Assembly (NCBI GenBank): GCA_022829145.1
Contig: CM040747.1
Span: forward strand, 41,038,613-41,102,612
Length of the DNA: 64,000 nucleotides
Direction of reading: 5' to 3'
Origin: Albula goreensis
Lineage: Eukaryota; Chordata; Actinopteri; Albuliformes; Albulidae
Shown here: one piece after another, positions 1 through 64,000 of the stretch
How the letters are laid out: the number at the start of each line of letters is the position of its first letter
How positions within the stretch are numbered: the first letter of the stretch is position 1
The notes under the pieces: generated by a model
What the model was told of the DNA's origin: nothing
What the model saw: only the letters and a program-made list of their open reading frames with translations
Databases searched by the model: none
Translations under genes and position numbers: made by a program

Positions 1-418
1 AGAAAGAGAGTGATGGGGTGCTGCGTCAGATGACCTGGCCTCCACAATCACCTGATCTAAACCCAATTGAGATGGTTTGGGATGAGCTGGACCGCAGAGT
101 GAAGGCAAAGCAGCCAACAAGTGCTCAACACCTCTGGGAACACCTTCAAGACTGTTGGAATACAATTCCAGGTGGCTACCTCATGAAGCTGATTGAGAGA
201 ATGCCAAGAGTGTGCAAAGCTGTCATCAAAGCAAATGGTGGCTATTTTGAAGAATCTAAAATTTAAAACATATTCTGGTTTGGTTAACACTTTTTTGTTT
301 ACCACATGATTCCATATGTATTCCTTCATAGTTTGGATGTCTTTAGTATTAATCTACAATGTAGAAAATAAAAAAAATAAAGAAAAAGAAGGTGTGTCCA
401 AACTTTTGACTGGTACTG
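1..418 (+). mobile_element. Tc1-like DNA transposon, 3' part
   Basis: The window opens inside a Tc1/mariner transposase. The frame 18-266 encodes the C-terminal part, including the PDLNPIE block that carries the last acidic residue of the DD34E triad, and ends at a natural stop near 266. The right terminal inverted repeat is at about 389-418 and reads GGTGTGTCCAAACTTTTGAC and onward to TACTG, a common fish Tc1 end. It is followed by a TA dinucleotide, the usual target site. The element is inserted in the LTR-like repeat that starts at about 421: the intact copy of that repeat at 12.25 kb runs straight through this point. The 5' part lies outside the window. Confidence 0.85.
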
Positions 419-420
419 TA

Positions 421-1285
421 TATCTCCTGGTTAGGATATCACACAAACTAGGATGGACTGTAGAAATGAGATCATTATGTCTTCATTTCCATTTCTTGAT
501 ACAGTCACCAGGATAAACAGTCTCTGTCAGAACAGCACAATGGTACCTGGGGGTAACAGCCAGGAATCACCCTTCCACAGCAGCTCCTGTCTGAAGGGAC
601 TAAACAGTCCAGTCCAGTATGGGCCAGACCAGACCTCAAACTGTAGTCAAAAGTTCATCTGATCCATAGGGCACCCCCCTCAGACTTCTCATGCCTGGAT
701 CACTGACAACTCATACTCTACCTCACTAACACTCCTGACCACTTTAAGCATAAACCTCCCAGGTGCTGCTGTTTTCTTATTTTCCATTATGTTTTATTGA
801 TTGAGTTTGTCAGTAGGTATGAGTGTACCTTAATAGTCAGTCCTTGACTGTTACTAGTGTTCTCTTTTGATATGTTATTCATGATTGGTTAAATTTTACA
901 CATAACTGCCCAGATGTCTACAGCTGTGTATGAACTGTCCAGATTTGCCAAGCTGTCTTTACCTGTCAAATGAACTTGAGGACCTGTGGAATGTTGAATG
1001 CCTTTTGCGCTCTAAAGGAATACTGGCTTAAGCCACAACCTGAGACCAAAGGGGGGTGTAGGGACAATGGAACTACATTTCCACACACTCCACAGGAAAC
1101 ACCAGTGATGTTTATAGCACCGCCCCAGCCTGACATCCTCAGTTACAGTAAGCCAATTCTGTAACCCCAGAAACATGCAATGGGCAATGAAAGTTATAAA
1201 ACTAGGAAGAACCCATTGTTCCCTCTCTTACTCTCCCAGCTCTTACTCGTACATGTATCCTCATGTGCAGAACACAGACAGGAAA
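421..1285. mobile_element. LTR-like dispersed repeat, copy 1
   Basis: About 860 bp that recurs at about 12245-13110 with only scattered differences. Near its right end there is a TATAAAACT box about 60 bp before a pyrimidine-rich stretch, which is the layout of a promoter-bearing LTR, but no coding parts were recognised next to it. The left edge is cut by the Tc1 insertion and the right edge abuts the next transposon. The LTR nature is inference; the repeat itself is directly visible. Confidence 0.5.
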
Positions 1286-1286
1286 A

Positions 1287-2790
<1,504 letters not shown>

Positions 2791-2792
2791 AA

Positions 2793-2940
2793 TAACAAAG
2801 AGAATATGATAACATATAGAGATGGCTCAGGGTCAGGGTAAGAGGTCATCAGAGAGGGCAGGTAGGGGAACTCTCTGTCCCCAAGTAGGACACCATCAAA
2901 CTGTCCTGTAATCATATGGGGGTACAGTGTAATTTCTATA
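2793..2940. repeat. Duplicated 150-bp block, copy 1
   Basis: This block, which starts ATAACAAAGAGAATATGATA, matches 13275-13440 closely. In both places it lies between the LTR-like repeat and LINE sequence. It therefore marks a segmental duplication of about 5 kb, with partners roughly 11.8 kb apart. Confidence 0.75.
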
Positions 2941-2948
2941 AAAATTTA

Positions 2949-3122
2949 AGCTGAGTCATGGACAGAGCCTGGCCACTTGGATTCAGCATTTGTAATGATG
3001 TGGGCTGCATCACATATTATCTTAACAGTGCAGAAGAGTAACAGGAAGAGTAACGGTTGCCTTGCTAATGTGTTCAGCCTCTCTGATGTAACAAAGAAAA
3101 CTTTCATTGATATAAAACTCAA
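2949..3122 (-). mobile_element. PIF/Harbinger transposase fragment
   Basis: On the minus strand an open stretch ends with residues like ICDAAHIITNAESKWPGSVH followed by DS. This matches the well-known HARBI1/PIF transposase block (I.CDA...N.. .KWPGSVHDS), which contains one of the catalytic aspartates of the DDE nuclease. Only about 55 residues are recognisable and the flanks do not continue the domain, so it is a short relic. No terminal repeats were identified. Confidence 0.6.
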
Positions 3123-3767
3123 AGGCAAAGAATAACATTTGTTCTGAATGGAGGGTGAAGCACAGAAAGATGAGCTCCTGATAAAAAAACATATTTAGAA
3201 TGAGTCAAATGAAATAAACTACAAATTAAACACAAATACAAAACTAATATTACATACTTATTGACAATTTGTAAGCTCAGTTATTTATGAGGTCGTTTTT
3301 ATTCTTTTTTTTACATTTAAATAAGCAAATGGAAATTCTTTGGAAATGCTGAGCTAAATCACCAACAGTAAAGGGACAGGAATAGGGGAAAAAAGAGAAA
3401 GGATTACAACAACAAAAAATAACAAATGGACAAGAAGGACAGAAAGGATTGAAAATAAGAGGACAAATTCACATGCAACAAGAAAAAGGAATCTGGACAT
3501 TTATTAAAAAAGGGAACACAAAAAGAAAACAGAAGAATTTACAGGGATAAAAAAGAAAGGGTAACCACTATTATAAAAAAGGACAAAAGTTAGAGGACAA
3601 AATAAATATGAAGGAAAAAAAACTACATCACATCACTGAATTGAAATATGTAGCATTACCATGAGCCACCTAGCTGTATGTCCCAACTGTAAAAAGTGAC
3701 ACTTAAAATAGACACTTGGAAAGCAGCTTGATTGGCATGCCAGCTCAGCACAGGCTAGTAAAAAAAA
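3123..3767. other. A-rich stretch with no gene seen
   Basis: Purine-rich, A-rich sequence containing repeated GGACAAAA-like words. It is probably the untranslated leader or insertion flank of the LINE that follows. No conserved coding frame was found. Confidence 0.4.
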
Positions 3768-4084
3768 ATGGCCACAAGTAACAATTTAGGCCAGACCGCA
3801 CAGCGAGTGCAGCAGCAGGCAGGGCAGAACTCCATCAAGGTTATCTACCCAGAGAGTACCAGGAGTGCTCAAGCCAGGAAATTATTGAAAAACAAAATCA
3901 CAGAAGACTGTCCAGAGACACGAATTCTTGACTATGCGACAACAGGAGGCAAACAAATAATTAAAAACTTAATTTTCTACACTACAAAGACAGAAACCTG
4001 GCATACCACAATATATGAGAAATTCAGAAGAATGAAAAGAATGGGATTTCAAAAGGCAGACAGCTGAATAAAGGTGAAGAGGAG

Positions 4085-5178
4085 GACTCAGACTGTTATC
4101 TGCTTACCATTAACATTTATCACAATGGTGCTGTCCTCATACAAGGGAATGAAGAAATTCTTTTTGATTTTGAAAATAGATTCCTCAAATTAAAAGAAAA
4201 GGTTAGAATCACAGCTCCTCCAGATAAAACGATAACATATGATCTTCCAAGCCTGTTGGTCCCCAGCACCCCAGACACAGGTCCAGCCAGCAGAGTACTG
4301 ACTCCCCCCAGCCCTCCTGCTCCCCCAGACCCACACACGGCCTGCTGCAGCTGAGAGAGAGCCTGTCCCTGATGGAGCTGGAGTTTACGCAATTCAGGGA
4401 GAGCAGCAGGACCAGCGCTACAGAGCAAGCCCAGACAGAGCAGCTGAAAGAGGAGCTCCACCAGCTCAGACAGGAGCACACGGCTGCACTGAGACAGCTG
4501 CAGGAGGAGGTGAGCTCACTGAAGGAGGAAAACAAGCAGCTACACAGGGAGTTAGCCAGGACCAGAGAGGAAACACAACAGAATGCCCCTCCTCAAGACC
4601 TGGACGTGAAACAAGCAGAGCCCAGAATACAGCAAGCCCTGGCACCACCCACGGCTTCACAAGGTCCTCCAACCCCCTCATACATAACACCCCCCTCCCC
4701 TAAAACAGTCATGCCCACCCCCTCCCCCAGACAGGCTGCACCCACCCCCCTCCCCAGAAAGACCACACCCATTCCTATCCCCATATCTAAACAAGCTACA
4801 CACACCCCCTCACCCACCTCCAGGAAAAACAGATCAGTTCCTTCCCCAAGACACATCACTCACACTACACCCTCCAATCACACTTCACCCCCTAATCACA
4901 CTACACCCTCCAATCACACTACACCCCCTAATCACACCACACCCTCCAATCACGTGGCACAACCCAAACACACTGCCCACCCCAGACACACAGTGGCCCC
5001 ATCCACAGACACTGCCTTCCTGACCGACTCCAACCGGAAGCATGTGGATATGAGACGCATGTTCCCGGAAAGGAGGTGTGTGGCTGTGGTGCCCCCGACT
5101 AAGTCTGCCCCTACAGCAGCTCTCAGACAGCATCCTGGGAAACCCTGGCACCATCCTCATCCACACCGGGACCAATGA
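4085..5178 (+). pseudogene. LINE ORF1: coiled coil plus Pro/Thr-rich region
   Basis: The frame 4372-5178 reads for 268 residues. Residues 1-70 are a Leu/Glu/Gln-rich coiled coil (QLKEELHQLRQEH, then LQEEVSSLKEENKQLHREL), consistent with the trimerising coiled coil of LINE ORF1 proteins. Residues 75-160 are Pro/Thr-rich, and residues 160-205 are NHTTPS/NHTTPP repeats. After a conserved MRRMFPERR the frame is lost, so the esterase-like domain continues in other frames. In copy 2 the coiled-coil part is missing. Confidence 0.65.
4860..4968 (+). repeat. 18-bp coding repeat (NHTTPP), about 6 units
   Basis: Units of AATCACACTACACCCTCC and close variants repeat in frame, giving six-residue NHTTPS/NHTTPP units inside the LINE ORF1 linker. 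The corresponding array in copy 2 (13441-13935) is greatly enlarged. Confidence 0.85.
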
Positions 5179-6005
5179 CCTGGCCTCTCAGTGGGAAGGG
5201 TGGCTGCCTCTGTGATCCGAGTGGCTGAGAGAGCCACACAGCGCTTCCCCAGGGCAAAGATTATTATCTCCACCCTTCTGCCCCGTGCTGACGTGTCACA
5301 GCACACCATAAACAGCATCAACAGCCAGCTGAGCAGGGGCTGCTCACAGCTGGCTAACGTACACCTCGTCCCCCACCCCAATCTGAACGCTCAACATCTA
5401 TGTGACCGAGTAAACCGAAATGAGCAGGGGGTCAAAATATTTTCCAAGTACCTGAGAGACACCGCCTTGGGCCGACAGCCAGCCAGCCCCAGCCCCATAC
5501 CCAAGCACAGCCGTCATGGGACACAGAGGATTCATGTGCCCAGGAGGACTGGCCCTACACAGCACCAGGGGAGAGGCAGGATGCCCACGCTGCCCACCCC
5601 GCTCCCACCACCCCCCCACAAACAACACATACAAAGAAAAATGGTTTGATGATGAATGTAACTTCATTTGGAAACTGTCTAATCAAAAACATCAGCCCCA
5701 AAACCCAGATTTATACTTGGAGTGCTGTGAAACATTAAACAACACAAAAATACTCAGAAACTGAAAAAAGAAAACCACATTCACAAAACTCTCAGACAAT
5801 GAAAAATCAATTGATCAAAACAAATTCTGGGAAATGTGGAATAATTTCATTTTTGGCACAAAAACCTGCATTAACTTTAAAAAATTGCTCAGGTTGGTAA
5901 CGATATATTAAAACTTGTGTATAGACATTGCACAAAACAAATTAACAAAAGAAAAAAATTGAAAGCAAAGAAAAACTTGCATTACTTGAACAATCGATCA
6001 AAGAC

Positions 6006-6505
6006 NNNNNNNNNNNNNNNNNNNNNNNNNNNNNNNNNNNNNNNNNNNNNNNNNNNNNNNNNNNNNNNNNNNNNNNNNNNNNNNNNNNNNNNNNNNNNNN
6101 NNNNNNNNNNNNNNNNNNNNNNNNNNNNNNNNNNNNNNNNNNNNNNNNNNNNNNNNNNNNNNNNNNNNNNNNNNNNNNNNNNNNNNNNNNNNNNNNNNNN
6201 NNNNNNNNNNNNNNNNNNNNNNNNNNNNNNNNNNNNNNNNNNNNNNNNNNNNNNNNNNNNNNNNNNNNNNNNNNNNNNNNNNNNNNNNNNNNNNNNNNNN
6301 NNNNNNNNNNNNNNNNNNNNNNNNNNNNNNNNNNNNNNNNNNNNNNNNNNNNNNNNNNNNNNNNNNNNNNNNNNNNNNNNNNNNNNNNNNNNNNNNNNNN
6401 NNNNNNNNNNNNNNNNNNNNNNNNNNNNNNNNNNNNNNNNNNNNNNNNNNNNNNNNNNNNNNNNNNNNNNNNNNNNNNNNNNNNNNNNNNNNNNNNNNNN
6501 NNNNN
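6006..6505. other. Assembly gap, 500 N
   Basis: Exactly 500 N, a placeholder length, so the true size is unknown. It lies just downstream (in NLR gene orientation) of the B30.2 linker exon and just after the truncated LINE copy 1, so it could hide a B30.2 exon or more LINE sequence. Confidence 0.99.
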
Positions 6506-6882
6506 TTCATCTCATAATGTGTGACTGAGTGTGTGTAAGAGAAAGAGAGAAACAGGGTTGTGTTTGTATGTGTGTGCACCTCTGTGTGAGTGTTTTCATG
6601 TGTGTGTTTGGAGTATGTGGGGCTGTTTGTGTGTGTGTTTATGTGTAGGTGTCTAAATCTGGGTGAATGTTTGTAAACACCATCTACAAACAAACACAAA
6701 CTGAACTCAATGACAATGAGAAACACACACACACAGTGCTGTATGTATGGACAGACTTATGTCTGAGTGTGAAAGAGAGAATGGTGAAGAGAGGGACTGA
6801 AAAAAAGAGTTGAAAATACATGTGAAAGAGAGAGGGAGGAGAGGAAATGGAGGGAGTGAGTGTTCAGTGCTGACAGACTCAC
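6506..6882. other. GT- and GA-rich simple sequence
   Basis: TGTGTG-rich then GAGAGA-rich sequence, with no supported coding exon. In NLR gene orientation it is the intron just after the linker exon. Confidence 0.5.
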
Positions 6883-6929
6883 ATTTCCTGGGTCCTGGTT
6901 TGTTCCTGATCTCTCCTCCATGGTCCACA
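6883..6929 (-). CDS. NLR exon: linker into B30.2 domain
   Basis: A 47-nt exon with acceptor TTCCTACAG and donor GTGAGT. It reads VDHGGEIRNKPGPRK, the conserved linker that joins LRRs to the PRY-SPRY (B30.2) domain in fish NLRs. The entry phase fits an upstream LRR exon ending in two extra bases (LG then V). The B30.2 body is not visible downstream. It should lie at lower coordinates, where there is simple sequence and then the assembly gap. Confidence 0.6.
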
Positions 6930-6967
6930 CTGTAGGAACAGCAGAACAGACAGTGACTGAGTGAAAC

Positions 6968-7530
6968 AGTGTGGAAACTCTCTGTACTTACAGCAGTGTG
7001 TCTATGAGGTGCAGTGTGGAAACTCTCTGTACTTACAGCAGTGTGTCTATGAGGTGCAGTGTGGAAACTCTCTGTACTTACAGCAGTGTGTCTATGAGGT
7101 GCAGTGTGGAAACTCTCTGTACTTACAGCAGTGTGTCTATGAGGTGCAGTGTGGAAACTCTGTACTTACAGCAGTGTGTCTATGAGTGCAGTGGAAACTC
7201 TCTGTACTTACAGCAGTGTGTCTATGAGGTGCAGTGTGGAAACTCTCTGTACTTACAGCAGTGTGTCTATGAGGTGCAGTGTGAAACTCTCTGTACTTAC
7301 AGCAGTGTGTCTATGAGGTGCAGTGTGGAAACTCTGTACTTACAGCAGTGTGTCTATGAGGTGCAGTGTGGAAACTCTCTGTACTTACAGCAGTGTGTCT
7401 ATGAGGTGCAGTGTGGAAACTCTGTGCTTACAGCAGTGTGTCTATGAGGTGCAGTGTGGAAACTCTCTGTACTTACAGCAGTGTGTCTATGAGGTGCAGT
7501 GTGGAAACTCTCTGTACTTACAGCAGTGTA
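6968..7530. repeat. 45-bp minisatellite, about 13 units
   Basis: Units of about 45 bp (GTGTGGAAACTCTCTGTACT, then TACAGCAGTGTGTCTATGAG, then GTGCA) repeat with a few 2-3 bp deletions. On the minus strand each unit contains GTAAGTAC, a strong splice-donor consensus. The array begins at the 3' end of the truncated LRR exon at 7522. Confidence 0.95.
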
Positions 7531-7681
7531 AGTGTGTCCAGTTTAGCAGCAGAGCGCTCTCACTCCTGAGTCTCCTGGGTGATTGTAGCTCAGATCCAGC
7601 TCTCTCAGGTGTGACGGGTTTGAACGCAGAGCTGAAGCCAGAGAATCACAACCTCTCTCTGTGACTCGACAGCCTGACAGC
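7522..7681 (-). pseudogene. NLR leucine-rich-repeat exon, shortened
   Basis: Acceptor CTCTCTGCAG, then [18 protein letters not shown], continuing through RELDLSYN and GDSGVRAL, a ribonuclease-inhibitor-type LRR unit. A normal exon of this kind here is 174 nt. This one diverges after GVRAL, meets an in-frame TAA at 7545-7543 and reaches a GTAAGT donor-like site after 160 nt. The donor-like site is the first of the minisatellite series. Entry phase matches the NACHT and LRR exons. Confidence 0.75.
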
Positions 7682-7689
7682 CTGCAGAG

Positions 7690-8030
7690 AGAAGGAGACC
7701 AGCTCTGGACAAACACACCTTACAGAATCTGAATATAAAATAACAGGGCTGTGGAATTAGTTGTATACATCTTATTATCATTATTTTAATGAGTGGGACT
7801 GACTCATTTACTTCTTTGTTTTCTATAATTGAAGGTATGTAATTAATATTGTAATACTGAATCAGTATTTTATTCCCTTATGAACACTGAAATTGCTGTT
7901 GGGAAAAACACACATTTTAACATCACAGATTGACTGTGCAAAGTGAACAGAAAGCTTTAGCCTGAGTCATTATTAATATTAGTGGGATATTTAGTCACAT
8001 TTGATCCCTTCATGAAAGAGGGGGTTTGTG
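7690..8030. other. Intron, nothing else seen
   Basis: AT-rich sequence between the two LRR exons, with no recognised element. Confidence 0.4.
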
Positions 8031-8042
8031 TTTGTTACTCAC

Positions 8043-8216
8043 CCCAGTCTCTGCAGTTTACAGAGTGGGTCCTCCAGTCCAGCAGAGAGCGCTCTCACTC
8101 CTGAATCCTGCAGCTCGTTGTCTCTGAGCTCCAGATCTCTCAGCTCTGAGTGGGGAGAACGCAGGACTGAGGCCAGATCATCACAGCAGCCCTCTGTGAG
8201 ATTACAGCAACCCAGC
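8043..8216 (-). CDS. NLR leucine-rich-repeat exon, intact
   Basis: 174 nt with acceptor CTCCACAG and donor GTGAGT. It reads [18 protein letters not shown], then [19 protein letters not shown] and CKLQRLG, a complete 58-residue unit holding two LRR motifs, the standard size for fish NLR LRR exons. Phase is 1 nt in and 2 nt out, so such exons can be duplicated or skipped without changing frame. Confidence 0.85.
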
Positions 8217-8228
8217 CTGTGGAGAGAA

Positions 8229-8267
8229 CACACACAGACACACACACACACATACACACAACACCAG

Positions 8268-8307
<40 letters not shown>

Positions 8308-8312
8308 ACAAC
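8229..8312. repeat. (CA)n microsatellite
   Basis: CA-rich simple repeat just upstream (in gene sense) of the LRR exon acceptor. The same arrangement recurs at 8731-8838. Confidence 0.9.
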
Positions 8313-8352
8313 ACAAAATACACACTGTTGGGATATAGTTTTTGAGAGCAGC

Positions 8353-8640
8353 ACAGTGTTGAGAATGTGTATTAGAATTACAAAGGGATGTTGCAGCATC
8401 CAACCAAGGCCAAATGGCGCCTCCTGTTAATGACCTGTTATCTGCCGTCTGTAGAATGGAGGGTTCCCCATTACCATACATGAGCCATCACATGCTAATG
8501 TAATTCCCTTAAACTGTATAAATATTGACCACACAATGTAATCTTTGAACATTTTGCTCCATGCTTGTGTTCCCGTGGCCGGCTGTGTAAGTAAAGTATC
8601 TGTCTTCAACTGTGAACATGGGATCCGTCTCTTCATTAAC
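8353..8640. mobile_element. Possible solo LTR
   Basis: Starts TGTTGAGAATG and ends CATTAACA. It has a TATAAATATTG box near 8517, then an AGTAAAG element and a pyrimidine-rich tail, in LTR-like order. No target duplication or internal genes were found. Assignment is tentative. Confidence 0.3.
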
Positions 8641-8714
8641 AACATGGTTGTTTTACTCATGTTGAGAATTTTCTTATTTACTAACAAATGTATTTCGAAA
8701 ACAAATGTGCACTG

Positions 8715-8743
8715 AACAACACCAACCCAGCCTGTGGAGAAAA

Positions 8744-8838
<95 letters not shown>
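8715..8838 (-). pseudogene. Relic of an LRR exon border plus (CA)n
   Basis: CTCCACAG followed by GCTGGGTTG repeats the acceptor and first bases of the LRR exon at 8216, then diverges at once. A long (CA)n run at 8748-8838 lies on its intron side, as at the intact exon. It looks like the edge of a duplicated LRR exon unit whose body was lost. Confidence 0.55.
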
Positions 8839-8841
<3 letters not shown>

Positions 8842-10000
8842 TTGTGTTCTGACTAAGTCATCTACATGCACTCAGATTTGCTTTCATACACATATTCATA
8901 TTTCATATGTAATGAAGCCTTTGTATTTATAACTGGTTGTCTGTGTTGTTTTCACTTAAACATTGACTGTAGCCATTCTATTCATAGAACAAAGCCTTCA
9001 GAAACTGGTTAGATCCCCAATACTAATTATCAATGATTGTATTGTTAAAAGGGTGTGGTAATTCCTATTGTTTTGCTATTATTATGGTAATATTAATACG
9101 TTTATGGCTTAAGTCATTTTATGAGATTGATCATTTTGAATTGGTCCCTTGTGCTGGGACTGTTAAGATGAACATATTGTGTTATCTGTTTGTTCTTGCA
9201 CTGCATACACTTCACCTGCATTTAACTGGAGCCTTTGTGAGGAACAGCATTATCCTCATATTTTCTGCTTCCCATGTGCTGAATAACACATTTACTCTAC
9301 ATTTTGTGGTGCCCTCATGTGTGAGGATAGATTTTGGCATATTCAATGTTTTGGCTGTATTTAATGTTTTTTTTAGAAAGACAAATGCTATTCAATTTTG
9401 GAAAACAGGCAGAAAGTGGGGCCCCTGGAGAAGAAGGAGGGAGTGAGGCTCCTGACAAAACAGATAATGGGGCCCCTATCCAAGCAGCTTTGAACTTAAA
9501 TCATTGCACTTCCCACATTGACCACTAGATGGTGCACACATTCTCAAACGCCACTGTCTACTGCAGTTGAATCCAGTAACAGCAAGCAAAGCTCACACTG
9601 TGGTTGTGAATTCCCTTTGGTAACACATTGACAATTTCACACAAACTTGAAGAAAAGCATTGTTATTCATTATTGGTATTACTAATCACCCTTAATCATT
9701 CAAATCACTCAAAGAGACACCTTTAATTGATTATGAACAATCATTATTATTATCTCTGAATCATGAAAATAATTGTCCATTTGGTCATTTTACTGGCATA
9801 CCAACATATTCAGTACCTCTGAAATTTAATGGCATTATTAAATTGCCCTTAACCTAATTTGAACTGAATAATACATAGCCATGTTCTGTCTTGGCTCTCT
9901 CAAGGCAAGCCAGCCTTGCCCTCCTTTGCAAATGAGTAACTAGGAGTGAGATTGTAAACCTGAAAGCTCAAAACAAACATCCTCCAAGATCTACAAACCT
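8839..10000. other. Intron, no gene seen
   Basis: AT-rich intronic sequence. A 137-residue open frame at 9033-9446 is hydrophobic and T-rich, with no recognisable domain or splice context, and is not called as a gene. Confidence 0.4.
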
Positions 10001-10033
10001 TCAGCAAAAAAAGCTCTGCAGTACCTGGATGAT

Positions 10034-10612
10034 TTGCATTCTGCCAAATCAGATCTCTGCTCCTACAGAGAGGAATTTTTCCATCTTAAAAGTGAACGCT
10101 CTGCAGTGCTGCAGTCACATGACGCCCCTTCTTTTCTTTCAGTGGTTAACGTCTCATCCCCACTCACCTCAATTCTGCAAGGAGCCACATATAACCAGGT
10201 GCACAGAAACACTTTGCATTCTGATCTGGGTCCAATATCCGGTCTAGCTGACCTCAGGTCCCACTCTAATTCACTAAGCAGTGTTTCAGTGGAAACCACA
10301 TCAGACTATGTGCTGATATCTCATTCTTCACACAATGAAAAGGGGAAAGGGGGGTCTACTTGTGACTCAGGCTGCTCTGAGCATCATTCTTCTACTTCCT
10401 CTAACCAAAACCTTTCAGTCTATTCAGGTCTTTAATCCTCTGGCCGTGCTGATGTAGCTTTATGGACCTCATCTCACCTGCACCAGGAAGAGGTGGGCTC
10501 TCTAAGAAACTCTGGCCATAAGGGACAAACCTATGGGCTGAACAGCACTTATGCTTTACAGCATCAGATGAGAGATCGCTCCCCAGACCACTGTCATCTA
10601 AGCCTTTGCCTC
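10034..10612 (+). other. Unidentified Ser-rich open stretch
   Basis: The frame from ATG 10034 is open for 133 codons (MHSAKSDLCSYREEFFHLK at the start), has one TAA at 10433-10435 and continues open for about 58 more codons. It is rich in Ser, His and Asn with no motif I recognise. Few stops over about 190 codons suggests a decayed exon, retrocopy or transposon ORF, but chance cannot be excluded. It lies in the NLR gene's intron on the opposite strand. Confidence 0.25.
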
Positions 10613-10814
10613 TGAGAGAGAAGTGGAACTTTCTCACCAGAGAGAGTATTTAATCTCCATTTTCCCCTCCCAGCAGGAGAATGAAGCCAGTTTCCCTGTG
10701 CCCCTTTCCAAAGAGGGGACCAGAAGATCTCAGCACGAATCTTCTGAAAATCGTATGATTTATCCCCCTCCACACAGGGAACACAAACTGTGTTTCACTG
10801 CAGTTACCTCTCAC

Positions 10815-12240
10815 TAGGGATGGGTATCATTAAGATCTTATTGATACCTTACTGATGCTGTTGAACAGTTTGAGACAATATTGACACCATCATCAATACT
10901 TTTTATAATTTAGAGGGAAAAAACACAACTCTTCAGAGCAGAACTGCCATTGATTTTATTGCCTATACTAACAGGATATGTAAAAAAAATTCAGCGCCAA
11001 TGTTCCGTACTGTAAGTTTTATCCAAGAAATAACACCCATCGTAACAATCTGTGTGCCAATCATGATTAGTTTTGTAAAAATTTCAGGTGAAATCTGACT
11101 GGCTCACCGTCACACTGACCTATGCAACTACATGCCAGAGGAGGAAAATGCCTTCAGCTCATTTGTTCACCCTGAAGTGCATTCACTATGACACAGAAAC
11201 AGTAGAAAGTCTGGCCTCATTTTACAAAAACACACAACATCACAAAAGATTATAACCACAAAACATAAACACAGGGAAGACTGGAAATACAAAAAACTAA
11301 ACAAATCATTTTCCACAGCATGGAGTGGACATGATGCATGAGAACTGCATCATGGTCAATTGCAAAATAAATAAATAAATAATAATAATGTGTTGCTACA
11401 GTATGTCTAAATACAGGGTAGAGACAAGCCAGGTATAGAAGAGTCAAACTTTCAAATCTCTCTTCTTACAACCTCCACCCTGTATTCACACTCATGTTGT
11501 TTTGTCCTCAAGAGAAAACAATCAATGCATGAGATTAAAAGGGAAGCCCAGACCATTTGGGACACCCTGCATATCGTGCCACAAATGAAAAACAGAGGTT
11601 GACCAGAAGGTCCAGAGCAAGTGCCAAGTCACTCCTTCAGAACCTAAGAGCCCCAAAACACATTAAGAAAACCTTTTGCCCAAAATTTTACTCTAGTTTT
11701 TCTCAATACAATGACAGCAAAAATTGGAGAGATGATAATTCAGGTAGACCCACAGGTACAGACACAGATGGGGAAGGAAGCTCAGAATAGTTTGACAGTA
11801 GCTGCACTGCTTAGAAAGGAACATAAGTTCCCATATGCTCATCAGGTAAAGGAAACCTGCAAACAGAGTACCTCTCCTCCTCCATCACTCTCTTCTCTCT
11901 TAGTTCAACTCCACCTTATCAAAGGGGGCTGCATGAGTCATTTTTACTCAGCTTGGTTTGCCTGTAACAACAGCAACCATTTCTCTCTAACCATTAGTTG
12001 ATTAAGCCATTTAATCAGACATATTAATGATAATTTAGTCAGTTACTGTAGACTGTTAAACCCAGCCCGATCAGGCAACCACAGCTACAGGATGATCTTT
12101 CAGGTGCATTGGGCACATCCCTAGAGTGCTGCCCCATTCTTACATTTTTCACAACACCTCCTCATTGTGAGTAGCTGCTCACTGACCCAGTGTCATGTAA
12201 GTCAGTAATTAGCTGGACTTCAGGAAGTACCACTAATGTA
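10815..12240. other. Intron, no gene seen
   Basis: Begins with CTAGGGATGGGTATC, which resembles the end of some fish hAT elements, but no matching right end with an 8-bp duplication was found. Several short frames at 11557-12001 carry no recognisable domain. Confidence 0.3.
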
Positions 12241-12244
12241 AGAC

Positions 12245-13110
12245 TGTTAACATATATCTCCTGGTTAGGATATCACACAAACTAGGATGGACTGTAGAAA
12301 TGAGATCATTATGTCTGTATTTCCATTTCTTGATACAGTCACCAGGATAAACAGTCTCTGTCAGAACAGCACAAGGGTACCTGGGGGTAACAGCCAGGAA
12401 TCACCCTTCCACAGCAGCTCCTGTCTGAAGGGACTAAACAGTCCAGTCCAGTCTGGGCCAGACCAGACCTCAAACTGTAGTCAAAAGTTCATCTGATCCA
12501 TAGGGCACCCCCCTCAGACTTCTCATGACTGGATCACTGACAACTCATACTCTACCTCACTAACACTCCTGACCACTTTAAGCATAAACCTCCCAGGTGC
12601 TGCTGTTTTCTTATTTTCCATTATGTTTTATTGATTGAGTTTGTCAGTAGATATGAGTGTACCTTAATAGTCAGTCCTTGACTGTTAGTAGTGTTCTTTT
12701 TTGATATGTTATTCATGATTGGTTAAATGTTACACATAACTGCCCAGATGTCTACAGCTGTGTATGAACTGCCCAGATTTGCCAAACTGTCTTCACTGTC
12801 AAATGAACTTGAGGACCTGTGGAATGTTGAATGACTTTTGCGCTCTAAAGGAATACTGGCTTAAGCTGCATCCTGAGACCAAAGGGGGGTGTAGGGACAA
12901 TGGAACTACATTTCCATACACTCCACAGGAAACACCAGTGATGTTTATAGTACCGCCCCAGCCTGACATCCTCAGTTATAGTAAGCCAATTCTGTAACCC
13001 CAGAAACATGCAATGGGCAATGACAGCTATACAACTAGGAAGAACCCATTGTTCCCTCTCTTACTCTCCCCAGGGCTCTTAAACTTCCTACATTTATCCT
13101 CATGTGCAGA
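12245..13110. mobile_element. LTR-like dispersed repeat, copy 2
   Basis: Close match to 421-1285 and not interrupted at its left side, so it shows the empty site for the Tc1 insertion seen in copy 1. It has the same TATA-type and pyrimidine-rich layout near the right end. No internal coding parts were recognised. Confidence 0.5.
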
Positions 13111-13274
13111 ACACACAGGAAAACCTCAGACACTCTCAGACAATAACTACTCTCAGTCCAACACATAAAAACATGCTGACTGAGTCAGTGAGTTGAAAGT
13201 AAATTTATAAAATTATAGTTGCATTAAGTGTAGTCCACTCATTCAACATTCAATGTTTATTTGGTGGGATGTTA

Positions 13275-13440
13275 TATAACAAAGAGAATATGATAACATG
13301 ATAAAATGATAACAGAGACAAGCTCAGAGTCAGGGTCCAAGAGGTCATCAGAGAGGGCAGGTGGGGAGCTCTGTCCCCAAGTCAGGGAGGACACCATCAA
13401 ACTGTCCTAGGAATCATAGCTCAGGGGTACAGTGTAATTT
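13275..13440. repeat. Duplicated 150-bp block, copy 2
   Basis: Match to 2793-2940. Here the block joins directly to the Pro/Thr repeat of LINE ORF1, whereas copy 1 has a Harbinger relic, an A-rich stretch and the ORF1 coiled coil in between. Confidence 0.75.
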
Positions 13441-13935
13441 GAAGGAGGTCACTACACCCCTAATCACACTACACCCTCCCCAAAAACAGTCATGCCCACC
13501 CCCTCCCCAGACAGGAAACACTACACCCATATCTAAACCAATCACAGCTACTTCCCCAACCAGACCCCCTACTCCCTAATCACACTACACACCCTAATCA
13601 CACTACACCCCTAATCACACTACACCCCTAATCACACCCTCCAATCACACTACACCCCCGAATCAAACAACACCCTCCAATCACACTACACCCCCTAATC
13701 ACAAGACACCCTCCAATCACACTACACCCTCTAATCACACTACACCCTCCAATCACACTACACCCCCAATCACACGACACCCTCCAATCACACTACACCC
13801 TCTAATCACACTACACCCCCTAATCACACGACACCCTCCAATCACACTACACCCTCTAATCACACAACACCCTCCAATCACGCTACACCCTCCAATCACA
13901 CTACACCCCTAATCACACTACACGCCTCCAATCAC
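13441..13935 (+). repeat. Expanded 18-bp LINE repeat, about 28 units
   Basis: Runs of AATCACACTACACCCTCC and variants of 15-18 bp. In copy 1 the same place has about six in-frame units. Units here vary in length, so the array no longer keeps one reading frame. Confidence 0.9.
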
Positions 13936-14547
13936 ATGGCACTACCCAAACACACTGCCCACCCCAGGCACACAGTGGCCCCATCCACAGACACTGCCTT
14001 CCTGACCGACTCCAACCGGAAGCATGTGGATATGAGACGCATGTTCCCAGAAAGGAGGGTGTGTAAGCTGTGGTGCCCCACGACTAAGTCTGCCCTACAG
14101 CAGCTCTCAGACAGCATCCTGGGAAACCCTGGCACCATCATCATCCACACCGGGACCAATGACCTGGCCTCTCAGTGGGAGGGGGTGGCTGCCTCTGTGA
14201 TGGGAGTGGCTGAGAGAGCCACACAGCGCTTCCCCAGGGCAAAGATTATTATCTCCACCCTTCTGCCCCGTGCTGATGTGTCACAGCACACCATAAACAG
14301 CATCAACAGCCAGCTGAGCAGGTGCTGCTCACAGCTGGCTAACGTACACCTCGTCCACCACCCCAATCTGAACGCTCAACATCTATGTGACCTAAACACC
14401 GAAATGAGCAGGTACCTGAGAGACACTGCCTTGGGCCAACAGCCAGCCAGCCCCAGCCCCATACCCAAGCACAGCCGTCATGGGACCCAGAGGATTCATG
14501 TGCCCAGGAGGACTGGCCCACACAGCACCAGGGGGAGAGAGAGATAA
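13936..14547 (+). pseudogene. LINE ORF1 SGNH/esterase-like domain
   Basis: 203 residues open. After a basic start (MRRMFPERR) come IIIHTGTNDLA, matching the GxND block III of SGNH hydrolases, then FPRAKIIISTLLPRADVS and a C-terminal region around HLCDLN, where block V (DxxH) would be expected but is degenerate. In fish LINEs this domain sits in ORF1 and is thought to bind lipid or RNA; its activity here is doubtful. Related but diverged copies are at 5000-5560 and 58780-59100. Confidence 0.7.
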
Positions 14548-14559
14548 TTCTCCCGTCTC

Positions 14560-15122
14560 TTAAAAATATGCATATAAATCATGGCAGAGATTCTGGAGGA
14601 ATTTTTGTGTGGTACAAGGAAGAAATAGAAAATAAATTCATTGACCCAGTAAAAACAGGTGACACTGATCTTTGGTTAAATATAGATTTAAAAATCTTTC
14701 CATCTGAAAAAGATATGTACCTATGTGCAATCTACACCCCCATTGGATTCTCCCAGTTTAAATGCATCCATTTTTAATGATCTGCACACAGACATCTGCC
14801 ACTTCCAGGCCCAGGAAGTGTGCTGCTCTGTGGAGACCTAAACGCCAGGACAGGTACTCTCCTGACTTCCTCACCACTGAAGGAAACAAACACATCTTTG
14901 GCCAATCTCCTATGTACCACACTCCAATCATAAAAACCACAAACAGCCATGACAATGTAATTCATAAAAATGGTAGACAGGTAGTGTATCTCTGTCAAAC
15001 CTTGGGTCTGTATATCATTCATGGTAGGATCAGAGGGGACTCCTTTGGAAGGTTCACTTACAGCTCAGCTCTTGGGAACAGTGTGGTAGATTATGCCATT
15101 ACAGATGTGGACCCTCCTCCAT
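14560..15122 (+). pseudogene. LINE ORF2 endonuclease region
   Basis: Fragments in two frames show MYLCAIYTPIG, then LLCGDLNARTG (the APE endonuclease GDxN block), then RGDSFGRFTYSSALGNSVVD followed by YAITD, the later catalytic block. A frameshift lies near 14760. The same region recurs, truncated, at 54620-54960. Confidence 0.75.
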
Positions 15123-15829
15123 AAATGCATTCACTGTCAGGCAACAAACCTCCCTATCAGGAATTAAACAGCAAAAAGCTCTTAACTCACCTGAAATCAC
15201 TAACCTTACGAATACCTTTATTAACACACAGTACGAATCTAACAAATCAGGCCTAAATCTGGCTGTTAAAATTATTGACATATTTCATGAAGCAGCCAAA
15301 ATATCAAACCTGAAACTACACAAGAATTGTAACCCAAACAACAAACATAAAAAGAAATGGTTTGATGATGAATGTTACTTAATTCGGAAAAAGTTACAGA
15401 AACTATCCAATCAAAATATCATCAGCCCCAAAACCCAGATTTACGCTTGGAGTACTGTGAAACATTAAAACAACACACAAATTCTCTGAAACAGTAAAAA
15501 GACATTGCAAAAAACATTGAAAAATTGATCTAAACTAATTCTGGAAATGTAGAATAATTTCAGTTCGGCACAAAAACCTGCATTAACTATTAAAAATGGC
15601 TCACTTTGTGACAATATTTTGAAAACTTGCATATGGACATTGCACAAAAAGAATTAACAAAAGAACAAATTGAAATCAAAGAAACACTCACATTACTTGA
15701 ACAATCGATCAAAGACAACCAAAACCCAACTGACACACCAATCACAATGCAGGAATTAACTGAGCATCTCAACTAAAACCAAGAAAGTCTTGTGCTTTTG
15801 ACAACATATAATGAGATTTTGAAATATAG

Positions 15830-16700
15830 TAACCAGTTAATAAAAGAGGCCCTACTGAAATCATTCAGTCTATCACTAAGTACTGGCTGCTTCCTGACAC
15901 CTGGAACCAAGGGCTTATATCCCCAATTTATAAGAGTGGAGATAAATTAGACCCCAGTAATTACCAAGGCATCTGTGTAAGCAGTAATCTGGGGAAGTTA
16001 TTTTGTAGCATCCTTAATTCAAGAATTATAAACTTCCTTACCAAGCACAGTGTCTTGAGTAAGAGTCAAATTGGATTCCTCCCAAAACATCACACAAAAG
16101 ATCATATTTACACCCTATACACCTCATCGTAGATAAACATGTTCACAAATTAACAAAGGAAACATCTTTGCATGCTTTATTGACTTTAAAAAGCATTTGA
16201 TTCTATTTGGCACCAGGGATTAAATTATAAAATACTTCAAAGTGGTATTGGGGTAAAGTATATGACATCATTAGAAAACAAATTGGCAATCAAAGAACAG
16301 AATTCTTCACTCAGGGTTGTGGGGTGAGACAGGGTTGCAGCTTGAGTCCAACGTTATTTAACATTTACATTCATGAATTAACCACAATGTTGGAACATTC
16401 TGCAGCTCCTGGGCTTACTCTACATGACACAGAAATTAATTTTTATTATATGCAGATGACCTGGTTCTGCTGTCACCCACAGAACAAGGGCTACAGCAGA
16501 ACCTGGCCATCTTAGAAAAATTCTGCCAGTCCTGAGCCCTGGCAGCAAACTTAAAAAGACCAAAATAATGATATTCTAGAAAAGGCCAGGTCTCACAAAA
16601 GCAGATACAGTTTCACCTTCTGCAACACAGTACTGGAACAAACCACAAATTACACATACCTTGGTCTGAAAATCAATGCATCGGGAGCTTTAACTTAGCA
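15830..16700 (+). pseudogene. LINE ORF2 reverse transcriptase region
   Basis: Segments read YWLLPDTWNQG-like fragments, GVRQGCSLSPTLFNIYIHEL, and YADDLVLLSP at 16449-16478, the catalytic YADD motif, then NLAILEKFCQS. Stops and frameshifts are scattered through it. The block spacing matches L2/CR1-group enzymes. The exact clade needs a tree. Confidence 0.75.
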
Positions 16701-17640
16701 GTGAAAGAAAATTTTATAAAATTCAATTACAATATTAAATTTCTGGTTAAAAATAACTGACAGCATCTTACAGCCAATTGTGCTGTATTGTGCTGTGAGG
16801 TATGGGGTCCACTTAGCCATCCAGACTACTCACAATGGGACAAAAAGCCAGTGGAAATCCTGCATGCTGAATTTTACAAAAATATACTCCAGGTCCACCA
16901 AAACACACCAAACAATGCATGCTGGGCAGAATTAAGCCGTTACCCTTTGATTATTAACATTCAGAAAAGAGCATTAAAATTCTGGATTCATCTAAAAAAA
17001 AGCTAACCAAATCCCTCCAATATACCAAGAGCCTTCCTAGAATCCCAAGAGCTAAGCCAAACCAATAAAGTAGAAGTACTACCTATGACATGTTTCAGAC
17101 CAGCACTGCTTCAATTAAAATGAGCCAATTAATAAACTGAATAAAACATTCTTATTTGGAACATTGGAAGAAAATGACAAAACCACAAAACAAATTAAAT
17201 TACTACACTATGTCAAGCAGAAATTACAAACTGGCAGAATATCTCTCCACTGTCAGAGATATGAAGCAGAGACGGATCCAAACCAAATACAGACTAAGTG
17301 ATCACAGCCTGGCCATTGAAACATTGAGACACAAGCAAACCTGGCGCCCCAAAGAGGAGAGGATTTGTGATCCCAAAAGGCTGAGACAGAAAGAATGTAT
17401 CCAAAACTTCTTTTTGAATCACTCCCTGTGGAGAGACAATTACCAATCTTACTGGGTGAAGGACACACAGCCTCCCTGGCTGCTCTATATGTAGCAACCT
17501 GTCACATGTGAAGGAATGTAAAAAATGTATCTTAGTTAATACTCATTCATTGTATGCATTCATTTTTGTTCATTTTTTTCCTGTTATTAATTGTGTTAAT
17601 TGTAATTAATAACATTATTACAATAAAACTTGAAATGAGC

Positions 17641-18480
17641 CTGGAGAATGTTCGTTCAAATTAATTATTGATTTCTCAGAAAATGGGAAAATTCACAAAG
17701 ATACTCATCAGGGAATGATAGAATAGCTATCTAATCAGGGTCTAATCTCCCTCTCCCCATGTAAAGCTCTGCAAATTATTAGAGCTTCAGTGCTGATGCG
17801 ATCACCAAGAAAAGGGCACGCCACGTCCGACAAACTATCTCCTACCTACATGCTGCAGGCTCTGCAGGCGTTCTAACGAGAAACTCCAGGATAGTTTAAA
17901 TAAACCTGTTCGCTCCCTCACATGCACGCTCGCTCGCACACATGCACACAGACACACACACACACACAGACACACACGCTCCAGAAGGGGAAGGAGCCAG
18001 AGGGAGAGAGACAGGTGATAGCCCCCTGTGGTTGGGCATGTTTATCAAAGGATTCTACATTTGGGGGCATCTTAGGGCTTACCAACAACAAAGAGGGTCG
18101 TACCACGCCCAATTCCGCTTTTAACTGGTAACCCAAAATGCACATCCATTTTGGCTATCATAAGTGTTTTCGTTTTACTTTCTGAGTAAAGCTCTGCTCT
18201 CCTTGCCATGAACGGCCTGCTGCTCTTTGGTTCACTGATTCAGGGGTATTTACAATGGGGTGGAGTCCATTTGTCCCTCTCAGGCCGTGTCTGGGTGCAT
18301 GGCTAGGGACCATAAAAGTAGGGAGCAGGGTAAATAACCATAAAATGCATGTTGCTGTCTCAACACTAGTCTATGGATAGAACACACACATAATCCCACT
18401 TTCACACTGAACTTCAACACAAGATAATTCTGGTCAGGAACCACACAGCTGGCAACCCTAAGACTCAGGGTTTTATCCTG
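17641..18480. other. Intron with CA repeat and possible LTR end
   Basis: A (CA)n tract lies at 17938-17980. The stretch of about 17985-18256 ends in GGGGTATTTACA after a TTGG/GAGTAAAG-type element and a pyrimidine-rich tail, which could be the 3' part of an LTR. No coding retroelement genes were recognised beside it, and the LTR reading is weak. Confidence 0.25.
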
Positions 18481-18483
18481 CTT

Positions 18484-18572
18484 TACTTTGCTGTGATAGA
18501 GGAGTAAGAATAGAGGGATGGGACTAATGTGGACAAAGGAAGGAAGGCTGGATAGAGGAGAAGTTGATTGAG
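18484..18572. repeat. Intron segment duplicated at 20458-20547
   Basis: TGCTGTGATAGAG, then GAGGGATGGGACTAATGTGG and onward to TTGATTGAGAGAAG, recurs about 2 kb away with few changes. In copy 1 it lies next to an LRR exon; copy 2 has none. This suggests that an LRR exon unit was duplicated and its exon later lost. Confidence 0.75.
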
Positions 18573-18657
18573 AGAAGGAGCTGTTTAAGGTTTCTCTGTT
18601 TGGAGCCATAATCACTAACTATTTAATAAAAGTCACAAAGTACACAGCACTACTCAC

Positions 18658-18831
18658 CCCAGTGTCTGTAGTTTACAGTTTGGACTCTTCAGTCCAGCAC
18701 AGAGCAGCTTCACTCCTGAATCTCCCAGGTTATTGTAGCTGAGGTCCAGCTCTCTCACGGGTGAGTTTGATGACTGGAGAGCTGAGGCCACAATTTCACA
18801 GGACTCCTCTGTAAGACCACAGCTGCTGAGT
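18658..18831 (-). CDS. NLR leucine-rich-repeat exon, intact
   Basis: 174 nt with acceptor CTTTCTTTCAG and donor GTGAGT. It reads [19 protein letters not shown], then [19 protein letters not shown] and CKLQTLG: two LRR motifs of ribonuclease-inhibitor type. Phase and length equal those of the exon at 8216-8043, and it follows on from the NACHT exon in frame. Confidence 0.85.
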
Positions 18832-18834
18832 CTG

Positions 18835-20455
18835 AAAGAAAGAGGTGATGTGTTAATATTTAACACTTAATATTTTAAATGTAGTATTGATAGTGCTCAC
18901 TGATAAAGAGTGATAATGAGGATTGTAAGATCTACAATGCTCTGAGGAAGATGTCTGTGCTACACTCTCCAACTGCAGCACTTTACACCTGAGAATAAGA
19001 TGTCCTGCTCAAGTCTGACAGATCTACAGCTGTGGTTCTGACCCAAATAGCCCCTTTTCCTATATTCAGTTCTGTCAGAATTGGGGCTAATGGCCCAGCT
19101 ACCTTTTCCACAGTCTTTTTCAGGCTAACTCTGGGCTTTAAGCCTCACTCATGGCCCTACTCATGCCCCTGAGCCAAGTGTGGACAGCAGGGCTAAGGAT
19201 AGAGTTATCAGATCCTTTTATACTGTATTTCAGTATTAAAGCAAATTCCAGCCTTTAGAGTGAATAGTGAGTTAGCTTGACAAGTTGTGAAAAGTTTGTA
19301 TTTCCTTCCAAAGAGAGTAAAAAACCAAACATTATCACACAGATAAAGGTTCACAGGAGTAGTCACAGGAAGGCAAGGGGGTTTTTAGTTCACATCTGAG
19401 CAGCATTCCAGTGTGTCTGTTCCGATAGTGATCATTTCTCAATGACCTGTGACCAAACTTTTTGATAGTTATTGGTTTTACGAATTTTACCAAGAAACCC
19501 CAACTTAGGAACACCAAGGTCAAAACAGTGCACATCACTGAGCCTTCAGCACAAAACTAAAATCATTTTTTGATGTTTAACTATAAACAATTATGGTTCT
19601 CAGATATGAAAAGAAATGTTTACTCTCTGATACTTAACTGCCATTCTCTGAAAAAATAAAGAGAAAATAAAAAGCGATCCATATTCTTGGCTACTACAGT
19701 CTGCTTTCCCTGTTTTCAGGCATCAGTCAGTTTCAGTGCTTGTTTATAATCAGGTCTGCATTTCAGAACATTCACAGGTGCTTCTGTTCAACTTACTGGC
19801 CTGAAATTCAGAACTCAATGATTATGGTTAAAATTATAATCCCTATTATTTAGCTAAATATTGTGATTCCAATTTTTAATCACAATTATCAGTTTGATTC
19901 AGGAAACAAAATTATTTTATTGCACGTCATGCATCTTAAAACATGCTCATATTTTTTCTTTGGCTCTTGTAAATCAGTGCATTATTCATCTCTCAAAGTT
20001 GCAACAGCTACATAAGTTCATTTTCAGTTTTATTCTGTTCCTCATTTTAGAATTTAGTTGTGTTACTAGTTGTATGAATGATAATGATAAACTGGTGCCA
20101 AACCAAAGTATTTCCAAATTCTGTGTTCACTTTGTCACTTTCAGCTGGCCCTGACGTCTCCTGCTCCTGGACTGGCATCACAGTCCAGCATTTACCAGGT
20201 TCTGGGTCAATGTGTTCAGCATCCAAAGGTATCACAGTCTCCTTATCCTCAAACTCTCATAATATGCTGGATGGAAAGTGCTCAGTAATTCTTTGGAATT
20301 GAGTGATTTTTCCCAGTACCTGGAAAGCCTTTGATACTTCAGTATAGTCTGTATAAATACCCACATTTTGAAGTATGATTAAACTCTCACTGTCAATGTC
20401 ATATATCTAGCAATAAATTCATTCTGTGGCCCTGTACCACTGAATTCATTCTGCC
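18835..20455. other. Intron, no gene seen
   Basis: AT-rich intronic DNA with no conserved frame or element recognised. Confidence 0.4.
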
Positions 20456-20547
20456 TTTGCTGTGATAGAGTGGTAAGAAGAGAGGGATGGGACCAATGTG
20501 GACAAAGGAAGGAAGGCTGGAGAGAGGAGAAGTTTGATTGAGAGAAG

Positions 20548-22035
20548 ATCAATGTCATATATGTGGCATAAATTCATTCTGTGGCACTGTACCACTGAAT
20601 TACCCAATTCACAAACATACAACCCTATGCCATGTGTCAGAATATTCTGTGTAACCTTATATCATTTGAAATATAATTTTACACAAGGTCTGAATCATCA
20701 AACGTTTGTGATTAGGGTTAGATGCAAGTAAATATTTTGGCTGTGCATCATTTTCCCATCTTTTGTTGTGTTTACTTGTCTTTTGTGTAATTGAAAATAA
20801 TATAATATATAATAATAAAACCTCTACAACAATAATACTCAATTTTACAAAAAAAACCAACACAGCTGTAGCATTAACCAATTGCATAAAACCAGAAATG
20901 AAATAACACACAAAGCTGGATCCATTGGGGCCCTTATTCAGAACAGTTCTGCTGTATCTAAATGCTTTGGCTCCTCTCTTAGCTCTGCTGCAGTTACTAA
21001 ATGAGTCCACTAGAGAGCGCTGTCATCCCTCCACAGAGAACAGGCTGCGACACATTCATGCCAAAACTATTGTGAGGAAATAATAATGAAGCGCTGCGTT
21101 GCAGAGGTGCAGCTAGCTTATGGCTGTGCACGGTTTGTGTCGCTCAACTTCACAAGTCACTGATGGCATCCAAATTAAAGTTTCATCTGTCAAAGTCACC
21201 AATTTTGTATAAACAGAACAGAATATTCAACATATACCTTGTGGGTAGCTGAGCTAGTACCTCGCCAATAGAATAAGTTTGCTTGGTAGCTGGTACACAG
21301 CCTCCCTCTCAATCTCTGGCAGAAAAGCTTCTCTGTTGAGTCTCTTATTGCGGCAGGAGAAGCAAGCCCCACTGCTTGTTTGAGCCTAATTGCCAATCAG
21401 CTTGGCTGTTTGCGATGTCAGGTTTTTAGTAAAAACCTTGCTTTGAGTTCACATAGTTTTTGTACAGGTCTCGCTTTATAATCTTGTAGTCGCCATAATT
21501 TAGCCTTCTGACACATATCCTACATTGACTTAAGTTGTGACTTCATTGTCTCTTCCCTAGTTGTGTCAAGTTCCATAACATGAATTTATGTAACTTGGAT
21601 AAATATAACTGCAAGTAAAATATTTTGCTGTGTCCCACATGGAGTGATGAGGGGTTACCACAGAGCTAGAATTGTGAATCTATAGGGACTCAAAATGGCG
21701 CCGTCATGTCTGACTCTGGTACCTTTATAAAGTAAACTCAATCATAAACGGTCATATGAGACAGCAGTAAAGTAGGTTTGATAATAATATTTAAATTCTG
21801 CATGCAGTCAAATCAATGTTTCATACTGTAGCCAAGTCTTTAGCCTACCAGTTGTGTTCTAAAACATCCATTTGACAAGAGACTTCCACCAAGCCGTCAA
21901 GTTCGCGCACTCCACTATTACTGGAGCGATCGCCTACAATGTCCGAGTGGAGCCTGCTGGACTGAGAGCTCCAACAAACGGCATTCCAATCGGAAATGAT
22001 GACGAAAAAATAGCTCACAATTGATGTGACTTCCA
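20548..22035. other. Intron, no gene seen
   Basis: AT-rich intronic DNA with several short, unsupported frames. Confidence 0.4.
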
Positions 22036-22039
22036 AAAT

Positions 22040-22695
22040 ATTTGTGGTTAAACAGGATACATATTCCTAGCTTGATAGTGTCACGGCCTCCCTGGATCAT
22101 GCCTGACCTTACTCTGGTTGTCTTTAAATTCGTCAATGCTCGCTATAAGATTGCTGAGTTTAGTGTCGTGCGGCTGATACACTCCGCTTGTTTAAATACA
22201 ATAAGAAAGAAAAGAGGACTGCGGTGCCTCCGCCGCTTGTACCCAACGCCGGAGCTTCTCATTCCGCGGTCAGCTCGCTCTTGTCGCCGGGGACGGACAG
22301 CCCGGTCTTGGAATTGCGAAGGCAACAGTTCGCTGCCCCCAGCAATCCGTTTGTTCAGCGTTTTCTAAAAGATCCCGACAGCCTGGGCTGAGCGTCACGT
22401 TGTCGCACAATTTAGTTGGTTAAAGATGAACAAGGAAAATAAAACCGTGGGGAAAAACAATATTCAAGTGGAGTGGACAAGTTTTGGGAGATCCGCTTCC
22501 AGTATTTACCAGACGCCGCCGAACTGCGCGCACAAACCTCACTGGAAATAGCGCCGATCCAACTCACTTATCACTCTCCGGGTCACAGAGTCAAACCACT
22601 CTCTCGTTAATTAAACAATGTCAACCCTCGTTAAACATTGTATCCAAACAAGATGAAGTGCTTTTAAGCGACTCAGTAAATCTAAGATTGTAAAA
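22040..22695 (+). other. CpG-rich patch, possibly a LINE 5' region
   Basis: Locally GC- and CpG-rich (GGTGCCTCCGCCGCTTGTAC and similar), with two overlapping frames at 22042-22391 that carry no recognised domain. It directly precedes an L1-like endonuclease remnant, so it may be that element's promoter or ORF1. A host promoter in the intron is another possibility. Confidence 0.3.
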
Positions 22696-22829
22696 TATTT
22701 TTTATCTAAAAGTTGTCATTTTAACAAAAAATATATAGCATCATAACAGGCTCATTTGGGACTAATAAGATCTCCTGGAATTCTTAAAGGGACACCATTA
22801 GATCTCAGTAAGAAATGGCCTGTCTGTAA

Positions 22830-23720
22830 CAATTGGCTTGATCATCTGAAAACGTACTTGGACGAATTCTAGGAGAATCTCCCCAACAGTGAAGGAATGG
22901 TCGATGAAAGGATTCAATACTCAGTTGGGTTTTTTTAAAAAACACAAATGTAAGTTATTTTATCTCATCTCAACCCTGCAGGTCATTATGACTTAGCAGT
23001 TGTCACAACAGATGGTCAGTTTTGGAATTGTTTATTTGCCTGGGAATACATATGGTTACAGCCAAAATAAGTGAAATAATTATTTCCTCGATGCTATTCA
23101 TAATGAATTCTGAGAAATCAATCCTTATCTCAACATTTAATTCGGTGGGGATTTTAAACCAGCCCTAAATTAACATGGATTTATGACCTCACAGGCCCCA
23201 ACAAAACTGTAATCACACCTGCTTAACCAATATGATGTCTATGTTTGACCCAACCAGCATTTTAAGAGTCAGGAACCCTGATCAAATGGTTACTTGGAGT
23301 AATAAAACTGGCCCATCTAAATCTGGGATCAACTGATGGTTTATATCACATTCATTATGCCCTAACATTGTAAAGGTAGAGGTTGTTCCAACACCACTGT
23401 TAGACCAGAACACTATTGTTATAGCTTTTAGTACTTATGATGTTCATACAAAAAGAAGACACTCTTACTGGAAACATAATACCTCTTTGTTTGGACTTGA
23501 GCCTGCTAGATATTAAATTACAGCATGTATTAATTCTGTCTGGATAAAGCAAAGCAAGAAACATTATATGATCTTAAGAGGGACCTTCTAAAATTTGAGA
23601 TACAAAACCCTAGCAATGAAATCAGGTTCTGAAAAAAGGGAGAAAAATGAATTGATCGCAAACATTTTTGCGTTTAAGTACATACATTGAATATAAACCA
23701 GAAGAAAACTGATCTAAATG
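22830..23720 (+). mobile_element. L1/Tx1-like LINE endonuclease remnant
   Basis: Heavily decayed. Around 23280-23420 the plus strand gives VTWSNKTGPSKSGIN, then WFISHSL and VKVEVVPTPL, matching the late APE-endonuclease region of L1-type LINEs (TW..., S.IDYWLIS). Around 23470 SYWKHNTSLF matches the conserved G.W..N.SLL block that follows it. Frames are broken repeatedly and both ends are missing. Confidence 0.5.
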
Positions 23721-23966
23721 AGCTCATTTGAAAAGCAAGGTGAGTCAACAGTACATCTATAAAGCCAAAGGAGTTTCATAAGGACAAGCTATAAATGGCT
23801 AAAAGAAGGTGAACATATTGTAATTACTTTTTTAAAACTGGAACAACAACATAATATCTGATCTAAATTTAAATGGTATCTTGATAAAAAAAAAAAAACA
23901 TGGAAATGTCAAAGCTTGGCAAGTAATTTAACTAAACAGTATCTGGCCATTCAGGCAGGATGTGAA

Positions 23967-24560
23967 CTACAGGGGAGCCAGGGGGAGCTTGGCTCCTCTT
24001 AATAAGACATGAGCTCCTCTGAAAACATGACCTGAGAAATTTTTTGGGTGGGAGGTCTCTAAAATATTGACAATATGCTATTTTTGCAATGCATTTATAT
24101 TTTTCTGTATGTTCATCATCATGGATCATGTGTAAAATTAAGCTATTTCTGATGTATGATTTATGCATGTGGGTGATTCATCACTAATTCACTTTAATAA
24201 AGATACCAACATGCATGCTATTGTGTGGTGGCACAATATCATAAACTTCATTCACTTTAACTCAAAGATCAGAAAAAAACAAACTCTCTTCGTCCCACTC
24301 AGTTTGCACACCAAATCACCCTTATTCATTTCCCTGCTTTGTAGTCAGCATACAGATATGTCAAAAAGAAAACAAGGAAGCTTACTCACAAATTTTGCAT
24401 TTACCAGAAAATCTAAGCCAATCATCTCTGAAGAGCAACCAGAGCTAGAGGCGTCTTCTACCGCAAATGCTAGCTTGATGACAAGCTATAGAATATCGTA
24501 CATCACTCTGCAGATGTATAGTAGTAGATATGTGTGCCCTGCTATAGACTGTCATATCAT
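23967..24560 (+). mobile_element. Possible hAT transposon 5' end
   Basis: Begins CAGGGGAGCCAGGGGGAGCT, a hAT-like terminus. At 24358 an ATG opens MSKRKQGSLLTNFAFTRKSK, which resembles the N terminus of TTF-type zinc-finger hAT transposases of fish. The frame is soon lost and no right terminus was found. Confidence 0.35.
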
Positions 24561-24935
24561 ACTGTGATTTTTGGTTTCGATTCCCATGTGGAGGTTTGAT
24601 GTGATCATTAACTGATTATTATACATCAGATGTGCTGACATAAAGTAAGTAGGCCTACAAGTTTGCACACTGCATTCAGGCTGTAATCTTTACACCTCCC
24701 AAATGGAAATACATCAGCACACAGAAGTCATCAACTAGGACCCCCTGCAGTCAAAACGTGCAAAACAACAGCATGGAGGACTCACACGGTTAGGGAAAAA
24801 ATTAAGTTGTAAATTTAAGTGTAAAATGACATGAAGCTACATTTTGGTGCCTAGCATCATCTTGGCTGCCTACATTCCAGACGACAGTGCCATATAACTG
24901 CTTATAACGCGTGGATAGGAAATCAGATTTATATA

Positions 24936-26563
<1,628 letters not shown>

Positions 26564-26699
26564 TATGTCTCATGGAGACTCAGTTATGGGGCCAAGTGTC
26601 AATGGAATGTGTTTACACAGTCAGATATAGTCAACCAGTCCAACACGCATGGTGACCAAGTGTAAAAGTACTCCCTAAGTCTACTGAGTTCATGTTCGG

Positions 26700-27095
26700 A
26701 CCCTGAAATGTTAAAGGTTTGTTCAGAAAATGGAAAACTGGGAAAAGCCCTGGGCCAAATAGGATTATGGGAAAACTACTTAAAATATGTGCATTACAGC
26801 TGTGTGATATTTTCTCCTATGACTTTAACCTATCCATAGAACGATAAGAGAGTACCCAAACTCCACAAGGAGTCAATCATTGTTACCCATAGCAAAGAAC
26901 AAAACCCCCAAAGAACTCAGTGGCACTGAGGCCAGTGGCACTGACCTCATTGGTCAGGAAATCATTTGAAAGATTGGTCAAGTAAAGGCTACATTACAAA
27001 TTGGAGGGTTTACGAGACCCAATGCAATTTGCCTATAAAGCTAATAGAGGTGTTGAGGACAGGTCTGCTTTTAACACAATTCAGCAACACTGACT
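26700..27095 (+). mobile_element. LINE reverse-transcriptase fragment (L2/Jockey type)
   Basis: Discontinuous frames give RIMGKLLKICALQLCDIFS, then RPVALTSLVRKSFERLVK and MQFAYKANRGVEDRSAFNTI. These are RT blocks around the RPVALT and QFAYRxNR motifs of L2-like LINEs. Frameshifts separate the parts, and neither end of the element is present. Confidence 0.65.
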
Positions 27096-27099
27096 GTCA

Positions 27100-30000
27100 C
27101 TTTTTACACAACACATTAACCTACTGTCACTTTTTACTGTCAATATTGTAAATTGGATTGTGGAAAATGATCATCAAGTAAAATATATGTCAACTAACTG
27201 TTATTATTACAATTATTTCATATTGTTTCTGGTTGCAACTAAGTGGACAGTTAGTCATAAAAGTCAGAGTAATGTTTTAACCCTCAATCTGTGACGTTTG
27301 ACCACTATGATCAACACCTTTCACAAAACTTTACATTTCTACTGCTGGGCAAATATCATGCACATAATGCAATTTTCTTTTATTCTGTAAGACAATATTA
27401 TTACATATTTATGAAATCCAAAACATGAAAGTTGTAAAATGCAAAATGAAAAAAATATATGATCTCTACAGTTTCCTGTATTGAATATCATATGTCTCTT
27501 TCATTCTTTCTTTGTTATCTCTTTCTCTTTGTTTTCACAGTCTCTCCATCTCTTTCCCTCGTAATTCCCTCACTGTGTATGTGGGGGGCAGGATGGGAGG
27601 GGCCTTCTAGGGTTGGGGTGAGTTGGATTCGTTTGGACAGACTCAGGTGGGGGTATGGGAGGGACAGGCAGGTGGGGTGTTGGTCATGGGTGGATGACAT
27701 GATCGCCCTGACAGGGGCAACATCTAAGTTAAATTTTGTCTGAGTATTTGAGACATAGAGATTTGAACACTATTCACTAATTCACAAGCAATAAAAAACT
27801 ATTTTTTAAAACAATTTTGTAAACTGTGGAATATTTTTTTTTTCCCAGAGCGATCATTTCTGAAACTCCAAAGAATCAATATGCTTTTGAGAGAGTGAGC
27901 AGCACCCTGGTGGTGAGTGTCTAAACACAGGTCAAATACATGAGCATGTCATCAGCAAACACAACACAGAATATACCATCATTATCTCCACTGTGAGTCA
28001 CAGTGTTAGAGTAAGTGTCCTTTTATCCAGAATAGCAAAGACCCTTTGCTTACTCCTCGTGGTGAAAGATGTAATAATCTTGTAATGTTGGTTTTGCCAG
28101 TTGTTTCGATTGCTCTTGAGTCTCCTGCAGATATCAACACTGTTCATCTCATGAGGACCTGGGGAGGAAGATGGCATCGCCGCCAAGTCCAACTCCACAA
28201 CCATCGCCAAAAGAGCTGCAAGGAGCACCGGGCATCCAGCAGACAACAGAGGAGCTGTCATGAGAAATTTGATCCAGCCTGACGCAACGATGGGTTCTGA
28301 ACAGCGGACAAAGCATCTGTTGCTATAACAACGCAGGGACGATCTAACGTTTAGAAAGTTAGGAAATTAAATCACTCTCAGTTTTGCAAGACCATATCTC
28401 GGAGGGATTTATGCTACCTCATGAAGAGAGCAGACTTAAATCATTTTAGTGCAGTTTTGAGATTTTTACTGTTAATGAGAATGTATTGAAGATGATGGTA
28501 ACTACACTGAAGCTGACATCTAATACGACTGTCTGACAAGTTACGAAGTTGTGCCTGACAGCGTTGTCTGGACAGCATTATCACTCGCAAGTTTAATTTT
28601 TCAAAGATCAAACCAACAGCACATACAGATACCTTAAATACACATGTGAAGATAACCAGTACCTGATAATGAAGGAAAACATTATCCGTCTTTCAATGTC
28701 AAGATAAAAAACATTAAAAAACCCATTGGAAATGCAGACAGAAATAGTGTTAAAATGCTAGCAAGTGAACACCACTGGATCACAGTGTATTTTCAAAGGA
28801 CAGAATGATTCTTGTCACTGTAATATTGGACTATTTGGCTTTCATAATAAAGATGACCACAGGAAATCTGGTCAGATCGCTGGATTTACTGTTTATGTTT
28901 GTGTAAGTAAATATGCACCCTGGCCAGCATTCAGGAGTGACCAGTAATTTGACTCATGAATTTGTACGCCCACCAGGTTGAATCTTAAGGTTTTACCACC
29001 ATCGTTTGCTTGTTACTATAATTTCAACAAAGACTTTAATCACTAACACAAAGCATGCCCCTTTGTAAAATATGTATTTGCCTTTTAGTTTTTTGTTTTT
29101 CAATGGAGACGCTATATCAGCTGTTCAGAACCCATTGTTGCGTCAGGCCGGATCAAATCTCCCAGTCAGATCAAATTTGGCATGACAGAGCAAGTGGACA
29201 GAACAATAAGGATGGCACAACACCCCACCCATCCTCCACAGACAGAGACAAAAATGCCCAGCATGACCTGTTTGGAGGTGAAGGTTCCAGGCCCCACTGA
29301 CATCTTTGAGGTTAGCTTTAAAATGCTAATGCCCTGGAGAGGTTCTGGAACCTCTATAGAGGGGAAGGATAAGAGTCCCTCAGTAATTTCACCACTGAGC
29401 CCCTGTCTGAGATGGAGAACAAACTGGTCACTGTGCAGCACTATAAGGAAGCCGTATAGGACCTCAGTGCTGTAACATGGTTTGTTTAGTTCAAATCTGA
29501 CACCAGGAGGGCCCTAGAAGAGGGCAGAGTTTGTACAGGGGCCAGGAAATGGCTGGGCCAGGTCAAACCCCACCCCTCTGCAGTAGGCAGAGTGAGCCAC
29601 ATCCCCAGCACCAGCACACTGGGGAACAACAGGGATAGGGTGTGCTATCACAGCATGCCCAAGCTGTGCAGGAAATGCAGTGAGCTCGCAACCGCCTGTC
29701 ACCCCCAACCCTACCTCTATACCTAGAGCACAAATTCCAAATTCAGAGAGGATGCTGTGGAGATGAGGAACACATAAACTGCAGTAAAATTTGGCACTTA
29801 AGCTGGAAGAATAAAAATGCTTTTACTATTGAACATAATTTAAAGTTGCAGATTCATTTTCTGCATCCTACTAGGCCACTTGTTAAAAACATCACATTCA
29901 GATTAATGTATTTTACCATGGATTTTCTTTCATAAATACACACCCAGTGGTATAGTAGTGAGCAGAAAAATGGTTTCTGTCCCTTTGGAACAGATAATAT

Positions 30001-30150
30001 AATGTTTTGAAATTTTGTATGTTAACATATTCTGAGGGAAGACAGGGGCTAACTGAGTTATGTTCATGGCACATTATTCTCACATAATTATAAATTGTTT
30101 ATGTAAATATCAGTGTCAATCATCTGCATTGTGAATGATGTAACAGTACT
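27100..30150. other. Long intron, no gene seen
   Basis: About 3 kb of intronic DNA between the NACHT exon and the LINE/Tc1 cluster. Open frames at 27459, 28046 and 29182 are short and without recognised domains or splice context. Nothing is called. Confidence 0.4.
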
Positions 30151-30153
30151 CAC

Positions 30154-32106
30154 TTGGCCTTCCTGCAGTTCCTCACTACTGGTACCAGTCTCTGATAACC
30201 TGCTGCTGATGTGTTGTACATCTTCAAGTCAAACTCATCCAGGACCTCCTCTGTCATCAGTAACACAAAGGCCAGAGCTGAGCATTGGTGAGGTTCCAGC
30301 TTTTTATCAGAAAGTCTTCCTGATCACAGGGAAGTCTGGATTTCCTCCACGAGAGAGTTGTCATTCAGTTCATTCAGACAGTGGAACAGATTGATGGTCC
30401 TCTCTGCTGAAGACTCTTCTCTGATCTTCTGCTTAATGTACTGGACTGTTTTCCTTATGCTCTCTGATCTGCTTTCTATCTGTGACAGTGGGTCTGGTGC
30501 AGGTGATCTGCTTCCTGTTTGTCTGAATAGTCTTCTGAAGAAGTCTAAGAGTGATTTGCTTCCTGTCTCTGTCGGTGGGTCTGACACAGGTGATCTGCTT
30601 CCTGTCTCTGTTGGTGGGTCTGACACAGGTGATCTACTTCCTGTCTGTGTCAATAGTTCTCCTAAGAGAGTCTGAGTGGAGTCCAGTGAGAGGCCCAGAA
30701 GGAATCGGAGGAAAAGGTCCAGGTGTCCATTCTTACTCTGTAAGGCCTGATCCACTGCACTCCTGTGTACCTCAGACAGCTGCATTCTGTCAGTTTTAGG
30801 TCTTGACTCTTCTGGTCTGAGGACATTTCTGTTCTCATTTACACATGAATGAAACACAAACAAGGCAGCCAGAAACTCCTGAATGCTCAGATGCACAAAG
30901 CAGTAGACTTTCTCCTGATGCAACCCAGACTCCTCTTTAAAGATTTCTGTGCACACCCCAGAGTACACTGAAGCTTCACTGACATCAATGCCACTCTCTC
31001 TCAGGTCCTCTTCATAGAATATCAGATTGCCCTTTTCCAGCTGTAGAAAAGCCAGCTTCCCCAGTTTCAGGATCATTTCTGAATCTGATGCTGAGATCTT
31101 CTTTGGGTTTGTCTCATTGGTGCCATGATACTTCTGATTCTTCACACTGGTCTGAATGAGCAGGAAGTGTGTGTACATTTCAGTCAGAGTTCTGGGCAGT
31201 TCTCCACTGTCTGCTTTACCCAACAATGTCTCCAGAACTGTAGCAGAAATCCAGCAGAAGACTGGAATGTGACACATGATGTAGAGACTCCTGGATGACT
31301 TTATGTGTGAGATAATTCTGCTGGCCAGGTTCTGATCTCTGATTCTCTTCCTGAAGTACTCCTCCTTCTGTGGGTCATTGAACCCTCGTACCTCTGTCAC
31401 CTGGTGGACACACTCAGGAGGGATCTGATTGGCTGCTGCTGGTCGGGAGGTGATCCAGAGGAGAGCAGATGGAAGCAGATTCCCTTAATGAGGTTGGTCA
31501 GCAGCACGTCCACTGATGCTGACTCTGTTACATCACAGCAGATCTCATTGTTCTGGAAATCTAGAGGAAGTCGACACTCATCCAGACCATCAAAGATGAA
31601 CACAACTTTGACTTCATCATGTTCAACACTTTCAATCTCTTTCAGCTGTGGAAAGTAGTGCTTGAGGAGTTGCATCAGACTGAATTCTCTCTCCTTCTTT
31701 AAGTTCAGGTCTCGGAAAGGAAGCGTGAAGATTAAATTAATGTCCTGATTGGCTTTTCCTTCTGCCCAGTCCAGAATGAACTTCTGCACAGAGACAGTTT
31801 TCCCAATGCCAGCGATGCCCTTTGTAAGCACAGTTCTGATGTGTTTCTCCTGTCCAGGTAAAGGTTTAAAGATGTCATTGCAGAGGATTGTAGTCTCCTG
31901 TGTGGTTTGTCTCTTGGATGCTGCCTCAATCTGTATGACCTCATGTTCATTATTGATCCCCCCACCTCCCCCCTCTGTGATGTAGAGCTCTGTATAGATC
32001 TCATTGAGGAGGGTTGGGTGGCCCTGCTGTACCAAACCTTCAAATATGCGTTCAAACTTCTTCTTCAGATCAGATTTCAGTGTCTGTTGGGCTCTTGTGA
32101 GTTTTT
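30154..32106 (-). pseudogene. NLR FISNA-NACHT exon, disrupted
   Basis: A single exon of 1953 nt with acceptor CCTCTTCTCAG and donor GTGAGT, as in other fish NLRs. The FISNA segment comes first ([26 protein letters not shown]), then NACHT with Walker A GIAGIGKT, Walker [12 protein letters not shown], and the winged-helix and helical regions ending CRKAK. Two faults are visible: a 1-nt loss near 31481-31484 just after NLIKG, which moves the downstream reading into another frame, and a TGA at about 30326-30324 where the family normally continues. The rest, about 600 residues over both frames, is well preserved, so decay is recent or the faults are assembly errors. Confidence 0.9.
30530..30655 (-). 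repeat. In-frame 39-bp repeat in NLR exon
   Basis: Inside the NACHT exon, 13-residue units [13 protein letters not shown] occur twice in full, with a third partial unit (TGSKS) and a related [13 protein letters not shown] further on. They sit in the linker between the winged-helix region and the helices that precede the LRRs. The units are multiples of three and keep the frame. Confidence 0.85.
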
Positions 32107-32109
32107 CTG

Positions 32110-33065
32110 AGAAGAGGAAATATGACAGATAATTTACTTACATAAAACAATAATCAGTATATATAGAGCGTAAGGTCTTACCCACGTGAAATGAGATTAA
32201 GTGAACATGTACAGACAAATACTAGATCCATATATATATAACTGCAGGCCTAATCTCATCATAGCAGTATAAATAATCAGGTATATCTGCTCTAAACTGT
32301 ATAGGCAGCTTCACAACCTGGTGCAGAGAGCCACTCAGTTTAGATGAAATTTCAGAACTTTTTCTATATATGTTTAGATCACACAATTCTATTGTCTTAT
32401 TAACAGTAATAATATCATAAATTGGGTTTCATTTGGTGGCTGTTGGTGGAATGATGTATTATTCTTGTGATGCTGAAATGCTGAAAATGCTTTTCAGATG
32501 CTGGAACAGAACACTAAAATACGGTCTGTTTGGCAGTCATATATTTCTGTGTTATCTGGCATGTGCTCTCTTACTATTATTTTAACATATCCATTATTCT
32601 GGTGTTAAATGAGCACTACAGCCACTTTATGAAGAACTGCACCTGCCTGTGGTGCTCATTTGACACCACACTAAGGGAATAAGAGATACAGAAAAGCAGA
32701 GGCTGAAAACCTGCACTAACAAACATGGAAAAATAAGGATGTGTGATGCATCCACTCATTTAAAGGGAATGTGGAAAACATCCTGATTGGTCAGTGCATG
32801 ATCAAAGCTTTAAATCAGTACTTTGCTCCATCTGCTTCTCTTTCAGACATTAAACTGCTAAACTGATTCTGCCACAGCTTTTTAAATCTGCATTAATGAG
32901 CTTTTTCCAACATTTATATCCTTACATAAGGGCCCTGTGTGTTGCACATCTCTCTCAGGGCCAGGTTTACTGAGGAATAGTCACAGCACAAACACATTCA
33001 CTCTTTAGTGGCTTGTTTGCAGTTGCTAATACTGATATATTCATGACTGATTTACACAAAATAGT
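32110..33065. other. Intron between death-fold and NACHT exons
   Basis: AT-rich; nothing recognised. Confidence 0.4.
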
Positions 33066-33072
33066 GTCTTAC

Positions 33073-33313
33073 TCTTCTGCTCATCTCTCTCCAGTGAGTC
33101 AGCAGGATCCTTCTGCTTTATGGTCCTCAGGATGTGAAGTGTGATCTTCAGAGATCTCTCACTGCCACAGGTCTCCAGCATCTTCTCAACTACATGCAGG
33201 GCCTCAAGGTCCTCCTGTTGTCTCACAGTGCATTCTGGGTAATACTGACTCAGATGGCTCTGAAACTGTTTCAACTCCTCCTTCTTCAACTTCATCAAAG
33301 TGTGCTGGAGAGA
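33073..33313 (-). CDS. NLR pyrin-like death-fold exon
   Basis: 241 nt with acceptor TTTATTTCAG and donor GTAAGA. It reads LMKLKKEELKQFQSHLSQYY, then EDLEALHVVEKMLETCG and LKITLHILRTIKQKDPADSL. The pattern L..EELK.F...L and the closing ITLHILR.I...D.A..L match the pyrin (PYD) domains of fish NLRs, which recruit ASC-type adaptors. The exon enters in phase 0 and leaves in phase 1, agreeing with its neighbours. The intron just upstream of its acceptor is a 1.2-kb minisatellite built from this very junction. Confidence 0.8.
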
Positions 33314-34540
33314 CTGAAATAAACACATGAAGAGGTGTGCTGTATCAGAGAGACTGAAATAAACACATGAAGAGGTGTGCTGTATCACAGTGACTGAAAT
33401 AAACACATGAAGAGGTGTGCTGTGTCAGAGAGACTGAAATAAACACATGAAGAGGTGTGCTGTATCAGAGAGGCTGAAATAAACACATGAAGAGGTGTGC
33501 TGTATCAGAGAGGCTGAAATAAACACATGAAGAGGTGTGCTGTATCAGAGAGACTGAAATAAACACATGAAGAGGAGTGCTGTATCAGAGAGACTGAAAT
33601 AAACACATGAAGAGGTGTGCTGTATCAGAGAGACTGAAATAAACACATGAAGAGGTGTGCTGTATCAGAGAGACTGAAATAAACACATGAAGAGGTGTGC
33701 TGTATCAGAGAGACTGAAATAAACACATGAAGAAGTGTGCTGTATCAGGGAGACTGAAATAAACACATGAAGAGGTGTGCTGCATCAGAGAGACTGAAAT
33801 AAACACATGAAGAGGTGTGCTGTATCAGAGAGACTGAAATAGGCACATGAAGAGGTGTGCTGTATCAGAGTGACTGAAATAAGCACATGAAGAGGTGTGC
33901 TGTATCAGAGAGACTGAAATAAACACTTGAAGAGGTGTGCTGCATCAGAGAGACTGAAATAAACACATGAAGAGGTGTGCTGTATCAGAGAGGCTGAAAT
34001 AAACACATGAAGAAGTGTGCTGTATAAGAGAGACTGAAATAAACACATGTAGAGGTGTGCTGTATAAGAGAGACTGAAATAAACACATGAAGAGGTGTGC
34101 TGTATCAGAGTGACTGAAATAAGCACATGAAGAGGTGTGCTGTATCAGAGACTTAAATAAACACATGAAGAGGTGTGCTGTATCAGAGAGACTGAAATAA
34201 ACACATGAAGAGGTGTGCTGTATCAGAAAGACTGAAATAAACACATGAAGAGGTGTGCTGTATCAGAGAGACTGAAATAAACACATGAAGAGGTGTGCTG
34301 TATCAGAAAGACTGAAATAAACACATGAAGAGGTGTTCTGTATCAGAGAGACTGAAATAAACACATGAAGAGGTGTGCTGTATCAGAGTGACTGAAATAA
34401 ACACATGAAGAGGTGTGCTGTATCAGAGAGACTGAAATAAACACATGAAGAGGTGTGCTGTATCAGAGAGACTGAAATAAACACATGAAGAGGTGTGCTG
34501 TATCACAGTGACTGAAATAAACACATAAAGAGGTGTGCGA
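33305..34540. repeat. 40-bp minisatellite spanning a splice acceptor, about 31 units
   Basis: Unit AGAGACTGAAATAAACACAT, then GAAGAGGTGTGCTGTATCAG, 40 bp, very uniform, with one 36-bp unit near 34141. On the minus strand each unit contains TTTATTTCAG followed by TCTCTC and CAGCACAC, which is the splice acceptor and the first coding bases of the exon at 33313. The last unit merges with the real junction. Confidence 0.97.
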
Positions 34541-34885
34541 TAATTCACTCCAGTTCTTTGAAGTTCAGCTTTTGCTTTTGATTGATGACTTTGTAGAGGC
34601 AGTAGTTCAGATTAATCATGCTTTCCCTGAGAGTAATTGAATTGTTTTGTGAATCTGGATAAATAGACTGCTGCATATCATTATGCAAGACAAACTGTGC
34701 TCTCCATGTCCGCTGCAGATTCTCAGGTTCCCAAATGCTCGCCATTTTTCAGTCCCAGGAATTTTTTATGCCCCAGAAAAGGCCAAAGTAACATTTAAAA
34801 TGCTTATGATAAAAGGGATGAATCTGGTCCTGGATGATTGGCTGAAACCACATTCCAGCTCTGTGTTTATTCTTGTGTTGTGCTC
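34541..34885. other. Intron, no gene seen
   Basis: Nothing recognised in this short intronic stretch. Confidence 0.4.
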
Positions 34886-34889
34886 CAAA

Positions 34890-35120
34890 TGAGGAGTGTG
34901 TTCCCTGCAACCTACTCACTGTGAGTGTGTTCCCTGCACCCTATACCCAGTGAGTGTGTTCCTAACACCCTACACCCTGTGAGTGTGTTCCCTGCACCCT
35001 ACACCCTGTGAGTGTGTTCCCTACAACCTACACCCTGTGAGTGTGTTCCTTACACCCTACACCCTGTGAGTGTGTTCTCTGCACCCTATACCCTGTGAGT
35101 GTGTTCATTACACCCTACAC
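34890..35120. repeat. About 29-bp minisatellite interrupted by a hAT element
   Basis: Units of GTGAGTGTGTTCCCTGCACC plus CTACACCCT, about eight copies. The array resumes briefly after 35791, which shows that the following element inserted into it. Each unit starts with GTGAGT on the plus strand, but the gene is on the minus strand, so no splicing role is implied. Confidence 0.9.
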
Positions 35121-35791
35121 CACACATGGGCAACTTACGGCCCGCGGGCCAGGTCCGGCCCGAGGACCGACACGGTCCAGCCCGCAACGTCTTCAAAGAA
35201 AAAAAACACACTGTAAAAGGCAGCAACATGCAATCTGCAGGCAAATAACTACAATGAGTTTGTCCTGCTATTTCAATCATTTCCACCAGAGGGCACAGTC
35301 TTAGATTTGATTATGCCGCTCAGTGACTCTTACTCGCTCCTTTAAAAAAAAAGTGATGCAGGCATGTACTTCAATGCACTATTAAAGTCTGATAATTGTA
35401 AGGCACTGCCTTGAGTCCATATGTATAACATAATGCAATGTGTTTCATCAGTGACCTATATATGCAGTGGTGCATCAGACAAGTGGCAAGATGGAAGCTA
35501 ATGTAAAAGTTAATACTGAATTTAAGTGGATTGTGTTCTGTAAGTAATATATTCAACCTAAGACTACAACAGATTGATACATCAGTTTAAAAAAATGTAA
35601 CAGAAATGTTCTGTTTGTTAAGCTGGCAAATAGCCTGTTTATAAATAATCTGTTATATCGACCAAATCCATGTAGTTTAACGTAATTCAGCACTATGTGT
35701 TGGTGTTTCAATTCAATTTTCAATGTGCGGCCCTTCGCTTGCTTGATCTCTGTCCATGTGGCCCACTGGAAAAAACTGTTGCCCACCTCTG
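35121..35791. mobile_element. Non-autonomous hAT element (MITE), 671 bp
   Basis: Ends CACACATGGGCAAC on the left and the inverse of CAGAGGTGGGCAAC on the right, typical hAT termini. It is flanked by a perfect 8-bp duplication, CCCTACAC, at 35113-35120 and 35792-35799. There is no transposase frame. It also contains GGCCCGCGGGCC near its left end. Confidence 0.9.
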
Positions 35792-35847
35792 CCCTACACC
35801 CTGTATTGTGTCTGTGTTTTTGGTTTGCTATCTCTAAGTGACTGTCT

Positions 35848-35966
35848 AGGCCATAGCCAGTAACAGTGCTCCTGGGTGTTTGAATTCCATAACAGCTGTT
35901 ACATTACCAATGTGGACTTCCTGCCATAGCCAGTAACAGTGCTGCTGGGAGTTTGAATCCCATAAC
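35848..35966. repeat. Tandem pair, about 75 bp each
   Basis: GCCATAGCCAGTAACAGTGC with its following bases occurs twice in a row, then the sequence continues as ordinary intron. Confidence 0.7.
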
Positions 35967-36189
35967 TAACATAATGTTTACTGTAATCTGTGTGAGATTG
36001 TGATTCATCAGAATTAGTGGTTTTTAGCAGAGAACTTGAATTGAACCTTTGAACTGTGTGAGTTACACCACATCAGAGTGAGAGTTTAATCATTCTAATA
36101 GTTATGAGCCTGAAAAGAGAGGTGAAATAAAGCGTATTCTCAAAGCCAAACCCCATGATGATTAATACATAGATAAAGAGATATCACAC

Positions 36190-36277
36190 CTTTTTTGTGG
36201 GGTTTACATCCATACACTGCTCTCTCCTCTCTGGACTCTTCTGTTCCAGACAGCTGGACTCTGCTGATTGCTGGACC
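36190..36277 (-). CDS. NLR N-terminal linker exon, 88 nt
   Basis: Acceptor ACTTTGCAG and a weak donor GTGTGA. It reads VQQSAESSCLEQKSPERRE and ends DVNPTKK in phase 0, matching the phase-0 entry of the pyrin-like exon. It starts with the same GGTCCAG as the two 111-nt exons upstream, so it looks like a diverged relative of them. Confidence 0.6.
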
Positions 36278-36479
36278 CTGCAAAGTGGTTTTTGAGGAAT
36301 CAAAAAAATGAAATATAAAAAGAGCATAAAATGTTTTACATAAGCTCGATCATAAGACCTATCTTGTAAAAACCTGACGCACACATGGAGACACAGATTC
36401 AAAGTGGATTAACCTGCAGGTTTATTATGAATTAACAGTTTGATGCATAAAGTAAAAACCTGGTTTCAAAATTGAACAC

Positions 36480-36960
36480 CTTTCCTTTGCTTAAGTCAAT
36501 GGTGTGCACAACTTGTTTCAGATCTAACCATTTGTGGAAGACTGGTGCAACAGTCTAACAAAGTTTTCAATCTTTCAATATGTGCACAATTTAGAACTTG
36601 ATGACACATTCAGTGAATATTTGTCATGCAGTAAAACTAAGCTTTTTTAAGGCTTGAGCCTTGGACCCCCTGCCAGGCCCAGTGCAGCCTTCAACCCCCC
36701 AGCTGTGCCCCTGCCCCACCTACACCAGACTGTGTCCAGTGAGAGTGAGGTACAATGAAAAAGTAGTGTAAACAATATCATCTTTACTTACCTTGGATCA
36801 GCTGTGGATTCCCCTATGAATTGGATAGGGGGATCCATTGACTCGTCACTCTTCAATGATATCCAGCTGGGTACAGGTGACCCTGCTCTCTCCACCTGGA
36901 CCCTGTGATCAAAACATGGAGACAGAGCTTCCAGTTAACCTCATCCTCTTACTGCAGCTC
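36480..36960. repeat. Exon-bearing tandem duplication, proximal copy
   Basis: About 480 bp including the 111-nt exon at 36792-36902 is repeated at about 37500-37985, including intron stretches such as TTTTTTAAGGCTTGAGCCTT. This is a tandem duplication of an exon with its flanks. Confidence 0.9.
36792..36902 (-). CDS. NLR repeated N-terminal exon, copy 2
   Basis: 111 nt, acceptor TTTTGATCACAG and donor GTAAGT. It reads VQVERAGSPVPSWISLKSDE and then SMDPPIQFIGES. Short exons of this PVPS.(V/I)S.KSD.SMD type are repeated at the N terminus of many fish NLRs; their role is unknown. Entry phase 1 and exit phase 2 make the exon symmetric, so duplication keeps the frame. Confidence 0.85.
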
Positions 36961-37330
36961 TAACTCACAGCACATGGAGACAGAGCTTCCAGTTCACCTC
37001 ATCCTCTTACTGCAGCTCTAACTCACAGCACATGGAGACAGAGCTTCCAGTTAACCTCATCCTCTTACTGCAGCTCTAACTCACAGCACATGGAGACAGA
37101 GCTTCCAGTTCACCTCATCCTCTTACTGCAGCTCTAACTCACAGCACATGGAGACAGAGCTTCCAGTTAACCTCATGCTCTTACTGCAGCTCTAACTCAC
37201 AGCACATGGAGACAGAGCTTCCAGTTAACCTCATCCTCTTACTGCAGCTCTAACTCACAGCACATGGAGACAGAGCTTCCAGTTAACCTCATCCTCTTAC
37301 TGCAGCTCTAACTCACAGCACATGGAGATA
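36917..37330. repeat. 58-bp minisatellite, about 7 units
   Basis: Unit TGGAGACAGAGCTTCCAGTT plus AACCTCATCCTCTTACTGCA plus GCTCTAACTCACAGCACA. It starts about 15 bp from the acceptor of the exon at 36902. The paralogous place after the other exon copy (37929-38035) holds fewer than two units. On the minus strand each unit contains TGTGAGTT, a donor-like motif. Confidence 0.95.
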
Positions 37331-37807
37331 AGGATTCAAAATGGATTAACATACAGGTTTATTAGAAATGTACTGTTTCATTGATATAATGGCCAAGTTC
37401 TTTTGTCACTTCTGCCTCAATATGGAAAACAAGCACTTTCTAATATAATTTTGCTGTTTCTTTGTGAAGCCACATTTTATCTCAGCAACAGTGGCCAGTA
37501 TTTACCTGTGTCTGGATCATTTTTTTCCTTCCATTTATGAGCTTTGAAACTTATTTTTGAGTTTACAGTTTGAGTTTTTCCAGTTCCTGTTTAATTTGTG
37601 TAAAATTAGAACTTCACAACACATTCAGTGAATGTTGGTTATGCAGGAAAACTAAGATTTTTTAAGGCTTGAGCCTTGGACCCCCTGCCAGGCCCAGTGC
37701 AGCCTTCAACCCCCCCAGCTGTGCCCCTGCCCCACCTACACCAGACTGTGTCCAGTGAGAGTGAGGTACAGTGAAACAGTTGTTTAAATAATATCATCTT
37801 TACTTAC

Positions 37808-37918
37808 CTTGGCTCAGCGGTGGATTCCCCTCTGAATTGGATAGGGGGATCCATTGACTCGTCACTCTTCATCGATATACAGCTGGGTACAGGTGACCCT
37901 GCTCTCTCTGCCTGGACC
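37808..37918 (-). CDS. NLR repeated N-terminal exon, copy 1
   Basis: 111 nt, acceptor TTTTGATGACAG and donor GTAAGT. It reads VQAERAGSPVPSCISMKSDE and then SMDPPIQFRGES, differing at a few residues from the 36902 exon. It is spliced in phase from the start exon at 38082. Confidence 0.85.
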
Positions 37919-38081
37919 CTGTCATCAAAACATGGAGCTTCCAGTTAACCTCATCCTCTCACTGCAGCTCTAACTCACAGCACATGGAGACAGAGCTTCC
38001 AGTTAACCTTATCCTCTTACTGTAGCTGTAACTAATTTGTAATGTATTAATTAAAGTCCAATCTGTTCCATTTATTCATAC

Positions 38082-38140
38082 CTCTTGCTTTTAGGGCTAG
38101 AGGTTCCAGCGCTCCTCTCAGGCTCCTCAGAGAGACTCAT
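38082..38140 (-). CDS. NLR start exon
   Basis: ATG at 38140 opens MSLSEEPERSAGTSSPKSK and the exon ends at donor GTATGA, leaving two bases that join GG of the next exon to give R then VQ. An MSLSEE-type start is typical of fish NLRs. The ATG has purines around it and no upstream ATG in the same exon was considered. The promoter should lie just above 38.2 kb, but I could not define it. Confidence 0.7.
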
Positions 38141-38144
38141 TTTA

Positions 38145-40270
38145 GAGACAGCGCCCCCTGTCTCAAGAGACTGGAACATGCCTGACCAGAACTGACCATG
38201 AAACAGTTCTGACCCAGATCTAACAGACCTGTAAACATACAGGAATAGAAATTATGAACATTTGAGCTTAATTATCCACATTTCGATTTTTTTCCAGCGG
38301 TCAACAAGGTATTTAAATAACAATTTAATCTAAAAATTGTTTGTGCATGAATGACCATATAACTCGGATTCTATAATGTTCCTAAATGTTCTGGATGAAT
38401 AACAACACACTTTTCTGGCTGTATATCCATGGTTTGCGTAGTCACAGAACGAAGAATTAATGTTGCGAACAAATAAATATATATTTGTAAATAAATCATG
38501 GGTCCAGTGAATTAATCAATGTTTGTATCTAGATGCTGGAAGGCCCCTCATCACCCGCCTTCAGTGCAGCCTCACTGCTCTGGAATGTGTAACCACATTA
38601 ATTGTACAGATATTGACAGAATTTGCCATGATATTACTGATATTACGACAGCGATTATATAAGATAGCATAGACTACATTATATCGCTTCAGCACCATTT
38701 TCAACTCAAGCGCAACATCACATATTGCTGCCTGTTTGAGAACTGCTTCAATGCTGCACTGAAGTAAAAGGTTGAAGATAGGGACGTTCGGCTCTGAATC
38801 AAAAGCCAAAGCGCCAAGTTTAAATGACATGACGTGCACCCGTTAATGACCGGTTTTGCTGACATGCATCATTTTGCAATTTTTTAAAATGAAAATATGA
38901 TTATAAGGGGTAGGAGATTCTTTTGCGACATGTAGTCTGTGATATTTAACATTCGGTTATTATAATCGTCACATAAAGAAAAGTCACATAAATACAGAAA
39001 ATGGCCTTCCGTTTAGTGACAATTCAGTTCCGAGAAGCACATTCCGCCTCGGACAATCGGATTTAAAATAGTTTTGCTATAGTCTGTCGGATATTAGATA
39101 AGAAGATTGTCGATGAGAAGATTAGCTTTTGGTACACAGTGATGCCGATCAACGACTCTACAACCTGAAACGGACGCTTGACATTTTTTTTTTACATTTG
39201 CCTAAATGCACCCCAAGCGATTTATCCCGGCACACCACCCCAAAGGCAGATTAACCACCTGTTAAGATACTTACGGCGTGAAATGTATTCCTTCTCACTT
39301 CATTATCATCTGTCCCTTTCTTTAAAATGGCGTTTCAGATTTTTAACTTTCACTTTTACTTAGATCGATTTGAGGAACTTTTTCTTACTTACTTGCCATT
39401 TTTACATTATCTAGCCGAAAAAACGTTCAGCAAACCTTTATACCTCTGACCAAAAATATACATTTACACCGACACTCTGTCACACGCAGTACTTACTATG
39501 ATATTTTATTCCATTTCATGCTTCTTTTCTATTTCTTTACCTTACTCTTCCGTCTACGAAATGGCGCTTGAAAGGAAATGCTTTCACTTTCATCATTTGG
39601 ACTGACCGATTCTGAGTAACTAGGTTTAGTTTCCTGACTGAAATCCCTATAGTTTCAAAGCTTTTCTTAAGCAGCAACCACTGAATAAGTCTGCTTTGAA
39701 GATTTTTTAATATATGTGTGTATGTAAAACTCATGTCCAGTTCTTCAAAGCAGATTTATTTCAGACTTCTTGTTATTGCATACATGTATGTCAACAGTGC
39801 CCCCGTGACATTTTATCTTAGAGCTGCGCGCAGCGCATTGATTCGCTCAGCCCCTCCTTGCTCCGCTCTCGCTCTCTCACAAACACATTGATAACGGACC
39901 CCTTGCTCACCTATACCTATGACAAAGCGGTCTGTCACATGTGCTCCATTACAGAATGCATCCTCGGGGCGCGCTGCACGCCTCCATCCTTGTTAACTAA
40001 CGTTGGCTCGCCAGTCCAGGCCAGCTAGACTGGACTATGGACTCGGAGATCAGATAATTAGCTCGCTGGCTTTTGGAAAGCTGTACCTCTCACAAACAGT
40101 ATCAACTCTATTATGCATGTCCCAATTGACACGTATTAATTTGAGTAATTTTAGCTATAGCAACATGTTTTTTTATTATTATTTTAATTTTCTTTGACAA
40201 AAAGTGTTGGCAATGGAGCAGTGTATATTTTTCCAGTTATTTGACACAAGGTGAAGCAATTTATTGTACT
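38145..40270. other. Upstream flank of the NLR gene
   Basis: Expected promoter region. No clear TATA box or binding-site cluster was picked out. A slightly CpG-richer stretch lies at 39830-40040. Short frames here have no recognised domain. Confidence 0.35.
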
Positions 40271-40274
40271 TGGC

Positions 40275-40765
40275 AGTTACAGTTGCCCATCCTGTCTACA
40301 ACGTTTCTCCATGTTAGCTCCCCAATGGTGGAACGAACTCCCTGTCTTACTACGGACTGCTAAATCATTACAATCCTTCCGTCGTGGTCTTAAAACCCAC
40401 CTCCTCAGGCAATATCTGGCCTAAACATCCTACGCTCCGATCAGAACTTGTTGTACATCTATTTTGAGTTATGTATAATTATGTGTTTGCATTATTTACC
40501 TATTATGCATCATTATTATGTAAATGTATTAGTATTTAGATTTGTTAATTGTATAATACTAATTTTACAATTTAATAATTTTATATATTTTACTTGGCTG
40601 TGTACCATTCTTCCTGGCTATTCTATTATTACGTAGATGTAATTATTAGATTTACTGTAGCATTATTGATAGATGCAATTTAGATTGGTTGATGACTGTA
40701 TCCAATTCTTGTACGTCGCCTTGGATAAAAGCGTCAGCCAAATGAATACATGTAAATGTAAATTT
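40275..40765 (+). mobile_element. L2-type LINE 3' end
   Basis: The C terminus of ORF2 is readable: MLAPQWWNELPVLLRTAKSL, then SFRRGLKTHLLRQYLA and a stop near 40423. The 3' tail GGATAAAAGCGTCAGCCAAA followed by TGAATACATGTAAATGTAAA is the hallmark L2 tail with its short AAATGT repeat. It is 5'-truncated, as is usual for LINE copies. Confidence 0.9.
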
Positions 40766-42470
40766 CACCATTTAAAATAATGGACATTTTTTTTAATCCA
40801 TTCCGCCTTGATGACAAAATTTATGAAAACAGAAATGATAAATGAAAATGGTCTTTTATGAAGAATTCTTACCTTGGAAACAAACGTCAGCGGCTAACGG
40901 AGGTGGCTGGCGAACGGAGGTAGGTGGCGGAGGAGGAGGAGGGAGGCCTGAACTTACTACTGTACGTACGGTACGGTACCTACGGCACTTAAACACTTAA
41001 TATTTTTTCTGCTTTTTTTTTTTCATTTTTACTTAACTGAACTTAACTAAAACAAACAAAGCAAAACTAAACTTTTAAGGAATAGGAAAAGTTAAGGAAA
41101 TTTCGGTATTAATACCAAAAAAGCACAACTCAACGACAGACAGTACACGTATGAATGGATGCTGTGACGAACACGCGCAAATGGCCTGAGAAGCAACAAG
41201 TACAAAGGGCTGTATGTGAAGTGGCGCTTACGGGGGAAAGAGGGTTTGTGCGCAGGTTGGCAGCCTGATCTTCGTGTGGCACACCAAAACTAAAAGTCAT
41301 AACTGAATTTCAGGAATTCAATTATGCTGTTGTAGCACTAGCATCGCCAGAAATTTTCCTATGGGTGGCCGTGCATAGAACTTGGCGGGCCGTAACTAAA
41401 GCACACTTTAACACCCATTGCAGACCCACAATTTATTTTGCCTGCTTAGAACATTTAACGATTGATTCAGCGATTGTATCAGGGATTGTATCATTGTATC
41501 AGACTCATTTTGTCCAGCTCAGCGTTTCTTCCCTACACTTGTGTTTTCTCCTCTCCAACACCCCTCAAATACCCGCATATGTTTTTAAATTTCTTGGAGA
41601 AAAATCGTCCATGTTGAACAAGGTTCACAATAACTCTCTGCATCATGGACAGTCTTGCTGTATTTTCTCCAAGCTTGACCAAAACATTGCCACATGACAG
41701 AGACAAGGAGATGCTTGTCTTTCTTTTCCATTTATATTTGCCTTTTATATCTATAAAACTTGACACACAACAGCAGACTGTAGCAGCAAAGCCAGGAGAG
41801 ATTACTGGTAACCTCAAACACCCAATTAGATCTTTTAAACATGGCCTCTCCTGCTGGCATTAAAGCACACTGGCAGTTTCTTTTGAGCTCTCATTCCCAT
41901 AACATATGAAAGTCTTGTAAACCAAACATGGACATCAGCAACAGTTGTGTTTTATTTTAAATATGTAAGAAAGACTTTATATAATCTGATAAAGATATAC
42001 ATGTAGCCTTTTCAACATCATGGTAAAAAATACTTGCACTTCTCCTTGAGGAAATGAAGTTATTTGCTCCTATACTGCTTTATGAACAAGTCTACTATTT
42101 CACTTGAGAACTTTATCCATGTTCAAAGCCATGAATGAATTTAACCGAGCTAACATATACAACCAACATGGTGTTTGCTTTGATTAAATCACCAAACTAT
42201 CAGTAAGCATGAGGAAAAATTCAAGTGACAGTAAATTATTCTTTAGACTTGACAGATAGCATATATGACTATCAATGTTTTATTTTTATTTGAATATCCC
42301 AATGTTAGTATACCACAATCCCAGTGAGAAAGGTAAAACTTCTGTGACACCAGCAGCTGCCCTGTCTGTGAGGAAAACTAAGAACACTTTTACAGCATCT
42401 CCTCTTACCTCTTTATCTAAAGCAGGTATAGGATTTTAACCAGTATTTCCACACACTCTGTTCAGGTAAG
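40766..42470. other. Intergenic, no gene seen
   Basis: Contains a small GC-rich patch at 40895-40990 with GTACGTACGGTACGGTACCT, a locally palindromic stretch. Otherwise AT-rich and without supported genes. Confidence 0.4.
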
Positions 42471-42477
42471 ACCACTT

Positions 42478-42860
42478 TAACTGCCCCTCTGTACAGAATC
42501 TGCCCCTCTGCCCCTCTACAGAGTCTGCCCTCATTAACTACCCCCTCTATACAGAGTCTGCCCTCTCTAAGTGCCCCTCTGTACAGAGTCTGCCCTCATT
42601 AACTCCCCTCTACAGAGTCTGCCCCTCTAACTGCCCCTCTGCACAGAGTCTGCCCTCTTTAACTGCCCCTCTATAAAGAGTCTGCCCTCTCTAACTGCCC
42701 CTCTGTACAGAGTCTGCCTTCTCTATCTGCCCCTCTATACAGAGATCGCCTTCTCCGTCTGCCCCTCTATACAAAGTCTGCCCTCTCTAACTGCCACTCT
42801 GTACAGAGTCTGCCTTCTCCATCTGCCCCTCTATACAGAGTCTGCCCTCTCTAACTGCCT
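42478..42860. repeat. 32-bp minisatellite, about 12 units
   Basis: Units of TCTGCCCTCTCTAACTGCCC plus CTCTGTACAGAG, with several shortened or diverged units. Confidence 0.92.
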
Positions 42861-44650
42861 ATGAGCTTTCCCTGGCCATCTGTGACATCACAATAGCTAA
42901 CGAGGGGTTGGGTTTGCATTTCGTTAAAGGGAGGAGCAGCCATTGTGATGCACTCCACAGTCTACATATTATGTGTAAAATTCCGTTCCTCATGCATGTG
43001 CAGAGCAGGTGCATTCTGTTGGATCGTAGCATACATTTTAGCACCACTAGTAGTGTCTGGAGCATAAACTATGATTTACCAGTTAAGTTTCTTCCTTCTC
43101 AGTTTCATGCTCTCCTGGTTTTGAGGTCAATTACGCTTGCTCATAGGGTTTATTTGTGCGTTGTTGTGTGTTGCTGTTTACTTCAATAATGAACATGTTT
43201 GTTGATATATAAATATTAACACAGAAGATTAGTTATGTGCATTTTGTGTGTACAAACTTATATTTGAAATATGTAGTGTGTTAATGCAGCAATATTGATT
43301 TACTCACTTCTGCTATAATACTGCCTATGTGTAGGATTTATATCATTTTTGTTGTAATAGTGTGAGAACTTGCAGCAGAAGTAACGTTTCTAGCATACTA
43401 ATGTTAATTATCCATTTTAGATCTGTGGTTGTATGTGAGCATTTATATAGCACTCTATTGTTACTGGAGACAAGATTCATTGTATATATTTTCTGTTAGC
43501 AGAAACCACAGCAGCACCTAGTATATCTCAGAGCCAGCAATATACCTGTAGATTTCATTCAGCAGCTGCAATTCTTTCTGACTGAAGGATTAGGCCAGTT
43601 AGTGTACGATCAGCTCAGTGGCATTCAACAATATCTCACGTATTAACTATGTACCATAAATACATATAACTACATAACAATTTAGATAAAACAATACAGT
43701 ATTCTAACAGTCAAACAGAAGTGTTCTGCTTTACTGTGAGAAAGTGGTTGGCCCTTTGTGATGCTAACAATTGGCTACATGTTCGTCACAGCAGTCAAAC
43801 ACAATTGTACACTGATACTAAAGTGCAACATTTGGACACTCAAGCATGTTTTGCTTGATCGTTTCTTTCCTGTGATGTTTTTACAGAATTTTCAGTTTCT
43901 TACCAATTTCAATTGCACCAAGGCCACCAAATCAACACTTATGTACGTCAGCTCTCATTTTGTGACTTCTCTATTGTTACCCCATATCAGTTTAACACTG
44001 ACACTTGCTCAAACCTTTCACCCACCAGCCCGCCTTAATAGTGATCTTTCATATTACAGCTTTTATCAACAGGGAGTTTTTGCTCATACCGTCAAGATAT
44101 TTTCGCTCTGTATATTATGCCAGTCAAACCAATACATATACACACTAAATTGATTATTTGTGTCCAAACAGCACCCCATAGATAAGGATCCCCTTGCCTG
44201 AGAGCGGAGTGGTCTGGATCCTTGCTGAACATCTCAGGCTGGGTCCTCATGGGCTGCGACTGCAGGTACGTCCTCCTTCACTGGAGTCTGAAACAAAAAG
44301 ATGGCTAGATGTAGGTGTATGGTCCAAATGTAGGTATATCAAGATGTAAGAATGTAATGTTTCCAACTGAATGTTAAAATCCTACACAAGACACCATCTG
44401 GCTTTTCAATCGTGTGAGTTAGGATGACAGTCAGAATACCAGATGAAGGAGGTAAATGTTTGCAGGTGGGGCTAGCTGCAGGAGAGAGATGGGGTTGTGG
44501 TTTGTGGGTGTGGTCACTGCCTGGAAAGACTAGAGAATACCTTCCCAGGCAGGTTTAATGGGGGGAGCTATGTGGACTAGTGGGCGGGGTTAGAAGGAAA
44601 AGGGGGAGTGGTTTGGGTGCAGCAAAAAGGAGGATAGGTGAATAGAGTTT
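42861..44650. other. Intergenic, with one possible exon
   Basis: Mostly AT-rich. At 44176-44287 the minus strand has an acceptor-like CAG followed by TPVKEDVPAVAAHEDPA and a stop. This may be a further broken exon of the coiled-coil gene to its right, but support is weak. Confidence 0.3.
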
Positions 44651-44652
44651 AC

Positions 44653-46000
44653 CTGCTCTCCATCTGATCAGATATGGTGTTTAAGAGCATCCCTTAGGAT
44701 GGTGTTCTCCAGCTGAAGAAGGCTGAGCTGCTTTCCAGTGTCTCTCTGATTCTGGTTGAACTGCAGACGGGAGTGGAGACGAACTTCATAAAACACACAT
44801 ATCACTGAGCATGTCAGATTCATCACTCCATACAGGATGCTGATCTCTCCATGCAGGATGAAAATGGAATCTTATAACATTCCAATCACTTTATACTACA
44901 TGCTAATCACTTCATTCAACACTCCATACATGCTTCATATAACAATGACAATCACTGCCCAGTGTAGCTTTAACCTTGAGTAGATTGCCCAAATGGCTGA
45001 AAGGGGAAATATCTTAGCCCAGCCCCACCTTCATGTGCAGGCTCTGCAACTCCTCGCAGCTGCTCTGGGTTTGGGCCTGCATGAGGCTCAGCCTCCTCTC
45101 CATCGCCCCCTGCTGGTGCCCCACACATACACACACATCATCTTCTCTCTTCTCTTGCAGTTCCTGAGAAAGAGATGCAGAGGGCCAGAGATCATAATTC
45201 TGTATAATGAAGTCTGTAATTAGGTACACACTGTATAACCTTATGTGAATTTGGCCCTCAGTTCTCCCACACACACAACCTTGGAGAACAGGGACTGTCA
45301 CGATGACACAGAGACGATGGAAACCACCAATGTGAGTGTCCTGAGTGTCTGCTCCTACCTTTGTCCGTCTTTTTGTGAGACTCAGTCTGGCTGGATGTCT
45401 CCATCATCAGCAGAGAGACCTGGTCAAACCTTATCTTCTTTGCACATGTGAGCAGTTTATAGCTGACGTCTCTACTGTGACTGATACCTCCACCATGTAA
45501 CTGATTCCTCTGTTGTTACTAAGTGTCATCTCTGTTGCAGTGGTGAATGTTACTTTAAATGTTGTTTTAAAGACAGACTGATGCCTCCACTTCCTGAAAG
45601 CTGACTGGGAGAGAATACTCCCATGCTACTGTAGGAAGGATGGACTGTCAATGTCACTGAACTGAGCCTGTAATCCTACCTTTTTCTTCTTTTTCATAGA
45701 CTTAGTCGTTCCAGGTGCACTCTTCACTGGCACAAGTCAAGGACTCCTTTCAGTGTCAGGCTGAGATGCATCGGCTACCAGAGAGACTGAGACTCAGAGA
45801 CAAACAGGTAACAGAAAAGATTTACATAAATTACACATAAAGTACACATTACATAAATTACCAGTTTAGCATGTTGTTTAGCCATAGGGATACACCAAAT
45901 TGTTACCTCATTGGTGAGTATCCATGTTGATGAAGGAGACAATTACAGGAAATACCAGGATCCAAAGCTCCATGGCTATTCTGCTGGGATCGAGGGACAT
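44653..46000 (-). pseudogene. Kinectin/RRBP1 (p180)-like gene, broken copy A
   Basis: Minus-strand exons with splice sites. 46000-45908: signal-anchor start MSLDPSRIAMELWILVF. 45726-45680: VKSAPGTTKSMKKKKK, basic. 45437-45359: IRFDQVSLLMMETSSQTESH. 45163-45029: 45 residues of coiled coil (ELQEKREDD, MERRLSLMQAQTQ, CEELQSLHMK). 44760-44653: FNQNQRDTGKQLSLLQLENT then ILRDALK. A hydrophobic N terminus, then Lys-rich, then coiled coil with QxENxILRDAL is the order and signature of kinectin and RRBP1, ER-membrane proteins that bind ribosomes or microtubule motors. The last exon has a stop after a 1-nt shift (the other frame gives SDQMES, as in the family). Much of the long family protein is missing. 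Confidence 0.5.
45029..45163 (-). CDS. Coiled-coil exon of the kinectin/RRBP1-like gene
   Basis: 135 nt, exactly 45 codons, acceptor TCTTTCTCAG and donor GTGGGG. It reads ELQEKREDDVCVCVGHQQ and then MERRLSLMQAQTQSSCEELQ. The CVCVG stretch comes from a GT-rich tract and looks like a small insertion into the coiled coil. Confidence 0.55.
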
Positions 46001-46829
46001 TCTGCGGAGACAGGCATCTTGTGAGAGCACCGTTCACAGCCAGCCACAACAACTTGTAATTTGAAGGTAGCCAAAAATGCTAATTTATTGAAAGAGAATA
46101 AATTCTTGTTGCAGACTGACACATTTGATTTGCATGTATCCCAAATTAAGGTATTTGAAACTTCAGCTCAGTGCAAATGATATTTTGTGAATAATTAAAT
46201 AAATAATACTCAGCCCGTTATGATAAAATATTATTTCAGCACACTAATTTTCACATTACCATTATCATGTTTAAATTTTACATCTTAAAGATGGTGTAAT
46301 TTATTATTTGATCTAACTTGATATAGAGTTCCAGAAGAAACTCTGTTTGCTTGCCGAAGTCTTTAAAAGTATGTTTAAAACTGTAGGCTACCTACGAAAT
46401 GTTAATAATAAGACTGCTATATAGTAATATAACATATATATTACAATAATACTACTTCTTATTATTAGAACTGTATATTGAAACTCCTAGTCAGTACAGT
46501 AAGCACTGAAGAACACTTAATAGATAATGATGCATTTATACCGCACATATATTACACACAACGCACTTTATACAACAGTTAATTCCGACCGCGCATTGTG
46601 ATTGCCCGAGACAAATTCCATTAGTGCAGTATAACATCATAGCGAGAGATAACGTTATCCCAGTATCTTTGTGTCAAAAGGAAAGTTATTTCAACATTTC
46701 AAGTCTGGTAAGGTAGCTAGCATGCTGTATTCTTTGGATAATGTTATTTTGTCAACTGCCTTAAAATTTTCGGAAAGTAGGTAGTACTTACGACTATGAG
46801 TGGTGAAGTGGTATTAGTTCAATTAAAAG

Positions 46830-47340
46830 TAACGTTACATGTCAACATTGTCGCTTAGTGTCACTGACGTTAGCTTGTTAGCATGCTCAGTATTACACAA
46901 ATATTAAGTCAACGGACATCGTTTTTTAAAGCTTTAGTTTAAAACAAGTATAAATTGTATAGTTTAGATAAGTACAAGCAACGTAGCCAGAAATATTCAA
47001 GTTAAAAAAATTGGTGTGTCTAGTTTAAAAAGTAGATAATATTTAGGACTGCAAATCCTTACCGCTGAAGTAGTTCATACAGTTCAGATACTGACGCATT
47101 AAATCCGTTTGTGAGCCGAGCAGCGACCGTTACAATTGTTGCTAAGTAACGTTAGCCACATTAGCATGCTCAACATTCCACCAATGTTAAGTCAATGGAG
47201 GCAATTTTTTTAAAGCTTAATAGCTTAAAAAGTATGAAACGTATAGCATAGCAAAATACGAGCAACCTGACCAGTGTATCCACGCCTGTGGTGACTAAGT
47301 TTGGTATGTCTAACTTAAAAACTGTAGGAGGAGATACGTC
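46830..47340. repeat. Diverged tandem pair, about 240 bp
   Basis: Two consecutive segments share GTTAGCATGCTCA, TTAAGTCAA, TTTTTTAAAGCTT and GTATGTCTA-type words in the same order (46850-47060 and 47145-47320), so they are old duplicates. A short AATAATAATAAGAAGAAG tract follows. Confidence 0.55.
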
Positions 47341-48009
47341 CGGAAGAATCAGGAATAATAATAAGAAGAAGTAAAGATTCGATAGAAGATCAGCAGTTCG
47401 CGCCTTCGGCAAACAAACTAATGACATATTAATTGATAGCTGTTTATATTTTAAGAACATTCCTATTGTGATATCATAGAGGCTGAAATACTGAAAATTC
47501 TAAACCACTTGAACTTACTACTGTTGCTGGGAAAAAGAATGATATGAATTCTGTCCAATTCTATGTTCTAAATTTAAAAGAATAAAAACAGTAAGAGTTT
47601 ACAGTGCTGAACAAGCAAGAGATTTATAAGCACCAACAACAGTCTAACTTACTCTATGATGTTGAAGCACATTGCAAAACATCTTTACGATGGTACAGTA
47701 GCTATTTGTATATGATTTAATTTATAGGCCAAATGAGGCAAATTTTGAGAAAAAAAAATGGATGTGTTATTTAGGCTGTTTTAAAATAAAAGTGTTCATA
47801 TGGGCTATTTAGAAAAATATAATACAAATGAATAAAAATGTAAAAGTCTCTTGGTAACTAATATAGAAGGAAGTGACAAAATGTTGAAATTTATTTTCAT
47901 TGCTTATTTGCATACATTATATCATTTTATGATGAAATATTACTTATATCTTATCTCATATCTTATAATTTGCATTTTTACAAAACCAACAAAAGTTGAC
48001 AAAGGGACA

Positions 48010-48475
48010 TCAAATTTTATAGGACTGCAGCGCCAGGAGAGGTGGAGGGAGGAGCAAGCTCCTCAGCTCCTCCCACTGTACTGCTGTCAGTCTCCTGGTT
48101 TCCTCCCTCAGCCTGGAGAGTTAACTGGAGCTGCAACAGCAGAGGCCTCACGAACAGGCAGCGTCACCTGAGAGTGATTTCTAATCAACTGAGCAGTGAG
48201 CACTTGCCTTCAATTAGGCCTTCTATTTAAGCACAGCCTGAGAGGCTGAATGAGGACTTCTTTTGGGTTTGGACTGGGTTTGTGTTATTTGTTTTTTCCC
48301 TGGCTGTGCTGTTTTTCTGTTTCATTGTTTCCATTTGTTTTGTTGGGTTTTCCCTGGGAAAAGGCTCAAATAAAAGGACGTTGGCCACTTCTTGTTTAAA
48401 CTTCTGTGTTTTCCCTTCTACTCACCACCCGACCCAGTGGCCACACCAGCCACTGTGTCACAGAACTCATTATTC
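48010..48475 (+). mobile_element. Possible solo LTR
   Basis: Order of parts: GC-richer front, TATTTAAGC box near 48223, AATAAAAGG signal near 48370, and an end at CCACTGTGTCACA near 48461. This is the layout of a fish LTR. No internal genes lie next to it and no target duplication was identified. Confidence 0.4.
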
Positions 48476-49391
48476 ATTTTTCTGTGTAGTTCTCATACAT
48501 GATAAGCATATGAATTTGAAAATGTAATACTGATGCAAAAATGAATGAATAACCCTTTTCTTGAATCAAACGTATAAGCTGACAATTCTTCAAACAATCC
48601 AATGTACTTCAAACACCCATTGAACAAATTCATGGGTTTCATTTAATGTTATAAATACACACACATAAAACCTGTAATATATTACACAGTACTCATCATG
48701 GCTTTTTCAAGTAAAGTGTTAAATGACTGTATTACTTACTTTGCAGAAATTGAAATGCATTATAGTACTCTTTATATTACTGTGTGTTACTCTCACCCTA
48801 CACTGAGAGGCACTCCTGAGCAGGAACACATCAGATCAGAGCTTGATTATTCCCCTCTCAGAATTACCCAGTTTAAATGAAACTGAGTTATTACCAATCA
48901 GGATAATTTTCAGATCACATCCAGTTAATTTAGCATGTTTATGTAGGAAAGCAGCAAAAGCCTCATTCACTGCAGTGCAGAAACAGCAATGGCTGCATAA
49001 GCCAGACCTGACTGGCACTTTAATACAGTGGGATATAATCACCAATACAGTAAGGATAGGCGAAGAATAATTAACTGAACCCATAAAATGAACAAAACAT
49101 ACAATGAGACAAAAACCAAGGTTTCTATGTTTAAAAACTTGTAGTGCAATTTCACCTACTCAGTCTGTTTCTGTAGAGATGAGTTAGAGGAGGGGTGTGT
49201 GCCATTTAACTGGGGTACATGAGAGAAAAAGAATATGATGGCAAAATGTGAACGTTGGTTTAATTTTTATCCTGCTGTCCAGACACTGTTACACCAGTGT
49301 TGAACTGCTCTGTCTGTGTCACAGCCCATAAGCCCTAGTCTGCCTCCACAGCACTGCTGGGCTACAAGTGCCTGCTGTACCCAGGAAGACC

Positions 49392-49399
49392 ATTTGCAT
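49392..49399 (+). promoter_or_regulatory. V1 promoter octamer
   Basis: ATTTGCAT, a perfect immunoglobulin octamer (the orientation typical of light-chain promoters), about 100 bp before the V1 start codon. Octamer sites bind Oct-1/Oct-2 and drive V transcription in B cells. Confidence 0.8.
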
Positions 49400-49495
49400 A
49401 GAGAAGACACTTTGCATTGGCAGCACATGCTTCAGTGCTCTGGGAGTGTTTATAGTCCTGTGAGTTTAACACTTGATGACTGAGAGCTGTCCTTC

Positions 49496-50052
49496 ATGGC
49501 AACAGAACCCACAACAACAATGACTTTTATCACCATCTTCATCTGGGCACTCGTTTTCAGCATTCAGGGTGAGATTCACAAAAAAATATTTGATTAAAAT
49601 GAAAAAAATCATATCTATTTAAAGGGAAGTATATGGCTGAAATTAACTGTATGAAATAACTGTCAGGGCAATGGTGTGACATTGTAATATGCCAATAGAA
49701 CATTTTAATATTAATTTTTTATTCTTCTTTTCAGAATGCACAGGACAGGTGACTGTGACTCAGACTCCTTCTAGTAAATCTGCTCTCATAGGAGACACTG
49801 TCACCCTGAGCTGTAGAACCAGCACTGCTGTGCATGGCAACAACCAGCTCACCTGGTACCAGCAGAAACCTGGAGAAGCTCCTAAACTCCTGATAAAGTT
49901 GGCAAATCAGCGTGTCTCGGGGATTCCTGATCGATTCAGTGGCAGTGGATCTGGGACTGACTTCACTCTGACCATCAGTGGAGTCCAGGCTGAAGATGCA
50001 GGAGATTACTACTGTCAGAGTTTACACTACATCAGCAGTAGCTATGTGTTCA
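49496..50052 (+). CDS. Ig light-chain V segment 1 (kappa-like), open frame
   Basis: The leader exon 49496-49568 starts [19 protein letters not shown] (a second ATG at residue 9 could also serve); donor GTGAGA. The V exon 49735-50052 follows acceptor CTTCTTTTCAG and reads [13 protein letters not shown], then [10 protein letters not shown] (first Cys), [36 protein letters not shown] and [10 protein letters not shown] (second Cys). Both cysteines and the core Trp are present with no stop. The heptamer of its recombination signal is altered, so use in rearrangement is uncertain. It encodes the variable domain of an antibody light chain after joining to J and C. Confidence 0.92.
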
Positions 50053-50080
50053 CGCAGTGATAGAGAGCCGTACAAAAACC
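50053..50080 (+). other. V1 recombination signal (12-spacer), altered heptamer
   Basis: CGCAGTG, 12-bp spacer, nonamer ACAAAAACC. The other three V segments here have CACAGTG. A change at the second base of the essential CAC is expected to hurt RAG cutting. The shifted reading CACGCAG would give a 14-bp spacer. Confidence 0.85.
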
Positions 50081-50084
50081 TCCC

Positions 50085-51180
50085 TCAGTCAGACTGCACA
50101 GAGACTGCACTGCTGCAGCTGGGACCTACTGCAGGTGCTTAGGGGGGAGGCACTGACCCGGGACACTGAGGGGTTCTGCTCCAGCACACTGAGCTTCACT
50201 GGTTCAGTTATAACTCTCTCACGCTCTGTATACTGACACAGTTGTAGCTGCAACTTAAACACAGCTCCACTGGTTCACTGAACTCCAAACATAACACTCA
50301 TATACTGACCTTGAATTCAACTGTCAGAATATCCAAGCCAATTCATATGAAAGCTGGGGGAAATTCAAGTCACAATTTCAAAAACATTCTAAAAAAATTG
50401 AAACTGCCCAGACGAATAAGTGCCAGTTCATGAAATTTATTTTTTTTAAGAAAAATCTGTTGACTATAAAGCAGTGGTATGTAACATGTCCCAGGAAATA
50501 GTAGCAGTGTTCACCAGGCAGGGCAGTCCAAAGTACTCTCACCCATCACACCTCACACAAGCTGCCATTACATACACTGACCACAGGAGGGAGACAGAGC
50601 CCATCTGTTGCTCAAGATTCAAGTCCATAATAACAGAGGAGACCCGAAGCTGCTGAGACACGCTATCTGAAATGTACTGTGATACTGTGTGATACATTTA
50701 AAACATTTTTTGATATTGAATATTGTTCCATATGTTTTTGGTAGCAGTAATGCCTGCTTTAGCTCTCTAAAACAAACTGGCTGAGTTGTAACTAATTTGT
50801 TGTGAGTTTGAAAAACTAATAGGTGTTTTTGATTTTATTTATTTCTTTAGTTTTCACTAAAATTGTATTTTACTGAAAAGACATATTTTTAGGATGAAAG
50901 AGCAAGATAACCCCATTGTGTTATGTGTAGAAGTAGCACATGAAATATGCAAACCAATAAGGTGTAAATAACAGGACCCAAAGAACTAAAGAATCACACC
51001 TTTCATCTGGCCCTTCACCTTAACACATGTATAACAGTAGAAAAGAAGCAGTAGTGTTAGCACAAACATTCAGCTTTCTGTCTGTGTGAAAACAGAAGAG
51101 AGAGTCTCAGCCCTCCATAGACACAGTGCTGTTCACGCCTCAGAGCTCCTCTAACTGTGTGTGACAGGATTTGTATAGAG
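50085..51180. repeat. V-unit 3' flank, shared with V2 and V3
   Basis: About 900 bp after V1 match the flanks after V2 and V3, including CACCAGGCAGGGCAGTCCAA and the block ending CAGTAGTGTTAGCA. In the V2 and V3 flanks LINE sequence begins at that point; here it does not. Confidence 0.85.
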
Positions 51181-51187
51181 GAAGGGG

Positions 51188-51195
51188 CTTTGCAT
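51188..51195 (+). promoter_or_regulatory. V2 promoter octamer, one mismatch
   Basis: CTTTGCAT, one base off ATTTGCAT, about 95 bp before the V2 start codon. Confidence 0.6.
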
Positions 51196-51288
51196 ACCTG
51201 TCCTGCCTCTCTGCTTCACACACTTTAAGACCCCAGTACTGATCAGTGACTGTCCAGCCCTTTCACACACACTGACACAGGCAGCACA

Positions 51289-51861
51289 ATGATGATGTCA
51301 CTCTCTCTACTGCTGGCAGTGCTGGGACTCCTTATTCAGGGTGAGAGACACTGATCACACTTTAATTTCTTTATCATTATTTTTCATACTATTATTGGTT
51401 ATGCTGAAGAAATATGGTCATTTCAGCTTAAATGTACAAGGATATCAGATCATTGTTGACTATAATGTTATATTGTGTGCACCTTCATTTCCTTTTTGTT
51501 TTCCAGATTTAATGTATATTAAGATCCATTCCCATGTTTTGTTTTTCAGGATCAATGGCAGAAATAGTTCTGACTCAGTCTCCAGCCCAGTCTGTTCAGC
51601 TGGGAGACACTGTCTCTATCAGCTGTACAGCCAGTCAGAGTGTTAAAAGTGATTACTCCAGCACTCTTTACCTTCACTGGTACCTGCAGAAACCTGGTCA
51701 AGCCCCTAAACTTCTCATTTATTATGCCACAACTCGCCAGTCTGGGATTCCTGATCGATTCAGTGGCAGTGGATCTGGGACTGACTTCACTCTGACCATC
51801 AGTGGAGTCCAGGCTGAAGATGCAGGAGATTACTACTGTCAGCAGAGCAAAAGTGGGTTAA
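51289..51861 (+). CDS. Ig light-chain V segment 2 (kappa-like), open frame
   Basis: The leader exon 51289-51340 ([17 protein letters not shown]) has donor GTGAGA. The V exon 51550-51861 follows acceptor GTTTTTCAG and reads [20 protein letters not shown], then [47 protein letters not shown] and [11 protein letters not shown]. It is closer to mammalian V-kappa (EIVLTQSP) than V1, V3 or V4 and belongs to a different subfamily, with a longer CDR1. With an intact recombination signal it is the best candidate for a functional V here. Confidence 0.95.
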
Positions 51862-51889
51862 CACAGTGATACAGCCCCGTACAAAAACC
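51862..51889 (+). other. V2 recombination signal (12-spacer)
   Basis: CACAGTG, 12-bp spacer ATACAGCCCCGT, nonamer ACAAAAACC. A 12-spacer signal after V is the kappa arrangement, pairing with 23-spacer J signals. Confidence 0.95.
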
Positions 51890-52871
51890 TCCCTCAGTCA
51901 GACTGCACAGAGACTGCACTGCTGCAGCTGGGACCTACTGCAGGTGCTGAGGGGGAGGCACTGACCCGGGACACTGAGGGGTTCTGCTCCAGCACACTGA
52001 GCTTCAGTGGTTTATAACTCTCTCATACTCTGTATACTGACACAGTTGTAGCTGCAACTTAAACACAGCTCCATTGGTTCACTGAACTCCAAAAATAACA
52101 CTCATATACTGACATTGAATTCAGTTGCCGGAATATCCAAGCCACTTTATGACAGATGGGGGAAATTCAAATGGCAGTGTGAAAAACATTCTAAAAATTC
52201 TAAACTGCCCCGATTACTCAGTGCCAGTTAATGAAAAGTATTTTCATGATACATGTTTTGACTATGAATCAGCTGCATATAACGTGTCCTCGTATGTTAT
52301 ATACAAAAATATACAAAAAAATAGTAGCAGTGTTCACCAGGCAGGGCAGTCCAAAGCGCTCTCCCCCATCACACTTCACACAAGCTGCTATTACATACAC
52401 TGACCAGAGGAGGGAGACAGAGCCCATCTGTTGCTCATGACACAACTGCATTATAACAGAGGAGACCTGAAGCTGCAGAGACACTCAGTGTGAAATATTC
52501 TGTGACACTGTGTGATACATGTAAAAATGTTTAATGACATTTAATATTGTTCCATGTGTTTGTGCAGTCTGCTTGGCTCTCTGTTGCAAATTGGCTGAGT
52601 TTGACAGAAAACTAACAGGTGTTTTTTTTTATTTATTTATTTTATTTTATTTTATTTTTAGTTTTCACTAAAATGCTGTTATCTTAATAAAAAACATATT
52701 TTGGGATGTAAGAGCAAGATGCCCCATTGTGTTGTATGTACAAGTAGCACATGAAATGTGCAACCCAATAAGGTACAAATAACAGGACCCAAAGAACTAA
52801 AGAATCACACCTTTCATCTGGCCCTTCACCTTAACACATGTATAACAGTAGAACAGAAGCAGTAGTGTTAG

Positions 52872-55120
52872 CAGGGAGAACAGCCGAGCTATCGCTGAGC
52901 TAAGAGAGGAGGCTGCCACTCTGAGGCAGGACAACCAGGCCCTGAGAGCCCAGCTGGCTGCTGTAAAAGAGCACATGCAACACAGGGAGAGATCTTTCAT
53001 CAAGGAGATACAGCACCTATGAGAGCAGCTTCAGGAGCTCATATGTACTTCATGTACCACTGGAAACACACACACTGACACACAAACCATTCCCCTCAAA
53101 ACAACACACCTTCCAATGACACAAACTACACTCTGTGCACAGCCCCCTGCCAAACTACTGGCCCAGAGAGACACAACCACTCCTCCTGACACAACACAAT
53201 CAACAGAGTCCAACAGCCCCCCCAGCACACAGGCCGACACCCCCTTCCCTCCCAGACTCGCACCCTTCCCCAAACACACACCCCTCTCTGCATTACAACC
53301 CCCAAGAAAACAACAAACACCACCAGAAGCTGAAGAGTCCTTGTAATGGCTCTTTGACTAAAGTCCCCCTGTGCCACGGGTCACCATCCTTAAAGTCCAC
53401 ACCAGCCTCACAGCACTGCCCAGCCCCCCAGGGCCCCTCCAGCACCCATCCACCTGCAGAGCTCCAGCCCTGTACCTCCCAGAGCACACCCCCAGCAGAA
53501 TAAACCCAGCTACACTGCAGCCCTGTACCTCCCAGAGCACACCCCCAGCAGAATAAACCCAGCTACACTGCAGCCCTGTACCTCCCAGAGCACACCCACA
53601 GCAGAATAAACCCAGCTACACTCCAGCCCTGTACCTCCCAGAGCACACCCCCAGCAGAATAAACCCAGTTACACTGCAGCCCTGTACCTCCCAGAGCATA
53701 CCCCCATGAGAATAAACCCAGCTACACTCCAGCCCTGTACCTCCCAGAGCATACCCCAAGCAGAATAAACCCAGCTACACTGCAGCCCTGTACCTCCCAG
53801 AGCACACCCCCAGCAGAATAAACCCAGCTACACTGCAGCCCTGTACCTCCCAGAGCACACCCCCATCAGAATAAACCCAGCTACCCAGCTCCCAGAGCAC
53901 ACTGCAGAATAAACCCAGCTACACCTACCTCCCAGAGCACACCCCCAGCAGAATAAACCCAGCTACACTGCAGCCCTGTACCTCCCAGAGCACACCCCCA
54001 TCAGAATAAACCCAGCTACACTGCAGCCCTGTACCTCCCAGAGCACACCCCCAGCAGAATAAACCCAGCTACACTGCAGCCCTTACCTCACCTCCTGCCC
54101 CACCAGCCCCTGCTTCTGAGCTGGGTGAGATCAAACACCTGCTCACCATCCTGTGTGCCAGGCTGCTCAATCACATGTTGGTCAATACATTGTAAAATAT
54201 TTAATATGTGTAACTTAACATTGAAATAATTCCTACCATGAAAAAGTTTGATTTCAAATATGTGTTTTTGTTTCACATAAAAATGCCGTGATCCTTTGAT
54301 TCAGACCCTGAATTCCTCAATGTGTCTCAGATGTTGATACTTTAATTCTAGTTGAAACTTGGTCCTCCAGGCGATGGTGAAATAATTGTGCCCTCAATTA
54401 AAAGAAGGGAGGTGCGGCATGGCAGAGACTCAGGGGGTATTGGTACAAAGGGGAACTTACCAAACACATCACAGCTGTGAAAAAAAGAATCAACTCATAT
54501 TTGGCTAAAAATAAATAAAATAAACATTGCAAATTGGGAAAATGATGCATACCTGTTTGCAGTTTACTCTGCCCCACACAAGTCTCCTTATTATAATGAA
54601 GAAACTTTAATACCCTGCACACACAGACCTGCCATTTCCAGGCCCACAGTAATGTGCTGCTGTATGGAGACTTCAGTGCAAGAACTGGGACAGAACCTGA
54701 TTTTACTGACCCACAGGGAAACAGCCATGTGTTTGGGAATGCCCCTCTGTACCAACCAACAAACAGCAAAAGAAAGAACCCCGACAGCACAGTGAATAAG
54801 AACGGTAAGGAGTTAGTGCATCCCCCTGTCAAGCCTAAGCGCGTATATCATTAATGGCAGGATCAGAGGGGACTCTTTAGGTCGGCTCACATATTGCTCG
54901 GCTCTCGGGGCTTGTGTTGTGGAATATGCTGCATCTGACATGGACCCCTCCTCCATCAATGCATTCACTGACAGTGTCAAACTCCCCTATCAGACCGTAA
55001 TCAAATCAGTGTGTTTCTGGAAAGATCTGAACAAACCAGAGACTCTCATACAGAGCCCAGTAAGCTGTATAACCTACATAAATCATACAGAGGGCTGAAA
55101 ACAGTGCAGATGATTTCATC
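52872..55120 (+). mobile_element. LINE remnant downstream of V2 (related to the L2/CR1-like family)
   Basis: Starts in ORF1 with a coiled coil (AIAELREEAATLRQDNQALR, then QLAAVKEHMQHRERS), then Pro/Thr-rich sequence. The esterase-like part is deleted near 53340, then a 53-bp minisatellite follows, then the ORF2 endonuclease at 54620-54960 (MLLYGDFSARTG, RGDSLGRLTYCSALG). It is broken in several places. The family is related to, but distinct from, the copies at 3.8 and 13.4 kb. Confidence 0.75.
53463..54086. repeat. 53-bp minisatellite within LINE, about 12 units
   Basis: Unit CCCAGCTACACTGCAGCCCT plus GTACCTCCCAGAGCACACCC plus CCAGCAGAATAAA. Each unit ends with AATAAA. The paralogous LINE copy at 59220-59270 has a single unit, so the array grew after the two copies separated. 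Confidence 0.95.
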
Positions 55121-55124
55121 AATG

Positions 55125-56440
55125 CAATGAGTTCAGATGAATTAACTGACTCTATTAACATGTTCATCAATACGCCCTACCTAAATAACAGAGCAGGACT
55201 AAACCACAGCGCCCCCATCTGCTCCCATATGCCATGGGGATTGTGTCTCCTCAGGTTATACAGCACTGAGTTTATTCTGTATTACACTCACTGCTTTGCT
55301 TATAGATATAATACCTTACTCAATGGGATCCTATTATATCCCAAAATCAGTTTTGTTTGTATGATTTTTTTTTTTTTTTTTTTTAATATCAGGCCCAAAG
55401 AAAATACATGAACATATTTTAATTCTCACTGCCACATTTATTGAACCATAAAGGATAGATAAGCAAATTCTATTATATTTACAAATGTAATACTCCAGAA
55501 TAATCTGTTCCTCAGAGAGCTGCTGTCTTTTGGCCCTGCTGTCCTGGGACCAGAAAATGAACAGTGGAGAGTGAACAAACTATGTGTGTTATAAAGTGCA
55601 GCCATCTCACATCACAACCTCTCAGACGAGAGTCATGAATATCATATCAAATACAACTGAATGATTCTGAGCTCAAGAAAATGATAGTGAAACTGATATT
55701 TCAATGAAAAGTCATATTGATTCTGTGGAATATTATAATCAGGGAAACAGGAATCTTGAGTCTCAGTGTCCCTGGCTGTTGTGCAGGAGGTGCAGAGAAG
55801 GCTCGGGGTAACTTTATTTAACACCCTCCTGCCCTATACAGCCAAAGGAAGAGACTTTTGGGGACTGATTGCCTATCTGTTGTTTATTTGTAAATATTCA
55901 CAGTTTCTTCATTATTAATAAATTTTGTTTCACTTTAATAAATTTGTCACCGTTCATTTTTCTGTGTTGTCCTCTTGTTGACCGCTCACCATCCTCACAT
56001 GTGACATTAATCAGATTTTGAAAGAGGTCAACTACTTGATGACAGAATTGCAGATGCTTTAATCACTAAAATGACAAGCACACAAAATGATTTTATGTGT
56101 CAAAATGAACAGTGCCAAAATCAGGACAGTGTATTTTCATCAAGGAACAACTGCAACTTGAAAGTGTAACAGTGATTCACAAGTTGGATCTCATCCATGG
56201 AGACAGACAAATGCTTAACAGGATTCTGATGAAAAGTCAACAATGAGCCCCAAAAATGAGCTCAGAAGTGAATCTGCACCTCACTTATACAGCCAGTGCA
56301 GATGCAGTCATAGTGCTCTCCCTTTTAAGCAGCAGGGTCTTCTAAACCACCCTGCAATGTCATGATTGTAATTTCTGTAAATGTTAATGTGTGAAGTGAA
56401 CTGTGACTCTATGTCAAACCAGAGTGACTGACACCTCTGC
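55125..56440. other. Between V2 and V3, no gene seen
   Basis: AT-rich, with a T tract at 55367-55384. Sequence near 55850-56000 is U-rich with AATAAA-like words and could be old retroelement DNA. Nothing firm. Confidence 0.35.
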
Positions 56441-56542
56441 TGCTGTCCTGGTGCTGCTGTTGAACTCTCTCTCTGTCACAGCCCACAGTCTCCAGTCCAC
56501 AGCACTGCTGGGCTACAAGTGCCTGCTGTACCCAGGAAGACC

Positions 56543-56550
56543 ATTTGCAG
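56543..56550 (+). promoter_or_regulatory. V3 promoter octamer, mutated
   Basis: ATTTGCAG instead of ATTTGCAT. V1 and V4 keep the perfect octamer in otherwise matching flanks. Confidence 0.6.
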
Positions 56551-56644
56551 AGAAGACACTTTGCATTGGCAGCACATGCTTCAGTGCTCTGGGAGTGTTT
56601 ATAGTCCTGTGAGTTTAACACTTGATGACTGAGAGCTGTCCTTC

Positions 56645-57190
56645 ATGGCAACAGAACCCACAGCAACAATGACTTTTATCACCATCTTCATCTGGGCACT
56701 TGCTTTCTGCATTCAGGGTGAGATTTAAAAAACAATTCAAATAATGTCTTCAATTTTAATGGAATGGAAGTACAAAAAGTAAATTTATTCAGAAATGTGT
56801 ATTTTTGTGACATCTAATGTGACAATGGATAATATTGTTTTATTTTTTTTTTATTCTTCTCTTCAGAATGCACAGGACAGGTGACTGTGACTCAGACTCC
56901 TGCTGGTAAATCTGCTCTCATAGGAGACACTGTCACCCTGAGCTGTAGAACCAGCCCTGCAGTTAAACATACTGTGGTAATCAACCTTGGCCTGGTATCA
57001 GCAGAAACCTGGAGAAGCTCCTAAACTCCTGATCTACTATGCAACATCACGTAACTCAGGGATTCCTGATCGATTCAGTGGCAGTGGATCTGGGACTGAC
57101 TTCACTCTGACCATCAGTGGAGTCCAGGCTGAAGATGCAGGAGATTACTACTGTCAGAGTGAACATTGGATCAGCAGTAGTGTGTGTTCA
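56645..57190 (+). pseudogene. Ig light-chain V segment 3 (kappa-like), frameshift
   Basis: The leader exon 56645-56717 is like that of V1. The V exon starts at 56867 after acceptor TTCTCTTCAG and reads [20 protein letters not shown] and LSCRTSPAV. A 1-nt excess within CDR1 (between the AGC of CDR1 and the Trp near 56990) puts [19 protein letters not shown] and [12 protein letters not shown] in another frame. Otherwise it is intact, with a canonical recombination signal. It could still act as a gene-conversion donor. Confidence 0.88.
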
Positions 57191-57218
57191 CACAGTGATA
57201 GAGAGCCGTACAAAAACC
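57191..57218 (+). other. V3 recombination signal (12-spacer)
   Basis: CACAGTG, spacer ATAGAGAGCCGT, nonamer ACAAAAACC. Confidence 0.93.
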
Positions 57219-58171
57219 TCCCTCAGTCAGACTGCACAGAGACTGCACTGCTGCAGCTGGGACCTACTGCAGGTGCTGAGGGGGAGGCACTGACCCGGGA
57301 CACTGAGGGTTCTGCTCCAGCACACTGAGCTTCAGTGGTTCAGTTATAACTCTCTCACACTCTGTATAGCTGACACAGCTCCATTGTTCACTGAACTGCA
57401 AAATAACACTCAAATACTGACATTGAATTTAATTTTCAGAATATCCAAGCCAATTAATGACAGACTGGGGAAATTCAAGTGGCAGTGTTCAAAACATTCT
57501 AAAAATTCCAAACTGCTCAGACAAATAAGTGTCAGTTAATGAAAACTATTTTCATGAAAAATGTTTTGACTATGAAGCAGTGGTATATAACATGTCCCAG
57601 GAAATAGTCGCAGTGTTCACCAGGCAGGGCAGTCCAAAGTACTCTCCCCCATCACACCACACACAAGCTGCCATTACATACACTGACCACAGGAGGGAGA
57701 CAGAGCCCATCTGTTGCTCATGATTCACGTACATTACAATGGAAGAGACCCGAAGCTGCAGAGACGCGCTATGTGAAATATACTGTGATACTGTGTGACA
57801 CATGTACTGTGTGATACATGTAAAAACGTTTAATGATATTTAATATTGTTCCATCTGTTTGTGGTAGCAGTAATTCCTGCTTTAGCTCTCTGTAGCAAAT
57901 TGGCTGAATTTTGAAAAAACAGGTGTTTTTATGTATATTGATTTTTTTATTTTTTTTTTACTTTACAAAAATTGTGTTATCTTACCGAAAATACATATTT
58001 TGGGATGTAAGAGCAAGATGACCCCATTGTGTTGTATGTACAAGTGGCACATGAAATGTGCAACCCAATAAGATACAAATAACAGGACCCATAGAACTAA
58101 AGAATCACACCTTTCATCTGGCCCTTCACCTTAACACATGTATAACAGTAGAACAGAAGCAGTAGTGTTAG

Positions 58172-59280
58172 CAGGGAGAACAGCCGAGCTATCGCTGAGC
58201 TAAGAGAGGAGGCTGCCACTCTGAGGCAGGACAACCAGGCCCTGAGAGCCCAGCTGGCTGCTGTAAAAGAGCACATGCAACACAGGGAGAGATCTTTCAT
58301 CAAGGAGATACAGCACCTATGAGAGCAGCTTCAGGAGCTCATATGTACTTCATGTACCACTGGAAACACACACACTGACACACAAACCATTCCCCTCAAA
58401 ACAACACACCTTCCAATGACACAAACTACACTCTGTGCACAGCCCCTGCCAAACTACTGGCCCAGAGAGACACAACCACTCCTCCTGACACAACGCAATC
58501 AACAGAGTCCAACAGCCCCCCCAGCACACAGGCCGACACCCCTCCCTCCCAGACTCACACCCTTCCCCAAACACACACCCCTCTCTGCATTACAACCCCC
58601 AACAGAAAACAACAAACACCACCAGAAGCTGAAGAGGTCCTTCTCATGGACTCAATGGGAAGTTTTTTGAATCCAAAAAGCTATTCCCAGCCCAAAAAGT
58701 AAAGGCTATGTGCTGCAGTAACACAGCACGGGCCCTGGAGCTTCTCAAACAGGACACACTGGGGAGCACTCACTGGGACCAATGACCTGCATCGCCTGCG
58801 CCACAACACCGCCAGCGCAGAGAGGAGGGGAGCCGAGAGAGCCTCCCAGGAGTCTCCTGATAGCCGGGTGATCATCTCCACCCTGCTGCCTTGCACCGAC
58901 GTCTCCCCCCATGTGATCAGAGACATCAATGTGGAGATGGCCAGAGGACGTGCTGCACCTGGCTCACCACCCCACCATCAGCCCATGGCACCTCTACGAT
59001 GGGCAGCATTTACACCATGAGGGTGTGAAGCTCTTTGCCAAAAGTCTAAAAGACGTAGCATTGGGCTGTAACCCACTCAGCCCCCCCGCACCATCAATCG
59101 AGCCCGAGTCAGGGTGCAGCCCCCCTGTGCCACGGGTCACCGTCCTTAAAGTCCACACCAGCCTCACAGCACTGCCCAGCCCCCAGGGCCCCTCCAGCAC
59201 CCATCCACCTGCAGAGCTCCAGCCCTGTACCTCCCAGAGCACACCCCCAGCAGAATAAACCCAGCTACACTGCAGTCATA
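58172..59280 (+). mobile_element. LINE ORF1 remnant downstream of V3
   Basis: Nearly the same as 52872-53340, starting at the same junction, and continuing into an esterase-like stretch (TNDLHRLRHNTAS, VIISTLLPCTDVSPHVI) that is deleted in the V2 copy. It ends near 59280 after one unit of the 53-bp repeat. The upstream coiled coil has a stop after IKEIQHL. Confidence 0.8.
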
Positions 59281-59284
59281 CTGC

Positions 59285-59935
59285 ATGATCATTAAACAGC
59301 CTTACAGCCCTAAACAGAGTGTGGACTTATTTTTGCCATGAGATGTCTTAAGACTCTTCACTTATTCCACACTCAGGTAATGGTGCCTCTCACTCACTGC
59401 TAATGGTTTATATCAGTGCAGCTTAACTCAGCTCATCAAGACTTTCCCCTGATCCAGTCCTTTTACTCAGGACACAGAGCTGCTCTGCTCCCATCCCTTT
59501 CAAAGCTACTGTGTCAGTAATAAAACCAGGTGCTTCTGATAATCTTTGGTGAGCACTGGGTTCTGTATGTCCATCTTCATCACAGTTCACATGTTGCTGG
59601 TTAAATGTTTTCATGTGGAGTGCAGTGACCTGTGTTTCTCACAAAGAGGAGAGTTAATCAAATATCAAACTGATACTAGCTGATGTTAGCCAGAAGGTTT
59701 TAGGTAACATGATAAAAAGCCAAGATAGAAAAAGAGAGTGAAAGTATGAAGAAAAAGATTCTAAAGATTGAGACACATGTGCTTAAAATGTCCCCTATTG
59801 GATGTTGTTCTGCTGTCTTACTAATTAATATTAGAATTGGCATATGCAAATTATCATAGAACATAATTGCATATGTTTAAGTGCATTTTTATGTGCAATA
59901 TATAACCTGAACATGACAGTGAGATCCCAAAAATC
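59285..59935. other. Between LINE remnant and V4, no gene seen
   Basis: No recognised element. The V-unit 5' flank homology starts at about 59940. Confidence 0.4.
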
Positions 59936-60044
59936 TGTTCCTTGCTGTCCTGGTGCTGCTGTTGAACTCTCTCTCTGTCACAGCCCACAGTCTCCAGTCC
60001 ACAGCACTGCTGGGCTACAAGTGCCTGCTGTACCCAGGAAGACC

Positions 60045-60052
60045 ATTTGCAT
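60045..60052 (+). promoter_or_regulatory. V4 promoter octamer
   Basis: Perfect ATTTGCAT about 97 bp before the leader ATG. Confidence 0.8.
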
Positions 60053-60148
60053 AGAGAAGACACTTTGCATTGGCAGCACATGCTTCAGTGCTCTGGGAGT
60101 GTTTATAGTCCTGTGAGTTTAACACTTGATGACTGAGAGCTGTCCTTC

Positions 60149-60679
60149 ATGGCAACAGAACCCACAGCAACAATGACTTTTATCACCATCTTCATCTGGG
60201 CACTCGCTTTCTGCATTCAGGGTGAGATTTATAAAGCAATCAAATATGCATGATGTGAATATACCATATATTTGTTCAAAATTTTATTATTTTACTATTT
60301 TTATTACATGCATAAAAATACAGTATAATTACGGTTATTCTTCTTATTCTTCTTTACAGAATGCACAGGACAGGTGACTGTGACTCAGACTCCTGCTGGT
60401 AAATCTGCTCTCATAGGAGACACTGTCACCCTCAGCTGTAAAACCAGCCCTGCTGTATACAACAACAATAATTTACACTGGTACCAGCAGAAACCTGGAG
60501 AAGCTCCTAAACTCCTGATCTAGTATGGGCAACATCAGCGTACTCAGGGATTCCTGATCGATTCAGTGGCAGTGGATCTGGGACTGACTTCACTCTGACC
60601 ATCAGTGGAGTCCAGGCTGAAGATGCAGGAGATTATTACTGTCAGAGTTACCACTACATCAGCAGTAGCAGGGAGTTTA
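60149..60679 (+). pseudogene. Ig light-chain V segment 4 (kappa-like), broken
   Basis: The leader exon 60149-60221 is intact. The V exon begins at 60360 after acceptor TTCTTTACAG and reads [28 protein letters not shown] and [16 protein letters not shown], then TAG where V3 has a Tyr codon, and a frameshift a few bases later within CDR2. The remainder ([27 protein letters not shown]) is preserved in another frame. It has a canonical recombination signal. Confidence 0.9.
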
Positions 60680-60707
60680 CACAGTGATAGAGAGCCGTAC
60701 AAAAACC
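60680..60707 (+). other. V4 recombination signal (12-spacer)
   Basis: CACAGTG, spacer ATAGAGAGCCGT, nonamer ACAAAAACC. Confidence 0.93.
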
Positions 60708-60709
60708 TC

Positions 60710-62510
60710 CCTCAGTCAGACTGCACAGTGACTGCACTGCTGCAGCTGGGACCTACTGCAGGTGCTGAGGGGGGAGGCACTGACCTGGGACACTGAGGGG
60801 TTCTGCTCCAGCACACTGAGCTTCAGTGGTTCAGTTATAACTTCCAGAAGCTCTCACACCTAATATAATATTTGAGCATTTTCATGTCTGTACATCCAAC
60901 AGTTTCAAAGCCCCACATATTAATAATTATTGTTATATGAAATACCTTTTTTAAAAATAAGTGAATTTAACCAAGTCAAACACAGTACAGAAAACTTGCA
61001 ACTGGATTACATGCATGAAGCAGTTTTCCATATTCACTCTCAATAAAAGCTTGAACAGGAACTTTACACAATTACTCCCAATCACAATTAATATACCATA
61101 ATATCAAACATGGTTTTTTGGGTAGGTTTCCATAAGAGGAAACTTGTTTTACATTTTTAATGACAGAAAGTAGGGTCATGAATTAAGGAATGATTTAGAA
61201 ACATAGCTTAAATCTGTCAGAGAGACTGAACTAGTCAGGATCTGTAGTGTTGAACTGGATTGGACAGCGGTGCTGTTTCCATCAACAGCTTCACACCTGA
61301 GCTGACTCTTCCTCACCCTTACAGCTGTTACTGTATTATCCTCAACAATACTACGGTCACTTGGGTGCCACCTCAGTCCCTTGTGTTGAATACAGTGTGA
61401 AAGTGAGGCACTATCGGCCCCTCCATTGGACTGATGTGTGTTCTACAGAGGTGTTTCATAATCATTATTATGGTGTCTCTGTGGTTCTTCTCAAATAGAG
61501 ACCATATAACCCCTCTTATATCACAGTAGGATGGCTCCCCCTTGTGGTGTGGAAAATCGTTGCTGTCCTGACTAGTTATTTATCAGTATGTTGCCCAGAC
61601 TGATATTATTAAATACATATTGGTTTGTCTGAATCATACAACAGAATGTTGTAATCTTAGCATCAAATGGCCCTCATTTGATGAGGTCAGCACAAACAGT
61701 CTTTAAACAGATAACCATATGGAATAACACATACCCTTTGCTCATGGTAATCTGCAACTATTCACATCATATGCATGATTTCATAGTGAGCGCTGTAGCG
61801 TGGGCGCTCTCTTACTGCGTAACCAAATGCATTTATTTGGAGCTGGTGCTGATCAGGACATCCTAAGACAGAGGAGAGAGACTCATGTGTGCTGGCAGGT
61901 AGAGGCATCCTTGATTCCATGGTGATGGCCAGGAGCCACGTGAGCACAGAGCCTTGGTAGACTCTCAGCCTCTGTCCCCACATCATCTCCTCCAGCAGAG
62001 GCATAAGCAGAGGAACTGCTGTGTGGAGACAATTCAACAGACTCAGCAAGAGCCTGAGAACGAGGTGAACAGTCAGAGGCTGGCTGCTCATTAAGTGGAG
62101 CCAAGCAGACTGGGTGAACTAGAGCTCTAACTCAGAGCTAGACCTACATAAATCAGACTCAAGGTAAATGTTAGCAGTGTAAGGTGAGAAGTGTCTGAGA
62201 GTCTTTCTTCTCTGACTGATAAAACTCTTGGAGAAATGAACAGTTTGTCAATCTAACATGGTCTACTCATTTGAACAGCATGCCCATATATTTAAAGTTA
62301 AATGTACATAAAAGCAGTACATTATAATTTTCATTCATAACATCTTGATCTGCTCTGATCTATGTGCATAATCACTGGGTATGAAATACAGACACTGATA
62401 TAACTCCCTTCACCCAGCTCTGTCATGGATAGTAGTTAGAACAGTGTGCTTCAATAAATCTGAGAATATTATTTTCAGACAGAAAACATATCAATGATAC
62501 CATCCTCTAA
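60710..62510. other. Downstream of V cluster, no gene seen
   Basis: I looked for a J segment (FGxGT with an upstream 23-spacer signal) and an Ig constant exon and found neither. Short frames have no recognised domain. Confidence 0.5.
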
Positions 62511-62514
62511 TCAA

Positions 62515-63346
62515 CTCGGTCTCGCTGGATGTCTCCATCATCAGCAGAGAGGCCTGGTCAAACCTTATCTTCTTTGCACATGGGAGCAGTTTATAGCTGA
62601 CGTCTCTCCTGTGACTGATACCTCCACCATGTAACTGATTCCTCTGTTGTTACTAAGTGTCATCTCTGTTGCAGTGGTGAATGTTACTTTAAATGTTGTT
62701 TTAAAGACAGACTGATGCCTCCACTTCCTGAATGCTGACTGGGAGAAAATACTCCCATGCTACTGTAGGAAGGATGGACTGTCAATGTGACTGAACTGAG
62801 TCTGTAATCCTACCTTTGTGCTTCTTTTTCATAGACTTAGTCGTTCCAGGTGCACTCTTCACTGGTGCAAGTCCAGCTCGAGGTTACGTAATGTATGCCA
62901 TTTATTTAACAGTTTAAATGAATCTGTGCTGTATCTAGGACATTTTGTCAAGATATTACCATCTGTTACAGTGATATTAAATATTACATTTTCTGTGATG
63001 TTGAACATCATGTTTTTACTACTTAAAGGGATTTCCTTACCTGATTCACTCTTCTTCCTGTTTGACCCTGTACTCTTCCTCCTGGGATCTGCAGGGAGGG
63101 GGCAGGGTTCTGTAACAGGGATGGGTGGCTGACTCCTTTCATTGGCTGGTCTTAAACTCCTGCTCTTATTTGCCTTCTTCCTCTTCTCTTTCTTCAGTCA
63201 GCTGATTATGATCCTCCACCTCGTCAGCACCTCCTGAAAGAAAGTCCTCCTCAGGAAGAGGTGGATGGTGAGGCAGATGAGGGAGACAATTACAGCGAAC
63301 ACCGGATCAAAAGCTCCAAGGCCATTCTCCTGGGAACGAGGGACAT
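62515..63346 (-). pseudogene. Kinectin/RRBP1-like gene, broken copy B
   Basis: Parts on the minus strand: 63346-63220, start MSLVPRRMALELL, with a 1-nt loss so that the membrane segment continues in the next frame as VFAVIVSLICLTIHLFL then FFQEVLTR, recalling the ...YDEVLAKQ that follows the anchor in kinectin; 63109-63041, PADPRRKSTGSNRKKSES, basic, with donor GTAAGG; 62861-62814, VKSAPGTTKSMKKKHK; and a trace of the next exon at 62515-62575. The phases of the two basic exons agree. Sequence 62515-62870 matches 45383-45735 closely, so this is a paralogue of copy A. The coiled-coil exons are absent here. Confidence 0.5.
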
Positions 63347-63419
63347 TCTGCAGAGACAGGCATCTTATGAGAACACCATTCACAGCCAGCCACAACAACT
63401 TGTAATTTCAAGTTTGCCA

Positions 63420-64000
63420 ACAAGAATCCGAATCTCACTCAGCTGCTTTTTATATGCACTGATTTTCCTGACTTCTGAATTGTAGGCCAGAGATGTCAAG
63501 CTCGAACATATGATTCAGTACATTCTGTCCCACAGTCCATCAAAGCTAAATGAATGTTCAGTGTTGATTCACAAATTTAGGAAGAAAAACAGTCCCAGCA
63601 GCTACATTTGAACTTCCTTCCCATTGTGACATCATAGTTATGGAATGCCATTTTAGTCAAAATTAAATCAACAAAAATGTTTATGAAATAAATAATCACA
63701 CAGATAATAAATTAGTTGTTAAATTGTGAAATAATTAAATAATACTCAACCTAATTATGATAAAATATTATTTCAGCATACTAATTTTCACAATACCATT
63801 ATGTTTAAATTTTACTTCATAATGATGTAACAATGAATTATTAGATCTTTATTTCATAATCATGCATTCTATTATCAAATGGCTTTTTTTTCGAGCAACC
63901 TGTTTTAATTCAAAATGAAACTTTTATTTCATAATGTCACTTTTATCACAATTACTTGTGAAGTGCAACTAATTCAGAATGGAAATACTAGCACCTTACG
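63420..64000. other. AT-rich flank, no gene seen
   Basis: Part of it (around 63640-63790) resembles the flank of copy A at 46150-46260, including ATACTCAACC/ATACTCAGCC and ATGATAAAATATTATTTCAG, so the duplication extends past the coding part. No other feature seen. Confidence 0.6.

Follow-up and report, generated by a model that had tools for sequence, protein, structure and literature searches.

Tandem repeats that span an intron–exon boundary are known from lancelets, in which these so-called 'mirage' minisatellites have been described for Adh3, the globin genes BflGb6 and BflGb9, TnC and PGBD5, and in which splicing is reported to be regular despite the presence of splice signals in the copies (PMC3087553 and PMC3902484, in the passages devoted to these repeats). 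In human genes, internal tandem repeats have units of around 30 bp on average, according to the sections of PMC2812944 that deal with them. The array analysed here, located in a window of 64,000 nucleotides (the whole stretch of DNA under analysis), is probably a minisatellite of the mirage type, that is, a tandem repeat of an intron–exon boundary. The repeat abuts such a boundary and has the real junction as its end copy, its copies carry splice signals, and its length is unstable, with 3–31 units when loci are compared with one another.

In the window, the array occupies 33314..34538 on the minus strand and consists of 31 acceptor copies of a 40-nt unit, TCTCTCTGATACAGCACACCTCTTCATGTGTTTATTTCAG, as established by TRF and direct count. 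TRF reports a period of 40, 30.8 copies, 95% matches and a score of 2238 at 33308–34538, and the minus strand harbors 31 TTTATTTCAG-like acceptors, spaced by 40 nt in 29 of 30 cases and by 38 nt in the other. AG is found at the end of all 31 units (30 CAG and one AAG, at 34152), and the last copy ends at 33314, directly adjoining the PYRIN exon. The sequence-only reading of this DNA had proposed a minisatellite of about 31 splice-acceptor copies whose last unit is the real acceptor, and both statements are confirmed by these 31 near-identical 3′ splice sites. Each unit can be read as CTGAT, then a tract consisting mostly of pyrimidines, then CAG, with the A of CTGAT located 31 nt upstream of the CAG end; CTGAT is a branch-point-like motif, and may be used as such. 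It had also been claimed that the units copy the first coding bases of the exon. CAG is indeed followed by TCTCTC in the unit as well as in the exon, but the wider similarity between them stands up less well. Depending on the unit variants and exons tested, 22, 79, 20 or 9 per 1000 shuffled units were as similar to the exon, namely 22 for the gapped unit against the window PYRIN exon, 79 for the gapped unit against the family majority exon, in which CAGCGCAC stands in place of CAGCACAC, and 9 (ungapped) for the unit variant TCACTCTGAT, which matches CACTCTGAT farther inside the majority exon. The exon-derived part of the 40-nt unit is short and marginally significant.

The window gene is a fish FISNA-NACHT (NLR-C) gene encoded on the minus strand, as are all the exons given here. 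Its probable first coding exon, containing the ATG, lies at 38082..38140, as judged from the frame, and is followed by two N-terminal repeat-peptide exons of 111 nt, exon 2 (37808..37918) and exon 3 (36792..36902), whose borders were taken from the sequence and whose repeat peptides were recognised by eye. Exon 4 (36190..36277, 88 nt) ends with AAAAAG/gtgtga in phase 0, and the PYRIN-domain exon (33073..33313, 241 nt; PF02758, E 8.6e-13) has a phase-0 entry and the donor GTAAGA. The array is placed between these two exons, its last unit providing the PYRIN exon's own acceptor. FISNA and NACHT share a single large exon (30154..32106, borders by eye; PF14484, E 1.1e-32; PF05729, E 6.6e-20), which is frame-broken in the window copy, and an LRR exon at 18654..18866 (PF13516, E 2.1e-07) probably belongs to the same array-bearing NLR gene. 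The window shows the fish NLR-C layout, with the PYD on a separate exon, an LRR exon and repeat-peptide exons. The reading frame of the window NACHT exon changes near 31480, an alteration also present in loci L026 and L035, and there is an in-frame TGA at 30324–30326; therefore, the window's own gene copy is probably a pseudogene. The same exon contains a 39-nt coding repeat with a 13-residue unit at 30551–30651 (minus strand), for which a strict pattern finds three matches in the window copy and 0–1 in each of the 19 others, one stretch being without this exon.

Other repeats and elements surround this gene. A 58-nt minisatellite of 7.2 copies, detected by TRF at 36914..37328 on the minus strand, ends just before the acceptor of exon 3 and repeats GGTTAAC, which is branch-point-like by eye, while AG is not repeated. 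About two copies of it also adjoin the acceptor of exon 2, at about 37922–38040 (minus strand), and matches to it, up to 26, occur in 15 of 20 stretches, the window included, zeros being possibly missed arrays because of cut stretches. Between the LRR and NACHT exons there is a Tc1-like transposase remnant (25257–26149, plus strand; Pfam match at 25376–25714). Two related element copies with common protein stretches, at 4243–5649 and 13574–17494 (plus strand), carry an 18-nt coding minisatellite that encodes NHTTPS repeats, and the second of them has a weak match to GDSL lipases that falls short of Pfam's cut-off. A germline immunoglobulin light-chain-like V exon, with a V-set match, is located at 49735–50060 (plus strand), followed by CGCAGTG, 12 nt and ACAAAAACC, by eye a 12-type recombination signal.

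The distribution of the array was followed in the assembly from which the window comes (932 Mb in 208 contigs), where a query made of one unit joined to the exon gave 144 candidates. The 40 matches that were scored are 94–100% identical along the entire query or close to it, and 39 of them are located on contigs C7 (36.3–41.6 Mb) and C8 (36.0–40.3 Mb). Among the best 20 of these 40 (L021–L040, about 10 kb each, L021 being the window's own locus), the array abuts the PYRIN exon in every case, i.e., in the window and 19 paralogs; as the query itself held one unit, 'all 20' speaks for near relatives. Unit numbers are 3, 4, 5, 6, 6, 7, 8, 8, 9, 12, 17, 17, 18, 18, 18, 20, 21, 23, 24 and 31 (median 14.5), the window having the longest array, so that the variation in copy number anticipated earlier is found across paralogs. 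AG ends 268 of the 275 units, a distinct 36-nt first unit is present in 14 of the 20 loci, and the plain means of unit differences are 2.41 within arrays and 2.97 between arrays. A PYRIN-family search gave 186 candidates, and 20 short stretches (L049–L068) were hand-picked from the 150 matches listed, mostly to cover other contigs, L066 and L068 lying inside the C8 and C7 clusters, respectively; L061, an unrelated PYRIN exon, was dropped, leaving 19 further members. At least one extra upstream copy is present in 15 of them, two of which (L063 and L067) have lost AG in the upstream copies. No extra copy was accepted within about 330 nt in L050, L053, L064 and L065; a match in L053, 280 nt off and without AG, was not counted, and L065 has, by eye, a possible degenerate second copy. 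The unit is absent from the eight best PYRIN matches, which belong to other genes. From this spread over near and further members, we infer that the initial duplication dates far back in the history of this NLR family and that long arrays represent later growth.

Most of the examined array-bearing genes appear intact over their PYRIN and NACHT exons, as suggested by open PYRIN exons, open NACHT exons and dN below dS. The PYRIN exon is open in 19 of 20 loci, among which dN and dS have means of 0.047 and 0.068. In comparison with these 20, 15 of the 19 further members have a mean dN of 0.06–0.10 and a mean dS of 0.10–0.31, those outside this range being L063 (dN 0.13, dS 0.36), L064 (0.34, 0.52), L065 (0.62, 0.59) and L066 (0.61, 0.57), although the values for L065 and L066 probably reflect indels. 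The NACHT exon is open to its end, or nearly so, in 13 of 19 loci, the stretch of L022 stopping short of this exon. Both exons are open in 12 loci, as L024, with an open NACHT exon, has a stop in PYRIN.

The fate of transcripts spliced to an upstream unit depends on the frame set by exon 4. This exon was found in 18 of the 20 loci, the window included, and in each of these it is open, with an identical phase and the identical donor AAAAAG/gtgtga; AG precedes it in 17, L027 being the one without. Its mean p-distance among loci is 0.04, this being the only distance used, because ungapped distances over its 88-nt flanks are inflated by indels. As the phase is the same in 18/18 loci, any acceptor joined to exon 4 would be read from its first base. 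When the window is read in this phase, 27 of the 30 upstream acceptors give two codons and then TGA, and the other three stop after 42, 42 and 68 codons, so that only the last unit reads into PYRIN. The 248 upstream AG acceptors of the 20 loci behave similarly: 231 stop within four codons, 15 stop later, and two, one in L022 and one in L031, reach PYRIN. TGA had a one-in-three chance of falling in the entry phase. The open stretch pointed out near 34244–33945 exists, as an ORF at 33945–34262, but it never reaches PYRIN in the exon-4 phase, being entered only through the AAG acceptor (first exonic base 34151) and meeting a stop after 68 codons. Likewise, the frame returns at each third unit (120 nt), as had been calculated, but this is of no help, since with a period of 40 nt TGA recurs in all frames within three units.

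It has also to be explained how one acceptor could prevail over its copies. Acceptor scores, calculated with rounded weights, are equal for the last and the internal units (median 3.87 each in the 20 loci), and a stronger last acceptor was rejected, as the last unit exceeds the penultimate one in four of the 20 loci and ties with it in 12. Exon definition favours the site that gives the shortest exon, and on this basis the last acceptor would be favoured, the exon between paired sites having 241 nt instead of 281, 321 and more. Folding of four units gives a z of −3.63. The predicted unpaired state of AG has a median of 0.00 in internal units (n = 248) and of 0.13 in last units of the 20 loci, against 0.41 for 200 random AGs, and in 20/20 loci the last AG has a higher predicted openness than the median of the internal AGs, because internal CAGs would pair with the CUGA of the following unit and TGATA is missing from the true exon. 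The resulting stem, UGUGUU/AGCACA plus UCAG/CUGA, is predicted to be stable. The last AG also exceeds the median internal AG in predicted openness in 8 of the 10 further members that have internal values, the exceptions being L058 and L066; the penultimate AG of the further members is often fairly open. The branch-point-like A is predicted to be as closed in the last unit (0.03) as in internal ones (0.02), and the NACHT acceptor, a real acceptor of the same gene, is also predicted to be buried (0.02). A hairpin maintained by selection was rejected. No covariation was found over 235 junctions, where 0.9668 of the stem cells are paired versus 0.9667 with shuffled partners; of 123 substitutions in the stem, 40 preserve pairing, versus 40.5 expected, stem and loop evolving alike; and 32 of 400 shuffled units bury AG equally deep. 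The array fold is a physical possibility suggested by modelling and no selected device, and masking by hairpins lends weak support to the use of the last site. How RNA structure can mask splice signals is treated in the pertinent part of a review (PMC11802352).

Substitutions within units are unevenly distributed. They were counted in 267 non-terminal units (235 from the 20 loci and 32 from other members), after removal of the two end units of every array and of any unit more than 12 edits from the consensus. CAG carries 15 substitutions, whereas 33.7 are expected from the other C, A and G positions, and none of 280 matched triples is as low. If each substitution is counted once per locus, the numbers are 14 versus 23.3 (2/280 triples as low). 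The 20 loci alone give 11 versus 25.0 (3/280), and a weak result of 10 versus 15.5 (25/280) once per locus. By eye, the same counts reveal no clear depletion at CTGAT or TGA. The depletion of CAG may be due to the use of internal sites, to the fact that any unit can become the last one upon contraction, or to a bias from anchoring the units on TTTATTTCAG.

The model we favour, and hold to be probable, proposes that an ancestor of this NLR family underwent tandem duplication of a short piece from the 3′ end of the intron preceding the PYRIN exon, and that copy number would have drifted since then through ordinary repeat turnover as the genes multiplied, both steps being suggested by the distribution. 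Splicing would most likely use mainly the last acceptor, favoured by the shortest exon and perhaps also by an AG less buried in predicted hairpins, and the use of an upstream unit, wherever it took place, would almost always lead to an immediate stop codon, as computed from the frame. The array would then be tolerated as a by-product whose cost, in the form of non-productive splicing, would be small at most; the equal evolution of stem and loop, free of covariation, is consistent with this. A pure passenger would not be expected to show the lower substitution of CAG seen in non-terminal units. The sequence-only reading had raised a length-variable splice regulator or a decoy array, either of which the array may be. 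One proposal is that the units act as poison acceptors, whose internal use would depend on copy number and would direct part of the transcripts into nonsense-mediated decay or into a truncated N-terminal product devoid of PYRIN, tuning the dose of the receptor. The stops within four codons of 231 of the 248 internal acceptors, the equality of their scores with that of the real one and the roughly two-fold depletion of CAG substitutions all agree with such tuning; however, internal AGs are predicted to be buried, TGA has no clear depletion by eye, the CAG depletion is weak once per locus in the 20 loci alone and can also be explained by contraction or anchoring, and array length shows no difference between the 13 loci with an open and the six with a broken NACHT exon (medians 12 and 14, P = 0.31). 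We regard this tuning as unlikely, and slightly more doubtful still is the extended idea that the share of pre-mRNA sent to immediate stops scales with unit number, giving each paralog a heritable, fast-mutating set-point of expression.

It is very unlikely that the array acts as an acceptor enhancer, in which the multiple branch-point and pyrimidine copies would recruit splicing factors for the use of the last AG. CTGAT and the tract are indeed present in the units, and the 58-nt array that precedes exons 2 and 3 contains copies of a branch-point-like motif but none of AG, but CTGAT positions have no clear depletion by eye and the four members without a recognised extra copy exist. Slightly less credit still can be given to the array as a recombination substrate that shuffles exons between the N-terminal and the PYRIN/NACHT part, even if homologous arrays occur on several contigs and the N-termini of zebrafish NLRs are described as shuffled in the section of PMC4852459 on this subject. 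Distances in the 300 nt to the left and to the right of the array agree in 14 loci (Mantel r = 0.50, P = 0.0055), and the outer neighbouring segments are those that disagree (r −0.05 and −0.15), though these align poorly (mean distances 0.30 and 0.17); as the Mantel tests place no breaks at the array, a recombination hot spot was rejected. The sequence-only reading had further suggested that upstream units could extend the PYRIN domain with repeat peptides. Despite the open stretch inside the array and the two acceptors of 248 that read through, this was not borne out: none of the 30 upstream units of the window does so and 246 of the 248 stop overall, so that protein extension, rejected by the frame that exon 4 fixes, is nearly excluded and extremely improbable as an explanation of the array, provided that transcripts do not skip exon 4 or include an exon with a different phase.

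Within a single genome, related genes form a natural series that begins with members having no recognised extra copy and goes up to 30 such copies. The examined loci share the upstream exon and the entry frame, and splicing to the wrong unit would nearly always be recognisable by the stop codon that follows. To our knowledge, the choice among identical 3′ splice sites has mostly been studied with few engineered sites.

The likeness to the lancelet mirages, as characterized in the parts of PMC3087553 and PMC3902484 that concern them, lies in the tandem repetition of a boundary, the splice signals in the copies, the variable copy number and perhaps a diverged edge unit, for which the distinct first unit is a candidate here. 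Unlike them, the present arrays belong to a fish, are found in many members of one gene family and reach 31 copies; the unit has 40 nt, with a branch-point-like motif, tract and AG, whereas the passages on lancelet BflGb6 give units of 150–160 bp in 3 and 6 copies, and its exonic part is short and weakly supported in comparison. Human segmental-duplication genes also have minisatellites that vary among recent paralogs, some of them at exon–intron boundaries, but, in the relevant sections of PMC2812944, those repeats are kept in exons or yield novel introns, whereas here they are intronic and read-through is blocked. Tandem acceptors of the NAGNAG type resemble the array in that several AGs compete for one exon (PMC2875228), but here neighbouring copies are spaced by 40 nt, and every copy brings along a branch-point-like motif. 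Zebrafish NLR-C/NLR-B30.2 genes share the repeat-peptide, PYD, FISNA-NACHT and LRR exons (PMC4852459 and PMC11192531, in their accounts of gene structure); the word 'minisatellite' is absent from the main texts of both papers, and no comparable array was found in portions that cover these genes. No vertebrate family of mirages was found in the literature on minisatellites at splice acceptors, on mirages and on fish NLRs, at the level, largely, of titles and abstracts. The comparison suggests that a boundary minisatellite of the kind described in lancelets can spread together with an expanding vertebrate immune gene family.
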